64,000 nucleotides of DNA from Cyanobium sp. WAJ14-Wanaka. Lineage in GTDB: Bacteria; Cyanobacteriota; Cyanobacteriia; PCC-6307; Cyanobiaceae. The stretch spans positions 124,001-188,000 of the forward strand of contig NZ_JAGQAZ010000002.1 of NCBI RefSeq assembly GCF_024345375.1. Direction: 5' to 3'. Of this stretch, positions 1 through 64,000 are shown piece after piece; the stretch's first letter is position 1, and each line of letters opens with the position of its first letter. The position numbers and the translations under genes were made by a program. The notes beneath the pieces are model-generated. The model was not told the DNA's origin, ran no database searches, and worked only from the letters and a program-made list of their open reading frames with translations.

Positions 1-1104
1 GCGATCCAGTTGCTGGCTGAAACCCTCCAGGATTTGGGGCACCAGGGTTGGGCCCTGGTAAATCCAGCCGGTATAGAGCTGCACCAGGGCTGCTCCGGCA
101 CTGATCCGCTCCCAGGCGGCCTGGGCCGAATTAATGCCGCCCACCCCGATTAGGGGCAGGGCGGGGCCGGCCGTGGCCCGCAGCCGCCGCAGCACCTCCA
201 GGGCCCGTGCCCGCAGGGGTACCCCGCTCAGACCCCCCGCCTCCTCCGCCAAGGTGCGACCAGTTTGGACCAAGCGGCGCTGCTCCAGGCCGAGCCGATT
301 GAGGCTGGTGTTAACAGCAATCACCCCGGCCAATCCCTCCTCGTAGGCCATCCGGGCAATCGAATCAATGGCGTCGTCTTCCAAGTCTGGAGCGATTTTT
401 ACCAATAGGGGCGGGCAAGCCGGCAGGCGGCGCAACCGCTCCACCAGTCGCCTCAACAACACCTCTTCCTGCAGCTCCCTCAACCCGGGGGTATTGGGGG
501 AGCTCACGTTGATCACGGCGTAGTCGGCCAGGGGCGCCAGCAGCTCCAGGGAGGAGGCGTAGTCGTCGGGAGCCAACTCCAGGGGTGTGATTTTGGACTT
601 GCCCAAATTGATACCCAAAACGGCGGGCCGCTGGCCCGTGGGCCGCAGCTTTTGGCGCTCCAAGATGCGCCGCACCTCCTGGGCTCCCCCATTGTTGAAG
701 CCCATCCGATTGAGGGCCGCCTGCTCGGCCGCCAGGCGAAACAGCCGGGGCTTGGGGTTACCGGGCTGGCCGTGCCAGGTGACAGTTCCCAACTCGGCAA
801 AACCAAAGCCGAAACAGTGCCAAATGCCAGCAGCCACGGCGTTCTTATCGAAGCCGGCCGCCAAGCCCACAGGGTTTGCAAAACGGCAACCAAACAGGCT
901 CTGGCCCAGCCGCGGATCGGTGCGTTGCAGCTCCGCCGCCAAGCCATTCAGGGCACCACTCACGACTGGCCACCGGCGCCGCAGCGAGGCCTGGGCCAGG
1001 GCCGTCAGGGTCAGCTGGCTGAGCTGTTCGGCGTCGGCACCCCCATCTGCCGCCAACAGGGGGCCCACAAACTGGCCGTAAAGCGACCCGGAATTAGCAG
1101 CCAT
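1..1104 (-). CDS. pyrD: Dihydroorotate dehydrogenase (quinone), C-terminus cut by window edge
   Basis: Oxidises dihydroorotate to orotate in de novo pyrimidine synthesis, passing electrons to quinone (class 2, membrane-associated). Read from the ATG at 1104, the frame stays open to position 1, giving about 368 residues. The N-terminal part begins [17 protein letters not shown] and has the family's FMN-barrel entry region, including [34 protein letters not shown] and [12 protein letters not shown]. The frame is not interrupted. The missing end is only a handful of residues if the protein has its usual length. The start lies 9 bp after the rnhA stop, so the two are probably co-transcribed. Confidence 0.95.
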
Positions 1105-1113
1105 TACTCCCGT

Positions 1114-1878
1114 CTACCCCTCACCGGCCCATTCTCCCGCGGCACGGGCCAAACGCCAGCGACCATCGGCATCTGGCTGCACCAACCAATCACGCCACTG
1201 CCAGGCGGCAGTTTTGGCCTCGAGCTGCTTGAGGGGCAACTCCACCAGCTGGGCCAGCTCCACCAGGCTGAGGGCATAGCCACCACTCGCCAGTCGATCT
1301 GCCAATTCCAAACGACCCAGCAATTGCTGCAGGGCCGCAGGAGCTGGATCTGCGGGCAACACTGCCTGGGTTGCGGGCACGGCAACAGGCTGGGCCTGAC
1401 CCTTGGAAAAGGCCACCGCAATGGCATCGCAGCGGTCGTTGTCGGGATCGCCGCTATGGCCCTTCACATAACCGAGCTGCACCCCATCCAGGCGTGCCCC
1501 ATCCAGTTGCTCCCAGAGGTCGCGGTTGAGCACGGGGCCACCCGAGGCCGTGCGCCAACCCTTGCGTTTCCAGCCCTGGATCCATTTGCTGAAACCATCG
1601 ATCACATATTTGCTATCGGTGCGGATCTCCAAGCCCGGTTGGTAAGGCAGCTGCTTGAGGGCCTCGAGCAGGGCCAGGGCAGCCGTCAGCTCCATGCGGT
1701 TGTTGGTGGTGGCGGCATCGGCCCCACCGAATTCCTGCACCGAACCATCCTCAAAGCGCAGCAACGCCCCCCAGCCACCGGGGCCAGGATTCCCGCTGCA
1801 GGCCCCATCACAGGCGGCCGCCACAACCCTTACTTGCTTTTCAGCCACTTGCTTTACGGCCACCTGCTCTCTCGCCAC
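1114..1878 (-). CDS. rnhA: Ribonuclease HI with C-terminal extension
   Basis: Cleaves the RNA strand of RNA-DNA hybrids (R-loops, primer removal). The catalytic domain spans about residues 15-160 and shows the complete metal site: D24 in [15 protein letters not shown]63 in [10 protein letters not shown]88 in TDSKYV and D151 in DNDRCDAIA, with the helper H141 in VKGHSGD. At 254 residues it is about 100 longer than typical RNase HI. The extra C-terminal part (about 165-254) is a separate helical region with conserved-looking Leu/Trp positions and no family I recognise. It sits directly upstream of pyrD in the same direction. Confidence 0.93.
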
Positions 1879-1984
1879 TTGCCTATTGCCATTCAGCCGA
1901 ACCTACCGAGTCACTGGCACAGTGCCAGTTGCCAGAGAGTCCTGCTTGGCTGGCATGCCCCGGGAATATGAAGGTATGGTTCAT

Positions 1985-2086
1985 TTGTGTGAGGAGTGAG
2001 GAACAACCTTTCCGGGGTCGAAACGAGGACAGACTCCCAGAAAGCGTTCCTAACTCAGAGCCCTGCCTTTGGCGGGGCTTTTTTAT
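1985..2086 (+). ncRNA. Candidate structured small RNA with own terminator
   Basis: No gene explains this stretch, yet the forward strand folds into one long nested hairpin: 1999-2004 pairs with 2046-2051 (6 bp), 2008-2012 with 2040-2044 (5 bp) and 2014-2019 with 2032-2037 (6 bp including one G-U). The apical loop is 2020-2031. A Rho-independent terminator follows at 2059-2084. The G-U pairs in both stems work only in the forward transcript, which favours that strand. The 5' end is a guess: a weak -10-like TATGGT lies at 1974-1979. Unpaired 1987-1997 reads GTGTGAGGAGT, the exact complement of the Yfr1 core motif. It matches no RNA family I know. Confidence 0.5.
2059..2084 (+). terminator. Rho-independent terminator, forward strand
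   Basis: AGCCCTGCC, loop TTT, GGCGGGGCT, followed by TTTTTT. The 9-bp stem has one G-U pair. No forward protein gene lies upstream, so it probably ends the candidate small RNA at 1985-2086. Confidence 0.75.
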
Positions 2087-2115
2087 TGCGGAGTCTCCGT
2101 TTGACGGCACCCATC

Positions 2116-2141
2116 AAAAAGCCGGCCCCATGGGACCGGCT
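2116..2141 (-). terminator. Terminator of the rplJL operon
   Basis: On the reverse strand AGCCGG and CCGGCT enclose a GC-rich loop and are followed by TTTTTG. It lies about 65 bp past the rplL stop and should end the ribosomal-protein transcript before rnhA. Confidence 0.75.
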
Positions 2142-2205
2142 GAGATGCAAAAGCAAATGGGGAGGGCTTAAGCCAGGGGAAACCCCGGGCCCAAACCCAA
2201 AGGAA

Positions 2206-2589
2206 TCACTTGATGGAAACCTTGCCGCCCACTTCTTCCACGGCCTTCTTGATGGTTTCGGCTTCGGCTTTGGCGATGCCTTCCTTGATGGCCTTGGGAG
2301 CAGCTTCCACAAGGGCCTTGGCTTCGCCCAAACCGAGGCCAGTGACCTCGCGGACGGCCTTCAGCACCTTGATCTTGGCCGAATCTTCGAAGCCATCAAG
2401 GATGACGTCGAATTCGGTCTGCTCTTCAGCGGCTTCAGCGGCAGCGGCGGGAGCCGCGGCCATCATTACGCCAGCAGAAGCTGCAGCGGACACACCGAAG
2501 GCCTCTTCAATCTGCTTGACAAGCTCGGAAGCTTCCAGCAGCGAGAGAGTCTTCAGCGACTCGAGAATTTTGTCGGTAGTAGCAGACAT
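2206..2589 (-). CDS. rplL: Ribosomal protein L7/L12
   Basis: Stalk protein of the 50S subunit that recruits translation GTPases as dimers bound to L10. The 127 residues have the expected layout: an N-terminal dimerisation helix ([20 protein letters not shown]), an Ala-rich flexible hinge at about 34-57, and the globular C-terminal domain with [25 protein letters not shown] and [11 protein letters not shown]. Normal length, last gene of the ribosomal block, 50 bp after rplJ and followed by a terminator at 2116-2141. Confidence 0.98.
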
Positions 2590-2639
2590 GGTTGGGAATC
2601 AGCAACAGATCTGTTGGGGGACAGTCGGATCGAGGGAAC

Positions 2640-3167
2640 TCAGCTGGCGTCGCCTTCGGCGTGCTGCTTGAGAGCCCGGGCAAGACCGGACGGAACCTCG
2701 TTGATGCCCACGGCCAGCTTGGTGGTCACAGCGTTGATCGCACCTGCGATCTGCGCCATAAGCACCTCCTTGGAGGGCAGATCCCCGATGGCCTGGATTT
2801 CGGATTGGGAAAGGAGCTGGCCTTCGAAAAGACCGCCCTTAACCTCCGATTTCTTCGTGTCCTTCTGGAAGGACTGAAGGGCCTTAACCGCGCCGCCGAC
2901 ATCGCCCTTAACCAGGACGAAGGCGTTGGTGCCAGTTAGCAGGGAATTGAGGTTTGACCAAGCGCTGTTGCCATCAATGGCACGGCGCATCAAGGTGTTT
3001 TTGGTCACCTTGCACACGCCGCTGCTGGCCTGCAGACGGGTCCGCAGATCAGACATTTCCTTGATGGTGAGGCCCTTGTAATCAAGAACCAGCGCCATTT
3101 CGGCCTCGCCGAGGAGCCCTTTGAGCTCTTCGACGATCTGTTGCTTGTTCTCCAGCGTGCGGCCCAT
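2640..3167 (-). CDS. rplJ: Ribosomal protein L10
   Basis: Anchors the L7/L12 stalk to 23S rRNA. The ATG at 3167 gives 175 residues starting [19 protein letters not shown], which is the normal family start. The frame stays open upstream to 3320, but that part lies in the RNA leader and does not look like L10. Conserved L10 features include [18 protein letters not shown] and NTLMRRAI. Expression is probably controlled by L10/L12 binding the leader at 3168-3436. Confidence 0.97.
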
Positions 3168-3436
3168 AGGTTTGGAACGGATCGGGGGAACAAGCCGGGT
3201 ACGCGGCCCCAACATGGAGAAGGAAGGATTACCCAAAGGGAAAACCTGCCAACACCGCGAGGCCGCTGCTTGTTCCGCACCCAATCGGCCCACCAAAAGG
3301 GAAGCCTGGAAACGAATCAATCGCGTTGACCTCGGCAGGGCTTACGGACCTAGGTCCACCTGCTGTCTTGGGTAGGGCGCGTGCCCTTCTGGCCTAAGCC
3401 AGTTGACCAACTTACAACAGAGCCTGGGGCTGGGCC
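3168..3436 (-). promoter_or_regulatory. L10 leader (autoregulatory rplJL 5' region)
   Basis: The 269-bp gap between rplA and rplJ holds no credible gene. The reverse strand carries CTGCCGAGGTC (complement of 3328-3338), which resembles the conserved core of the bacterial L10 leader bound by the L10-L12 complex. Several GC-rich inverted segments surround it, for example GGACCTAGGTCC at 3346-3357. Known biology: L10 leaders repress translation or transcription when L10 is in excess. Exact borders are inferred. Confidence 0.6.
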
Positions 3437-4144
3437 TCAGGCCTCCTGCTTGATGTCCTGCAGGGCGGAGAAATCCACCTGCACGGAGGGGCCCATGGTG
3501 GAAGTCACGTAGAGACTTCTCCAGTAGCGACCCTTGGCCCCACTGGGCTTGTTGCGGTCGATGGTTTCCTGCAGGGCCTTGAGGTTGTCGAGCAGCTTGG
3601 CCGCATCGAAGCTGGCCTTGCCAAAGCGCACGTGCACGATGCCGGCCCGGTCGGCCCGGAATTCCAGCTTGCCGGCCTTGAACTCATTGATTGCGCCGGC
3701 CAGGTCGGTGGTAACCGTGCCCGCCTTGGGGTTAGGCATCAGGCCCCGGGGGCCCAGCACCCGGCCCAGCTTTGCCACCTTGGGCATCATGTCTGGGGTG
3801 GCGATCAGCAGGTCGAAACCCATCTCGCCCTTGGCGATCTGATCAACGAGCTCATCGTCGCCCGCCAGGTCAGCACCGGCGGCCTTGGCGGCAGCTACCG
3901 CTTCACCCCGGGCGATTACGGCGATGCGAATCGATTGGCCGGTGCCATGGGGCAGGGCAACGGTGGTACGCAGCTGTTGGTCGGTGTACTTGGGATCAAT
4001 GCCCAGGCGCACGTGGGCTTCGATGGTTTCGTCGAACTTGGCGTTGGCATTGGTCTTAACCAACTCAATGGCCTCCTGGGGGCCATAGGAGCGGTCCTCG
4101 ACCGTGGCGATCAGGGCAGTGAAGCGCTTGGAAATTTTGGGCAT
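3437..4144 (-). CDS. rplA: Ribosomal protein L1
   Basis: Forms the L1 stalk that helps release E-site tRNA. The 235 residues start [20 protein letters not shown] and contain the family signatures [30 protein letters not shown] and [19 protein letters not shown], followed by a C-terminal [20 protein letters not shown] segment. Full length, 50 bp downstream of rplK. It is separated from rplJ by the L10 leader. Confidence 0.98.
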
Positions 4145-4194
4145 GGTGGGATGGGGTGCGAACGACCTTGCGGTCTCCCCCGGTAATGGTGGAT

Positions 4195-4620
4195 TCAGTC
4201 TTGAACGGCGACGCCCATGTTGCGGGCGGTGCCTTCGATGATGCGCATGGCCGAATCAACGCTGGTGCAGTTGAGGTCGGGCAGCTTGGTCTTGGCGATC
4301 TCCTCGAGCTGGGCGCGGCTTATGGCACCCACGGCTCCCTTGGCGGAGGTGGCGGCACCCTTCTCGATTCCAGCTGCTTTGGAAATAAGCACGGAAGCGG
4401 GAGGGGTTTTGGTGATGAAGGTGAAACTGCGGTCTTCAAAGACCGAAATCTCCACCGGAATCACGTAGCCGGGCTTGTCCTGCGTACGAGCGTTGTACTC
4501 CTTGCAGAAAGCCATGATGTTGACCCCGTGCTGGCCGAGGGCAGGGCCCACCGGAGGTGCGGGGTTGGCTTTGCCGGCATCGAGGGCCAGCTTGATTACG
4601 GCAACGACTTTCTTGGCCAT
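4195..4620 (-). CDS. rplK: Ribosomal protein L11
   Basis: Part of the GTPase-associated centre with 23S rRNA. The 141 residues start [20 protein letters not shown] and show [20 protein letters not shown] and [14 protein letters not shown]. The C-terminal region [21 protein letters not shown] is the usual RNA-binding domain end. Normal length; sits between nusG and rplA. Confidence 0.98.
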
Positions 4621-4698
4621 CGTCTCTAGCTACTTGAGCAAAACTCCCAGAGGGAGTGGGGGCAGAACTGCGGATCACCCCTTTGGGAAGGGGCTTCG

Positions 4699-4729
4699 AA
4701 AACGGCCGCCCTCCGCAGGGAGACGGCCG
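4699..4729 (-). terminator. Possible attenuator between nusG and rplK
   Basis: In the 125-bp nusG-rplK gap the reverse strand has two copies of the self-complementary CGGCCG (4703-4708, 4724-4729) that pair around a CCCT/AGGG core, then TTTT (complement of 4699-4702). A second small hairpin (CCCC 4677-4680 with GGGG) follows. It could be a partial terminator separating nusG from the ribosomal genes. Confidence 0.4.
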
Positions 4730-4745
4730 CTGGGCTAGGTGGGTC

Positions 4746-5453
4746 CTAGCTCTGTTTAGTGATCTGGGAGAACTCCAGTTCAACCGGGGTTTCCCGGCCA
4801 AAGATGGAGAGCAGGGCCTTGAGCTTGTTGCGCTCGCCTGAAACCTCGATAACTTCGCCCTGGAAATCCTTGAAGGGTCCAGCCGTAACGAGGATTTGAT
4901 CACCCTCGGTGAGATCAACCTTAACCACCGCCTTCTTCTCGGCGGCCCGCTTGAAGATGCGGTCCACCTCCTGGCGGCTGAGGGGCCGGGGCTTGATGTG
5001 GCCGCGGGCCCGGGCGGTGGCCCGCCGTTCTTCGTCACCGACAAAGTTGATGACGTTGGGGGTGCTGCGCACCGCCATCATCGTGTCCTCATCAAGGATC
5101 ATTCGCACCAATACGTAGCCGGGGAACACCTTCTCCTCGGTCGACTGGCGGGAGCCGTCCTTTTTGAGCTTCACCCCGGGGGTTTGGGGGATTTCAATCT
5201 CCAGGATGCGGTTGTCGACCCCGAGGGTCACGGCCCTCTGCTCCAGGGTGGCCTTCACCTTTTTCTCGCAGCTCGAGGCAACCTGCACGGCATACCAGCG
5301 GGCCACCTGGCGCTTTTCAGCGATTTCACCACTTACCAGCTCAAGAGGGGCCAACTCAAGAGGGGCCAACTCAGAAGTTGCTGGCTCGACTTGCTCAGGC
5401 AGATCTGCCCCATCAGCAGGCAGCTCAAGAATGTCGGATACGGACTCAGACAC
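4746..5453 (-). CDS. nusG: Transcription termination/antitermination factor NusG
   Basis: Binds RNA polymerase and modulates elongation, pausing and Rho termination. The NGN domain begins at about residue 50 (ARWYAVQVASSCEKKVKATL) and includes KVFPGYVLVRM. The KOW domain is at the C-terminus (EGDQILVTAGPFKDFQGEV). I chose GTG 5453, 22 bp after the secE stop, giving 235 residues. A longer frame from 5528 would overlap secE. The acidic N-terminal tail before the NGN domain is poorly conserved in such proteins and here contains a 15-bp tandem repeat. Confidence 0.95.
   Translation of the reverse strand: MSESVSDILELPADGADLPEQVEPATSELAPLELAPLELVSGEIAEKRQVARWYAVQVASSCEKKVKATLEQRAVTLGVDNRILEIEIPQTPGVKLKKDGSRQSTEEKVFPGYVLVRMILDEDTMMAVRSTPNVINFVGDEERRATARARGHIKPRPLSRQEVDRIFKRAAEKKAVVKVDLTEGDQILVTAGPFKDFQGEVIEVSGERNKLKALLSIFGRETPVELEFSQITKQS
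5341..5370 (-). repeat. 15-bp tandem duplication inside nusG
   Basis: TCAAGAGGGGCCAAC occurs twice in a row (5341-5355 and 5356-5370). In NusG it encodes the repeated LELAP/LELAP stretch in the N-terminal tail. The frame is kept. Confidence 0.9.
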
Positions 5454-5475
5454 AGGGCTTAAAGAAGGGGAAAGA

Positions 5476-5727
5476 TCAACGGAAAACCTGGGTGGAGCCC
5501 CAGCGGTAAAAACGATCAACCGCCGCAATCGCAGCTGCCGAAAGACTCACCATCAGGATGACCGCCACGGACTCACTGAAGAGTTGTTGGCGGCTGGGCC
5601 AAACCACCTTGCGCAATTCCGCCAAGGTGGCGGCCACAAAACCCTCAGGGCGGCTGACCGGGGGTGCAGCTGGCTGCTCTGGTGATGGGGCGTCCGGGGC
5701 AGGCCCGGAGGGAAGTTCAGTATCCAC
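5476..5727 (-). CDS. secE: Preprotein translocase subunit SecE
   Basis: Small essential clamp of the SecYEG channel in plasma and thylakoid membranes. The 83 residues have a Pro-rich cytosolic N-terminus (about 1-27), then the conserved amphipathic helix TLAELRKVVWPSRQQLFSES and a single membrane helix SVAVILMVSLSAAAIAAVDRF. One-helix SecE is the usual cyanobacterial form. It lies immediately upstream of nusG, the classic arrangement. Confidence 0.95.
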   Translation of the reverse strand: MDTELPSGPAPDAPSPEQPAAPPVSRPEGFVAATLAELRKVVWPSRQQLFSESVAVILMVSLSAAAIAAVDRFYRWGSTQVFR

Positions 5728-5793
5728 TGGCGCTCGCGCACGGGGGCGTCCGCGCGTACCTGCAAACGATCACCTTACCGGACGTAGTCCCCC

Positions 5794-8496
5794 CTATTCA
5801 GTTAGAGCCGTGAAACGCAGGGGCTCACCCCACTCCACCCGCACACCCCAGGCCCCGCTGAAGTGCTCGGCCAGCAGTTCGGTGGCCAGGGGATTTTCGA
5901 TCTGGCGACGCAACACCCGCCGCAGGGGTCTGGCGCCGTACTCCGGCTCATAGCCCTGCTGGGCCAGTGCCTGCACCACCTGTCCATCGACCTCCAGCTG
6001 GAGGTTTTGTTCAGCCAGCAGGGTCCGCAGTTCGGCGATCTGCAGCAGCACAATCCGCTGCAAATCCTCCTGGGCCAGCGGCCTAAAGCGGATCACCTCA
6101 TCGATGCGGTTGAGGAATTCGGGGCGGAAGTGGCTGGCCAGGGCCTGCTCAATCGCCTGGTCGAGGCTTTCCTCCTGGGGATTACCGGAGCGGGCATTTT
6201 CGAGAATGGCGCGGCTGGCCAGGTTGCTGGTCATGATCACCACCGTGTGGCGGAAATCGACGGTGCGGCCCTGGGAATCGGTGAGGCGGCCGTCGTCGAG
6301 CACCTGCAGCAGCAGGTTGAAGACCTCGGGATGGGCCTTTTCCACCTCATCTAGCAACACCACCGCATAGGGACGGCGACGCACCGCCTCGGTGAGTTGG
6401 CCCCCTTCCTCGTAGCCCACATAGCCAGGGGGTGCCCCCACCAGGCGGGCCACGGCATTGCGCTCCATGTATTCGCTCATGTCGAGCCGCACCAGGGCGT
6501 CCTCCTCATCAAACAGGGCGGCGGCCAGGGTTTTGGCCAATTCGGTTTTACCCACCCCGGTGGGGCCCAAAAACAGGAAGGAGCCCACGGGCCGGCGAGC
6601 TGACTGCATCCCAGCCCTGGCCCGGCGAATCGCCGCGGCCACCGCTGTGACCGCCTCGGGCTGGCCAATTACCCGCTCCCCCAACTTGGCCTCCAGCTCC
6701 AGCAGTTTCTGGCGCTCACCGGCCAGCAGGCTCTGCACCGGAATGCCGGTCCAGCGGGCCACCACATCGGCGATATCCCTGGCCTCCACCTGCTCGCGCA
6801 ACAGCGAATGGGTGCTCTGTTGATCGGCGCGCAGTTCGGCTTCTAGGGCATCTCGCTGCTCCTGTAGGCCGTGCAGTTGATCGTATTGGAGGCGGGCCGC
6901 CTCCTCCAGGTCCCCATCCCGTTCCGCCTCGGCGATGGCGTGGCGCAGGTGCTCGTCTTGCTGCAACAACTCCCGCAATTCGGCCAGCCGCTCCCGCTCC
7001 CGTTGCCAGCGCTCCTGCAACTGGACCAGGCCATCGCTGGCCAGCCGGCGCTGTTCCTGCAGCTGCACCCTTTCCGGTTGGGGGGCTGCCTCCGCAGATA
7101 GCAGGGCCAACTCCACCCGCCTTAGCTCCGCCTCAGCCAGCTCAATGGCCTGGGGCTTGGAGGTGGCCTCCATGCGCAGGTTGGCCGCCGCCTGATCCAC
7201 CAAATCAATGGCCGAATCGGGCAGGCAGCGGTCGCTGATGTAGCGATCCGCCAGGCGGGCCGCCGCCACCAGGGCCTGGTCGGTGATGGCCACACCGTGG
7301 TGGAGTTCGTAGCGCTCCTTGAGGCCCCGCAGGATCTCCACGGTTGTGTCCGGATTGGGTTCCTTGATGGGCACCTGCTGGAAGCGGCGCTCAAAGGCCG
7401 GATCCTTTTCGATCGTGCGGCGGTAGTCCTCCGGGGTTGTGGCGCCGATGCAGCGCAGGTCGCCCCGGGCCAGGGCGGGCTTGAGCACGCTGCTGGCATC
7501 CGCCCCGGAACGCTCGCTGTTGACCACCGTGTGCAGCTCATCGATGAACAGCACCACCCCCTGGTCCCCATCGGCCTGGCGCACCTCCTTGAGCACGCTG
7601 CGCAGGCGCTCCTCGAACTGACCCCGAAATTTGGCCCCGGCAATCAGGGCGCCCAAATCCAGGGCCACCAGGCGCTGGCCCTTGAGGGCATCTGGCACCT
7701 CCCCAGCCACAATCCGCTGGGCCAGCAACTCGGCCACGGCGGTTTTACCCACCCCCGGCTCGCCGATCAGCACCGGATTGTTTTTGCTGCGCCTGGAGAG
7801 CACCTGGATCAGGAGCCGGATTTCAGCATCGCGGCCCACCACGGGATCGAGCTCACCGGCCATCGCTGCGGCGGTGAGGTCGCGGCCGTAGGTGGCGAGG
7901 GCCGACTGCGGCTGTTCAATGACCTCCAGGGCCCCAGGGATCTGGCTGGCCCCAGGGCTTGGGGTGGGTTCAGGGATCTGGCTGGGTTCAGGGATAGGGG
8001 GGGATTCGGTGCCCACCGGGCAGCCAGTGGCTCCAGCGGCAGGGGATTGGAGCAGCTGGGCCTCGCCCAGACCTTCGGCCTGGAATAGGGCGGCCCCGAG
8101 CCGGGGTTCATCCAGCAAGGCCAGCTGCAGGTGGGGGCCATCAATCAGCTGGGAGCCCCAGGCCTGGCGGCGCCGGTCGGCCCCATCGAGCAGCTCTTCG
8201 AGGGCTTCACCGATGTAAAGATCCCGGCCGGAGCTGGTGGGCTGCTCCGCACAAAAGGCTTCGACCCGATCGAGCAGCCGATCGCGATTTAGGGGTAGGG
8301 GATCCACCCAGCGGCCAAAACGGCGGTCCGTCAGCAAGGCCAGCAGCAGGTGCTCCACATCCATCGAGCCATGGCGCCAGCGCCGGGCCGTTTCCTGGGC
8401 CGCCAGCAGCAACTCCCAGGCCTCCTCGCTGAAGAGTTCCGGATCGCTGGTGAGGCTTAGCGAGGCGGCAGCAAAGCCAGCTTGTTCAACCACCAT
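5794..8496 (-). CDS. clpB2: ClpB-type AAA+ disaggregase (ClpB2-like paralogue)
   Basis: Hsp100 family ATPase, 900 residues. Order: Clp-N repeats (about 15-150), a Pro-rich linker with repeated PSQIPEP-like units (about 165-190), AAA-1 with Walker A GEPGVGKT (245-252), a coiled middle domain rich in Glu/Arg/Leu, and AAA-2 with GPTGVGKT (about 640). The C-terminal D2 end follows, with sensor-2 [18 protein letters not shown]. The long middle domain and lack of an IGF/L loop argue for ClpB rather than ClpC/A. The long linker and the position beside secE fit the second cyanobacterial ClpB. Whether it gives thermotolerance cannot be judged from sequence. Confidence 0.9.
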
Positions 8497-8507
8497 GGCG
8501 AGCTCCC

Positions 8508-8900
8508 CTAGGCGCGGGAGCTGATTTGGATCAGCTCCACCTTGTAGCCATCAGGATCCTCCACAAAGGCAATCACCGTGGAGCCGTGCTGCATCGGCCC
8601 CGGCTCCCGCACGACCCGCCCGCCCTTGGCGGCCATCGCCGCACAGGTGCCGTAAATGTCGTCGACACCGAGGGCTATGTGGCCATAGCCAGTGCCGATC
8701 TCGTAGTGGCTGGTGTCCCAGTTGTGGGTGAGTTCCAGCACGGCTTGGTCGCTCTCTTCGCCATAGCCGACAAACGCCAGGGTGAAGCGGCCGCTGGGAT
8801 AGTCCTTGCGGCGCAGTAGGCGCATGCCCAGCACCTCCGTATAGAAGCCAAGGGAGCGTTCCAAGTCGCCCACCCGCAGCATGGTGTGCAGCAATCGCAT
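8508..8900 (-). CDS. gloA: Lactoylglutathione lyase (glyoxalase I)
   Basis: Converts the methylglyoxal-glutathione hemithioacetal to S-lactoylglutathione. From ATG 8900 the protein is 130 residues and starts [20 protein letters not shown], which is nearly the canonical GloA start; a longer frame to 8936 is less likely. Metal ligands are visible: H5, the Glu in VLELTHNW, the His in GYGHIALGV and the Glu in YKVELIQ, the H/E/H/E set of the Ni-type enzyme. It lies 11 bp upstream of clpB2, probably in the same transcript, and diverges from eno. Confidence 0.95.
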
Positions 8901-8970
8901 CGGTGGACCTGGAGCAAACATGGGATGGACTCCCATTCTGACCAGGAACGGAGCGGCTGGTACCCGTTAG

Positions 8971-10326
<1,356 letters not shown>

Positions 10327-10341
10327 TGGGTCTGATCTAGA

Positions 10342-12018
10342 TCAAACCTTGGGGGCTTCAGGGGCCCTTGAGATCACATCCAAGCGACCATCGCGCTTGA
10401 GCCGGGTTTGCAGCTTCAGCCAGGCCCAGCCCACGGGAAGACCTGCCACCAGCGGAATCGCCACCAGGGCCGGACGGCTGCCACCGGCGAGCAGGGCCGC
10501 TGCAATCGCCAGGGCCCCCAACAACACCGATTGGCCCAGGCTTTGCTGGCTCATGGCCATGCGCCTGAGGAGGCGATCGGTCTCACCGGCGCGAACCTGC
10601 ACCTGCAGGTCGCCCTGCTCGATGCGGGCCAGACTCTCGTCGAGGCGTTTGGGAATGCCCAAGGCCCTGCTGCCCACTTCCGCCGCCTGGCGAGATAGCT
10701 CATTGAGCAGGTCGTTGGCACCACTACCGCTGGAGGTCATGAGGGGCAGCAGGTAGGGGCGGGCGATCGCCACCAAGCTAAAGCCAGGATCCAGGCTGCG
10801 GCCGACCCCCTCAAAGGTGGAAAGGGCCCGCATCACAAAAATCAGCTCGGGCGGCAGGCGAAAGGGCTGGCCATAGACCAGGTCGTAGAGATCACCGGAG
10901 AGCTTGTCGAGCACATTGGCGGAAAAGGGTGGGGTAAGCGCCTCCTTGAGCATCACCCTCACCAAACGCCTAACCGGGCCCGGATCTATGCCCTTGGCGA
11001 TCACACCAGCCGCCTGGAGCTCCTCCACCAAACCACTCGCATCCCTGGCGGCTGCGGCCACCACCATCCGGCCAAGCCGGCTGCGCAGGGCCGTGGAAAG
11101 CTGGCCCATCATCCCGAAGTCGTAGTAGATCAGGCCGCCATCACTGGCTACGGCGAGGTTGCCGGGGTGGGGATCGGCATGGAAGAAACCAAAGCGCACC
11201 AACTGCTGCAGGTAGCTCGCCGCCCCCTTCTCAGCCACGGCTGCTGGATCGATTCCCGCCTCGATCAGGGCCTGACGATCGGTGATCTTGATGCCAGGCA
11301 GGTAATCCAGGCAAAGCACCCTCCTGGCACTCAACTCCCAGATAACGCCAGGGATACGGATGCCGGGATCATCGAGAAATTGCTGCCGAAAGCGGGCCGC
11401 ATGTTCGGCTTCCAGGCGGAAATCGAGCTCACGCAACAAAACCCTTCGGCATTCCTGGGCGATGCCCACCCAATCGCGGCCCACGCCCCAGCGGGGATGG
11501 CGCTGCACCAGGGCCGCCAGCTGCTGGAGCACCTCCAAATCGGAGCGAAACAAATGCTCGAGGCCGGGCCGTTGCACCTTGAGCACCACCTGCCTGCCGC
11601 TGCGCAGGCTGGCGCGGTGCACCTGGGCCAGGCTGGCTGAACCGAGGGGTGTCGGCTCAAGATCAATGATCTCGGCGCAGCGATCACCCAGCTCCTGCTC
11701 GAGCAGGCCCTGGACCACATCAAAGCCAAAGGCAGGCACCTGGTCCTGCAGGCGGGCCAATTCCTCAACCAGCTCTGCGGGCAACACATCGGGGCGCGCC
11801 GAGAGCAGCTGACCCAATTTGATGAAGGCCGAACCCAGGGACAAAAACTGCTGGGCCAGCCAGCGGGCCAGTCGACGCCGGCGCCGGGCCTGGCGTTGGG
11901 GGCTAAAGCCGCCGCCGTAGGTCCAGGTTTGGGAGCTCCACCAAAGGCCGAGCAACAGGCCAAGGGCGACCCACCAAATCCGCAGGGGCCGCAGCACGGC
12001 CAGACGCCAGGCCATCAC
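10342..12018 (-). CDS. ABC1/UbiB-family atypical kinase
   Basis: 558 residues. ADCK/UbiB proteins act in prenylquinone (plastoquinone, tocopherol) metabolism in cyanobacteria and plastids. Visible motifs: the KxGQ signature in SAFIKLGQLLSARPDVLP, the ATP-loop LGSASLAQVHRA with an Ala/Ser-rich loop replacing the Gly-rich one, the Lys in VVLKVQRPG, the catalytic HADPHPGNLAV and DFGMMG. Two hydrophobic C-terminal segments (about 495-535) suggest membrane anchoring. The ATG overlaps the upstream stop by 4 bp (ATGA), so it is translationally coupled to the three small genes before it. Confidence 0.92.
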   Translation of the reverse strand: MMAWRLAVLRPLRIWWVALGLLLGLWWSSQTWTYGGGFSPQRQARRRRRLARWLAQQFLSLGSAFIKLGQLLSARPDVLPAELVEELARLQDQVPAFGFDVVQGLLEQELGDRCAEIIDLEPTPLGSASLAQVHRASLRSGRQVVLKVQRPGLEHLFRSDLEVLQQLAALVQRHPRWGVGRDWVGIAQECRRVLLRELDFRLEAEHAARFRQQFLDDPGIRIPGVIWELSARRVLCLDYLPGIKITDRQALIEAGIDPAAVAEKGAASYLQQLVRFGFFHADPHPGNLAVASDGGLIYYDFGMMGQLSTALRSRLGRMVVAAAARDASGLVEELQAAGVIAKGIDPGPVRRLVRVMLKEALTPPFSANVLDKLSGDLYDLVYGQPFRLPPELIFVMRALSTFEGVGRSLDPGFSLVAIARPYLLPLMTSSGSGANDLLNELSRQAAEVGSRALGIPKRLDESLARIEQGDLQVQVRAGETDRLLRRMAMSQQSLGQSVLLGALAIAAALLAGGSRPALVAIPLVAGLPVGWAWLKLQTRLKRDGRLDVISRAPEAPKV

Positions 12019-12353
12019 TTGGCTTGATCCAGGCCACGGGCCATGGCTGCAACCTTGGCCCGCAGACCATCTATCAGCTCCTGGGCATCGGTGACGAAAT
12101 CCACCGAGCTAACGGTGGAAGCTGCATTGCTGCTGGCAGGTGAGGCTGGCCCTGATGTTGGTTCGGCTCCGGTTTCGAGCCGTTGGGCCTCGGCCTCGAC
12201 TTCCTCCCAAAAGAGCTGGAATTCCTGGCGCAGCTTTTCTGGGGCGTCCTGGGCCAAAACCGACACATTCGCCGCCGCATCAACCAAGCCACTACCCAAG
12301 CGCGCACCCAGCCTTTGCAGGGCTGCCTGAAACAGGATTTGGGGAGAGGACAT
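12015..12353 (-). CDS. Conserved small protein upstream of ABC1 kinase, function unknown
   Basis: 112 residues and no family I can name with certainty. The N-terminal half is an amphipathic helical segment (LFQAALQRLGARLGSGLVD, then KLRQEFQLFWEEVEAEAQRL). A Ser/Ala/Pro-rich spacer follows, and the C-terminal helix VTDAQELIDGLRAKVAAMA. No signal peptide or membrane span. It overlaps the kinase by ATGA and its own start overlaps the previous stop as TGATG. That makes a working link with the kinase plausible, but this is inference. Confidence 0.8.
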   Translation of the reverse strand: MSSPQILFQAALQRLGARLGSGLVDAAANVSVLAQDAPEKLRQEFQLFWEEVEAEAQRLETGAEPTSGPASPASSNAASTVSSVDFVTDAQELIDGLRAKVAAMARGLDQAK

Positions 12354-12799
12354 CAGGGCTGGGGAATGGAAGCTGGGGGCGGTAGCTGGGGAGCGGGCAG
12401 CTTGGGAGCGGGAGGCACGGAATCCGGCGGAGCCCCATCCAGGTTGGCGGAACCGACCCCACTCTGGGGAGCGACCCCACTCTGGGGAACGTCCCCGCCC
12501 TGGGGAGCAGCCAATGGATCTGGATCCAGGGGAATCTCAGCAGCGGGCTGCTGGACTTCCTGCGGCTGGGGATCCTGGACTTCCTTTAGCTGTTGGGGTT
12601 CTGCACCAAAACGCAGACGCAGGCTGTCCAAACTGGCGCCGGGAAACTGGCGCAGCTCAAAGCCTTCCCCCAACTGCACAAAAGCAGGCAGCTGGAGGGA
12701 GAGCAGCCGCTGGGTTATGCCATAGCCCAGGCCAAAACAAAGACCCACCAGCAGGGGGCCCTGCCAACGGGACCTGGGTGGGGTTTTCGCGATTGGCAT
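12353..12799 (-). CDS. Single-span membrane protein with proline-rich tail
   Basis: 148 residues. A short basic N-terminus (MPIAKTPPRSRWQ) leads into a hydrophobic segment GPLLVGLCFGLGYGITQRLL, a probable signal anchor. Next come a short conserved-looking patch (QLGEGFELRQFPGASLDSLR) and a long Pro/Gln/Ala-rich, low-complexity tail (about 75-148). The tail contains an 18-bp tandem repeat. The start immediately follows the preceding stop (TAA then ATG). I do not recognise a family. Confidence 0.7.
   Translation of the reverse strand: MPIAKTPPRSRWQGPLLVGLCFGLGYGITQRLLSLQLPAFVQLGEGFELRQFPGASLDSLRLRFGAEPQQLKEVQDPQPQEVQQPAAEIPLDPDPLAAPQGGDVPQSGVAPQSGVGSANLDGAPPDSVPPAPKLPAPQLPPPASIPQP
12454..12507 (-). 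repeat. 18-bp tandem repeat, three copies
   Basis: Copies at 12454-12471 and 12472-12489 differ at one base; a third, more divergent copy is at 12490-12507. They encode the PQSGV-type repeats in the tail of the 148-residue protein and keep the frame. Confidence 0.85.
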
Positions 12800-13078
12800 T
12801 TAGGGGGTATTCGCCTGGGGCAGCGGAGGCAGGGGCGCTAGGTCAGGTTGACCGCCAGACGCCGGTGCCAACTCTGCGGCGGGGCGCTGGGGCTGGGTTA
12901 CCTGGCTGGGAGCGGGCGACTGCTTTTCCAACAGCTGCTTTTGGAGATTCTGAATTTCCAGCTGCTGCTTCAAGTTGAACTGCTTTTGGTTATCCAAGCC
13001 GCGATATACGGCCACAACCGTGATCACGATTGTGCCGATGGCGGCCACAGAAGAAATAATCGACTGAAATTTGCCCAT
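12800..13078 (-). CDS. Small membrane-anchored coiled-coil protein
   Basis: 92 residues. MGKFQSI is followed by a membrane segment (SSVAAIGTIVITVVAVYRGL), a Gln/Leu/Lys coiled coil (about 31-53: NQKQFNLKQQLEIQNLQKQL) and a Pro-rich tail. This resembles short cyanobacterial anchoring proteins in layout only; function unknown. First gene of the four-gene operon leading to the ABC1 kinase. The 146 bp upstream (13079-13224) hold no gene and presumably the operon promoter; I see no clear boxes there. Confidence 0.7.
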   Translation of the reverse strand: MGKFQSIISSVAAIGTIVITVVAVYRGLDNQKQFNLKQQLEIQNLQKQLLEKQSPAPSQVTQPQRPAAELAPASGGQPDLAPLPPLPQANTP

Positions 13079-13224
13079 GGGTGCTGTCGATTAAATGCGA
13101 TCTACAAATGCGGCGCGACTATGCGGCGAATAGGCCTTCTGGCGGCAGGAAAACCCCAGAAGCAGAGCAGGAATTTGCCCCATCAATGATCCCACGGCAG
13201 GGGATGGCCACTGCGGCGGACGGC

Positions 13225-14460
13225 CTACGTTGTGTAATCGGCGTTAATACGGACGTACTGGTCGGAAAGGTCGCAGCCCCAGGCCTTGCCCTCGCCTCGG
13301 CCTGATCCCACCACCAGGCGTATCAACACGGTGTCGTCCTGGAGGTAGGCGCCGGCAGCCCGCTGGCCCATGTAGGCAGAAGCTGCCGGCCGATCGAAGG
13401 CCATGGGCTGGCCGGCCTCCATCAATTGGAATGGGCCCAGCCATAGGGCCACCGCCCCGGGATCAAAAACCACCCCGGAGCGGCCAGCGGCAGCCACGAT
13501 CCGGCCCCAGTTGGGGTCTCGGCCATGCACGGCGCACTTCACCAGGGAAGAGCCGCAAATGGTGCGGGCGATGCTGCGGGCGTCAGCCCCATCCCTGGCA
13601 CCTTCCACCTGCACTTCAATTAGGCAGGTCGCTCCCTCGCCGTCGCGGGCGATCGCCTTGGCCAAATGTTGCGACACCGCCGTCAGGCCGATCTCTAGGG
13701 CTGGCCAGTGCTCCTGGCCCAGGGGCTCGCCGGCTGCAAATGCCAGGTATGTGTCGTTGGTGCTGGTGTCGCCGTCGACCGTGATCGAATTAAACGAGCG
13801 ATCCACCGCCCGTCCCACCATCGCCTGCCACTGCTCCGCAGGCACCCCGGCGTCGCAGCTCAGGTAGCAGAGCATGGTGGCCATGTTGGGGTGAATCATT
13901 CCCGAACCCTTTGCCATGCCGCCAATGCGAACCGTGCGGCCGCCCAGATCCGCCTCAAGGGCTATTTGCTTGTCGATCAAATCGGTGGTCAAAATTGCCC
14001 GCGCTGCCCCATCACCAGCGGCCTGATCCGCAGACAAAGCCGCCACCAGGGGATCCAAACCCGCCAGCAGGATTTCCATTGAGATCGGCACACCAATCAC
14101 CCCGGTGGAGCAGATCAGCACCTCCTCGGCTTCCAGGCCGAGTCGCTCGGCCACAGCCTGGGTGGCGTGCAAGCTGTCGATCAGGCCCCGATCGCCGGTG
14201 CAGGCATTGGCCTGGCCGGAATTGGTCAGCACTGCCCTGGCCTTGCCGCCGCTCGCCCGTAGCCGGTCGCTGCAGAGATCGACGCAGGCTGCCCGCACCA
14301 CGCTAGTGGTGAAGGTGCCAGCACAGACCGCGCCCTTCGGCGCGAGCAGCAGGGAGAGGTCGGGGTTGCCCGAGGCCTTGAGCCCTGCCGTGATGCCGCA
14401 ACCCTTAAAACCCACCGGGGCCGTAATGCCACCGGGGATCGGCTGCCAGGGGGAAGACAC
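13225..14460 (-). CDS. argJ: Bifunctional glutamate N-acetyltransferase / ornithine acetyltransferase
   Basis: Recycles the acetyl group in arginine synthesis, making N-acetylglutamate from N-acetylornithine. 411 residues. The precursor self-cleaves before the nucleophilic Thr in KGSGMIHPNMATMLCYLS, which is intact. Other signatures: GITAPVGFKGCGITAG near the start, NSGQANACTGDRG, ICSTGVIG, DGDTSTNDTYL and GRDPNWGRIVAAAGRSG. The C-terminus YVRINADYTT is typical. It diverges from coaE with 59 bp between starts. Confidence 0.97.
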   Translation of the reverse strand: MSSPWQPIPGGITAPVGFKGCGITAGLKASGNPDLSLLLAPKGAVCAGTFTTSVVRAACVDLCSDRLRASGGKARAVLTNSGQANACTGDRGLIDSLHATQAVAERLGLEAEEVLICSTGVIGVPISMEILLAGLDPLVAALSADQAAGDGAARAILTTDLIDKQIALEADLGGRTVRIGGMAKGSGMIHPNMATMLCYLSCDAGVPAEQWQAMVGRAVDRSFNSITVDGDTSTNDTYLAFAAGEPLGQEHWPALEIGLTAVSQHLAKAIARDGEGATCLIEVQVEGARDGADARSIARTICGSSLVKCAVHGRDPNWGRIVAAAGRSGVVFDPGAVALWLGPFQLMEAGQPMAFDRPAASAYMGQRAAGAYLQDDTVLIRLVVGSGRGEGKAWGCDLSDQYVRINADYTT

Positions 14461-14519
14461 AGGGCACTACTGCTGCGAACCTGAGCATCGGACAACAGCA
14501 GCCCCAACGCCAAATTTCG

Positions 14520-15152
14520 ATGGCTGATCAGTCCATGGCTGATGTCGAACCCAGCCAAGCCCGTGCATCCCAGCGCTGGAGCGGCCCCCAGCGGCGCATT
14601 GGCCTTACAGGTGGCATAGCGACCGGTAAGAGCAAGGTGGCCCAGCTCCTGGGGGATCAACACGGCCTGCCCGTGCTGGATGCGGACCTTTTTGCCCGGG
14701 AGGCCCTGGCACCGGGCAGCCCAGCAGCCCTAGCGGTGCTGGAGCGCCATGGCAGCCTCGATCGTGCCGCCCTAGGGCGCATCGTGTTTGCCGATCCGCT
14801 GGAGCGGCAATGGCTGGAGCAGCTGGTCCATCCCCTGGTGCGGGAGCGATTTGCCCTGGAGCTGGAGCAGCTGGCAGCAGCGCCGGCGGTGGTGCTAATG
14901 ATCCCGTTGCTGTTTGAAGCGGGCCTGGGGGGCCTCTGCAGCGAAATCTGGCTGGTGGATTGCGACCCCCAGCAGCAGCTGGTGCGATTAATGGAGCGCA
15001 ACCAACTCAGCGAAGCCGAAGCCAAGGCCCGCATCGATTCCCAGTGGCCCCTGGAGAGCAAACGGGCCCTGGCGGATCGGCTGATCGACAACCGGGGCGG
15101 GCCTGAACTGCTGGCGGCGCAGATCGAGCGGGGGCTCCGTGGTGGGGTCTGA
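14520..15152 (+). CDS. coaE: Dephospho-CoA kinase
   Basis: Last step of coenzyme A synthesis (phosphorylates the ribose 3'-OH). 210 residues. The P-loop is GLTGGIATGKSKVAQLL (about 28-44), followed by the lid/substrate motifs VLDADLFAREAL, VHPLVRERF, MIPLLFEAGLG, VDCDPQQQLVRLMERN and ARIDSQWPLESKRALAD. The first 25 residues are extra, and an in-frame ATG at 14535 is an alternative start. Convergent with gatB, separated by a single base. Confidence 0.95.
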   Translation: MADQSMADVEPSQARASQRWSGPQRRIGLTGGIATGKSKVAQLLGDQHGLPVLDADLFAREALAPGSPAALAVLERHGSLDRAALGRIVFADPLERQWLEQLVHPLVRERFALELEQLAAAPAVVLMIPLLFEAGLGGLCSEIWLVDCDPQQQLVRLMERNQLSEAEAKARIDSQWPLESKRALADRLIDNRGGPELLAAQIERGLRGGV

Positions 15153-15153
15153 A

Positions 15154-16635
15154 TTAGCCCTTGAGCTTGGTGCTGAGAATCTGGTTGGCCAGCTTGGGAT
15201 CGGCCTTGCCACCGGTTTTTTTCATCAGCTGGCCCACGAAAAAGCCTTGCAGCTTGGACTTACCGCCACGGAATGCATCAACTTCCTCGGGGTGGGCCGC
15301 CAGCAATTCATCTACAATTGCCGTGATCGCCGCAGGATCGCTGATCATTCCCAATCCCTTGGACTCCACGATCGCCCTAGCGGAGCCGCCCTGCACCAAG
15401 AGCTCTGGCAGCAGTTCCTTGGCAATCTTGCCGCTGATGGTGCCGTCATCAATCAAGCCCACCATCTCGGCAAGCTGCTCCGGCTTGAGGGGCAATTCCG
15501 CCAGGGACAGCCGGTTGGCATTCACATAGGCGGCGATATCACCGGTAATCCAGTTGGCCACACCCTTGGGATCGGCCCCTGCTGCCACGGCGGCCTCGAA
15601 GTATTCGGCCATCGAGCGCTCATCGGTGAGCACCCGGGCGTCGTAGATCGACAGGCCCAAGTCGTCGGCGTAGCGGTGTCGCTTGGCCCCTGGCAGTTCT
15701 GGTAGCTGGGCGCGCCAGGCCTCCCGCTGCTCCACGCTCACCTCAATTGGGCCCAGGTCGGGATCGGGGAAATAGCGGTAGTCACTGGCTCCTTCCTTAC
15801 TGCGCATGCTTTTGGTGAGCTGCTTGCCCTCATCCCAAAGCCGGGTTTCCTGCATAACCGGCTCGCCGGTCTCATAGGCCTTGATCTGGCGCTGGATCTC
15901 GTACTCGCAGGCCCTCTGGATCGCCGAGAAGGAGTTCATGTTCTTGATCTCCACCTTGGTGCCAAAGGGGGCATCGGGCCCGCGCCGCACCGAGATATTC
16001 ACGTCGCAGCGCAGGGAGCCCTCCTGCATGTTGCCGTCGCTCACCCCGAGATAACGCATGATCCGGCGAATCTCTGAGGCGTATTCAGCCGCCTCTCTTC
16101 CCGTGCGCAGATCTGGCTTGGAGACGATCTCGGCCAGGGCCACCCCGGCCCGGTTGTAGTCCACCAGGGAATGGGTTGAACCCGCCAGGCGGTCGCTGCC
16201 GGCGTGCACGAGCTTGCCGGCGTCTTCCTCCATGTGCAGCCGCTCGATGCCGATCCGTTTGAGGTAGGTGTCCTTACCCTTCTCGGCCACCTCAACCTCA
16301 ATCCAGCCCTCCTCGGCAATCGGTTCGTCGAATTGGGAGATTTGGTAGTTCTTGGGCAGATCCGGATAGAAGTACTGCTTGCGGTCGAACTTGCTGTGTT
16401 CGGCAATCTGGAGGTTTAGGGCCATGCCGGCCTTAACCGCATACTCGAGCACCTTCTGGTTCAGCACTGGCAGGGTGCCAGGCAGGCCGCAAACAACGGG
16501 ATCAATGTGGGTATTTGGCTCGTCTCCGAAGGTGGTGGAGGCGCTGGTGAAAATCTTGCTATCGGTACCCAGCTGCACGTGGGTCTCCAGGCCGATCACG
16601 GCTTCCCATGCGGCTTCCGCAGCTGCCCCTGCCAT
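15154..16635 (-). CDS. gatB: Asp-tRNA(Asn)/Glu-tRNA(Gln) amidotransferase subunit B
   Basis: GatCAB subunit that phosphorylates Glu/Asp on misacylated tRNA before amidation. ATG 16635 gives 493 residues starting MAGAAAEAAWEAVIGLETHV; the frame runs on to 16986 but would overlap thiO. Signatures: VIGLETHVQLGTDSKIF, CGLPGTLPVLN, RKQYFYPDLPKNYQISQF, HMEEDAGKLVH, DYNRAGVALAEIVS and GSLRCDVNISVR. The C-terminal tail GKADPKLANQILSTKL is the tRNA-binding YqeY-like end. Confidence 0.97.
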   Translation of the reverse strand: MAGAAAEAAWEAVIGLETHVQLGTDSKIFTSASTTFGDEPNTHIDPVVCGLPGTLPVLNQKVLEYAVKAGMALNLQIAEHSKFDRKQYFYPDLPKNYQISQFDEPIAEEGWIEVEVAEKGKDTYLKRIGIERLHMEEDAGKLVHAGSDRLAGSTHSLVDYNRAGVALAEIVSKPDLRTGREAAEYASEIRRIMRYLGVSDGNMQEGSLRCDVNISVRRGPDAPFGTKVEIKNMNSFSAIQRACEYEIQRQIKAYETGEPVMQETRLWDEGKQLTKSMRSKEGASDYRYFPDPDLGPIEVSVEQREAWRAQLPELPGAKRHRYADDLGLSIYDARVLTDERSMAEYFEAAVAAGADPKGVANWITGDIAAYVNANRLSLAELPLKPEQLAEMVGLIDDGTISGKIAKELLPELLVQGGSARAIVESKGLGMISDPAAITAIVDELLAAHPEEVDAFRGGKSKLQGFFVGQLMKKTGGKADPKLANQILSTKLKG

Positions 16636-16722
16636 TACCGACTCCCATCTATTTGCTTGGAATGATCCTATGGGGGAGCGCCGAGCGCTGAAACCCTGCT
16701 GGGTTGGTGCCACCATCAACTG

Positions 16723-17853
16723 GTGACGAATCAGGTGGCCATAAATCCAGGGCGGGCCCATGGCGCCCAACCGGTCTTGATCCTGGGTGGCGGACTGATG
16801 GGATTGGCCATCGCCCACCAGCTGGCTCGCCGCGGCCAGGCAGTGAATGTTTTGAGCCGGCGCCGCAGTGAGGCCGCAGGCTTCGTGGCAGCCGGCATGT
16901 TGGCCCCCCACGCCGAAGGCCTCAGCGGGGAGCTGCTTGCCCTGGGCCAAGCCAGCCTGGCGCGGATCCCTGGCTGGGTGGCCCAAATCGAAGCCGACAG
17001 TGGCCTGAAATGTGGCCTAAGGCCCTGCGGAATTGTGGTGCCCTTTGCCAGCGCCGCCGAGCGAGATGTGTATCCCACCGCCGCCTGGGGGGAAGCCCTT
17101 GATCGCCAGGGATTAGAGCAGGAACTGCATGGCATCGGGCCCGGCTGGCAGGCGGGATTGCTGTTCCGGCAGGACGGCCAGATAGACAACCGCCGCCAAC
17201 TGATGCGTGCCCTGGAGCGGGCCTGCGTGGAGCTGGGCGTGGGCTTCCAAGAGGGCGTGGAGGTGTTGGAGCTGCTGCAGGAAAACGCCCAACTAACGGG
17301 CGTGCGGGTGCGCGATGCCGCCGCCGAAATGCACAGCCTGGAAGCCAGGGCAGCGGTGCTCTGCTGCGGCGCCTGGAGCGCCCAGCTGATGCCCCAGCTG
17401 CCGATCTTTCCGGTGAAGGGCCAGATGCTGTCGCTGCAGGGGCCCCGGGATGCCCTGCAAAGGGTGATCTTTGGGCCAGGCACTTACTTGGTGCCCCGCG
17501 AGGACGGCCTCCTGGTGGTGGGCGCCACCAGCGAGCGGGATGCGGTCTTCACCGAAGGGCTGACCCCCTTCGGCCAGCGGCAGCTGCAGGCAGGGATCGA
17601 AGCACTGCTGCCCGAAGCCAGCCAATGGCCCCCGATGGAGCGCTGGTGGGGCTTCCGGCCCTGCACCCCAGATGAAGGGCCCCTACTGGGGGGCAGTCCA
17701 TTGGCAGGGCTGGCGCTGGCTGCAGGGCACCATCGCAATGGGGTGCTCCTAGCAGCGATCACAGCTGAGCTGCTCGGCGCCTATCTAGACCCTGGGGGGG
17801 TGAACGCCGAGCAGCCCTCTTTATTGGAGCTCTTCCGCTGGGATCGCTTTTGA
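16723..17853 (+). CDS. thiO: FAD-dependent glycine oxidase ThiO-like
   Basis: Member of the D-amino-acid/glycine oxidase family; ThiO makes dehydroglycine for the thiazole of thiamine. 376 residues from a GTG start. The Rossmann FAD motif is VLILGGGLMGLAIAHQLARRG (in two halves about 18-38), then AAGFVAAGMLAPHAEG, the substrate-side VLCCGAWSA, the FPVKGQMLSLQGP segment and the C-terminal GHHRNGVLLAAITAELL. The specific assignment to thiamine synthesis follows from family knowledge, not context. Divergent from gatB (87 bp). Confidence 0.85.
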   Translation: MTNQVAINPGRAHGAQPVLILGGGLMGLAIAHQLARRGQAVNVLSRRRSEAAGFVAAGMLAPHAEGLSGELLALGQASLARIPGWVAQIEADSGLKCGLRPCGIVVPFASAAERDVYPTAAWGEALDRQGLEQELHGIGPGWQAGLLFRQDGQIDNRRQLMRALERACVELGVGFQEGVEVLELLQENAQLTGVRVRDAAAEMHSLEARAAVLCCGAWSAQLMPQLPIFPVKGQMLSLQGPRDALQRVIFGPGTYLVPREDGLLVVGATSERDAVFTEGLTPFGQRQLQAGIEALLPEASQWPPMERWWGFRPCTPDEGPLLGGSPLAGLALAAGHHRNGVLLAAITAELLGAYLDPGGVNAEQPSLLELFRWDRF

Positions 17854-17872
17854 TGCGCCTGGCTGGGCCGAA

Positions 17873-18331
17873 TCAGCCCTCGCTGCGCCATGCCTGATCG
17901 GAAGGGGTCCAGTCGCTGAGCTCTTCGGGCTTAAACCACAGGCCAATCTCAAAGACGGCGGTTTCTGGAGCGTCGGAACCGTGGATCACGTTGCGGCCGA
18001 TGTTGATCGCCAGATCACCACGGATCGTGCCGGGCTCAGCCTCGAGGGGTTTGGTGGCGCCAATCAGCTTGCGGGCACTGGCAATCACGCCATCGCCTTC
18101 CCAGACCATCGCCACCACGGGGCCGGAGGTGATGAAATCCACCAAGCCCGCAAAGAAGGGGCGCTCGCGGTGCACTCCGTAGTGGCTCTCAGCCAGCTCG
18201 CGGCTGGGGGTGAGCTGCTTGAGGCCCACCAACTTGAAGCCCTTGCGCTCAAAGCGGCCAAGGATTTCAGCCACCAGACCCCGCTGAACGCCGTCGGGCT
18301 TGATGGCAATAAAACTGCGTTCGGCGGCCAT
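17873..18331 (-). CDS. ndk: Nucleoside diphosphate kinase
   Basis: Balances NTP pools through a phosphohistidine intermediate. ATG 18331 gives 152 residues beginning [20 protein letters not shown], the canonical family start; the 20 extra codons upstream are not NDK-like. The active-site His is in the intact [22 protein letters not shown], and the nucleotide-binding KPDG, ARKLIG and GTIRGDLA motifs are present. Convergent with thiO, 19 bp apart. Confidence 0.98.
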
Positions 18332-18486
18332 ATCCAAAAGATAAAGGGATTGATCTGCCACATCGTCTGCGGCGGCAGGGCCCATTGGCAAGGGGTGTGG
18401 AAGTTAACTACGGTCTACTAACCCTTATCAACTTGGATACGGCAGGGCTCCGTTGGAATTGCGTCGCTACAACCAGTCAGAAGAAA

Positions 18487-18506
18487 CCCCAGCTGACCCT
18501 CTGGGG
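18487..18506 (+). other. Short hairpin in the ndk-speA gap
   Basis: CCCCAG, loop of 8 nt, CTGGGG form a 6-bp stem about 110 bp before the speA start. The 284-bp ndk-speA gap (18332-18615) otherwise shows no gene. It might be part of the speA leader; function unknown. Confidence 0.3.
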
Positions 18507-18615
18507 GAACTACGGGGGACCGTGTCCAAGTACGTAGATCCCCTAGAACCTGTTGGCGAGGAAGACTGGGAAGCACTGGCATGATCCAGCTCGAGCCCAA
18601 CGTGCAGACCCTCTG

Positions 18616-20568
18616 GTGACCGTGACAAACAGCGACACCAGGACTGCCGCCGCTGGCTGGAGCGTGGCCGATAGTGCGGCCCTCTATAGCCTCGATCGCT
18701 GGGGGGAGCCCTACTTCTCGGTAAATGGCCGCGGCCATATCAGCGTGCAGCCCCAGGGGGAACGGGGCGGCAGCCTCGATCTGTTTGATCTGGTGCAGGG
18801 TCTGCAGGGCCGCAACCTGGGCCTGCCCCTGCTGATCCGCTTCGACGACATCCTCGACGACCGCATGGAGCGGCTGCATGCCGCCTTTGAGCGAGCCATC
18901 GCCCAATACGGCTACAGCGGGCGGTATCAAGGGGTATTCCCGGTGAAATGCAACCAGCAACGCCATGTGGTGGAGGAGCTGGTGGCGAGGGGTAGGCGCT
19001 GGCATTTCGGCCTGGAGGCAGGCAGCAAGGCCGAACTGTTGATCGCCCTTTCCTTGATAGATGATCCCGAGGCGCTGCTGATCTGTAACGGCTACAAGGA
19101 TCAGCGCTATATCGAAACCGCAATCCTGGCCCGCCGCCTCGGTCGTCAACCGGTGGTTGTGATCGAACAGGCGGATGAGGTGGAGCGGATCATCAATGCC
19201 ACCAAATCCCTCGGTTCAGCGCCGTTCATCGGCATCAGGGCAAAACTCTCCAGCCGCAGCACCGGTCGCTGGGGCAGCTCCGTTGGCGACAAAGCCAAGT
19301 TTGGGCTTTCCGTGCCAGATCTACTGGCCACGGTGGAAAGCCTGCGGCAAGCAGATTTACTCGGTGATTTACGGCTGCTGCACTTTCACATCGGCAGCCA
19401 GATCAACGACATTGCCGTACTCAAGGATGCCCTCCAGGAGGCCGGGCAGATCTATGTGGAACTCACCAAACTAGGGGCGCCGATGGGCTACCTGGATGTA
19501 GGCGGTGGTCTCGGTATCGACTACGACGGCAGCCGCACGGCAACTGCCGCCTCCACCAACTACTCACTGCAGAACTACGCCAACGATGTAGTGGCAACGG
19601 TGCGGGAATGCTGTGAACCGCATGCGGTGGCATTGCCCACCCTGGTAAGCGAAAGCGGCCGGGCGATCGCCAGCCATTTTTCTGTATTGGTATTTGATGT
19701 GCTCGGCAGTAGCACCGTTCCCGGAGCCATTCCAGCAATCCATAGCGATGAACCGCTCACGGTGCGCAACCTGCGCGACACCTTGAACGGCATCAACAAC
19801 CAAAACTCAGATGAATTTAGCGAAAGCTCCAGGTTGCAGGAGGCCTGGAATGATGCGATCAAATTCAAGGACGATGCCCTTGCCGCCTTCCGGCTGGGCT
19901 ACTTGAGCCTCAGCCAAAGGGCCATGGCGGAACAGCTCACCTGGGCCTGCGCCCAGGCGATCGTTGCTCAACTGCCCCGCAACGGCCCCGTGCCGGAAGA
20001 CCTGCGCTCCCTGCGTGCCGCCCTTGCCGGCACGTACTACGCCAACCTCTCAATCTTCCGTTCTGCGCCAGACACCTGGGCGATAGAGCAGCTGTTCCCA
20101 GTGTTGCCACTGCAACGGCTGGATGAAGAACCCAGCCAACTGGGTCATTTCGCTGATCTCACCTGTGATTCCGATGGCAAGCTGGCTCGCTTCATCGGCA
20201 ACGGCCAGGCCAAACCACTGCTGGAGCTCCATGAGTTGCGCCCCGGCGAGCCCTACCTGATCGGCATGTTTCTGGGGGGCGCCTATCAGGAGGTGATGGG
20301 CAACCTGCACAACCTGTTCGGCAGCACCAATGCCGTGCACATCCGTTTAGCCCCCGGCGGTGGTTACCAGGTGGAGCACGTTGTTCGGGGCGACACCAAC
20401 GCCGATGTGCTCAGGGCAATGGAACACAACCCAGACCTGTTATTGGAGCGGCTGCGCCTGGCCAGCGAAGCAGCGATCAGCAATGGCAACCTGAAGATCA
20501 GCGATGCTCAACGCCTGATGGATCACCTGGAAACCAGCCTGCGCCAAACCACCTATCTGCAGGGCTGA
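18616..20568 (+). CDS. speA: Biosynthetic arginine decarboxylase
   Basis: PLP enzyme making agmatine for polyamine synthesis, fold-type III. From GTG 18616 it has about 650 residues; the frame is open from 18553, and I prefer the GTG because the homologous part begins at WSVADSAALYSLDRWGEPYF. The PLP Lys is in GVFPVKCNQQRHVV, followed by LEAGSKAELL, RWGSSVGDKAKFGLS, LHFHIGSQI, GGLGIDYDG and the specificity region near LVSESGRAIASHFS. Its last 16 bp overlap the end of the reverse-strand gene at 20553. Confidence 0.95.
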   Translation: MTVTNSDTRTAAAGWSVADSAALYSLDRWGEPYFSVNGRGHISVQPQGERGGSLDLFDLVQGLQGRNLGLPLLIRFDDILDDRMERLHAAFERAIAQYGYSGRYQGVFPVKCNQQRHVVEELVARGRRWHFGLEAGSKAELLIALSLIDDPEALLICNGYKDQRYIETAILARRLGRQPVVVIEQADEVERIINATKSLGSAPFIGIRAKLSSRSTGRWGSSVGDKAKFGLSVPDLLATVESLRQADLLGDLRLLHFHIGSQINDIAVLKDALQEAGQIYVELTKLGAPMGYLDVGGGLGIDYDGSRTATAASTNYSLQNYANDVVATVRECCEPHAVALPTLVSESGRAIASHFSVLVFDVLGSSTVPGAIPAIHSDEPLTVRNLRDTLNGINNQNSDEFSESSRLQEAWNDAIKFKDDALAAFRLGYLSLSQRAMAEQLTWACAQAIVAQLPRNGPVPEDLRSLRAALAGTYYANLSIFRSAPDTWAIEQLFPVLPLQRLDEEPSQLGHFADLTCDSDGKLARFIGNGQAKPLLELHELRPGEPYLIGMFLGGAYQEVMGNLHNLFGSTNAVHIRLAPGGGYQVEHVVRGDTNADVLRAMEHNPDLLLERLRLASEAAISNGNLKISDAQRLMDHLETSLRQTTYLQG

Positions 20569-23165
20569 TCTGCTGCGCTGAGACGCTCGGCAAGCTGCCG
20601 CAGTAAGCCTCTTGAGAAATAAGGTGAGCGGTGCAGCAATTCCTCAAAAGCATCACTTGGCACCTGAAATGCCTTGAGCCCTTGGGCCCCTGCCACAACA
20701 TTGTTATTGCGCCGATTGCCGGTAATAACTCCCATCTCGCCCACCGTTTCCCCAGGCCCCAGCACCACGATATTGCCTTGATCGAGGGCCACTTCACAAG
20801 CTCCTGAAAGCACAATCCCAAAACCATCGCTGATCGTGCCCTCGGCCATAACCATCTCCCCAGGACCCCATTGATAAATATCTCCCTGGGTGGCAATCCA
20901 AACCACACCTGCAGGCAAAACATCAGCAAACAACGGTGAAGCAGCTAGGTAGGGGAACTCGGCTGCATCTGGATGGGGTTCGCCACTGATCTGCATCTCT
21001 AGGAAAGGGGAGCTAGCTGAGCATTGGCGAGATTGCTGCAAGCGGCGGCTCACCTGTTCTGGATAAAGCTGCCTTTCCACAAGTAATACCCAACCAGCGG
21101 TATCAGGATCGGGATCTAACCACAACTGATCCAGGGCTTCCTGCAATGTTCCAGCGGGGTCCAGCTGTTGGTGCTGATACTCCTGTTCGAGATGTTTGGA
21201 TTGGATCAGCAGCAAGCCTTGCAAGGTTTTAACGCGCAGCTGCATGGCCAGCACCAAGGGCCGCAATAGGGAATGTTGATTGGCGGCCAAGTTCAGGGTG
21301 GCCAGCAACTGCCCCTGTTGCCGCCATTGTTGACCAAGACTTTCAATGTGTTGGCGCAATCGGTCTCCCTGGGGCCCGAAACGTCTGAGCATCTGCTGCC
21401 AATCATCAGCGGCCAAACCACAACTTTGCCGCAACTTTTCAAGCCGTTGCTGCATTGCCGGGCGCAGGCTAGACGGAACCAGCACCTGCAGATCAGCGGC
21501 ATCCATCAACTCCTCCAGCTGCTCTGCAACCGCCGCCTGGCGCAGATCCTGTTGTTGAAGCTGCAAACCATCCAACTTCAGTAGTTGGGGATGCTCATCG
21601 GCAAGCACTCGCAAAGCTGCGTGGTGATCTTGATCCTCCAGTCCCAAAGCCTGGCGCAGATCTTGAAGTTGCAGCAAAGAGCTTGCCCGTTCAAGCCGCC
21701 CGCTGCGCAACAAATCTGCGATCACCCCTCGATAAATCAAGCGGGCCTTTTGTTGACCAACTGCAGGCAATGCCTTGGCCAGGGTAACAACCTCCTGGGG
21801 GGAGAGCTCCTGCAGGGAGCGTCCATCAAGGGCCTGGTCTAGCTCCGGTAGATCCTGCAGCTGACGACGCAAACTTTCACTGATGCTCTCGCGCCGATAG
21901 GTGTCCTGATCCCTACCCCAGCTGCGGAACAGCACAATCGCTGTGGCGATCAATACAACCGAGCGGATCAACTGACCGCCATCGCTACCGAAGGCCCCCT
22001 GGCTGGGATCTACAAACCAAAAAAATATGTTCACTCCACTGAAACTGGCCAGCAACCTGGTGCGGCTGCGGGCCCGAGCCTTGGCATCGCGGCGACCTTG
22101 CCGCTCCAGCCTGTGCTGCAGACGAACCTCCAACCAACGGAACAGCAGCACCGAAATGGCACCGGCCAGGCTCAACACCAGGGGAACCATAATAAGGTTG
22201 GGCACAGGAATCTCAGCGCTAAATCCCTGCAAACTGCGCTGCGGCAGTTCAGCGTCGTAGGCCCAGAAGCCATTGCGTAGATAGCTGAGCTGGCTGTTAG
22301 AGAAAAAGGGCAGAACCAGAACCTGTTCATGCATTTCTGCCAGATATTCAAAAAACACCAGTACCAAGCCTGGGTAGGAGTACCAAGCCCACTCCAAACC
22401 CCGTTTACCATTCAGATTTGTCCAGAATTGGCGTTCTGAATCGATATCAATACAGGCAGAGGCGCAGGCCACACAGGCGCTCTGCTCTCGACCGCTGCTG
22501 CCGATACTGCGACACATCGATTGGGTGATTTTTGAACCCGTTCCCATATGGGCGGTGCTGCCCAAGGCTGCACGCTGGCCGGTGAGAATCGTCTGCACCG
22601 GAGCCATCGGGCAAACGTACTGGCACCAGGCCTTGCCGCCATAGGCCCAGCCAACAATCAGCGCCGCCGCGATGGTGCATAGCAATAACAAAGCCAGCCC
22701 CAGGGGACTGCTATTCACCACCAGCAGCCGCAAACACAAACCGGCGATCAGCAAAGACCATTGCAATTGCAGATGGTTACGGCCAAGCCAGGAATCGGCT
22801 TGCACCTTCACCACTTCAGCTTTGCCGTTCTTGGCGATGCGAGTGCGCTGCCGCCCCAGGGCCCTGCTGAGCTGGGAGACAAAAGCCAGCGGACAAATGC
22901 GGCGCCAGAGCTCATGGCTGAACAAAACGATCATCAATACCCCTGAGGGCACCACCACCCCCCAAAAGAAGCGATTGCCTGGTTGGCCATGGCGCCAACA
23001 ATCCCCACTAGCCGCCGGGCAGGGCGGCACCATATCCAGGGGCAGGGATATCGCTGGAATCAGCAACGACAGGATCAGCAACAACCAGCCGATCAACAGC
23101 AACCAACGCAAACGATGGGCCTGGGCCTCAGGCCAACGGCTGAACAGCTGCATCGCTGCGATCAA
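20553..23165 (-). CDS. NapH/NosR-like membrane iron-sulfur protein fused to a cNMP-binding domain
   Basis: 870 residues with no gene name I can give. The N-terminal half has several membrane helices (about 18-43, 68-84, 134-172, 262-276, 330-347). Between them are cysteine motifs like those of NapH/CcoG/NosR polyferredoxins: RRICPLAF (C91), CQYVCPMAPVQ (C181, C185), C218 and CVACASACID (C231, C234, C238). Residues about 420-720 are a Leu/Gln-rich helical region. The last about 120 residues are a cyclic-nucleotide-binding fold (GEMVMAEGTISDGFGIVLSGACEVAL, in parts; GETVGEMGVITG). The usual phosphate-binding Arg-Ala/Thr is replaced by RRNNN, so the ligand is uncertain. Probably a membrane electron-transfer protein gated by a small-molecule sensor (inference). 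It starts 3 bp after the alaS stop. Confidence 0.85.
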   Translation of the reverse strand: MIAAMQLFSRWPEAQAHRLRWLLLIGWLLLILSLLIPAISLPLDMVPPCPAASGDCWRHGQPGNRFFWGVVVPSGVLMIVLFSHELWRRICPLAFVSQLSRALGRQRTRIAKNGKAEVVKVQADSWLGRNHLQLQWSLLIAGLCLRLLVVNSSPLGLALLLLCTIAAALIVGWAYGGKAWCQYVCPMAPVQTILTGQRAALGSTAHMGTGSKITQSMCRSIGSSGREQSACVACASACIDIDSERQFWTNLNGKRGLEWAWYSYPGLVLVFFEYLAEMHEQVLVLPFFSNSQLSYLRNGFWAYDAELPQRSLQGFSAEIPVPNLIMVPLVLSLAGAISVLLFRWLEVRLQHRLERQGRRDAKARARSRTRLLASFSGVNIFFWFVDPSQGAFGSDGGQLIRSVVLIATAIVLFRSWGRDQDTYRRESISESLRRQLQDLPELDQALDGRSLQELSPQEVVTLAKALPAVGQQKARLIYRGVIADLLRSGRLERASSLLQLQDLRQALGLEDQDHHAALRVLADEHPQLLKLDGLQLQQQDLRQAAVAEQLEELMDAADLQVLVPSSLRPAMQQRLEKLRQSCGLAADDWQQMLRRFGPQGDRLRQHIESLGQQWRQQGQLLATLNLAANQHSLLRPLVLAMQLRVKTLQGLLLIQSKHLEQEYQHQQLDPAGTLQEALDQLWLDPDPDTAGWVLLVERQLYPEQVSRRLQQSRQCSASSPFLEMQISGEPHPDAAEFPYLAASPLFADVLPAGVVWIATQGDIYQWGPGEMVMAEGTISDGFGIVLSGACEVALDQGNIVVLGPGETVGEMGVITGNRRNNNVVAGAQGLKAFQVPSDAFEELLHRSPYFSRGLLRQLAERLSAADQPCR

Positions 23166-23168
23166 GAA

Positions 23169-25853
<2,685 letters not shown>

Positions 25854-25916
25854 GACGGAGCAAAACAAGCCTGGAAGGGGCATGATCGCCCAGAACAGGT
25901 TCCGTTAGTCGAAAGC

Positions 25917-26129
25917 GTGTCCCGAGCCGAGTTGCGAATCCGGTCCCTGGGGGCGGCCAGCGAACTGCCCCCCAATTTCAACCTGCAGCTGGCGCAAAGC
26001 CTGCCAACAGTGATGATGGGTGTGATCCGCGGCTGGCTGCCCCTCTGGTTGCCGCTGATCTGCAGTGCCCTGGTGCTTCGCCTGATGCTGCCCCTATTGC
26101 AGCCAATTCCGCCCGCTCCACGGCTTTGA
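25917..26129 (+). CDS. Possible small membrane protein upstream of SNF2 gene
   Basis: A GTG at 25917 opens 70 residues starting MSRAELRIRSLGAASELPPN and ending in a hydrophobic helix VIRGWLPLWLPLICSALVL plus a short Pro-rich tail. It ends 10 bp before the SNF2 start, and the alaS start is 63 bp away on the other strand. Length, position and one clear membrane helix favour a real small gene, but I know no family for it. The start codon is uncertain. Confidence 0.45.
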   Translation: MSRAELRIRSLGAASELPPNFNLQLAQSLPTVMMGVIRGWLPLWLPLICSALVLRLMLPLLQPIPPAPRL

Positions 26130-26139
26130 CGCCGGCTTC

Positions 26140-29100
26140 ATGAGCCTGTTGCATGCCACCTGGCTGTTTCCCCCCGAAGGTTCGGGCGGTCGCCTATTCC
26201 TATGGGCAGACACCTGGCGCGTGGCCGCGCCCGTCGCCCCAGCTGCTGAAGCCCCGGAGCACCCCCTTGCCCTCAACGAGGACGACCTAGCCAATTGGCT
26301 CGACGACAACAGCCTTTGGTCGGAGTCCCTGAGGCCGGCGCGGGCAACCCTGAGCCTGCCCAGCCGCCACCAGGCAGCCAAGGGAAAAACCAAGCAAACC
26401 GACAGCTGGAGTGGCCTGCCCCTGCAAGCGGGCGAACCCCTGCCCAAGGAACCCCTTTGGTGGCCCTGGCAGGTGGAGGGCTGGGCCCTCGATCCAGCCA
26501 GCGCCGGCGAATGGCTGGGCGAACTCCCCCTGGCGGGCGAGCACCCGGAGATGGCCGATGAACTGCGCTGGTGGAGTCATCTGCAGCGCTGGGCCCTGAG
26601 CCTGATTGCCCGCGGCCGCTGGCTGCCCCAGATCGAAGACGGCCATGCCCGCTGGCTTCCCCTGCTCAACCGCGAAGACGACCGCCGCCGCCTAGAAGAG
26701 CTCGCCACCGGCCTGCCCCAGGTGGCGACCTGTGCCCTGGCTGCGGGCCTGATGGGGGATCCGAGCCTGGCCTGTCGCCGGCCGGGAAGTGGCCGCCTGC
26801 GGGTGGCAAGCCTGCTGGAGTCACTGCTGGATGGCCAGTTGCGCTCTGGTTTCAACCCCAGCAGCGAGGGCCTCGACCCCCTGCTCACGGCCTGGCAAAA
26901 GGGCCTGGGCAAGGGCACCGGCCAACTGGCCCTCGGCGAAGAAGACCTCGAGCGCCTCGGCATTGCCACCCACCACTGGCGCGAGGGGGTGGCCGGCAGG
27001 GTGGCCGCCGCCCGCACCTGCCTGGAGCTATTCACCCCTCTCGAAGGAGAAGAACTATGGGAATTGCGCTTTGGCCTCCAGGCTGAGGCCGACCCCAGCC
27101 TGCGGGTGCCGGCGGCCGCCGTATGGGCGGCGGGAGAGCGGGGCCTGCAGATGGGTGAAGTGGCCGTGGCCCAACCCAGCGAACTGCTGCTGGAGGGCAT
27201 GGGCCGGGCACTCACGGTGTTTGAACCAATCACCCGCGGCATCGATGCGGCCACCCCGGAAACGATGCAGCTAACCCCGGCCGAGGCCTTTGTGCTGGTG
27301 CGCACCGCAGCCCGCCAACTGCGCGATGTGGGGGTGGGAGTGGTGTTGCCCCCCAGCCTCAGCGGCGGCCTCGCCAGCCGCCTGGGCCTGGCGATTAGCG
27401 CCGAACTACCCGCCAAATCCAGGGGCTTCACCCTGGGCGAAAGCCTGGATTGGAAGTGGGATTTCATGATCGGCGGGGTCACCTTGGGCCTCAAGGACCT
27501 GGAACGCCTGGCCGCCAAGCGCAGCCCCCTGGTCCAACACAAGGGCGCCTGGATCGAGCTGCGCCCCAACGACATCAAAAATGCCGAACGCTTCAGCGTC
27601 GCCGACCTGGGCCTGAGCCTCGACGACGCCCTGCGGCTCACCGCCACCGATGGAGACACCTTGATGCGCCTGCCGGTGCATCGCTTTGAGGGTGGCCCCC
27701 GGCTGCAGGCCGTTCTCGAGCAATACCACCAGCAAAAAGCACCAGAAGCCCTGCCCGCCCCCGAGGGCTTCTCCGGCCAATTGCGGCCCTACCAGGAGCG
27801 GGGCCTGGGTTGGCTGGCCTTCCTGCACCGTTTCGACCAGGGCGCCTGCCTGGCCGACGACATGGGCCTGGGCAAAACAATCCAATTGCTGGCCTTCCTG
27901 CAGCACCTCAAGGCAGAGGCAGAACTGAAGCGGCCAGTACTGCTGGTGGCTCCCACCTCGGTGCTGACCAACTGGAAACGGGAAGCCCATGGCTTCACCC
28001 CCGAGCTGCAGGTGCGTGAGCACTACGGGCCCCGGCGGCCTGCCAGCCCGGAGGCCCTCAAAAAAGCCCTTAAGGGGGTCGACTTACTACTGACCAGCTA
28101 TGGCCTGCTGCAGCGCGATAGCGAACTGCTGGAAAGCATTGACTGGCAAGGGGTTGTCATCGATGAGGCCCAGGCAATCAAGACACCCACGGCCAAGCAA
28201 TCGATGGCAGCCCGCGACTTGGCCCGACCCGGCAAACTGAGCCGCTTCCGAATCGCCCTTACCGGCACACCGGTGCAAAACCGGGTCAGTGAGCTATGGG
28301 CCCTGATGGATTTCCTCAACCCCAAGGTGCTCGGGGATGAACCCTTCTTCCGCCAGCGCTACCGGCTGCCGATCGAGCGCTATGGAGATATGGCCTCCCT
28401 GCGGGACCTCAAGGCCCGGGTGGGGCCCTTCATCCTGCGGCGCCTCAAAACCGACAAATCGATCATTACCGACCTGCCCGAAAAGGTGGAACTGAGCGAA
28501 TGGGTAGGCCTGAGCCCAGAGCAGAAAAAGCTCTACAACCAAACCGTCGAAGCCAGCCTCGATGCCATTGCCCGGGCGCCCCTGGGCCAAAAGCATGGCC
28601 AGGTCTTGGCCCTGCTCACTAAGCTCAAGCAAATCTGCAACCACCCCGCCCTAGCCCTGAAGGAAGCTCCGGAGGTCGCCATCGGCGCCAACGGCAGCTT
28701 TGCCGGCCGCAGCGCCAAGTTGCAGCGCCTAGAGGAGATCCTCGAGGAGGTGATCGAAGCGGGCGATCGGGCCCTGCTGTTTACCCAGTTCGCCGAATGG
28801 GGGCTGCTGCTGAAGGCCCATCTGGAGCGCAAATGGCGCCAGGAAGTGCCCTTCCTCTATGGCAACACCAGCAAAAACGAACGCCAGGCCATGGTCGATC
28901 GCTTCCAGGACGACCCCCGGGGCCCCCAGCTGTTCCTGCTTTCCCTCAAGGCCGGTGGGGTGGGCCTAAACCTCACTCGAGCCAGCCATGTGTTCCACAT
29001 CGATCGCTGGTGGAATCCGGCAGTAGAGAATCAGGCCACCGACCGGGCCTATCGCATTGGCCAACAGAACCGGGTGCTGGTGCACAAGTTCATCACCAGT

Positions 29101-29241
29101 GGTTCGGTGGAGGAAAAGATCGATCGGATGATTCGCGAAAAATCCAAACTTGCCGCCGACATCGTCGGCTCCGGCGAGGAATGGCTTGGCGGCCTCGAAG
29201 TGGGCCAACTGCGCGATCTCGTGGCCCTGGAGGAGGAATAG
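26140..29241 (+). CDS. SNF2-family DEAD/H helicase-like ATPase
   Basis: 1033 residues. The N-terminal half is the bacterial SNF2-associated region seen before the helicase core; I cannot assign a role to it. The core (about 545-1015) has motif I DDMGLGKTIQLLAF, Ia VLLVAPTSVLTNWKRE, II VIDEAQAIKT, III ALTGTPVQNR, V LSLKAGGVGLNLTRA and VI ATDRAYRIGQ. Related RapA/HepA proteins remodel RNA polymerase or protein-DNA complexes rather than unwinding DNA. It is followed after 4 bp by a SWIM-domain gene. Confidence 0.95.
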   Translation: MSLLHATWLFPPEGSGGRLFLWADTWRVAAPVAPAAEAPEHPLALNEDDLANWLDDNSLWSESLRPARATLSLPSRHQAAKGKTKQTDSWSGLPLQAGEPLPKEPLWWPWQVEGWALDPASAGEWLGELPLAGEHPEMADELRWWSHLQRWALSLIARGRWLPQIEDGHARWLPLLNREDDRRRLEELATGLPQVATCALAAGLMGDPSLACRRPGSGRLRVASLLESLLDGQLRSGFNPSSEGLDPLLTAWQKGLGKGTGQLALGEEDLERLGIATHHWREGVAGRVAAARTCLELFTPLEGEELWELRFGLQAEADPSLRVPAAAVWAAGERGLQMGEVAVAQPSELLLEGMGRALTVFEPITRGIDAATPETMQLTPAEAFVLVRTAARQLRDVGVGVVLPPSLSGGLASRLGLAISAELPAKSRGFTLGESLDWKWDFMIGGVTLGLKDLERLAAKRSPLVQHKGAWIELRPNDIKNAERFSVADLGLSLDDALRLTATDGDTLMRLPVHRFEGGPRLQAVLEQYHQQKAPEALPAPEGFSGQLRPYQERGLGWLAFLHRFDQGACLADDMGLGKTIQLLAFLQHLKAEAELKRPVLLVAPTSVLTNWKREAHGFTPELQVREHYGPRRPASPEALKKALKGVDLLLTSYGLLQRDSELLESIDWQGVVIDEAQAIKTPTAKQSMAARDLARPGKLSRFRIALTGTPVQNRVSELWALMDFLNPKVLGDEPFFRQRYRLPIERYGDMASLRDLKARVGPFILRRLKTDKSIITDLPEKVELSEWVGLSPEQKKLYNQTVEASLDAIARAPLGQKHGQVLALLTKLKQICNHPALALKEAPEVAIGANGSFAGRSAKLQRLEEILEEVIEAGDRALLFTQFAEWGLLLKAHLERKWRQEVPFLYGNTSKNERQAMVDRFQDDPRGPQLFLLSLKAGGVGLNLTRASHVFHIDRWWNPAVENQATDRAYRIGQQNRVLVHKFITSGSVEEKIDRMIREKSKLAADIVGSGEEWLGGLEVGQLRDLVALEEE

Positions 29242-29245
29242 GCCG

Positions 29246-30181
29246 ATGAAATCACTTCCCATGACCACCAGCCCCCACAACCCGATCACCACCCAACTGG
29301 GCGACCAGGGCCTGGGCCAGCAGCCCTGGTGGGTCGAGCAGTGGATGGAACTGATCAATGGTTATCGCTTCAAGAAGCGGCTGGAGCGGGCCTGGGATTA
29401 CGCCCGCAGCGGCAATGTCACCTCGATTCGCTTTGAGGGCCGGCGGGTGCATGCCCGGGTGCAGGGCACTGACCCCGACCCCTACAAGGTGAAGCTCTGG
29501 CTCGATGTACTCACCGACGAAGACTGGGGCTACGTACTCGAGGCCCTAACCCAAAAAGCCCGCTGGTCCGCCCAGCTGCTGGCCGGGGTGATGCCCCAGG
29601 ACATTGAGCGGGCCTTTGCGGCCAGCGGCCGCCGCCTATTTCCCTTCAAGTTGCAAGAGGTACGCAGCGAGTGCAGCTGCCCGGATAAGGCCAACCCCTG
29701 CAAACACATCAGCGCCGTTTACTACCTGATGGGCGATCGCTTCAGCGAAGATCCCTTCGTGCTGTTTCAGATGCGCGGTCGCACCAGGGCCCAGCTGCTG
29801 GCGGACCTGGCCTTGCGTCGGCGCAAGGTGCTGGCAAAACAGGCGCGGCAGGCTGCAGCCAAAAAACTCGACCAAGTGGCCGCCCCGGAGCCCCTGGTAC
29901 CGGTGCATCCAGCCATCAAGGACCCGAACCGCTGGTGGCGTTATGGCGCCGCCCTCGATCCGGAGCTCGTGGTGATCACCCCGGCCATGGAGGGCGAATC
30001 GGGCCTGGATGCCGCCGGACCCTTACCGCTGGCGGAAGATGGCCGCTTCAGCGACGCCAACGCCCGCTTCCTGGAGCGGCTCAAGGAACACGGCCAACAA
30101 ACGGCAGCCCTGGCCATGGCCAAGGCCATGGCAGCAGGTCAAAGCGATGGACCAGAAGCGAGCAAGGGCGATGCTCCATGA
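29246..30181 (+). CDS. SWIM zinc-finger protein
   Basis: 311 residues from ATG 29246, 4 bp after the SNF2 stop. The SWIM motif is ECSCPDKANPCKHISAVYY (about residues 148-166), the C-x-C...C-x-H pattern. Before it is a Trp-rich region (QPWWVEQWMELINGYRFKKR) and a segment that looks like a nucleic-acid-contacting fold (SIRFEGRRVHARVQG). After it the chain is Arg/Ala-rich. SWIM proteins beside SNF2 genes are common in bacteria and are thought to act with the helicase; the pairing here supports that. Confidence 0.92.
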   Translation: MKSLPMTTSPHNPITTQLGDQGLGQQPWWVEQWMELINGYRFKKRLERAWDYARSGNVTSIRFEGRRVHARVQGTDPDPYKVKLWLDVLTDEDWGYVLEALTQKARWSAQLLAGVMPQDIERAFAASGRRLFPFKLQEVRSECSCPDKANPCKHISAVYYLMGDRFSEDPFVLFQMRGRTRAQLLADLALRRRKVLAKQARQAAAKKLDQVAAPEPLVPVHPAIKDPNRWWRYGAALDPELVVITPAMEGESGLDAAGPLPLAEDGRFSDANARFLERLKEHGQQTAALAMAKAMAAGQSDGPEASKGDAP

Positions 30182-30689
30182 ACCGCCGGCCCCCTGGCTG
30201 ACCCCAGGGGCGATCGCCACCGCGGACTGCATCCTGAGCTCCTTCCACCGAGCCTTTGACCGGCCGCTCATCGCCGCCGCCGGGGTTGCGAACCCAACCC
30301 AGCGGGCCCAGGAGCTATTTGCTGCCCCACTGGTGGTGCTCGCCCACAACGGCAGCCCCCTCGATCAAGGCGATGGCCCCCGGCTGATCTACGGCAATCG
30401 GGCCGCCCTGGCCCTATGGAAACGTGCCTGGCGCGAGATGGTGGGCCTGCCCTCCAAGCTCACAGCCGAGCCCAGCGAGCGCCACAGCAGGCAAATGGCG
30501 CTAGCTGCGGCCCAACAACAAGCAACCATCACCGGCTACAGCGGTATTCGCATCGACAGCACCGGACGGCGCTTCCAAATCAACGCCGCTCGAATTTGGA
30601 GCCTGGGAACCACAGGTGATGGTCTCAACTCAAGTGAAGAAACCACTTTCGGCCAAGCCGCAAGCTTCTCAAGTTGGTGGTGGCTGTAA
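30171..30689 (+). CDS. MEKHLA-domain protein
   Basis: 172 residues from ATG 30171, overlapping the SWIM gene by 11 bp; an in-frame ATG at 30147 is possible. The MEKHLA-type (PAS-related) domain covers most of the chain: ADCILSSFHRAFDRPLI, APLVVLAHNG, LIYGNRAALALWKRAW, LPSKLTAEPSERHSRQ and TGYSGIRIDSTGRRFQI. The domain was first noted at the end of plant HD-ZIP III proteins and is common in cyanobacteria; its ligand is not known. The C-terminus is convergent with hlyD, 3 bp away. Confidence 0.85.
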   Translation: MLHEPPAPWLTPGAIATADCILSSFHRAFDRPLIAAAGVANPTQRAQELFAAPLVVLAHNGSPLDQGDGPRLIYGNRAALALWKRAWREMVGLPSKLTAEPSERHSRQMALAAAQQQATITGYSGIRIDSTGRRFQINAARIWSLGTTGDGLNSSEETTFGQAASFSSWWWL

Positions 30690-30692
30690 ATA

Positions 30693-31850
30693 TCAAATTG
30701 ACTTCAACGAGTCCGTCTTGTCCTTAAAATCACTAAGCAGAAGCTGAAGATAGGTAACCTTTCTAAGTTTGATATTTGCCGTCAGCGACATCCCCACCTG
30801 CAACGGCAAGGATTGGCCTGATTTTAATTTGAGCCTCTGGGCATCCAAACGCACATTGACTGGGAAGCGGTATTGCTGCTTAAGTTGGTCAGGCGGAAGT
30901 GCATCAGAACCAATACTTTTTAAGACACCCGCCAAAGCACCAAAATCGCTGGAAGGGAAAGAATCAATGGTGATATCAACTAATTGGCCAACCCTTACAA
31001 AGCCAATCTTGTCGCTTGGTACCTCAACCTTGGCCTGCAATGCATCAAAGGGCACAATCTTCATCACTGGCTCACTACCCTGACCCACAAAGCCAGGCCC
31101 CGTGGGCTTTAGGTCAAAGACCAGGCCATCCACAGGAGAACGGATATCCTGATAGCGGTTGGCAACCCTGGACTCCACAAAACGACTAGATATTTCGGAT
31201 AGTCCTGACCTTAAGGCCTCAATCTGCTGATTCAAGATTGCTATCTGCCGCAGTCGATCTGCCTTGGCAGAGGCCAAGCGACCTCGATCCTCCTCAACCT
31301 TGCTACGTTGCTGCAAAACCTGCAGCTCAGCTGCAGCCCCCTGACGACTAAGAACAACTAAACGACTAAGAATCTTAGAATCCAGGGCCAATGCCTGCTC
31401 GGCAACCTTCTGTTCAGTGGTATTAACATCCAAATATCGTTGCAACTCAACAGATTTAAGAATTATCTCCTTGTTCTTAGATGCAATACTTTCAGCTAAA
31501 CGAACCTGCCGCTCTAAGCTCACATCATCGTCGAGCTTCAGCAGAATTTGACCACGCTTGACCCTTTGCCCCTCCTTGACAAGCATCTGCCGCAAGACTC
31601 CCCCCTGGGGCATTTGGACAGTTTTTACATCGCCAATGGGCTCTAGCTTACCTGGGGCAACTACCACCTCTTCGGTCTTAGCAAAAGACAACCAAAGCAA
31701 ACCAAATGCTGTCGTACCCATTAGCGACCAGATCAAAGTTCTAGAGAGGGAGGGTGACTGCTTAAGCAAGACTTTTTGGTGACTAGATGAAACACTCTTC
31801 TCCAACAAGTTTTGAGCAGATCCGAACCAAGAGAAAAACTTATTTTTCAT
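30693..31850 (-). CDS. HlyD-family membrane fusion (adaptor) protein of type I secretion system
   Basis: 385 residues. It bridges the inner-membrane ABC exporter to an outer-membrane TolC channel. One membrane helix is near residues 38-57 (LIWSLMGTTAFGLLWLSFA). The N-terminal biotinyl-lipoyl half is EEVVVAPGKLEPIG, the coiled-coil hairpin covers about 110-235, and the second lipoyl half is SPVDGLVFDLKPTGPGFVGQ. The C-terminal beta-barrel domain follows. Four bases downstream of the ABC gene, so one operon. No TolC gene lies in the window. Base composition is AT-richer than the neighbouring SNF2 cluster. Confidence 0.93.
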   Translation of the reverse strand: MKNKFFSWFGSAQNLLEKSVSSSHQKVLLKQSPSLSRTLIWSLMGTTAFGLLWLSFAKTEEVVVAPGKLEPIGDVKTVQMPQGGVLRQMLVKEGQRVKRGQILLKLDDDVSLERQVRLAESIASKNKEIILKSVELQRYLDVNTTEQKVAEQALALDSKILSRLVVLSRQGAAAELQVLQQRSKVEEDRGRLASAKADRLRQIAILNQQIEALRSGLSEISSRFVESRVANRYQDIRSPVDGLVFDLKPTGPGFVGQGSEPVMKIVPFDALQAKVEVPSDKIGFVRVGQLVDITIDSFPSSDFGALAGVLKSIGSDALPPDQLKQQYRFPVNVRLDAQRLKLKSGQSLPLQVGMSLTANIKLRKVTYLQLLLSDFKDKTDSLKSI

Positions 31851-31854
31851 GTTT

Positions 31855-34764
31855 CTAGGCTGCCTCCTGCTGCCGGTAAAGGGCGTAGTATCGACCCTTC
31901 AAATTTATCAATTCATCGTGGGTACCGGTTTCAACGATTGAACCCTGATCCATCATCACCAAAAGATCGGACTTTTGAATGGTTGATAGTCGATGGGTGA
32001 TAAAAAATACGGTAGTAGCATCAAGAGAGTCGATTAGATTAGAAAAAACTCGACGCTCCGTATCATAATCGAGGGCACTGGTGGCCTCATCTAACACCAA
32101 TAATCTCGGCTTTAGAAGCAGGGTCCGAGCCAAGGCTATGCGCTGCCGCTGGCCGCCAGATAATCCGGAACCCCTCTCCCCTACGTCACTACTATAACCA
32201 GATGGCATCTCCATAATAAAATCGTGGGCACAGGCAAGTTTGGCTGCAAAAACGATGTCATCGCTGCTGGCCTCTGGATCAGCAAGAGCTATATTATCGG
32301 CAACAGAGCCACTAAAGAGCAATGGCTCCTGGGGAACGATACCAATTTGGCGACGTAAGGAATAGAGCTCAACTTTGGCTATATCATTGCCATCAATTAA
32401 AATCTTTCCCCTGTCTGGGGCATATAGCCTGGAAAGCATTTTTGTCAGAGTGCTCTTGCCGCTGCCACTCTGGCCAACAACTCCTACAAAGGAACCAGAG
32501 GGTACCTCTAAGCTCACATCCCTGAGGACTGGTGGCTGAGAAGTGTTAAAGGAAAAACGAACTTGATCAAAAACAACAGCTCCACTAATTGGCGGCAAAG
32601 GAATCTTCTTCTTATCATTGTCATCCGACTCCTGGGGGGTATCCACCACATCTGCCAAACGCTCAAATGAGACCTTCAACTCCTGGATATTTTGCCAAAT
32701 ACCAGAAAGACGCAGCAAGGGCTGAGTCACATAACCTGAGATGATTCTAAAAGCAATAAGTTGACCCAGGCTCATCTCACCTTTCAAAACCAATGTTGCC
32801 CCAACCCAAAGAACCAGAAGCTGGGAGAGCTTCTGAAGCACCTGACTGGTTTCAGTGAGGGCTGTACCCGTAATAGTTTTTTCATAGGTACGGGAAATAT
32901 ATTTTGAATAAAAGTCTTGCCACTTCCAGCGGCTGATCATCTCTATGTTCTGGGATTTAACAGTCTGTATACCTGTTAAGACTTCAACCAAATGGCTCTG
33001 AGTTCGGGCATTTTCCTGGGCAGCCTCCCGATACTGACGCCTGAATAGAGGGGCGCCAAGCAGAGTTAGGCCAATTTGAATGGGCAACACTCCCAAGGCA
33101 ATAAGGGTAAGAAGCCAGCTATAGGCGACCATAACAATAATATAAATTACCGAAAGTGCAGCATCCAAAACAGTGCTTAGGGCTTGACCAGTGAGGAAGT
33201 TGCGAATTTTTTCTAACTCAGCAATGCGAGTTCCCAATTCACCAACAGGTCGCCTATCAAAATAATTAAGTGGCAGGCGCAAAAGATGGTCAATTACTTC
33301 AGCACCCAATCGCATGTCAATGCGATTACTGGTTTCAGTAAAAAGAAAAGTGCGAAGTGCACCAAGCACTCCCTCCATCAGCGTCACCACAACCAAGGCG
33401 AATCCCAAAACCTGCAATGTATCCAGACTTCTCTGGGTAATCACCTTGTCGATAATCACCTGAATCAGCAGGGGAGCAGCCAGGCCAAATAGCTGGACCA
33501 CAAAGGATGCCAGCAATACCTGCACAAGAACGCCCCGATAGCGCTTAATCGCAGGCAAAAACCAACTGGGCCCAAACCGCTTTTCAGGGGTTTGAATTGT
33601 GCGCTCGAGCATCAAAAACTCAATACCATCCGGGAAATGCTCGGCAATTTGGGCTGGCGCTATTTGCAACAACCCATCCCTGGGGGAGGCAAGCTCGATT
33701 CCGGCAGCATTGCTTTTACGCAGTAGGGCGAAGCCACCCTTCCAGGGAAGTAAAGCAGGTGTTTGCAATCTGGTTCCCATGGAGGCATCAACAGATGCCC
33801 CGCTGACATGCAAACCCAACATGGCCGCAAGATTTCCGCATAGTTGGAGATCAGGTGTCTGACCGCGGCGCAAAACATCCCTCAGAACCTTTTCTACGGA
33901 ATCCTTACGAAACGGCAGATCCAATTCTGTGGCAAGCATCTGGAAACATGCCAAGGTTTCGGCAATGGGTCCCTCTCCTTGGATTAAGCGGAATTGCCTT
34001 TCCCCACCAACTCCTAAATCCAGACCAGTTGCCAGCGGCTGCTCAGAAATCAGACGGGGATCAGAAAGAGTTTGTTTAACTATTTCCCCATGGGCATCGG
34101 CAGTAAAAAATCCAGCGGGTACGGCAATCAACCTGGCAGGCAGGGGGGGCCTGGCAATTGGCAAGCCCAGATCGGGATCTAACTGGGCTCCATAGGCATG
34201 CCCTAGCAAATTGCAACTAGCTGCATAAATATGTTGCTCAGAATCAACTGCGCTTAGATCGCCATCTATCAAGACCGCCCGATGCCGTACGCGCTCAACA
34301 AGCTTTACCACTGATTGGCCAGACTGGTTATTCTGCTCCAGAATTGTCTGGATTAAACAGGCAATTTCAGCAGGAAAGATTTCGCCGCAAGCAGAACGCC
34401 AGAATCCCAAATTGGCAATTAACTTAATCGCAATATGGTCCGGAATAGCTGCTGCCAATACAGATTCGGCGGCACTCACCTCCTCACAGCCACCAGCTCT
34501 CAGCAATGAGGCGATTCCAACCCAGTCTCCTGGTCTGAGCCGATCAATTGTGATCCATCGTTCTTGATCATTTACCAAAAGCCTCGCCGATCCCTCTAAT
34601 AGAAGGAGCAGCTGTGCTGGAATTTGGCCAGACAGGCTTAGGGAATCACCAACGTTAAAACGTACTAACTCGATGGCCGAAAAAAGTTCGTTACGCAGTG
34701 GCTCTGCTAAAGCAGCAAAGCCAGGATTTTCCAATACGGATTTGGGAAGCTGCTGCTGGTTCAT
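31855..34764 (-). CDS. HetC-like ABC exporter: cNMP-binding + degenerate C39-like + ABC transporter
   Basis: 969 residues. Order: cyclic-nucleotide-binding domain (about 10-130), linker, C39-peptidase-like domain (about 280-400), six-helix ABC membrane domain (about 420-700) and ATPase with Walker A VGQSGSGKST, signature SGLSGGQRQR, Walker B LLVLDEATSAL and the H-loop FITHR. In the peptidase-like domain the position of the catalytic Cys (DCGPAC in active C39) reads AETLACF, and the usual His region is PWKGGFALL. It is therefore probably an inactive substrate-binding domain like that of HlyB. The layout matches HetC of heterocyst-forming cyanobacteria. The substrate is unknown. Confidence 0.92.
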   Translation of the reverse strand: MNQQQLPKSVLENPGFAALAEPLRNELFSAIELVRFNVGDSLSLSGQIPAQLLLLLEGSARLLVNDQERWITIDRLRPGDWVGIASLLRAGGCEEVSAAESVLAAAIPDHIAIKLIANLGFWRSACGEIFPAEIACLIQTILEQNNQSGQSVVKLVERVRHRAVLIDGDLSAVDSEQHIYAASCNLLGHAYGAQLDPDLGLPIARPPLPARLIAVPAGFFTADAHGEIVKQTLSDPRLISEQPLATGLDLGVGGERQFRLIQGEGPIAETLACFQMLATELDLPFRKDSVEKVLRDVLRRGQTPDLQLCGNLAAMLGLHVSGASVDASMGTRLQTPALLPWKGGFALLRKSNAAGIELASPRDGLLQIAPAQIAEHFPDGIEFLMLERTIQTPEKRFGPSWFLPAIKRYRGVLVQVLLASFVVQLFGLAAPLLIQVIIDKVITQRSLDTLQVLGFALVVVTLMEGVLGALRTFLFTETSNRIDMRLGAEVIDHLLRLPLNYFDRRPVGELGTRIAELEKIRNFLTGQALSTVLDAALSVIYIIVMVAYSWLLTLIALGVLPIQIGLTLLGAPLFRRQYREAAQENARTQSHLVEVLTGIQTVKSQNIEMISRWKWQDFYSKYISRTYEKTITGTALTETSQVLQKLSQLLVLWVGATLVLKGEMSLGQLIAFRIISGYVTQPLLRLSGIWQNIQELKVSFERLADVVDTPQESDDNDKKKIPLPPISGAVVFDQVRFSFNTSQPPVLRDVSLEVPSGSFVGVVGQSGSGKSTLTKMLSRLYAPDRGKILIDGNDIAKVELYSLRRQIGIVPQEPLLFSGSVADNIALADPEASSDDIVFAAKLACAHDFIMEMPSGYSSDVGERGSGLSGGQRQRIALARTLLLKPRLLVLDEATSALDYDTERRVFSNLIDSLDATTVFFITHRLSTIQKSDLLVMMDQGSIVETGTHDELINLKGRYYALYRQQEAA

Positions 34765-35513
34765 GACTTGCTCAGCTGTAGGTCTGTAGCCAAGGCCGAC
34801 GCTTCCCTAGCCACTTCAGCCTTAATCCACTCCTCCATCAATTCCTCTGCCATGGCTTGCCGCATGGGACTATCCAATTGGGCGGGCTGGAGAGATTCCA
34901 AGCGAGCCACTAGCCACCAATCCTCGATTTTAAAGGGCTCCAGCAGCACTCCAGGCCTGGTTATGCGCAAACGCTCAGCAAGATTGGGGTGGGCCTGGTT
35001 CAGGGGAACGGGTCCCACGATTCCCCTGGTCTGACGCTCCGGGCCTTCACTAAATTCTGCCGCCAACACAGCAAAATCAGCCTCACCAGCTGAAATCTGC
35101 AGATAGAGCTCCCTTGCCATGCCCCTATCATTCAACCTAATTAGACTATAAACCACCCTATCAAGTGAGTTTTTCCTGTCTAGGAAGCGTGCCTCAACCT
35201 TAGGCTCAAAATGCACATCGCAATATTTACGAACGCGTATCGGGCGTTCTGCCCAGAACTGGAGATCCGCCAAGGTAATCAAGTTTGCTTGGCAAAATGA
35301 ATCAAGGGCAGCCTGATCGGCAAGTTGCTGTTGGGAAGCAAAATTTTGTAGGGCACTTTCTGATTCAGCTGAATCCAGCTCAACAGACGCCATGGCCCGA
35401 TTCAAGACACTGGCTCGCAGGGCCGGAAGGTGGAGCTGATTTCTTGCAAGCCACAGCCAGTGGGCTGGATTGAAACAAGATTTTAATTCAGGCGGCGAAC
35501 TCAATTCAGGCAC
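34761..35513 (-). CDS. PpiC-type (parvulin) peptidylprolyl isomerase of the exporter operon
   Basis: 250 residues. The N-terminal SurA-like helical part (about 15-120) is followed by a parvulin-like domain (about 130-215) with AVLAAEFSEGPERQTRGIVG and WWLVARLESLQPAQL. No signal peptide is visible, so it probably acts in the cytoplasm, perhaps on the secreted protein before export (inference). Its stop overlaps the ABC start as ATGA, so it is the first gene of a three-gene transport operon. The Asp/His active-site pattern of parvulin is not obvious to me. Confidence 0.85.
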   Translation of the reverse strand: MPELSSPPELKSCFNPAHWLWLARNQLHLPALRASVLNRAMASVELDSAESESALQNFASQQQLADQAALDSFCQANLITLADLQFWAERPIRVRKYCDVHFEPKVEARFLDRKNSLDRVVYSLIRLNDRGMARELYLQISAGEADFAVLAAEFSEGPERQTRGIVGPVPLNQAHPNLAERLRITRPGVLLEPFKIEDWWLVARLESLQPAQLDSPMRQAMAEELMEEWIKAEVAREASALATDLQLSKS

Positions 35514-35759
35514 AGGGATTAAAACGGGCGGGGAATTTCCGCTTCAGCCAGGAACACATGCGAATTGTAAGGGCAGCTCAAGGCCCGGCCATGCATGATT
35601 CAGAAAGTCCTTCGGTTCCCACCCCATCCAAGTGGTGCCAACCGAACTAGGCCGTAGGCGCCGTACCAAAAGGGTCGGTTCTCGCCCTTCAGTTGGCAAA
35701 GAGATGGCAGCACATTGGCGTTGCGGGTGACTCCCGCATCCCCAATAGGAGCCTTCACC
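35514..35759. other. Intergenic region between ppiC and hsp20
   Basis: 246 bp between two divergent genes. Only short frames without family features are seen, for example an 81-codon reverse frame at 35600-35845 that overlaps hsp20. It should hold both promoters, but I see no clear -35/-10 pair. A 6-bp hairpin lies directly before the hsp20 ribosome site. Confidence 0.5.
35722..35738 (+). promoter_or_regulatory. Hairpin just upstream of hsp20 ribosome-binding site
   Basis: TGCGGG, loop TGACT, CCCGCA form a 6-bp stem; AGGAG follows at 35748-35752, 8 bp before the ATG. Small heat-shock genes in cyanobacteria (Synechocystis hsp17) have RNA thermometers in this position. A thermometer here is only a possibility, since the stem itself does not cover the AGGAG. 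Confidence 0.35.
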
Positions 35760-36170
35760 ATGCTTACCCTTCGCGAAAAAAATCTATTCGACACAGGCCT
35801 TCTAGATAGGAGCCTGTTTAAGCAACTCGAACAACAACTGCACACCGCTGAGCGGGTGCCCGCCGCTGAAGTGATCGAGAGCGATGCCTGCTACACGATC
35901 TCCCTGGAGCTTCCGGGCGTCGACAAAACCAGCATCGACGTCAAAGCCACCGACCGCTCCCTGGTAATCAGCGCCGAACGGAAGCAACCTGAAAACGGCA
36001 ATGCCCCACTAATTAGTGAGTTCCGTTACGGCACTTGGAGCCGCAGCTTCCGCTTCCCCAATGGCATTGAACGCGAAGCCCTAGAGGCCTCCTACCAAGG
36101 CGGCCTGCTCACCGTGGTGGCCCCCAAGGCCCAAACCCTCACCACGGTTCAGGTGAAAGTGGAGATCTGA
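35760..36170 (+). CDS. Small heat-shock protein, Hsp20 family
   Basis: ATP-independent chaperone that holds unfolding proteins. ATG 35760, with AGGAG upstream, gives 136 residues starting MLTLREKNLFDTGLLD. The alpha-crystallin domain spans about 35-130: ESDACYTISLELPGVDKTSIDV, RSLVISAERK and SFRFPNGIEREALEASYQGGLLTVV (in parts). The usual C-terminal I-x-I/V anchor may be the final VKVEI. It ends before a strong terminator at 36217. Confidence 0.95.
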   Translation: MLTLREKNLFDTGLLDRSLFKQLEQQLHTAERVPAAEVIESDACYTISLELPGVDKTSIDVKATDRSLVISAERKQPENGNAPLISEFRYGTWSRSFRFPNGIEREALEASYQGGLLTVVAPKAQTLTTVQVKVEI

Positions 36171-36216
36171 CGGCCCAACCCAAGCGCAACTGCACCACTG
36201 AGACACGAGAGTTTCG

Positions 36217-36244
36217 GCCCGGCCCCACAAGCCGGGCTTTTTTT
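36217..36244 (+). terminator. Terminator of hsp20
   Basis: GCCCGGC, loop CCCACAA, GCCGGGC, then eight T. Perfect 7-bp stem, 46 bp after the hsp20 stop. Confidence 0.9.
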
Positions 36245-36300
36245 GTGCCCAAATTGGCCCAGGGGCCTGACTACAGTTGGGTTCTTTGTTGTGGGTGTCC

Positions 36301-38040
36301 ATGGTTGTCGCCAGCCCCAGCACCACGCGCCTCAGCGTTCAGGCGGAGGCCATCGGGCCCGATACCACCACCCTGCGCTCCCTTGACTGGGACCGCAGCC
36401 GCTTTGACATTGAATTTGGCCTGCGCAACGGCACCACCTACAACGCTTTTCTGGTGCGGGGTGCAAAGACAGCCCTGATCGACAGCAGCCATCTGAAGTT
36501 TGAGCAACTGTGGCTGCCGTTACTGGAGGGGCAGATCGATCCCCAAAAGATTGATTTTCTGATTGTTTCCCACACGGAGCCCGACCACTCCGGCCTGATT
36601 GGCCACCTGCTCGAGCGCAACCCGGCGATCGAAATCGTCGGCTCCAAGGTGGCCATTGCCTACCTGGCCGACCAGGTACATCGCCCCTTCCAGTCCAGGG
36701 CCGTCAAGAGTGGCGAGGAACTGGATCTGGGCGTTAATCCGGATAGCGGTATCCAGCACCGCTTTGAATTTCTCAGTGCCCCCAACCTGCACTGGCCCGA
36801 CACGATCTTTTCCTTCGACCACGGCACCGGCATCCTCTACACCTGCGATGCCTTTGGCCTGCACTACTGCAGCGAGGCCATCTTCGACACCGATCCCGGT
36901 GCGATCGCCCCCGACTTTCGCTTCTACTACGACTGCCTGATGGGTCCCAACGCCCGCAGTGTGTTGCAGGCCCTCAAGCGCATGGATGGGCTGCCCCCCA
37001 TCACCACCATCGCCGTGGGCCATGGGCCCCTTTTGCGCCACCACCTCGAGCTCTGGGTCAACGACTACCGCGACTGGAGCAGCTCCCGCAGCAGCTCCGA
37101 AACCTATGCGGCAATTTGCTATCTGAGCCAATACGGCTTCTGCGATCGGCTTAGCCAGGCGATTGCCCGGGGGGTCGGCAAGGCCGGCGCAGATGTGCAA
37201 TTGGTGGACCTGCGGGCCACTGATCCCCAGGAGCTAAGTGCCCTGATCGGCGAAGCCCAGGCCGTGGTGGTGCCCACCTGGCCGGCAGAGCCCGAGGCCG
37301 AGCTCCAGGCCTCAATCGGCATCCTGCTCGCATCGCTTAAGGCGAAGCAATGGGTGGCCTCCTACGACGCCTTTGGCGGCAATGATGAACCCATAGACAG
37401 CTTGGCCAGCCAACTGCGCAGCCTGGGCCAAAAGGAAGCCTTCGACCCCCTACGCATTCGCCAGGTGCCCGACGGCAACGATTACCAGCGCTGCGAAGAA
37501 GCCGGCACCGACCTGGGCCAACTGCTCACCAAGGCAAAAACAATTGCGGCCATGAAGGCCCTCGACGGCGATCTCGACAGGGCCCTAGGTCGCCTCAGCG
37601 GGGGGCTTTACGTGGTGACGGCCCAGCAGGAAGGGCGCTCTTCGGCCATGGTTGCCAGTTGGGTGAGCCAGGCCAGCTTTGATCCCCCTGGCATCACCGT
37701 GGCCGTAGCCAAGGATCGAGCCATCGAAGCCCTGATGCAGGTGGACGACCGCTTCGTGCTCAACATCCTTCGCAACGACAACCACCAAGACCTGCTACGC
37801 CATTTCCTCAAGCGCTTCCCCCCTGGCGCCGACCGCTTTGCCGGGGTGAGCACCCTCGAGGGCGCCGCCCAAGGGGGTCCCGTGCTGGGAGATGCCCTGG
37901 CCTTTTTGGGTTGCAGGGTTGTCCAACGGATGGAGGGCCCAGACCACTGGATCATTTATGCCGCCGTGGAGGAGGGCAACGTCTCTGATACCGAGGCAGC
38001 CACTGCCGTGCACCACCGCAAGGTGGGCAACCACTACTGA
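36301..38040 (+). CDS. flv3: Flavodiiron protein, Flv3-type (canonical diiron site)
   Basis: Reduces O2 to water using electrons from photosystem I, without reactive oxygen release, as an Flv1/Flv3 pair. 579 residues. Metallo-beta-lactamase domain (about 30-260) with the intact first ligand set H91, E93, D95 and H96 in SHTEPDHSGL, then YTCDAFGLH and VGHGPLL. A flavodoxin domain covers about 265-410, and the C-terminal flavin-reductase domain found only in photosynthetic forms covers about 425-579 (MVASWVSQASFDPPGI). Followed 4 bp later by the paralogue. Confidence 0.93.
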   Translation: MVVASPSTTRLSVQAEAIGPDTTTLRSLDWDRSRFDIEFGLRNGTTYNAFLVRGAKTALIDSSHLKFEQLWLPLLEGQIDPQKIDFLIVSHTEPDHSGLIGHLLERNPAIEIVGSKVAIAYLADQVHRPFQSRAVKSGEELDLGVNPDSGIQHRFEFLSAPNLHWPDTIFSFDHGTGILYTCDAFGLHYCSEAIFDTDPGAIAPDFRFYYDCLMGPNARSVLQALKRMDGLPPITTIAVGHGPLLRHHLELWVNDYRDWSSSRSSSETYAAICYLSQYGFCDRLSQAIARGVGKAGADVQLVDLRATDPQELSALIGEAQAVVVPTWPAEPEAELQASIGILLASLKAKQWVASYDAFGGNDEPIDSLASQLRSLGQKEAFDPLRIRQVPDGNDYQRCEEAGTDLGQLLTKAKTIAAMKALDGDLDRALGRLSGGLYVVTAQQEGRSSAMVASWVSQASFDPPGITVAVAKDRAIEALMQVDDRFVLNILRNDNHQDLLRHFLKRFPPGADRFAGVSTLEGAAQGGPVLGDALAFLGCRVVQRMEGPDHWIIYAAVEEGNVSDTEAATAVHHRKVGNHY

Positions 38041-38044
38041 GCCC

Positions 38045-39868
38045 ATGCAAGCGATCAGCAAAGAACGGCGGGTGATTGTGCTGCCGATTGAGGCGGGGCT
38101 GCTCTGCCTTAGGGGACTAAGCCCCAACCGCCTGCGCTTTGAGGTGGAGTACGGCCTTGAGCGGGGCACCAGCGCCAACAGCTTCCTATTTGGCGCCGGC
38201 AACACCAGCGCCGGACAGCCGGTACCACCGGTATTGCTCTTTCCACCAGGAGAATCCTTCGCCGCCCCCTTCCTCGAGCAGCTCAAAAAGCTGGTGCCCC
38301 AAGGGGCAGCCCTGAAGGTGGTGGTGGGCCATGTGAACCCCAACCGGGTGTCGATGCTGCGGCAGCTGGCCGCCCACTGGCCCGAACTGATGCTGGTGGC
38401 CTCCAACACGGGCGCCAAGCTGATTGGCGAACTGTGGGACCAGCTCAAACCCGCACCAGCTGGCGGCGATCAAGCGGAAATGGCAATTCCACTCCTACCC
38501 AAGATCGACATTGTCAAGCAGGAGGTGAGCCGGACCCTGGCCGATGGCCATCGGCTCACCCTGCTGCCCACCCCCACGCCCCGCTGGCCGGGAGGTCTGA
38601 TTGCCTTTGAAGAAGCCACCGGCCTATTGATGAGCGGCAAGTTCTTCGCCGCCCATCTATGCACCGAGGCCTTTGCTGAACCCACCGCCAGCAGCACGGA
38701 AGAAGATCGCCGCTACTTCTTCGATTGCCTGATGGCTCCAATGGCCCGCCAGGTGGAGACCGTGGTGGAGCGCCTCGAGACCCTGGACATCCGCACCATC
38801 GCACCAGGCCATGGCCCCGCCATTGCCAGCAGTTGGCGCAGCCTGCTCAACGACTACCGCCGCTGGGGCGAAGCCCAGGAACGCTCGAACCTAGCGGTGG
38901 CCCTGTTGTTCGCCAGCGCCTACGGCAACACGGCCGCCATTGCCGATGCCCTGGCCCAGGGGGTTTCACGCACCGGGGTGCGGGTGGAGAGCATCAATTG
39001 CGAGTTCAGCCCGCCGGAGCAGCTCCTTGCTGCAATCCGCAATTGCGACGCCATCCTGATCGGCTCCCCCACCCTGGGGGGCCATGCCCCCACGCCGATC
39101 GTCTCGGCCCTAGGCACCGTGCTGGCTGAAGGCGATCGCCAAAAGCCCGTGGGCGTCTTTGGCAGCTTTGGCTGGAGTGGAGAAGCCCTGGATCTTCTAG
39201 AAAACAAGCTGCGCGATGGCGGCTTCCGCTTTGGCTTTGAGCCGATCAAGGTGAAGTTCAGTCCGGATGCGGCCAGGATCAAGAGCATCGAGGAAACCGG
39301 CACGGCCCTGGGCCGCAGCCTGCTGGCAAACCAGCGCAAAAAGGAGCGCCGCAGCGCCGCTGGTGGCCTGAGTGAAAGCCGCAGCAATCCAGCCATCCAA
39401 GCCCTGGGCCGAATAGTCGGCTCCTTGTGCGTGCTCACGACCTGCAAGGGAACAGCAGACTCCAAACTCAGCGGTGCGATGGTGGCGAGCTGGGTAAGCC
39501 AGGCCAGCTTTTCGCCCCCGGGGCTAACCGTGGCCGTCGCCAAGGACCGGGCCGTGGAAATGCTTTTGCACATTGGCGATTGCTTCACCCTCAACGTGCT
39601 GGCCGCGGGCAAAGAGAGCGGACCGATGAAGCAATTTCTGCAGCCCTTCAGCCCTGGCGCCGATCGCTTCGCCGGCCTTGAAATGGCCACAACCCCGGCG
39701 GGCCAGCCGATCCTGCCGGAGGGATTGGCCTGGCTGGAGTGCACCGTGAAGCAACGGATGGAATGCGGCGACCACTGGCTGCTCTACGCCCAGGTAGGAG
39801 CTGGCGGGGTCCTGGATCCAGGCGGCACCACGGCAGTGCACCAACGCCGCAGCGGCGCCAACTACTAA
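38045..39868 (+). CDS. flv1: Flavodiiron protein, Flv1-type (altered diiron ligands)
   Basis: 607 residues, paralogue and presumed partner of the upstream protein. At the site of the canonical H-x-E-x-D-H this one reads GHVNPNRVS, so Glu, Asp and the second His are replaced by Asn, Asn and Arg. Flv1/Flv2-type subunits of oxygenic phototrophs are known to lack a canonical site. The flavodoxin domain (SNLAVALLFASAYGNTAAIA) and the flavin-reductase domain (MVASWVSQASFSPPG) are intact. Start chosen at ATG 38045, 4 bp after flv3, implying one transcript. Confidence 0.92.
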   Translation: MQAISKERRVIVLPIEAGLLCLRGLSPNRLRFEVEYGLERGTSANSFLFGAGNTSAGQPVPPVLLFPPGESFAAPFLEQLKKLVPQGAALKVVVGHVNPNRVSMLRQLAAHWPELMLVASNTGAKLIGELWDQLKPAPAGGDQAEMAIPLLPKIDIVKQEVSRTLADGHRLTLLPTPTPRWPGGLIAFEEATGLLMSGKFFAAHLCTEAFAEPTASSTEEDRRYFFDCLMAPMARQVETVVERLETLDIRTIAPGHGPAIASSWRSLLNDYRRWGEAQERSNLAVALLFASAYGNTAAIADALAQGVSRTGVRVESINCEFSPPEQLLAAIRNCDAILIGSPTLGGHAPTPIVSALGTVLAEGDRQKPVGVFGSFGWSGEALDLLENKLRDGGFRFGFEPIKVKFSPDAARIKSIEETGTALGRSLLANQRKKERRSAAGGLSESRSNPAIQALGRIVGSLCVLTTCKGTADSKLSGAMVASWVSQASFSPPGLTVAVAKDRAVEMLLHIGDCFTLNVLAAGKESGPMKQFLQPFSPGADRFAGLEMATTPAGQPILPEGLAWLECTVKQRMECGDHWLLYAQVGAGGVLDPGGTTAVHQRRSGANY

Positions 39869-39880
39869 TACCCCCCGGGC

Positions 39881-40066
39881 CTAGGCCGCCTGGGGTGGGG
39901 GGGTGGGATCGATGCCCAGGTGAAAGGGAAGCACCAGGGTGGCCCAGTGGTCCGGGCGTTTGGGCTTGGCGCGGCGGGCCTGACGCACACCAAATGGAAC
40001 CCGCACCACGTTGGTGCCCTCAACCCTCACGGTGGTTGGGCCTGAACCGTTGTTGTTGCCGTTCAT
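39881..40066 (-). CDS. Small conserved-looking protein
   Basis: 61 residues from ATG 40066 (MNGNNNGSGPTTVRVEGTNV), preceded by GGGGA on the reverse strand. The middle is basic (GVRQARRAKPKRPDHW), and the chain ends Pro-rich. No family recognised. The coding look comes from a Gly/Asn start followed by an even spread of residues and its fit between flv1 and gcvP. It may also be spurious. Confidence 0.45.
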   Translation of the reverse strand: MNGNNNGSGPTTVRVEGTNVVRVPFGVRQARRAKPKRPDHWATLVLPFHLGIDPTPPPQAA

Positions 40067-40223
40067 AATCCCCAAGAATGAATGGCTTATGCCAGCAACT
40101 GGACCATGGGGGATAAACCCCTAGCGCAATTACAGCAAATAGTGTTGGAAAAGCAAGAACACAAACACTAAAAAATGCTGTGTTTTAGCCCGCCAATTAA
40201 GTTCATTTTGCACTATCAAAGGC
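40067..40223. other. AT-rich intergenic region after gcvP
   Basis: 157 bp, clearly AT-richer than the flanks, with overlapping inverted repeats: TAGTGTT 40140-40146 with AACACTA 40164-40170, and AACACA with TGTGTT just to the right. No T-run follows either stem on either strand in a convincing way, so I do not call a terminator. It presumably contains the end of the gcvP transcript. Confidence 0.4.
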
Positions 40224-43165
<2,942 letters not shown>

Positions 43166-43169
<4 letters not shown>

Positions 43170-43549
43170 CTGCCCTGAACCTTGGCGGCATAGCTGGTCG
43201 CATCCATCAGTCCAGCAATGGCGGCTGGATCCTGGGGCTCAACCACCAACAGCCAGCCTTCTCCATAGGGATCGTTCTGCAGTTCTTCAGGGCTGGCCAG
43301 CACCGCCTCATTGCGGGCCTGCACCACGCCACCGATTGGAGCCAACAGATCCTCCACGGCCTTGACCGATTCGACGCTGCCAAAGCTCTGGCCGGCCGCG
43401 ATCGTGGCCCCCACCTCGGGCAGCTCCACAAACACAATGTCGCCCAACTGATCGACTGCAAAGGCGCTCAGGCCCAGGCGGGCCAAGCCCCCCTCCTGCC
43501 TCACATATTCATGGCTGTCGGCGTAGCGACAGGCGCTGGGGAACTCCAT
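43166..43549 (-). CDS. gcvH: Glycine cleavage system H protein
   Basis: Carries the lipoyl-bound aminomethyl group between P, T and L proteins. 127 residues with the usual [25 protein letters not shown] (in parts) and the lipoylation site in [16 protein letters not shown] (Lys intact). Directly precedes gcvP. gcvT is not in the window. Confidence 0.97.
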
Positions 43550-43575
43550 CGGTATCGACAGTCAATTGCTGCCAT

Positions 43576-44835
43576 TCAGTTTGCCTGAAACACACCGCTA
43601 TCCGCTAACGCCACCAGGGCCCGCTCCAGGGCCAATTGGGCGTGGGCCCGATGGGTGCCGCCTTGGGCGTAGAGCACGTAGGGCTCCCGCAGGGGGGCAT
43701 CGGCGGAGAACTCGCTGGTGCTGCCATCAATGAAAGTGCCCCCCGCCATCACCAACTCGCTTTCATAGCCAGGCATCGATGCTGGCACCGGATCGAGGTA
43801 GGCCCCCACGGGCGAAGCGGCCTGGAAGGCCCGACAGATGGTTTGCAGCGGTTCGGCTGAGCCCAGGCGCACGGCCTGAATCACGTCGGCGCGCATGGCC
43901 CCTGGCATCGGATTGACCGGATAGCCCAGGCCAGCGAACACCTCCGCCACCAACTCGGCACTGATCAGGGCCTCCGCCACCATTTGGGGCGCCAGGAAAA
44001 GGCCCTGGAAAAGCAGGCGATACAGGTCAAAGCCCGTCCCCCCCTCGCTGCCAATGCCGGGGGCGGTGAGGCGGCAGCAGGCCATCTCCACCAGATCGGC
44101 TCGGCCAGCCACATAGCCACCGGTCGGGACAATGGTGCCCCCCAGGTTTTTAATCAGGGAACCGGCGATCAGGTCTGCCCCAACGGCGGTGGGCTCCTGC
44201 GACTCCACCAACTCGCCGTAGCAGTTGTCGACAAAGCAGATGCATGCCGACTGGATCTCCTTTACCTGCCCGCAGAGCAAGCCGATCTGATCGACCCCCA
44301 GGGAGGGCCGCCAGCTGTAGCCGCAGCTGCGCTGGATCAGCACCATTCGGGTAGGCACCGATAGGGCATCGGCCAATCCTCCTTGATCCACGCTGCCATC
44401 GGCCAGCAGGGCCAACTCGTCGTAGTGGATGCCGAATTCCGCCAGGGAGCCCTGGCCGCTGCCGCGCAGTCCAATCACCTCCTCCAGGGTGTCGTAGGGG
44501 CGGCCCGTAATGGCCAGCAGCCGATCGCCTGGGCGCAGCACCCCATAGAGGGCAGCGGAGATGGCATGGGTGCCACTTACAAACTGGAGCCGCACCGCAG
44601 CAGCCTCAGCCTGGAGCACCCGGGCAAAAACCCGATCCAGCACTTCCCGGCCCTGGTCGCCGTGGCCATAGCCACTCACCGAAGCGAAATGGTGGCTGCC
44701 CAAGCGCTCCGCAGCAAAGGCCGCCAACACCCGCTCCAGGCGCGGCCCCACCTGGGCCGTGAACTCAGCAGCTCGCCCAGCGCTGCGCCCCAGGGCTGCC
44801 TCCACCTGCTCCTTGGCCCAGGCCGAAGCTGCCAT
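43576..44835 (-). CDS. PLP-dependent methionine gamma-lyase / aluminium-resistance family protein
   Basis: 419 residues. Members of this Cys/Met-metabolism-type PLP family are annotated as aluminium resistance or methionine gamma-lyase-like, with poorly known physiology. Visible: RLQFVSGTHAISAALYGVL, GRPYDTLEEVIGL, the PLP Asp in CICFVDNCYGELVE and the PLP Lys in AGSLIKNLGGTIVP. YVAGRADLVE follows. It is 26 bp upstream of gcvH in the same direction, so possibly co-transcribed with the glycine cleavage genes. Confidence 0.88.
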   Translation of the reverse strand: MAASAWAKEQVEAALGRSAGRAAEFTAQVGPRLERVLAAFAAERLGSHHFASVSGYGHGDQGREVLDRVFARVLQAEAAAVRLQFVSGTHAISAALYGVLRPGDRLLAITGRPYDTLEEVIGLRGSGQGSLAEFGIHYDELALLADGSVDQGGLADALSVPTRMVLIQRSCGYSWRPSLGVDQIGLLCGQVKEIQSACICFVDNCYGELVESQEPTAVGADLIAGSLIKNLGGTIVPTGGYVAGRADLVEMACCRLTAPGIGSEGGTGFDLYRLLFQGLFLAPQMVAEALISAELVAEVFAGLGYPVNPMPGAMRADVIQAVRLGSAEPLQTICRAFQAASPVGAYLDPVPASMPGYESELVMAGGTFIDGSTSEFSADAPLREPYVLYAQGGTHRAHAQLALERALVALADSGVFQAN

Positions 44836-44949
44836 CCGATTGCGGTAGTGGTGTACCCATGCTGCCGCCCAATGGGGGTAAACCAGCGGGCACTAGATTT
44901 TTATGGCTACCTGGGGGCTCCCTAAGGCAGCTCTACCAGGAGAAAGAAT

Positions 44950-45900
44950 TTGGTTGTGGGCACAAACGGCTCTGCAGCAGACCTGCAAGCCCAATTGCTA
45001 ACGCTTGATCGGCCCAGCAGGGATCTCGAATCCCGCATGCGCGAGGCGGTGGAAACCACCAGGGAACCCCTGCCGCGTTCCCAAAGGAAATTCAAATCCG
45101 GCACCACCGGCTTCATGCTGGCGATGCATGTGGGGGCAGTGTTCGCCCTGCTGCCGCAATTCTGGAGCTGGCAAGCGGTTGTGGCGCTGGTTGTCCTGTA
45201 CTGGGTCACCGTGCTCGGGGTAACCATGGGCCTCCATCGCCTGGTTACCCACCGGGCCTTCGTGGTTTCCCAACCAGTGGAGCGGATCCTGGTGCTGATG
45301 GGAGCCCTCGCCTGCCAGAGCGGACCGATCGAATGGGTGGGCTTGCACAGGCACCACCACAAGTTTTCTGACCAACCCAACGACCATCACGACGCCGCCC
45401 GGGGCCTGTGGTGGGCCCACAGCTCCTGGATGTTGCACCCAATTCCAGCGCTTAGCCACGTAGATCGACTCACCGGAGACCTCCAGCGGGACCCTTTCTA
45501 TCGCTGGCTGGACCGCTGGTTTCTGCTGCTCCAGTTGCCCCTTGGGGCAGCCCTCTATTGGTATGGCGAAATTGCCGGGGTCCATGGCGGGGGCCTGGGC
45601 CTGGTGCTCTGGGCGATTCCTTTGAGGCTGGTGATCGTCTATCACGTGACCTGGCTGGTGAATTCGGCCACCCATGCCTTCGGCTATCGCAATTTCGATT
45701 CCCCCGACCTCTCCCGCAACTGCTGGTGGGTGGCGATCTTGACCTTTGGTGAGGGCTGGCATAACAACCACCACACCTTCCCCCACTCGGCCCGCCACGG
45801 CCTGCGCTGGTTCGAATTCGATATCACCTGGCAACACATCAAGCTGCTGCGCTCCCTGGGGTTGGCCAAGAAGGTGCGCGAAGCCAGCTATCGGGCCTAA
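44950..45900 (+). CDS. Acyl-lipid/acyl-CoA desaturase (DesC-type, delta-9 class)
   Basis: Membrane di-iron desaturase acting on acyl chains of membrane lipids. 316 residues from a TTG start preceded by AGGAGA; GTG 44956 is an alternative. Three His boxes: HRLVTHRAF, HRHHHKFSD and WHNNHHTFPHSARHG, with four hydrophobic spans. Regiospecificity is inferred from the family. It is a paralogue of 46735-47661 with the same membrane layout. Confidence 0.92.
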   Translation: MVVGTNGSAADLQAQLLTLDRPSRDLESRMREAVETTREPLPRSQRKFKSGTTGFMLAMHVGAVFALLPQFWSWQAVVALVVLYWVTVLGVTMGLHRLVTHRAFVVSQPVERILVLMGALACQSGPIEWVGLHRHHHKFSDQPNDHHDAARGLWWAHSSWMLHPIPALSHVDRLTGDLQRDPFYRWLDRWFLLLQLPLGAALYWYGEIAGVHGGGLGLVLWAIPLRLVIVYHVTWLVNSATHAFGYRNFDSPDLSRNCWWVAILTFGEGWHNNHHTFPHSARHGLRWFEFDITWQHIKLLRSLGLAKKVREASYRA

Positions 45901-46679
45901 AAACGGGCCATCTGCTGGCGGATCGCCGCCCCGAGATCGCCAGAACCAGGCGCTCCAGGGCCCTGCTGCCAATCGCTCGCCTTGTGGCGCAGCAGATCAA
46001 GAAACTGATCGGCCTCCAGCTCCCCCTCGCCTGCGGCCCCCAGGGCCGCCAAGGTGCGGCGCAGGTCGGGCAATTCGCAGTCCAGTTCGGCGGCAGAGTA
46101 GTCCGATTGGCCGGCCATTACGGCGGCGAAGCGATCCCTTCTCTGCCTCTTCTCCACTGGATAGGCAGCCAGTAACTGCTCTCGACATTGGCGCCAGGGA
46201 CGGCCGGCGGTGAACAACAGGGCCAAGGCCGCACTCAAGGGGGCAGCCTCAGACTCGGCAATGCGCAGGTCGAAAGCAGCAGGGGGCTGGCTCAAGCCCA
46301 CAAATATCTCCATCAACTGGCCCGGTCCCAGCACCGGCTCCCCCTCCCCCTGCACCGGCAGGGCAGAGATTTCCAGGGCCGCCACTAGCTCGGGATGGTC
46401 CGAAAGTCGCTGGCGCAGGTCCGCACCGACCTGGCCGCCCTGCACCTGCTGGGCCAGCAGCTGATTGATGCGCCCCAGGGCCAAAAACAGTTCGGGGCCG
46501 GGGGAAGCCAGCTTGCCGTTGCGCAGCATCGAGAGCTGGGAATTGTGCACCCGGCCCAGGTCGAGGGCCTCCGCGAGGGCGGGCAAAACCCTATGGCTCC
46601 AGCCGTTGCGCTCGTGCCACACCCTGATCAGATGGGCGAAAGCCACCCGGCCTGATGCGATTTCTTCCCGGTAACCCAC
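45897..46679 (-). CDS. Unknown protein with probable helix-turn-helix N-terminus
   Basis: 260 residues. The first about 80 read like a DNA-binding domain: a helical HLIRVWHERNGWSHRVLPAL (in parts) and a turn/recognition-like stretch NSQLSMLRNGKLASPGPELFL with a preceding helix. The rest is Leu/Ala/Gln-rich and helical (about 90-260) without membrane spans. It is flanked by two desaturase genes, and its divergent start region contains a 14-bp palindrome. I suspect a regulator of the desaturases, but this is inference. Its stop shares a CTAA overlap with the desaturase at 45900. Confidence 0.8.
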   Translation of the reverse strand: MGYREEIASGRVAFAHLIRVWHERNGWSHRVLPALAEALDLGRVHNSQLSMLRNGKLASPGPELFLALGRINQLLAQQVQGGQVGADLRQRLSDHPELVAALEISALPVQGEGEPVLGPGQLMEIFVGLSQPPAAFDLRIAESEAAPLSAALALLFTAGRPWRQCREQLLAAYPVEKRQRRDRFAAVMAGQSDYSAAELDCELPDLRRTLAALGAAGEGELEADQFLDLLRHKASDWQQGPGAPGSGDLGAAIRQQMARF

Positions 46680-46682
46680 TCG

Positions 46683-46696
46683 ATACGGATCCGTAT
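46683..46696. promoter_or_regulatory. 14-bp perfect palindrome between divergent genes
   Basis: ATACGGATCCGTAT, self-complementary over its full length. It lies 3 bp upstream of the unknown gene's start codon (46679) and 39 bp before the second desaturase. Immediately downstream is TACTAT (46700-46705), a -10-like box for the desaturase. A candidate operator. Confidence 0.45.
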
Positions 46697-46734
46697 TGCT
46701 ACTATTTTACAGTTCGATCAGGAGTCGGTCCGCC

Positions 46735-47661
46735 ATGGCCGCCACAACCAGCACACGCAGTCCAGCTTCGATTAATTCGGGAGATCGGGGCACCCAAAGG
46801 GCCCTTTCCCTGCACAGGGGCCACCGTCCGAGTCCCAAGAGCACCCGCTGGGGCACGATCGGCTTTATGGCCGCGATCCATATTTTGGCGCTGGTGGCCT
46901 TGATGCCCCAGTTCTGGAGTTGGCAGTCGGTCACCACCTTCCTGGTGCTCTATTGGCTCACGGCCTGCCTTGGCGTCACCGTGGGCTACCACCGACTGCT
47001 GAGCCACCGGGCCTTTCGGGTGCCCCATTGGTTGGAGCGGTTCTTCGCCACCTGCGGTGCCCTGAGTTGCCAGCACGGCCCTATCGACTGGGTGGGGCTG
47101 CATCGCCACCACCACAAGTTTTCCGATACGGATATGGATCACCACAGCAGCCTCAAGGGGCTCTGGTGGTCACACATGGGCTGGATGTTTGAGGACATCC
47201 CCGCCATGGCTGCCGTTCCCCGCCTAACCGGCGACCTGGCCCAGGACCCCTACTACCACTGGCTCAACAACAACTTCCTGGTGCTGCAAGTCCCCCTGGC
47301 GGCCCTGCTGTTCTGGATCGGCAGCGTCACTGGGGCCGGCGGCTGGGCCCTGGTGCTCTGGGGCATCCCCCTGCGCCTGGTGCTCGTGTATCACTGCACC
47401 TGGCTGGTGAATTCGGCCACCCATTACTGGGGTGATGCACCCCATGCCAGCGGTGATTCCTCCCGGAACAACGGCTGGGTGGCGGCCCTGACCTTTGGCG
47501 AAGGCTGGCACAACAACCACCACGCCTTCCCCCACTCGGCTCGCCATGGCTACGGCCGCCAAATCGACCTCACCTGGCAGCACATCCGGTTGATGCACGC
47601 CCTGGGCCTCGCTACCCAGTTGCGCCTACCAGCTGCAGCCCGGCCCAGGCCAGTGACGTAA
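46735..47661 (+). CDS. Acyl-lipid/acyl-CoA desaturase, second paralogue
   Basis: 308 residues from ATG 46735, with AGGAG about 10 bp upstream. His boxes: HRLLSHRAF, HRHHHKFSD and WHNNHHAFPHSARHGY. Longer polar N-terminus than the first copy (about 35 residues of Ser/Arg/Thr). The two are clearly homologous along their whole length, so this looks like a local duplication with an unrelated gene between. Regiospecificity cannot be told from sequence here. Confidence 0.92.
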   Translation: MAATTSTRSPASINSGDRGTQRALSLHRGHRPSPKSTRWGTIGFMAAIHILALVALMPQFWSWQSVTTFLVLYWLTACLGVTVGYHRLLSHRAFRVPHWLERFFATCGALSCQHGPIDWVGLHRHHHKFSDTDMDHHSSLKGLWWSHMGWMFEDIPAMAAVPRLTGDLAQDPYYHWLNNNFLVLQVPLAALLFWIGSVTGAGGWALVLWGIPLRLVLVYHCTWLVNSATHYWGDAPHASGDSSRNNGWVAALTFGEGWHNNHHAFPHSARHGYGRQIDLTWQHIRLMHALGLATQLRLPAAARPRPVT

Positions 47662-47683
47662 GGTTACAGATCGGTTGTGAAGC

Positions 47684-47704
47684 GGGCACCGCCCTCAGGT
47701 GCCC
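47684..47704 (+). promoter_or_regulatory. Hairpin in rplI leader
   Basis: GGGCACC, loop GCCCTCA, GGTGCCC: perfect 7-bp stem 46 bp before the rplI ATG and 22 bp after the desaturase stop. No clean T-run follows, so it may be a weak terminator of the desaturase or a leader element of rplI. Its role cannot be decided from one genome. Confidence 0.4.
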
Positions 47705-47750
47705 CTGAAATTCCTTTCTCACCCCACCTATCCATCCCCGGCAGCAGGTC

Positions 47751-48209
47751 ATGGCGAAGCGCGTACAAGTCGTCCTCAAGGAAGACGTTCTCAGCCTGGG
47801 CAAAAACGGTGACCTGGTGGAAGTGGCCCCCGGCTACGCCCGCAACTTCCTGCTTCCCACCGGCAAGGGCCAGGCAGTAACGGCAGCGGTGCTGCGCCAG
47901 GTGGAGGCCCGCCGCGCCAAGGAAGCTGAACGCCAAGCGGCCTTTAAGGCCGAAGCGGTTGCCTTCCGCACCGCCCTTGACACGATTGGCCGCTTCACCG
48001 TCAAGAAGCAAACCGGTGGTGACGACGTGCTGTTTGGCACGGTCACCAACGGCGACGTGGCAGAGGCCATCGAAGCAGCCACCAAGAAGGAAGTGGATCG
48101 CCGCGACATCACGGTGCCCGAAATCCACCGCACAGGTTCCTACAAGGTCCAGGTGAAGCTCCACCCTGAGGTGGTGGCGGAAATCAACCTGGAAGTCACC
48201 AGCCACTAG
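47751..48209 (+). CDS. rplI: Ribosomal protein L9
   Basis: Long stalk-like protein of the 50S subunit. 152 residues starting [20 protein letters not shown], followed by the RNA-binding N-domain motif [20 protein letters not shown], a Lys/Glu/Ala-rich helix and the C-domain ending [15 protein letters not shown]. Normal length. It precedes dnaB by 32 bp, an arrangement common in bacteria. Confidence 0.98.
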
Positions 48210-48241
48210 GGCGCCATGGCCCAATCTCCCAAAGCCAATCC

Positions 48242-49678
48242 GTGGTGACAGCGGCCATCCCTAGGGACGAAGAACCCTTCGAAGGCCCTACCCAGAGGGG
48301 CCAGAGGGGTGTTGGCAATTCCAGGCGCAACCGCAGTGAGGAGGCAAATTTTGAGGCCCTGCCGGACTCAATTCCACCCCAAAACCTAGAGGCAGAAGAG
48401 GCAGTCCTCGGCGGGATCCTGCTCGATCCCGATGCGATCAGCCGGGTAGCTGACGTGCTCCAGCCTGAGGCGTTCTACCTCAGTGCCCACCGGGAGATTT
48501 ACCGCACCGCCCTGATGCTGCACAGCCAGGGCAAACCCACGGACCTAACTGCGATGTGCGCCTGGTTGGCGGACACCTCCCAACTGGAAAAAGTTGGGGG
48601 CAGCAACCGACTGATGGAGTTGGTGGAACGCACCCTCTCGACAGCCGCCATCGACCAGGTGGCCAGGTTGGTGATGGATAAGTTCCTTCGGCGCCAGCTG
48701 ATCAAATCGGGTAATGAGGTAATCCGGCTCGGTTTTGATCAAGCAAAACCAATGGAACAGGTGCTCGATGAGGCCGAACAAAAGATTTTTGCAATCAGCC
48801 AGGAAAAACCAAGCGTGGGCCTCACGCCCACAGCTGAAATTCTGACGAGTACCTTCAACGAAATTGAAAGCCGCTCCCTGGGAACGGCCGTGGCGGGCAT
48901 CCCCTGCAACTTCTACGACCTAGACGCAATAACCCAGGGGCTACAGCGCAGTGATTTGATCATCGTGGCCGGCCGGCCGGCGATGGGTAAAACCTCAATC
49001 GTGCTGAATATCGCCAAAAACGTAGCCCAACTCCACCAGCTCCCGGTCTGCGTCTTCTCCCTTGAGATGAGCAAGGAACAACTGACCTACCGACTGTTGT
49101 CGATGGAGGTGGGCATCGAAAGCGGCCGGCTACGTACTGGGCGACTTCAACAGGAGGAATGGCCCCTATTGGGCCAAGGCATCAACAGCCTGGGCCAGAT
49201 CCCTCTCTTTCTCGATGACAAGCCAAATTCCGGCGTTCTCGAGATGCGTTCCCTCTGCCGCCGGTTAATGGCAGAGCAGGGCAAAGAACTGGGGCTAATC
49301 GTGATCGATTACCTACAGCTGATGGAGGGAACCACCCCCGACAACCGGGTCCAGGAACTCTCACGCATCACCCGGGGCCTAAAAGGTATGGCCCGCGAAC
49401 TGAATGTGCCAGTCATAGCCCTCTCCCAACTCAGCCGCGGCGTTGAATCTCGCACCAACAAAAGACCGATGCTCAGCGACCTCAGGGAATCGGGCTCAAT
49501 CGAGCAGGACGCAGACCTGGTGCTAATGATCTACCGCGACGAGTATTACAACCCCGAAACCGCCGACCGAGGCATCACCGAAGTAATTGTCACCAAGCAC
49601 CGCAACGGCCCAGTGGGCACCGTGAAACTGCTGTTTGAGCCGCAATTTACGAGGTTTAGGAACCTAGCGGCGCCGTAA
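48242..49678 (+). CDS. dnaB: Replicative DNA helicase DnaB
   Basis: Hexameric 5'-3' helicase at the fork. 478 residues from GTG 48242. N-terminal domain IPPQNLEAEEAVLGGILLDPDA; RecA-like ATPase with Walker A AGRPAMGKTSI, Walker B LIVIDYLQLM and motif SQLSRGVESRTNKRPMLSDLRESGSIEQDAD (in parts). No intein is inserted, although dnaB of several cyanobacteria carries one. Followed by the polysaccharide genes on the other strand. Confidence 0.97.
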   Translation: MVTAAIPRDEEPFEGPTQRGQRGVGNSRRNRSEEANFEALPDSIPPQNLEAEEAVLGGILLDPDAISRVADVLQPEAFYLSAHREIYRTALMLHSQGKPTDLTAMCAWLADTSQLEKVGGSNRLMELVERTLSTAAIDQVARLVMDKFLRRQLIKSGNEVIRLGFDQAKPMEQVLDEAEQKIFAISQEKPSVGLTPTAEILTSTFNEIESRSLGTAVAGIPCNFYDLDAITQGLQRSDLIIVAGRPAMGKTSIVLNIAKNVAQLHQLPVCVFSLEMSKEQLTYRLLSMEVGIESGRLRTGRLQQEEWPLLGQGINSLGQIPLFLDDKPNSGVLEMRSLCRRLMAEQGKELGLIVIDYLQLMEGTTPDNRVQELSRITRGLKGMARELNVPVIALSQLSRGVESRTNKRPMLSDLRESGSIEQDADLVLMIYRDEYYNPETADRGITEVIVTKHRNGPVGTVKLLFEPQFTRFRNLAAP

Positions 49679-49721
49679 TCTAGACCACCAAAGGTTATTC
49701 AGCTTAGAAACTCAATCCTGG

Positions 49722-50867
49722 CTAAAGCGATACAAGCCAACGCGAATAAACATCGGCACGACATTTTGAATCGTAGGTCCTAGCTCGCTGGTTTGCACGA
49801 GCAATCATTACGCTGCAATCAGACTGGCTAGCCAAAACTATTGCAGATGCAAACTCTGTTGGATCTGGGGATGCCAAAAATACCTCATCTTCTGAGGCCA
49901 AGGATCTTACGGATGGCACATCAGCAGCCACAATAGGAATTGGCGTAGCCATATACTCAACGAGCTTCATTGGAGAAGTTGCATACATTGACGAGACACT
50001 CCGATCCAAAGGACAAAGCAAAACAGAACTACCGTCAATAACTTCATCAATCACCCTCTCAGGCTCGACAAACCCAAGATAATCAACTCGATTCCCTACA
50101 TCATATTTACTAGACAGCCCACGAATATACTCGTCAGCATGTGAACTATTACGCTTTCCACCAGCAATTCTAAGACGATAATTCGAGGGCAAAAGGGCAA
50201 GCGAGGCAAATAACAGCGGCACATTCTTCCAAGGTATAAAACTTCCTGCATAAGTCAAAACTAAGACATCCTTCGAAAGGCTGCGCGTTGCCTTAGAAAA
50301 TTTACCAGTCTCTACGCTATTAGGCAATACTATCGCATTTCGTGGCGGCACAAAACCAAGCTTAACTATATATTCTAATTGCGCGCGAGAAGTAAATACA
50401 ATACCATCAATACTATTTAAAAAAGTTTGATACTGCCAAGTGGTATTTGAGCGGGAAGCAAAAGGCATACCACCCTCATGCAGCTCGCTTATCAATTTAA
50501 ATCGACACAAAACCCTTAATACCATGGCAAGGTAAAGAAATTTATCCTCCCTAATTACGCAAATACAAATACCACCAGGAAAATTTCGAGCCCAGGCAAC
50601 AAAGTGAAAAAGCAGATAAAGTCTTGCAAAGAATTTATCTGCAAAAAAGAGGGATTTAATAGCCAAAGAACGAGAATACTCATTCCTGCAGGCAAACTCC
50701 GGCCAACCATCAAATCTATTTGGGAAAACCTTGAATGGGAGTGTAATCTGCCATCCCAAGCGAGGAAGCCCCCCCGTGACATAATCTCTTAATATCTGAG
50801 CAGAAGAGCCAGAATCAAAGCCAGGAAGTAGCTCATAAAAGTAAAATATTCGCTTGGCATTGGTCAT
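49722..50867 (-). CDS. Glycosyltransferase, GT4-like
   Basis: About 381 residues from ATG 50867 (a TTG at 50888 is possible). Two-Rossmann GT-B fold: N-half begins AKRIFYFYELLPGFDSGSSA and the hinge/UDP region is VLTYAGSFIPWKNVPLLFAS. The nucleotide-sugar end is SSMYATSPMKLVEYMATPIP, in place of the common E-x7-E. The acceptor and sugar are unknown. Clearly AT-rich composition. First of the envelope-polysaccharide genes on this side; its upstream neighbour is the ligase gene. Confidence 0.88.
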   Translation of the reverse strand: MTNAKRIFYFYELLPGFDSGSSAQILRDYVTGGLPRLGWQITLPFKVFPNRFDGWPEFACRNEYSRSLAIKSLFFADKFFARLYLLFHFVAWARNFPGGICICVIREDKFLYLAMVLRVLCRFKLISELHEGGMPFASRSNTTWQYQTFLNSIDGIVFTSRAQLEYIVKLGFVPPRNAIVLPNSVETGKFSKATRSLSKDVLVLTYAGSFIPWKNVPLLFASLALLPSNYRLRIAGGKRNSSHADEYIRGLSSKYDVGNRVDYLGFVEPERVIDEVIDGSSVLLCPLDRSVSSMYATSPMKLVEYMATPIPIVAADVPSVRSLASEDEVFLASPDPTEFASAIVLASQSDCSVMIARANQRARTYDSKCRADVYSRWLVSL

Positions 50868-50928
50868 AAAGGCTGGATGAAATGGCAAACAAATTTAACA
50901 AATCACAAAAAACTCAAACGAGAGAAGG

Positions 50929-52245
50929 TTATGCAGAAGATTTTAAAAATTGGCCCTCGACAGGCTCCGAAGATAAATACCAGAAAAAGCTAATGGTAAA
51001 GAAAAATGAAATTACAGAAATGTTATGGTGATAAAGAGGCTGCGGAAAAGCGCTCACAAGCATAGCCACAACTATGGAACCACCACATATGGCACTAATA
51101 TTTGCACTATTTCGTTTTACCAATGAGAAAAACATCCAGGCGATACCAAGACCGAATACAAGCAAACCGGTCAAACCGACAATGCCCGTAGTCATCAGAA
51201 CATCAAAATACTGATTATGGACTCCACTCCAATTGACAAACCCTGGTGAACAAAAATGATTTGAACAGTAATTTGCAATTACCTGGTGCCCATTGCCAGG
51301 GCCAACACCTAATAGAGGGTTAGCCAAGAAACTCTTTACAGAAATCAAAATCAAATAAAACCTACCTCCATTAGAAGTGCCCATACCGCCACCGTCTAAA
51401 GAAGCAGCCACTTCATTAACAGTTTGGATAAACTTAGAAGAAAAAAGAGGGAAGAGGATCACAACTGTAATTGTGAAAAAAATAAACCAGTATTTTTGTA
51501 TCTGACGACGAGCCAATCTCCAAGCAATCAAAAAAACCTCAATCGACCAACCAGCAGCAAAACCCAAAAGAGCTCCTCCGGATCCAGATGCATAGAGAGC
51601 AAAAAGGGAAGCAAAAAACCCTGCAAACAAATAAAATCTCGCAAATTTCGTAGTAAAAATAAAAATTCCAGCGAAAGAGATTAAAGCCAAAATCGCTGCA
51701 ATCTGCCCATAGGGAATAGAATTCGTAATTGGGAGACCCACACGAACAACCTTATCTATTAATAACGATTTAGCAGAAAAAACTGCAGCAGTAATTCCTC
51801 CAGTTCCCGCACCAAAGAACAAAAAGCCCCTTGCCCGCAAAGGTTCAACAAAACTGCGCAGTCCCACAATTAAAGGAATAAACAAAAGTGCCCGCACTGG
51901 GTAGTCAAAATAACTCCAATCCCCACCATTTATAAGGAGAGATGGCACCATAAGCAGAGGAAACGCAACAAGAAGGCATGCAAAGATACGGTCTTCTCCA
52001 AGAAAACGCAAAGGACGCTGCCACAACATAACCCCAAGACTCAAAATGACCAAAACAGCAGCAAAAAAACCAAAGGAGTCGGGTATCAACAAAATCAGAG
52101 AGTAGAAGCCGAATAAAGACCAATAGAAAAATACTGGTTTAATAGGCCTGCTGAGCACAGCTGAATAAACAAAGTCAACTCCCAACCTAGGACATGACCA
52201 ATGGCCTAAAACCTGCCAAGGCGACTTCGCGATAGATTCGACCAA
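50929..52245 (-). CDS. O-antigen ligase/polymerase-like membrane protein
   Basis: 438 residues with about 11-12 membrane helices and one large loop (about 265-345), as in WaaL/Wzy proteins that attach or polymerise surface glycan. The loop has [15 protein letters not shown] and [19 protein letters not shown], the VHN-Q-Y-type motif of O-antigen ligase. The TTG start at 52245 overlaps the divergent mnmG ATG by one base, so a start further in is likely (GTG 52158 gives [13 protein letters not shown]). AT-rich. Confidence 0.85.
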
Positions 52246-54209
52246 TGGTCACATCCAAACAGTTGATCCAATCACCCACGGAATCAGCTAGCGAATCCTT
52301 CGACGTCATCGTCGTAGGGGGAGGGCATGCGGGCTGCGAAGCCGCGCTTACCTCGGCTCGCCTTGGCCTCTCGACTGCCCTGTTTACCCTCAATCTCGAT
52401 CGCATCGCCTGGCAGCCATGCAATCCGGCGGTTGGTGGACCCGCAAAAAGCCAACTTGTCCATGAAGTAGATGCCCTAGGTGGCGTCATCGGTCGGCTGG
52501 CTGATGCCACTGCACTACAGAAGCGGATACTGAATGCAAGCCGGGGCCCTGCTGTCTGGGCCCTTCGCGCCCAGACAGACAAGCGTCGATACGCAAGAGA
52601 AATGCTGAAAATACTCCAAAACACAGAAAACCTGGCCCTACGCGAAGCAATGGTGACCGGGCTGTGCGTGGAATCTAGAAATCCCGATACTGAAGAAATT
52701 GCCATCAACCAAATCGTTGGAATAAAGACTTACTTCGGAAGTTGCTACGGAGCAAAAGCAGTGGTTTTAACCACAGGCACCTTCCTGGGCGGACAAATCT
52801 GGGTCGGAAACAAATCCATGGCCGCCGGCCGTTCAGGTGAGCAGGCTGCAGAAGGTCTTACGGAAGCACTCAACTCCCTAGGCCTGAATACCACAAGGCT
52901 TAAGACTGGAACACCAGCAAGAATCGATCGCCGCAGCATTGACTACTCGGTCCTTCAAGAACAAGCAAGTGATGCTGCCGATCGCTTCTTTTCCTTCGAC
53001 CCCAGCGCCTGGTTGAGCGGTGAACAGATGGCCTGCCACATAACTCGCACAACCAAATCAACCCATAAGTTAATCAGAGACAACCTTCACCTCACTCCAA
53101 TCTACGGAGGCTTTATAGACAGTAAAGGTCCAAGATACTGCCCATCTATTGAAGACAAAATAGTACGCTTTGCCGATAAGGAGAGCCACCAGATATTCCT
53201 TGAACCCGAGGGGCGTGACACCCCAGAAATTTACGTGCAGGGCTTCTCTACTGGCCTTCCTGAAAATCTTCAATTAGAGCTGCTCAGAACCCTGCCAGGC
53301 CTAGAAAAATGCGTGATGCTGAGGCCTGCCTATGCAGTTGACTACGACGTATTAGTGGCAACCCAATTGAAACCATCCTTGGAAGCAAAGACAGCCAAGG
53401 GCCTATTTACGGCAGGTCAACTGAACGGCACCACAGGCTACGAAGAAGCTGCTGCGCAGGGGCTAGTGGCTGGGCTGAATGCTGCACGCTCTGTCAAAGG
53501 AGAAAACCCTGTACATTTTTCTCGAGAAAATAGCTATATCGGTACCATGATCGACGATCTCATTACCCAAGACCTAAAAGAACCCTACAGGGTGCTTACT
53601 AGCCGCAGTGAATATAGACTTATCTTGCGCGGTGACAATGCTGACCGTCGACTAACCCCACTTGGCAGAGAACTGGGACTAATCGACGATCGTCGTTGGG
53701 AAATCTACAGCAGAAAACAACGGGCGATGACCGAGGAAAACCAACGCCTAGAGAAGGTACGCATCAAGGAAGCAGATCCAATTACGATCGCAATTACCAA
53801 GCAAACTGCCCTACCAATCAAAGGCTCAATCAGCCTGGCCGAATTACTTAGGCGGCCAGGCATCAGCAGCCAAGATCTGGTAAACCATGGGCTAACGCCA
53901 GATGACATTGGCAGAGATGTGAGGGAAGGGGTAGAAATAGATATCAAATATAATGGGTATCTAGCCAGGCAACAGCAACAAATACAGAAAATCAAAACCC
54001 AAAGCGAGCGGATTCTGCCAACGAACACAAACTATTCAGAAATTACTACCCTCTCGAACGAAGCCAGGGAAAAACTTGGCAAAATTCAACCGCACAACCT
54101 AGGCCAAGCATCACGGATTCCCGGAGTAAGCCATGCCGACACCGCAGCCCTACTTCTCTGGCTTGAGGTTCAAAGCCGGAAGGAATCGAACCAAAAGGGC
54201 CTCGACTAG
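52245..54209 (+). CDS. mnmG: tRNA uridine 5-carboxymethylaminomethyl modification enzyme MnmG
   Basis: With MnmE it makes cmnm5U at the wobble position of tRNAs. 654 residues. FAD motif [20 protein letters not shown], followed by [22 protein letters not shown] (in parts), [15 protein letters not shown] and [10 protein letters not shown]. The insertion and C-terminal helical domain [19 protein letters not shown] end it normally. Composition in the second half is AT-richer than other housekeeping genes here, perhaps by neighbourhood. It interrupts the glycosyltransferase cluster. Confidence 0.97.
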
Positions 54210-54257
54210 GAAACTAAAATTGGTTATGGTTGGGGTCCTACTAGCTATAAGATTCAA

Positions 54258-54962
54258 TTGAGAGCAGCAAGCAAGCAGCCGGCAACACGGGCCTACTGGG
54301 AACTAAAAGCCGACCAGGTGCTAAATCGGGTATTTCAAGCACAATCCAGCCCCAACCTAGATCCAGTTGAGGTGGTAGTAAAGGAAATCCAAGCTCGCAA
54401 AATTCCTATTGGCAAAGAAAGGGCAGTATGGGTGGCAGCCACCGCAGGTATCGCCATCCTTGGAACTAGTTTGATGGCTTTTGGTCTCTGGCAAGCCAAT
54501 CAAAGGACAGCCACAGAAGAGAGAAATCTCCTATTACTTAACCAACTCAAGACAGCCACAAGCCAAACGGCAAGGGAAGTTGCCGGCAAAAAGCTGCCCA
54601 TTCACCTCGATGAAAGCCTTCCTCCACCCCCACCACAGCAAGAACCATGGATGGAGGAACTGGCCCAACTGCCGGCAAATGGAGCAAGCAACATGCCACT
54701 CATACAAGTTCCCGTAGGCAAATCACTGAACTCAAAGACGGCGCAAGTAACCGAAAACTCAACTCCAGTGCTAATTGGGGTAATTCAAGGCCCATCAGGA
54801 AGCGGCTCTGCAATTTTTCAAATTCAGGGCACAATTGCCACTGCAGCAGTTGGTGAACGCATAGGTGCTAGCGGATGGACACTTAGACGCACTACAGGAG
54901 AAGGTGCTGCCATTGAAAGCAATGGGGTACAACGCAACTTGTCAGTTTCAGCATCCCCCTAA
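54258..54962 (+). CDS. Membrane-anchored protein with GspC/PilP-like HR domain
   Basis: 234 residues from a TTG start. Cytosolic N-terminus (about 1-55), one membrane helix AVWVAATAGIAILGTSLMAF, a Gln/Thr/Pro-rich periplasmic linker, and a C-terminal small beta domain. The last part reads VLIGVIQGPSGSGSAIFQIQ, then VGERIGASGWTLRRT and NGVQRNLSVS. This fits the HR fold of GspC/PilP proteins in pattern: repeat-like beta strands and G-x-x-I-G-A-S-G-W-T. So a pilus- or type II secretion-like role is a weak inference. Downstream of mnmG by 48 bp. Confidence 0.7.
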   Translation: MRAASKQPATRAYWELKADQVLNRVFQAQSSPNLDPVEVVVKEIQARKIPIGKERAVWVAATAGIAILGTSLMAFGLWQANQRTATEERNLLLLNQLKTATSQTAREVAGKKLPIHLDESLPPPPPQQEPWMEELAQLPANGASNMPLIQVPVGKSLNSKTAQVTENSTPVLIGVIQGPSGSGSAIFQIQGTIATAAVGERIGASGWTLRRTTGEGAAIESNGVQRNLSVSASP

Positions 54963-54970
54963 ACCCAACC

Positions 54971-55714
54971 TCAATCCAAAGCCTTTAAGTATTTCAGATA
55001 GGTCCCAAAAGCCTGTAACGAAGAAACAGTGAGACCGTCAAGGCCCCCCAGAAATCCCAAACGCAGGAAATAGCAGGATAAAAATCTATATAAAGCCCTA
55101 AGGACTGGGGTAAAATGATTGATCGACCTGCGCCGCTGCCTGAGAGATTCCGCCCCAATAGATGAATAGGCATTCATTTTCTCAACCGCAGCTCCATAGG
55201 AAGAATAGGTATAATGCAAAAGATTTGATCTTAATGTGCCTACGGAACCCTCAAAAACCAAAGATTCATGCACAGTATTTGAATTAAAACTAGCGGATCC
55301 GGCATGAAATAGGCGACTCACGTAATCGGGGTACCATCCGGCAACACGAACGGCACGCCCGCAAAGATGATTTAAGCGAGGCATCCGATAGACAGAATAT
55401 TTCGGTGCAGATAAGACAGTTTTAATTTCTTTTGCAAGCTGGGCAGGCACAACCTCATCACAGTCAATGGAAAATACCCAGCCGGAGTTGACAAGCTCAA
55501 GGGCCCGTTGCTTTTGCACTCCAAAACCCTGCCAATCCAAATCAGTAATAACAACAGCGCCAAATGACCTCGCAATATCGACAGTTTGATCGGTACTGCC
55601 GCCGTCAACAATCACAATCGACTGGCAAAAATCCAATGATGCCAGACATTTACCGATGGTTTCAGCAGCATTTTTTGATATTAAAATAGCTGTGAGAGAT
55701 TCAGACGCACCCAT
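54971..55714 (-). CDS. Glycosyltransferase family 2 (lipopolysaccharide core type)
   Basis: 247 residues from ATG 55714; a TTG at 55726 would overlap the upstream gene's stop. GT-A fold: LTAILISKNAAETIGKCL start, DXD-like pair in VIVDGGSTDQT and FSIDCDEVVPAQLAKEI. The rest resembles WaaE/KdtX-type transferases (AVRVAGWYPDYVSRLFH). Ends with two hydrophobic helices. Substrate not known. Last gene of the five-gene reverse operon from 60393. Confidence 0.9.
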   Translation of the reverse strand: MGASESLTAILISKNAAETIGKCLASLDFCQSIVIVDGGSTDQTVDIARSFGAVVITDLDWQGFGVQKQRALELVNSGWVFSIDCDEVVPAQLAKEIKTVLSAPKYSVYRMPRLNHLCGRAVRVAGWYPDYVSRLFHAGSASFNSNTVHESLVFEGSVGTLRSNLLHYTYSSYGAAVEKMNAYSSIGAESLRQRRRSINHFTPVLRALYRFLSCYFLRLGFLGGLDGLTVSSLQAFGTYLKYLKALD

Positions 55715-55722
55715 AACACAAA

Positions 55723-56811
55723 TCAACTCTGCAGAACTGTTGTAAACAGTTGATCCATCTCAGAAAGCATGCCGGCCTCGCTGTGATGGGTTAAAACAAA
55801 CTCACGGGCACGCATCGCCAATTCGCTAGCTAGCGAAGGGTTAGCCATCAACTCAACAATCGCGGCACGTAATTGGATCGGATCATTAGGTTGAACGACA
55901 AGAGCAGTTTCACGGTTCCTAGCAACCTCAGGAATTGCACCTGCGGTAGTCGTCACGACAGGTATTGAGGCCATCATTGCCTGGACCAAGGCCTGCGAGA
56001 TGCCCTCATTTGCATAGGAAGGAAGTACAAAAATATCCATGGCCTGCAACCAAGGCAACACATTCTGCTGATGCCCTGCAAAAATAAATAAAGAAGCCAA
56101 ACCCGCATCGCAAATCTCCTGCTCCAGAGTCTGGCGAATGGGACCATCCCCAACGAAAACAACCCTGACATTATCCGCAGAAAAATCTCTTACGGCGTCG
56201 ATCAAAACTCGATGCCCTTTCCAAGAACGAATGGTTGCCACCAGGCCAATCACAGTAAGGCACTCAAGCCCCAAAAGAGACTTGGCCCCATCGGCAGAAC
56301 CGGGAACAAATTTATCTGGATTTATACCAGTTGGGATAGAAAATACCTGATCAGCAGGGACACCGATCGAAACAATCTGTTGGCGAATGGCCTCACCGGT
56401 GGTTACAACTCTCTGGGCAGCTTTTTGATAAAGCCACCGAGTCGTTAAACTTCGACTGGGCTGAGCACATATATGGCGCGTACGAACAACCTTTGGCCTC
56501 CGCCATAGGGTCAATAGAACCAATGCCACTAACCAACTATCCGTAGAACTATGGGTATTAATTACATCCGGATTCAGGGCAACCAATGCCGCTCTCAAAC
56601 AAAGGAAAGCTCGCAAGTTTCGGCCAAAAATTGGAACAGTTTTAATCGGAACTCCGTAATCAACTGCCCGACCTACTAGCTGCGCATTGGGGGGTGCCAG
56701 CACCGTTACACGATGTCCACGCTCAATAAAACCCCTGGCCTCAGACAAGACTCGCATTTCCTGACCGCCCCAACCAATCGAAGATTCGGTATGGACAATG
56801 GAATAGGCCAT
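55723..56811 (-). CDS. Glycosyltransferase, GT4 family
   Basis: 362 residues from ATG 56811 (the frame runs to 56967 but overlaps the upstream gene). N-half starts MAYSIVHTESSIGWGGQEMR. The nucleotide-sugar region is VIGLVATIRSWKGHRVLIDA and DIFVLPSYANEGISQALVQA, then MASIPVVTTTAGAIPEV. In the E-x7-E position it reads NEGISQALVQAM, so the second Glu is Gln. Ten bp after the previous stop. Confidence 0.9.
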   Translation of the reverse strand: MAYSIVHTESSIGWGGQEMRVLSEARGFIERGHRVTVLAPPNAQLVGRAVDYGVPIKTVPIFGRNLRAFLCLRAALVALNPDVINTHSSTDSWLVALVLLTLWRRPKVVRTRHICAQPSRSLTTRWLYQKAAQRVVTTGEAIRQQIVSIGVPADQVFSIPTGINPDKFVPGSADGAKSLLGLECLTVIGLVATIRSWKGHRVLIDAVRDFSADNVRVVFVGDGPIRQTLEQEICDAGLASLFIFAGHQQNVLPWLQAMDIFVLPSYANEGISQALVQAMMASIPVVTTTAGAIPEVARNRETALVVQPNDPIQLRAAIVELMANPSLASELAMRAREFVLTHHSEAGMLSEMDQLFTTVLQS

Positions 56812-56821
56812 GGCCGCGGAA

Positions 56822-57979
56822 CTAAGAGGAGAACGAAGAGGGCAGCAATTCTTTGTATAAGGCCAACCACTCAAAAAGCATGCGCTCAAAAGTAAGCGGC
56901 AAAACTCGCCGATAACTGGCCTGACCCATTGACTCAGAATACTCGAGCGCATGCAGGATTGGCTCAACCCAATCGGGCGCTGCGTGCCAATCTCTCACAA
57001 AACCCTCAACTCCCTCATCGATTAAGTCCCGAGTTCCTGAAGTGCGGCTAACGACAACTGGCAAACCACAGGCCATGGCCTCCAAAGATGCATTGGGCAT
57101 CTGGTCATACATGGAAGGCTGTACAAATACATCTGCTGCTGCAAAGAGCTGAATTGGATTAGAAGTCGGACCAATCCATCGGAGTCGCTCTTTGCCTATA
57201 CCAAGGGATTCAGCAGCGCTACGGAATCGCTTGGGGTGGGATTCCTTTCCGGCAATCAAAAGGATTAAAGATTTAGGTAGCAACGCCATAAATTCAAGGG
57301 CAGTGGACAGGCCCTTACGATGCCAACCTGAACCAAGAATCAAAAGAACCTGCGAGTTGGCTGGTATGCCAAGATTATTTCTGCTCTCCTGACGTAGAGC
57401 GCTTCTTCTTTCAAGGGAGAAGCGCTGGTGGTCAACACCGTTCCAAATCAAGTGGACCCGTTCCTTGTCAAAGTTGGGATAGAGCTCAGCAAGGTCATCA
57501 ACAACCATCTGGGAGTTAGCAATCACAGCCCTTAGGGAGGGGTGCTCAAACATCTCTCGCTCCAGCTGTAGCACCGCCTGGTGTTTTGGCTCCTGAAAAA
57601 GTTGATGGCGCTGCCGAGCAGTGCGGCCATGGGCCACCTGCTTCAACCATTGGGCGTGCAAGCCTGAACCAGCTCGATAGATATGGGCACCAGGAATGGG
57701 CTCATGGGCCTGAACCAAATCAAAATTAGGGAGCTGCCTGGATACGGCCCGCACAAAGGAGCGAGAGCGCATCGCTCCTCCCAAGAAAAATGGGTTACAA
57801 CGGATTACACGACAATTCTGACCTGTGGCAATTTCTGGAGGAAGGCTCCATGAACGAGCCAAAATCGAAAGCTCAATTGCTTGATTGGCATGAAAAGCCT
57901 TGATTGCCTCATTAATTACTTTTTCAGCCCCACCAAAGGCTAAAAACTTTTGCTTCACTATTGCCAAGGACAATGGCAT
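56822..57979 (-). CDS. Glycosyltransferase, GT4 family (RfaG/WaaG-like)
   Basis: 385 residues. Starts MPLSLAIVKQKFLAFGGAEK with the G-G-A loop, a VIANSQMVVDDL segment, LLILGSGWHRKGLSTALEF (phosphate-binding region) and the active-site end MYDQMPNASLEAMACGLPVV. Similar in layout to LPS core heptose-glucosyltransferases. Directly follows the next gene without a gap (starts at 57979, next stop at 57980). Confidence 0.9.
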   Translation of the reverse strand: MPLSLAIVKQKFLAFGGAEKVINEAIKAFHANQAIELSILARSWSLPPEIATGQNCRVIRCNPFFLGGAMRSRSFVRAVSRQLPNFDLVQAHEPIPGAHIYRAGSGLHAQWLKQVAHGRTARQRHQLFQEPKHQAVLQLEREMFEHPSLRAVIANSQMVVDDLAELYPNFDKERVHLIWNGVDHQRFSLERRSALRQESRNNLGIPANSQVLLILGSGWHRKGLSTALEFMALLPKSLILLIAGKESHPKRFRSAAESLGIGKERLRWIGPTSNPIQLFAAADVFVQPSMYDQMPNASLEAMACGLPVVVSRTSGTRDLIDEGVEGFVRDWHAAPDWVEPILHALEYSESMGQASYRRVLPLTFERMLFEWLALYKELLPSSFSS

Positions 57980-59278
57980 TTATATCTCCATACAATATTT
58001 GGGAGAATCACCAGCAAGCAACACAGAGGCAATATCAGCACTTGTTTGGGCCCATTTCCGTAGATCAGCATGGGAGTTTTGAATACTCAGTCTTTTTGCC
58101 TCAAGAAAAAGCGGTTCGCACAGCAACCTCTGCATCAAATTAGCCAATTCCGCAGGTTGATCCGGAGAAAAGTACAAACCCAAATCTCCACAGACTTCAT
58201 GCATAACTGGTGTATCAGAAGCCAAGACTGGCGTGCCCAACCATAGGGACTCAGAAGCTGGCAATCCCCAGCCTTCACTATAGCTAGGTAGCACTGTCGC
58301 CATAGCCCGTTGATAATGTTCCACCAGCTCAGACTGGGATGGGGTCACCTGGATATGAATTTTAGGGCGAATATTTTGATATCTTGGCTGCTTGAGTAAT
58401 CTTTTTGTGGAAGTGCGCGCCGCCCCTGCCAAAACCAAATGGCAACCATCAGGTTCAGATTCATTAAGTATTAATAGGGCATCAAGCAGTATTTCTAGAT
58501 TCTTACGCCCAGGACGGCAGCCCACGGCAAGAAAAAAATTCTTACCAATTCCGGCTAAGGGCGAGCCCATGTTGGGAGTGCGGCACTCATGGGCAAGCTG
58601 CGCCACATGGACCTCTGCACTGGCTGGCATTAGATCCCGGCTTTGTAGCTCTAAAAGACACTGCTTGGTGAAATATGAATTTGCAAATACATAACTGGAA
58701 GATTCCAGTATTAGGGCATTGTCGCGGGAAAATTGGTCGACAAATCGCCTACCCGGGCGATCATATTGATCCAGTAGGGGGAAAAAGTCATGCAGCAGGC
58801 TAGCCAGGCGCCATTGGCCAAAACCTTGGGCATTGATTGATTCTAAGAGCTTGAGATAGCTGGCAATGAATTTTGGCCTGGCCGCTGAAAAGAGAACGCG
58901 GTTTACCTTAGTATCTAAAAATCGTGAATGCCTGTCACTAAGCCCTTTAGCCAGCCAATCTCTCAAACAGTCGTGGAGAAACCTTGGCAGAAAAGTCCTG
59001 AGTCGAAACAACTGTTGATCCAGGCTGAACAGCAATCTTTGCACTTCAAAGCCAAGCTTTGCAGGCCTGCCAGAGGCAAATAATTCAAAATCAAAATCTA
59101 CAACTACAAAACGATTTATACCTGCAAAGTAAACGACATGATCCAACTCCGGCTCAATTTGACTAAGCCCGTTAGCTATCTCCGCCACCACGCGGGCAAT
59201 CCCATAAAAGCCACCGCGACCCAGTGAACCAGCAAACAGTTCTGTCAGATCGCAAGTGAGCCGATTTGGTTGCACCAT
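57980..59278 (-). CDS. Glycosyltransferase, GT4 family
   Basis: 432 residues from ATG 59278 (TTG 59290 is possible and would overlap the previous stop as TTGA). Begins MVQPNRLTCDLTELFAGSLG with an RGGFYGIARVV loop. Central FFLAVGCRPGRKNLEILLDA and C-half ATVLPSYSEGWGLPASESLWLG with the E-x7-E-type motif intact. Function in envelope polysaccharide is inferred from neighbours. Confidence 0.9.
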   Translation of the reverse strand: MVQPNRLTCDLTELFAGSLGRGGFYGIARVVAEIANGLSQIEPELDHVVYFAGINRFVVVDFDFELFASGRPAKLGFEVQRLLFSLDQQLFRLRTFLPRFLHDCLRDWLAKGLSDRHSRFLDTKVNRVLFSAARPKFIASYLKLLESINAQGFGQWRLASLLHDFFPLLDQYDRPGRRFVDQFSRDNALILESSSYVFANSYFTKQCLLELQSRDLMPASAEVHVAQLAHECRTPNMGSPLAGIGKNFFLAVGCRPGRKNLEILLDALLILNESEPDGCHLVLAGAARTSTKRLLKQPRYQNIRPKIHIQVTPSQSELVEHYQRAMATVLPSYSEGWGLPASESLWLGTPVLASDTPVMHEVCGDLGLYFSPDQPAELANLMQRLLCEPLFLEAKRLSIQNSHADLRKWAQTSADIASVLLAGDSPKYCMEI

Positions 59279-59286
59279 TCTTTTAT

Positions 59287-60393
59287 TCAACCTGCCAATC
59301 CAACGTAAAGCTGATTTATGGAATTTGCCTCTAGGGCAAGCCCATAATGATCGACAGCCCTTGCGCGGGCAACTGGCCCCAATTCAGCCAACCGGGATTG
59401 ATCAGAGATCAAGTCAGCCATCTTTAGAGCCAGCTCATCGACATTTCCAGTTTGAAATAGCTCGCCAACGCGGGAATCAACTATTTGGGGCCAAGCCCCT
59501 GCCATCGAAGTAAGAACAGGGGTGCCGCAGGCCATCGCCTCTAGGGGAGTCAGACCAAAACCCTCGGAACGGGATGCAGCCACAGCCAAAACGCAGGTTC
59601 TATATAGGTCACGAACCGACTTGCGATCCAAGTCCCCAAGGAATAAAATCCTTTCAGAAAGATTATGAGCTGCAATTTTTGATCTTAAGTTATCCAGAAA
59701 AGGTTGGTCTTTTTCCTGGCAAAGACCCGTAAAAAATGCTGAAAATCCTGGATAATCAGGTAGCACTCGAAGCAGCGCCTCCACCAGCAAATCAGTTCCC
59801 TTACTTAGACGAATCCGTCCGAATGCTCCAATCCATTGCTGATCAAGATTCAATGGGTTAGCTCGCAAGCATAGGGGCATATCAGGCTTACTTGAGTAGA
59901 GATTTGGTGAATAGAAATCCGTATCCACCCCATGGTTAATAACAACGCTGCGACAGGGCAGAAAGTCGGCTGAGCGATCCGATGTGGCAATTACCGCGTC
60001 ACAGCGGCCTATCAACCAGCTCAGCCACCTGCCAGGTGGTTTTGGCGCAGCCGAAGTAAATAAAACTTTCCAGGGCTGGCCCAAAACGGAACGAAGAAAC
60101 AGACCCATCAGAATTTCTATATCGCGCCGCGCATGCCAAATCCTGAAATGGCCCTGCTGGGGCTTTGACCAACCTTGGCTCAATACGCCCTTCCAACCCA
60201 CAGCTCCGGACAACTCAAGCCGGCCCCAATCCCAAACACCAATGGAACACTGCCGACGTTGCAGGGGCACCAGGGCCTGAATCGTGGCTGAAACCCCCGT
60301 GTAGCGGGCGTGGAAATTGGTGACAACCACATCGGCCAAGGGCTGTCTGGCTTGCTTGCGCACCACGGACTGCCCCCTACTTCTATCCGCCAT
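59287..60393 (-). CDS. Glycosyltransferase, GT4 family
   Basis: 368 residues. N-half DVVVTNFHARYTGVSATIQA, middle WIGAFGRIRLSKGTDLLVEA, and the active-site end SEGFGLTPLEAMACGTPVLT with both Glu residues. First gene of the reverse cluster; the composition is nearer to the GC-rich flank than the inner genes are. The 67 bp to the divergent gene at 60461 should hold its promoter. Confidence 0.9.
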   Translation of the reverse strand: MADRSRGQSVVRKQARQPLADVVVTNFHARYTGVSATIQALVPLQRRQCSIGVWDWGRLELSGAVGWKGVLSQGWSKPQQGHFRIWHARRDIEILMGLFLRSVLGQPWKVLFTSAAPKPPGRWLSWLIGRCDAVIATSDRSADFLPCRSVVINHGVDTDFYSPNLYSSKPDMPLCLRANPLNLDQQWIGAFGRIRLSKGTDLLVEALLRVLPDYPGFSAFFTGLCQEKDQPFLDNLRSKIAAHNLSERILFLGDLDRKSVRDLYRTCVLAVAASRSEGFGLTPLEAMACGTPVLTSMAGAWPQIVDSRVGELFQTGNVDELALKMADLISDQSRLAELGPVARARAVDHYGLALEANSINQLYVGLAG

Positions 60394-60460
60394 CCTTGCT
60401 GCCTGGGGGCTGGAACTCGGATCTTCCTAGCCTGGTGGCCATCCTGGCCCCAAATCGGCT

Positions 60461-61075
60461 TTGCTGATCTCCCCTCCACCAACCTGGCAAGCCTCGAAAA
60501 CAGCTGTTCTGCAGGGCCTGGCGGGCAGCTCCCTGACCGGCCCTTGGCGCCTACTACTACTGGGTGATGGCAGCCCCACTCGCCATCTCGAAAGCCTCAG
60601 CGGGATACCGGTGGAGATCGAACTGATCGGCATGGCCCCGGAGAACGATTGCCCTACCGACGGCAGTCCCCTGCCCGAAGAGGTGGCAGAGCTAACTGCG
60701 CCCCTATTGCGCCGGCAGGTCTGGCTGTGCTGTGGTGAACAAACCCTGGCCTGGGCGGAGAGCTGGTGGAACCAGCAGCAGGCAGACACCTACCTGCAGG
60801 AGCGGGACCAACCGATTTGGCGCAGCCTGACCAGCCACCGGGCCGAGCTGTTTCGGGAGGTGGATGGGCTGGCCCAGGTGGACGCCCCCTGGCTGGAGGA
60901 GCGTTTTGGCTTCCCAGGACCCTTTTGGAGTAGGCACTATCGCTTCTTCCGTGGGGGCAAGGAGCTCACCGTGATTCGCGAGGTGTTTTCACCCCAGCTG
61001 GAAACCTGGCTTGGCCCAGCAAGAACCAGATCGGTAAGAACCAGCCCGGCAAGCTCCAAAACTGCCAAGCCCTAA
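60461..61075 (+). CDS. Chorismate lyase-like protein (DUF98 family)
   Basis: 204 residues from a TTG. Pattern of the cyanobacterial chorismate lyase family (4-hydroxybenzoate synthesis for plastoquinone): RLLLLGDGSPTRHLESL early, VEIELIGMAPE, RRQVWLCCGEQTLAWAESWW and LFREVDGLAQVDAPWLEE, then PFWSRHYRFFRGGKELTVI. Reaction assigned by family pattern. It ends in a 4-bp CTAA overlap with the reverse gene at 61072. Confidence 0.85.
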   Translation: MLISPPPTWQASKTAVLQGLAGSSLTGPWRLLLLGDGSPTRHLESLSGIPVEIELIGMAPENDCPTDGSPLPEEVAELTAPLLRRQVWLCCGEQTLAWAESWWNQQQADTYLQERDQPIWRSLTSHRAELFREVDGLAQVDAPWLEERFGFPGPFWSRHYRFFRGGKELTVIREVFSPQLETWLGPARTRSVRTSPASSKTAKP

Positions 61076-61578
61076 CGGCGGCGGGTGGAGCGGGGCAGGG
61101 GCCTGGAATTGCTGTTAGCTCCTTCAACAGCACTTTCGGGGGCTATCTCAGTGGCAGCTTCAACGGAACTGGGGGGGCGCTGCCAGCGGGCTACGGCGAA
61201 GGCCCCATCCTCAGGCCAGCCATCGGCATCTAGCGGCACAGCGGCGGGTGCAGCAGCCGGCACAGCAGCAGGTGCAATGCCCCTTCGCCTTGAGATCGCC
61301 TCCAAGGGGCGACGGGAGGGTTTTTGCGGGGGAGCTTCCTGCCAGGGCTCACGCCAATCTTCGTCGTCTTCAAGGATTCGATCCAGCTTGTCCTCCACCC
61401 AGCGACCGAGCTGATCAAACCGGGGCACCCCAGCTGGACGGCCCCGCCCCGGGTTGCGGGAGGCCGAGCGCGATGCCCCCCGGGAGCCAGGGCGAGCACC
61501 GGAAACCCCATCCACCAATTGACGACCCGCATTAACCAGGCGCGAGAGCCGATCGTCGTCAGACCAGGAATCCGTCAT
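61072..61578 (-). CDS. Conserved-looking protein, function unknown
   Basis: 168 residues, largely low-complexity: MTDSWSDDDRLSRLVNAGRQ, then an Arg/Gly/Ser-rich part, an ordered-looking helical patch (PRFDQLGRWVEDKLDRILED) and an Ala/Pro-rich tail ending SRPLPRSTRRR. No membrane span. It starts 10 bp after the tiny frame at 61588. I do not recognise a family; the patch around residue 55 is the only part likely to be conserved. Confidence 0.7.
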   Translation of the reverse strand: MTDSWSDDDRLSRLVNAGRQLVDGVSGARPGSRGASRSASRNPGRGRPAGVPRFDQLGRWVEDKLDRILEDDEDWREPWQEAPPQKPSRRPLEAISRRRGIAPAAVPAAAPAAVPLDADGWPEDGAFAVARWQRPPSSVEAATEIAPESAVEGANSNSRPLPRSTRRR

Positions 61579-61587
61579 TGCCCCAAC

Positions 61588-61683
61588 CTATCGGCGCCGA
61601 GCCGCCAGCCAGCGCTCCCGGCCCATGCCCACCAGGGCAATGGCCAGGCCGCCAAATTCCAGGGTCCAAAGAAACACACCCAT
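61588..61683 (-). CDS. Possible 31-residue membrane peptide
   Basis: From ATG 61683 (10 bp after the SprT stop) the frame gives a hydrophobic helix (LWTLEFGGLAIALVGM) and a basic end RERWLAARRR. It fills the gap between two reverse genes with about 10 bp on either side, which suggests a real co-transcribed mini-gene. A longer frame to 61878 overlaps sprT and is not credible. Similar in layout to small thylakoid subunits, but I cannot match it to one. Confidence 0.35.
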   Translation of the reverse strand: MGVFLWTLEFGGLAIALVGMGRERWLAARRR

Positions 61684-61693
61684 GGCTTTGAGG

Positions 61694-62260
61694 CTAAGCC
61701 GCCGCCTCAAATTCCAATAGGCAGCTGGGATGCCAACGGCCGCCGTGGAAGCGCTCGCAACAGAGCTTGCAGGCCAAACCACTGACACGCCGTTGGTAGG
61801 GGGCCTGGATCCCACAGCTGGGACAACGGGCCAACCAGCGGCTTGAGCGGGCAGGAACCGGATAACGGTGGCGCACACTCACCTGGAAAACATCCTGAAG
61901 TGCATTGATCGCCCCCATTCGCCTGCGGAATTCGGGGCCATGGACCTCCTGGGCGCCCAGCACCCGGTCCACCCAGGCGTGGATCATTTCGTGGCAGAGG
62001 GTGCTCAAGGTGGCCTCCCTCGGTAGGGGCTCGAGCAGGGGCCGCGAGAGCACGATCTCGCAGAGATCACTGCCATCGGCGTGGCGACCCCTTCGATAGA
62101 GGCCCGCGGTGCGGCTGAGGCGGCCATCACTCCAGCGCACCTCCACCATCGGCAGCCCTTTCGGGGCCAGGCTGCCTTCGAAGTGTTCCCGATTGAGCCG
62201 GTGGAACAGGGGCAGCAGCGGCTCGAGGGGCACCTGGCAGCAGCCAATACACCGCTGCAT
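61694..62260 (-). CDS. SprT-like zinc metalloprotease
   Basis: 188 residues from ATG 62260. SprT domain with LCHEMIHAWVDRVLGAQEVHGPEFRRR (two parts), the HExxH-type active-site pair, and a C-terminal zinc ribbon CPSCG and CKLCC. Related eukaryotic Spartan proteins degrade DNA-protein crosslinks; the bacterial role is less clear. Start chosen because the longer frame to 62341 overlaps the divergent gene. Confidence 0.9.
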   Translation of the reverse strand: MQRCIGCCQVPLEPLLPLFHRLNREHFEGSLAPKGLPMVEVRWSDGRLSRTAGLYRRGRHADGSDLCEIVLSRPLLEPLPREATLSTLCHEMIHAWVDRVLGAQEVHGPEFRRRMGAINALQDVFQVSVRHRYPVPARSSRWLARCPSCGIQAPYQRRVSGLACKLCCERFHGGRWHPSCLLEFEAAA

Positions 62261-62340
62261 TGTGGCCGGTGCCGACGCCAGGACCAAAAGTTGAGGGTCG
62301 TCGGTCAGACTCTGGATCTCACAGCAAAGCGACAAACGCA

Positions 62341-62760
62341 ATGGATTGGGGTGTGACCCGCGAAATCGGCTCGAAGGCCCTACTGGCCGGCGCTGGTTCC
62401 CTGCTCCTCTACTGGACCGTCAATGCGGTGAAGTTGGTGCTCAGCGCCCGCGGCATCAACCCATTGATCAAGCAGTTCTTCACCCAGGTGGCCAGTGGCC
62501 AGGTGGATGGGGCCTACCTGCTCACCACCAAGAACTACCGCTCCCACGTCAACCGCCAGCAATTCATCCGCTTCCTGGCTGGCCTGCAGCTCAACAAATA
62601 CCGCAACCTCAAATCGGGTCGGCCCCGGATCGAGGACGGCCTAATCATGCTGACGGTGAAGCTCAAATCCGACGGCAGCGAGGAGTTGCCCCTCGACTTC
62701 ACCTTCACGAAGGTGGAGGAGCAGTGGCGGGTTGATCGCATCACCAAGATGGCCGCCTGA
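62341..62760 (+). CDS. Small membrane-anchored protein before ligA, function unknown
   Basis: 139 residues from ATG 62341. N-terminal membrane helix about residues 12-33 (ALLAGAGSLLLYWTVNAVKL), followed by a domain with an alpha-beta look: QFFTQVASGQVDGAYLLTT, NRQQFIRFLAGLQLNKYR and PLDFTFTKVEEQWRVDRI. The pattern resembles small NTF2-like domains. Nine bp before ligA, same direction. Family not named. Confidence 0.75.
   Translation: MDWGVTREIGSKALLAGAGSLLLYWTVNAVKLVLSARGINPLIKQFFTQVASGQVDGAYLLTTKNYRSHVNRQQFIRFLAGLQLNKYRNLKSGRPRIEDGLIMLTVKLKSDGSEELPLDFTFTKVEEQWRVDRITKMAA

Positions 62761-64000
<1,240 letters not shown>

Follow-up and report, generated by a model that had tools for sequence, protein, structure and literature searches.

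Does the gap between rnhA and rplL hold a gene for a small RNA, and if so, is this RNA a new one? A sequence-only reading of the window (the whole stretch of 64,000 nucleotides that was analysed) had proposed a new forward small RNA with a nested hairpin and a terminator of its own. With a probability of roughly 90%, we read it as the single-copy yfr2 (Cyano-1) of a freshwater-type picocyanobacterium (Cyanobium/Synechococcus lineage), which has its own promoter and would sequester Yfr1. The gap RNA is an ordinary member of the Yfr2 family in an unusually stable gene position (Table 1).

Table 1. Features in and around the gap between rnhA and rplL (positions in the window).
Feature	Position	Strand	Basis or remark
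rnhA (RNase H)	1114-1878	-	gene on one side of the gap
Palindrome ACTGGCACAGTGCCAGT, candidate regulator site	1913..1929		holds CAGT of the conserved CAGTTG half-site
-10 box TATGGT	1975..1980	+	TANNNT at the same spacing in 80/80
yfr2 (Cyano-1, RF01701) small RNA gene	1987..2084	+	Rfam match; -10 box gives the predicted start, terminator the predicted end
5' end GUGUGAGGAGUG	1987..1998	+	perfect 12-nt complement of Yfr1 CACUCCUCACAC
5' arm of short 4-bp closing helix	1994..1997	+	partner 2053-2056; shares bases with the Yfr1-binding motif; MFE fold
Nested 6+5+6 bp hairpin	1999..2051	+	MFE fold; two-sided changes in both its helices
Conserved 12-nt loop GAAACGAGGACA	2020..2031	+	nearly invariant in 80 sequences; bulge at U2035
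Intrinsic terminator	2057..2084	+	11-pair stem 2057-2081, then T-run
Facing terminator, rplL transcript	2120..2141	-	consensus scan
rplL (ribosomal protein L7/L12)	2206-2589	-	gene on the other side of the gap

The Rfam model RF01701 matched positions 1983–2055 over its full length (model positions 1–69 of 69) with 55.1 bits, the cut-off being 41. We take Cyano-1 (RF01701) to be the Yfr2 family, and this equation agrees with the unpaired 5' end, the 12-nt loop and the bulge of the RNA. The predicted transcript of ≈98 nt runs on the + strand from near 1987, at GUGUGAGG, to ≈2084. One match to RF01701 and one to Yfr1 (RF01116), the latter located away from the gap, were found in the whole genome (2.14 Mb, 99.9% complete). 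A Yfr1 would carry CACUCCUCACAC between two hairpins on its transcribed strand; at yfr2 the motif lies on the opposite strand. Other Rfam families (asX2, rnk leader, GcvB and others) matched only weakly, far below their own cut-offs, and these matches were discarded. No related phage DNA was found.

The minimum free energy (MFE) fold reproduced the nested 6+5+6 bp hairpin that the sequence-only reading had placed at 1999–2051, with stems at 1999–2004/2046–2051, 2008–2012/2040–2044 and 2014–2019/2032–2038. On the forward strand the full unit folds with −45.8 kcal/mol compared to −31.3 ± 3.3 for shuffled sequences (z −4.5), and none of the 200 shuffles was as good. The proposed forward terminator also held by itself (z −4.2 against shuffles), with another extent: its stem has 11 pairs at 2057–2081 and not 9 bp from 2059. 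The unit itself starts earlier than proposed, near 1987 and thus ≈12 nt ahead of the hairpin, so that it includes the 5' end complementary to Yfr1. This most telling part was absent from the sequence-only reading. Its strand argument from G-U pairs is weak, since the minus strand folds equally well (z −4.8); the assignment to the + strand comes from the T-run, the -10 box and the Rfam match.

In published descriptions the 5' end of Yfr2 RNAs is unpaired, and their long stem carries a loop of 12 nt, with a bulge at −4 relative to it (PMC2662882). The same 12-nt loop (2020–2031) on a long stem is seen here, with U2035 bulged at −4, and the promoter and intrinsic terminator typical of Yfr2 are both present as sequence signals. 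The GGAAACA loop repeat, a feature of Yfr2-5 in Prochlorococcus MED4, is not found in the loop GAAACGAGGACA. As the oligos for Synechocystis Yfr2b/c also imply a CGAAAC loop (PMC2662882), the repeat is not general to Yfr2 and its absence does not exclude membership.

The longest exact complement between Yfr1 and Yfr2 is 12 nt, a length reached or exceeded in 1 of 2000 shuffles. Cofolding the two RNAs gained 14.9 kcal/mol over the separate folds, and the entire 12-bp duplex formed. In free Yfr2 the first 7 nt of the motif are unpaired with a probability of at least 0.98, and the RNA thus begins with the open stretch, matching the conserved motif of Yfr1, that characterizes Yfr2. The last four bases of the motif are predicted to be paired in the free RNA, a point against the titration reading. 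According to our reading of the frames, the Yfr1 gene of this genome is flanked by genes for a thioredoxin and a guaB-like product, the position occupied by most yfr1 genes (PMC6778093). The 2.14-Mb genome has just two occurrences of the motif ACTCCTCACA, one in Yfr1 and one on the strand opposite to yfr2, so that no further exact copy is able to serve as a Yfr10-like RNA. About four occurrences are expected by chance in a genome this large; possibly the motif is avoided elsewhere. Complementarity is found in this genome and 23 others: in all 23 relatives tested the Yfr1 core is unchanged and the relative's own Yfr2 is able to pair over at least 10 bases. Three loci (L030, L033, and L074) have GUGUGAGGGGUG rather than GUGUGAGGAGUG opposite an unchanged Yfr1, an A to G change that turns A-U into G-U.

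The sequence-only reading had named conservation and compensatory changes in the rnhA–rplL gaps of relatives as the check on its RNA, and here it was borne out. Using RnhA, 80 loci were found, 79 of which hold both rplL and rnhA, while the contig of L016 ends before the gap. The Yfr2 signature lies between the two genes in all 79 relatives with an intact gap, and 65 of the 80 loci reach the RF01701 cut-off. In the alignment of 80 sequences 87.1% of the pair cells hold. Changes on both sides affect 15 pairs (9.7 ± 1.5 in shuffles, 2–7 in slid structures) and the covariation score is 0.148 (0.051–0.075 in slid structures), figures that somewhat favour the structure, as it was taken from one alignment row and the sequences are related. 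The terminator keeps 95.6% of its pair cells, with 5 pairs changed on both sides. The outer pairs of the closing helix (1994–1997/2053–2056) are kept in 58–95% of the sequences; no two-sided change was seen in this outer helix in the 80-sequence alignment, its 5' side being the nearly fixed Yfr1 motif.

By homology to the Yfr2 of MED4, the RNA most likely titrates Yfr1 through base pairing. Transcribed in the forward direction from a promoter of its own and ending at ≈2084, Yfr2 would start pairing through its unpaired 5' end with the single-stranded CACUCCUCACAC of Yfr1. This would open the 1994–1997/2053–2056 helix, give the 12-bp Yfr1–Yfr2 duplex and withdraw Yfr1 from its mRNA targets, with the conserved loop probably acting as a second contact site. 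The MED4 Yfr2 binds Yfr1, and its co-expression restored a Yfr1-repressed reporter; small amounts of it blocked the binding of Yfr1 to ppa mRNA, and Yfr1 in turn shielded Yfr2 from RNase E (PMC6778093). Going by the MED4 Yfr2, we would also expect transcription, a duplex in the cell, relief of Yfr1 repression and RNase E control here.

Across the 80 sequences the loop region varies as little as the 5' end does, as would also fit a Yfr2 that acts mainly on mRNAs and antisense RNAs via the loop (or on a protein via GGA motifs), Yfr1 pairing then mainly switching Yfr2 off. With MED4 Yfr2, 302 mRNAs and numerous antisense RNAs were enriched (PMC6778093), and as it pulls down hundreds of other RNAs, titration of Yfr1 may not be its main task; GGA motifs have been noted in Yfr2 as well (PMC2662882). 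However, the Yfr1–Yfr2 complementarity is perfect and unique in this genome, and for the protein variant an RsmA homologue was not found in cyanobacteria (PMC2662882). We consider a loop-centred role unlikely, although it is the strongest competitor of Yfr1 titration.

A forward transcript from further upstream could also account for the structure, which would then be merely its 3' end or terminator. In at least 56 of the 79 relatives a forward gene does end 62–123 nt upstream of yfr2 (DUF3747 in the one scanned), so the remark that no forward protein gene ends here is true of this genome and fails for these relatives. Yet the DUF3747 gene is missing from the gap studied here (1879–1986), the genome having only a 39%-identical copy elsewhere (G000:C4:38828-39367), and a few relatives also lack the gene in the gap and keep yfr2. 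This persistence speaks against yfr2 being the mere 3' end of that gene. The same is true of the fixed -10 box directly upstream in 80/80 sequences, and in other species Yfr2 RNAs have mapped starts of their own (PMC2662882, PMC1242208), which makes the 3'-end explanation very improbable.

The TATGGT box at 1975–1980 predicts a start near 1987, and in all 80 sequences TANNNT precedes GTGAGG by 12–14 nt, compared to 0.14% of background stretches. Further upstream, 60–65 nt before GTGAGG, 52 of the 80 carry CAGTTG (background 4.6%). The palindrome ACTGGCACAGTGCCAGT, which lies ≈45 bp before the -10 box of yfr2, is perfect and has its sole exact match in the genome here; near relatives keep the half-site only, their best match to the full palindrome having at least three mismatches. 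It was seen with at most one mismatch in 6 of 30 other Yfr2 copies, a count for which the pattern was picked after seeing some of the copies and the background was drawn from these loci too. Some marine yfr2 copies likewise have a similar palindrome in front of them. A GntR-family regulator is reported to bind the CGRE1 motif ahead of yfr2 genes in marine strains (PMC6778093). A GntR-domain protein is encoded in this genome, and we would guess that the palindrome is a CGRE1 element.

That the RNA founds a new family has practically no chance and is refuted by its Yfr2/Cyano-1 membership, since the full-model RF01701 match, the Yfr2-type 12-nt loop with bulge and the Yfr1 complementarity left nothing in its support after the family search. 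What remains of the proposal is a forward small RNA gene with its own terminator, which is strongly supported by Rfam, the fixed -10 box, the paired changes and the persistence of yfr2 in the absence of the upstream gene. The main result is accordingly that a false 'new RNA' is removed: the Yfr2/Cyano-1 family has been known since 2005 and was tested experimentally in other cyanobacteria (PMC1242208, PMC2662882, PMC6778093). Our additions to it are minor and concern synteny, copy number, loop type and the genome-unique palindrome upstream.

The yfr2 genes have been said to lie at unconserved loci (PMC6778093). This does not hold for the rplL-linked yfr2, which is syntenic across most of the family: besides the 79 loci, in a sample of 26 genomes from across the family 16 have Yfr2 just downstream of rplL, and the 10 lacking it there are all low in G+C (0.33–0.42). 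This stable position can serve as a marker for true yfr2 orthologues. All ten genomes sampled of the window's genus, and many others of the family, have one Yfr2, while several other genera of the family have 2–8 copies. Around the loop, the sequence of rplL-linked copies is GUCGAAACRAGGMMAGACUC or nearly so, and that of most scattered marine copies is GUGGAAACAAGGAAACAC. The two loop types of the family (L085–L114, L147–L172) are thus CGAAAC..GGAMAGAC, mostly rplL-linked, and GGAAACAAGGAAACAC in scattered marine copies. This suggests an ancestral, vertically inherited yfr2 copy and later scattered ones. More tentatively, and at somewhat less than even odds, the rplL-linked yfr2 may be an ancestral subclass, passed on vertically and marked by a distinct loop type (CGAAACRAGGACAGAC), the only copy in many freshwater picocyanobacteria and one-to-one with Yfr1, whereas the scattered marine GGAAACA copies would be a later expansion, possibly with other targets.

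Members of the Yfr2 family are abundant RNAs of ≈80–95 nt which bind Yfr1. The RNA has in common with Yfr2-5 of Prochlorococcus MED4 and Yfr2a-c of Synechocystis 6803 the unpaired Yfr1-complementary 5' motif, the long stem, the 12-nt loop, the bulge, the terminator and a length, here predicted, of ≈80–98 nt. Unlike them, it is encoded by a single copy at a syntenic locus beside rplL. Its loop is CGAAACGAGGACAGAC, whereas the MED4 copies carry the GGAAACA repeat, and all 12 nt of its 5' motif match Yfr1, while the pairing in MED4 was described as requiring a bulge and one mismatch (PMC2518516); the match predicted from the two sequences is the better one here. In MED4 there are four copies of Yfr2 in addition to Yfr10, and genetic tools are lacking; genomes with one Yfr1, one perfectly complementary Yfr2 and no other exact copy of the motif would offer a simpler test ground for the Yfr1–Yfr2 antagonism. 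The control of one small RNA by another has a precedent in GlmY/GlmZ of Escherichia coli (PMC2518516), a likeness of action and not of membership, as sequence, structure and partner are unrelated to those of Yfr2.
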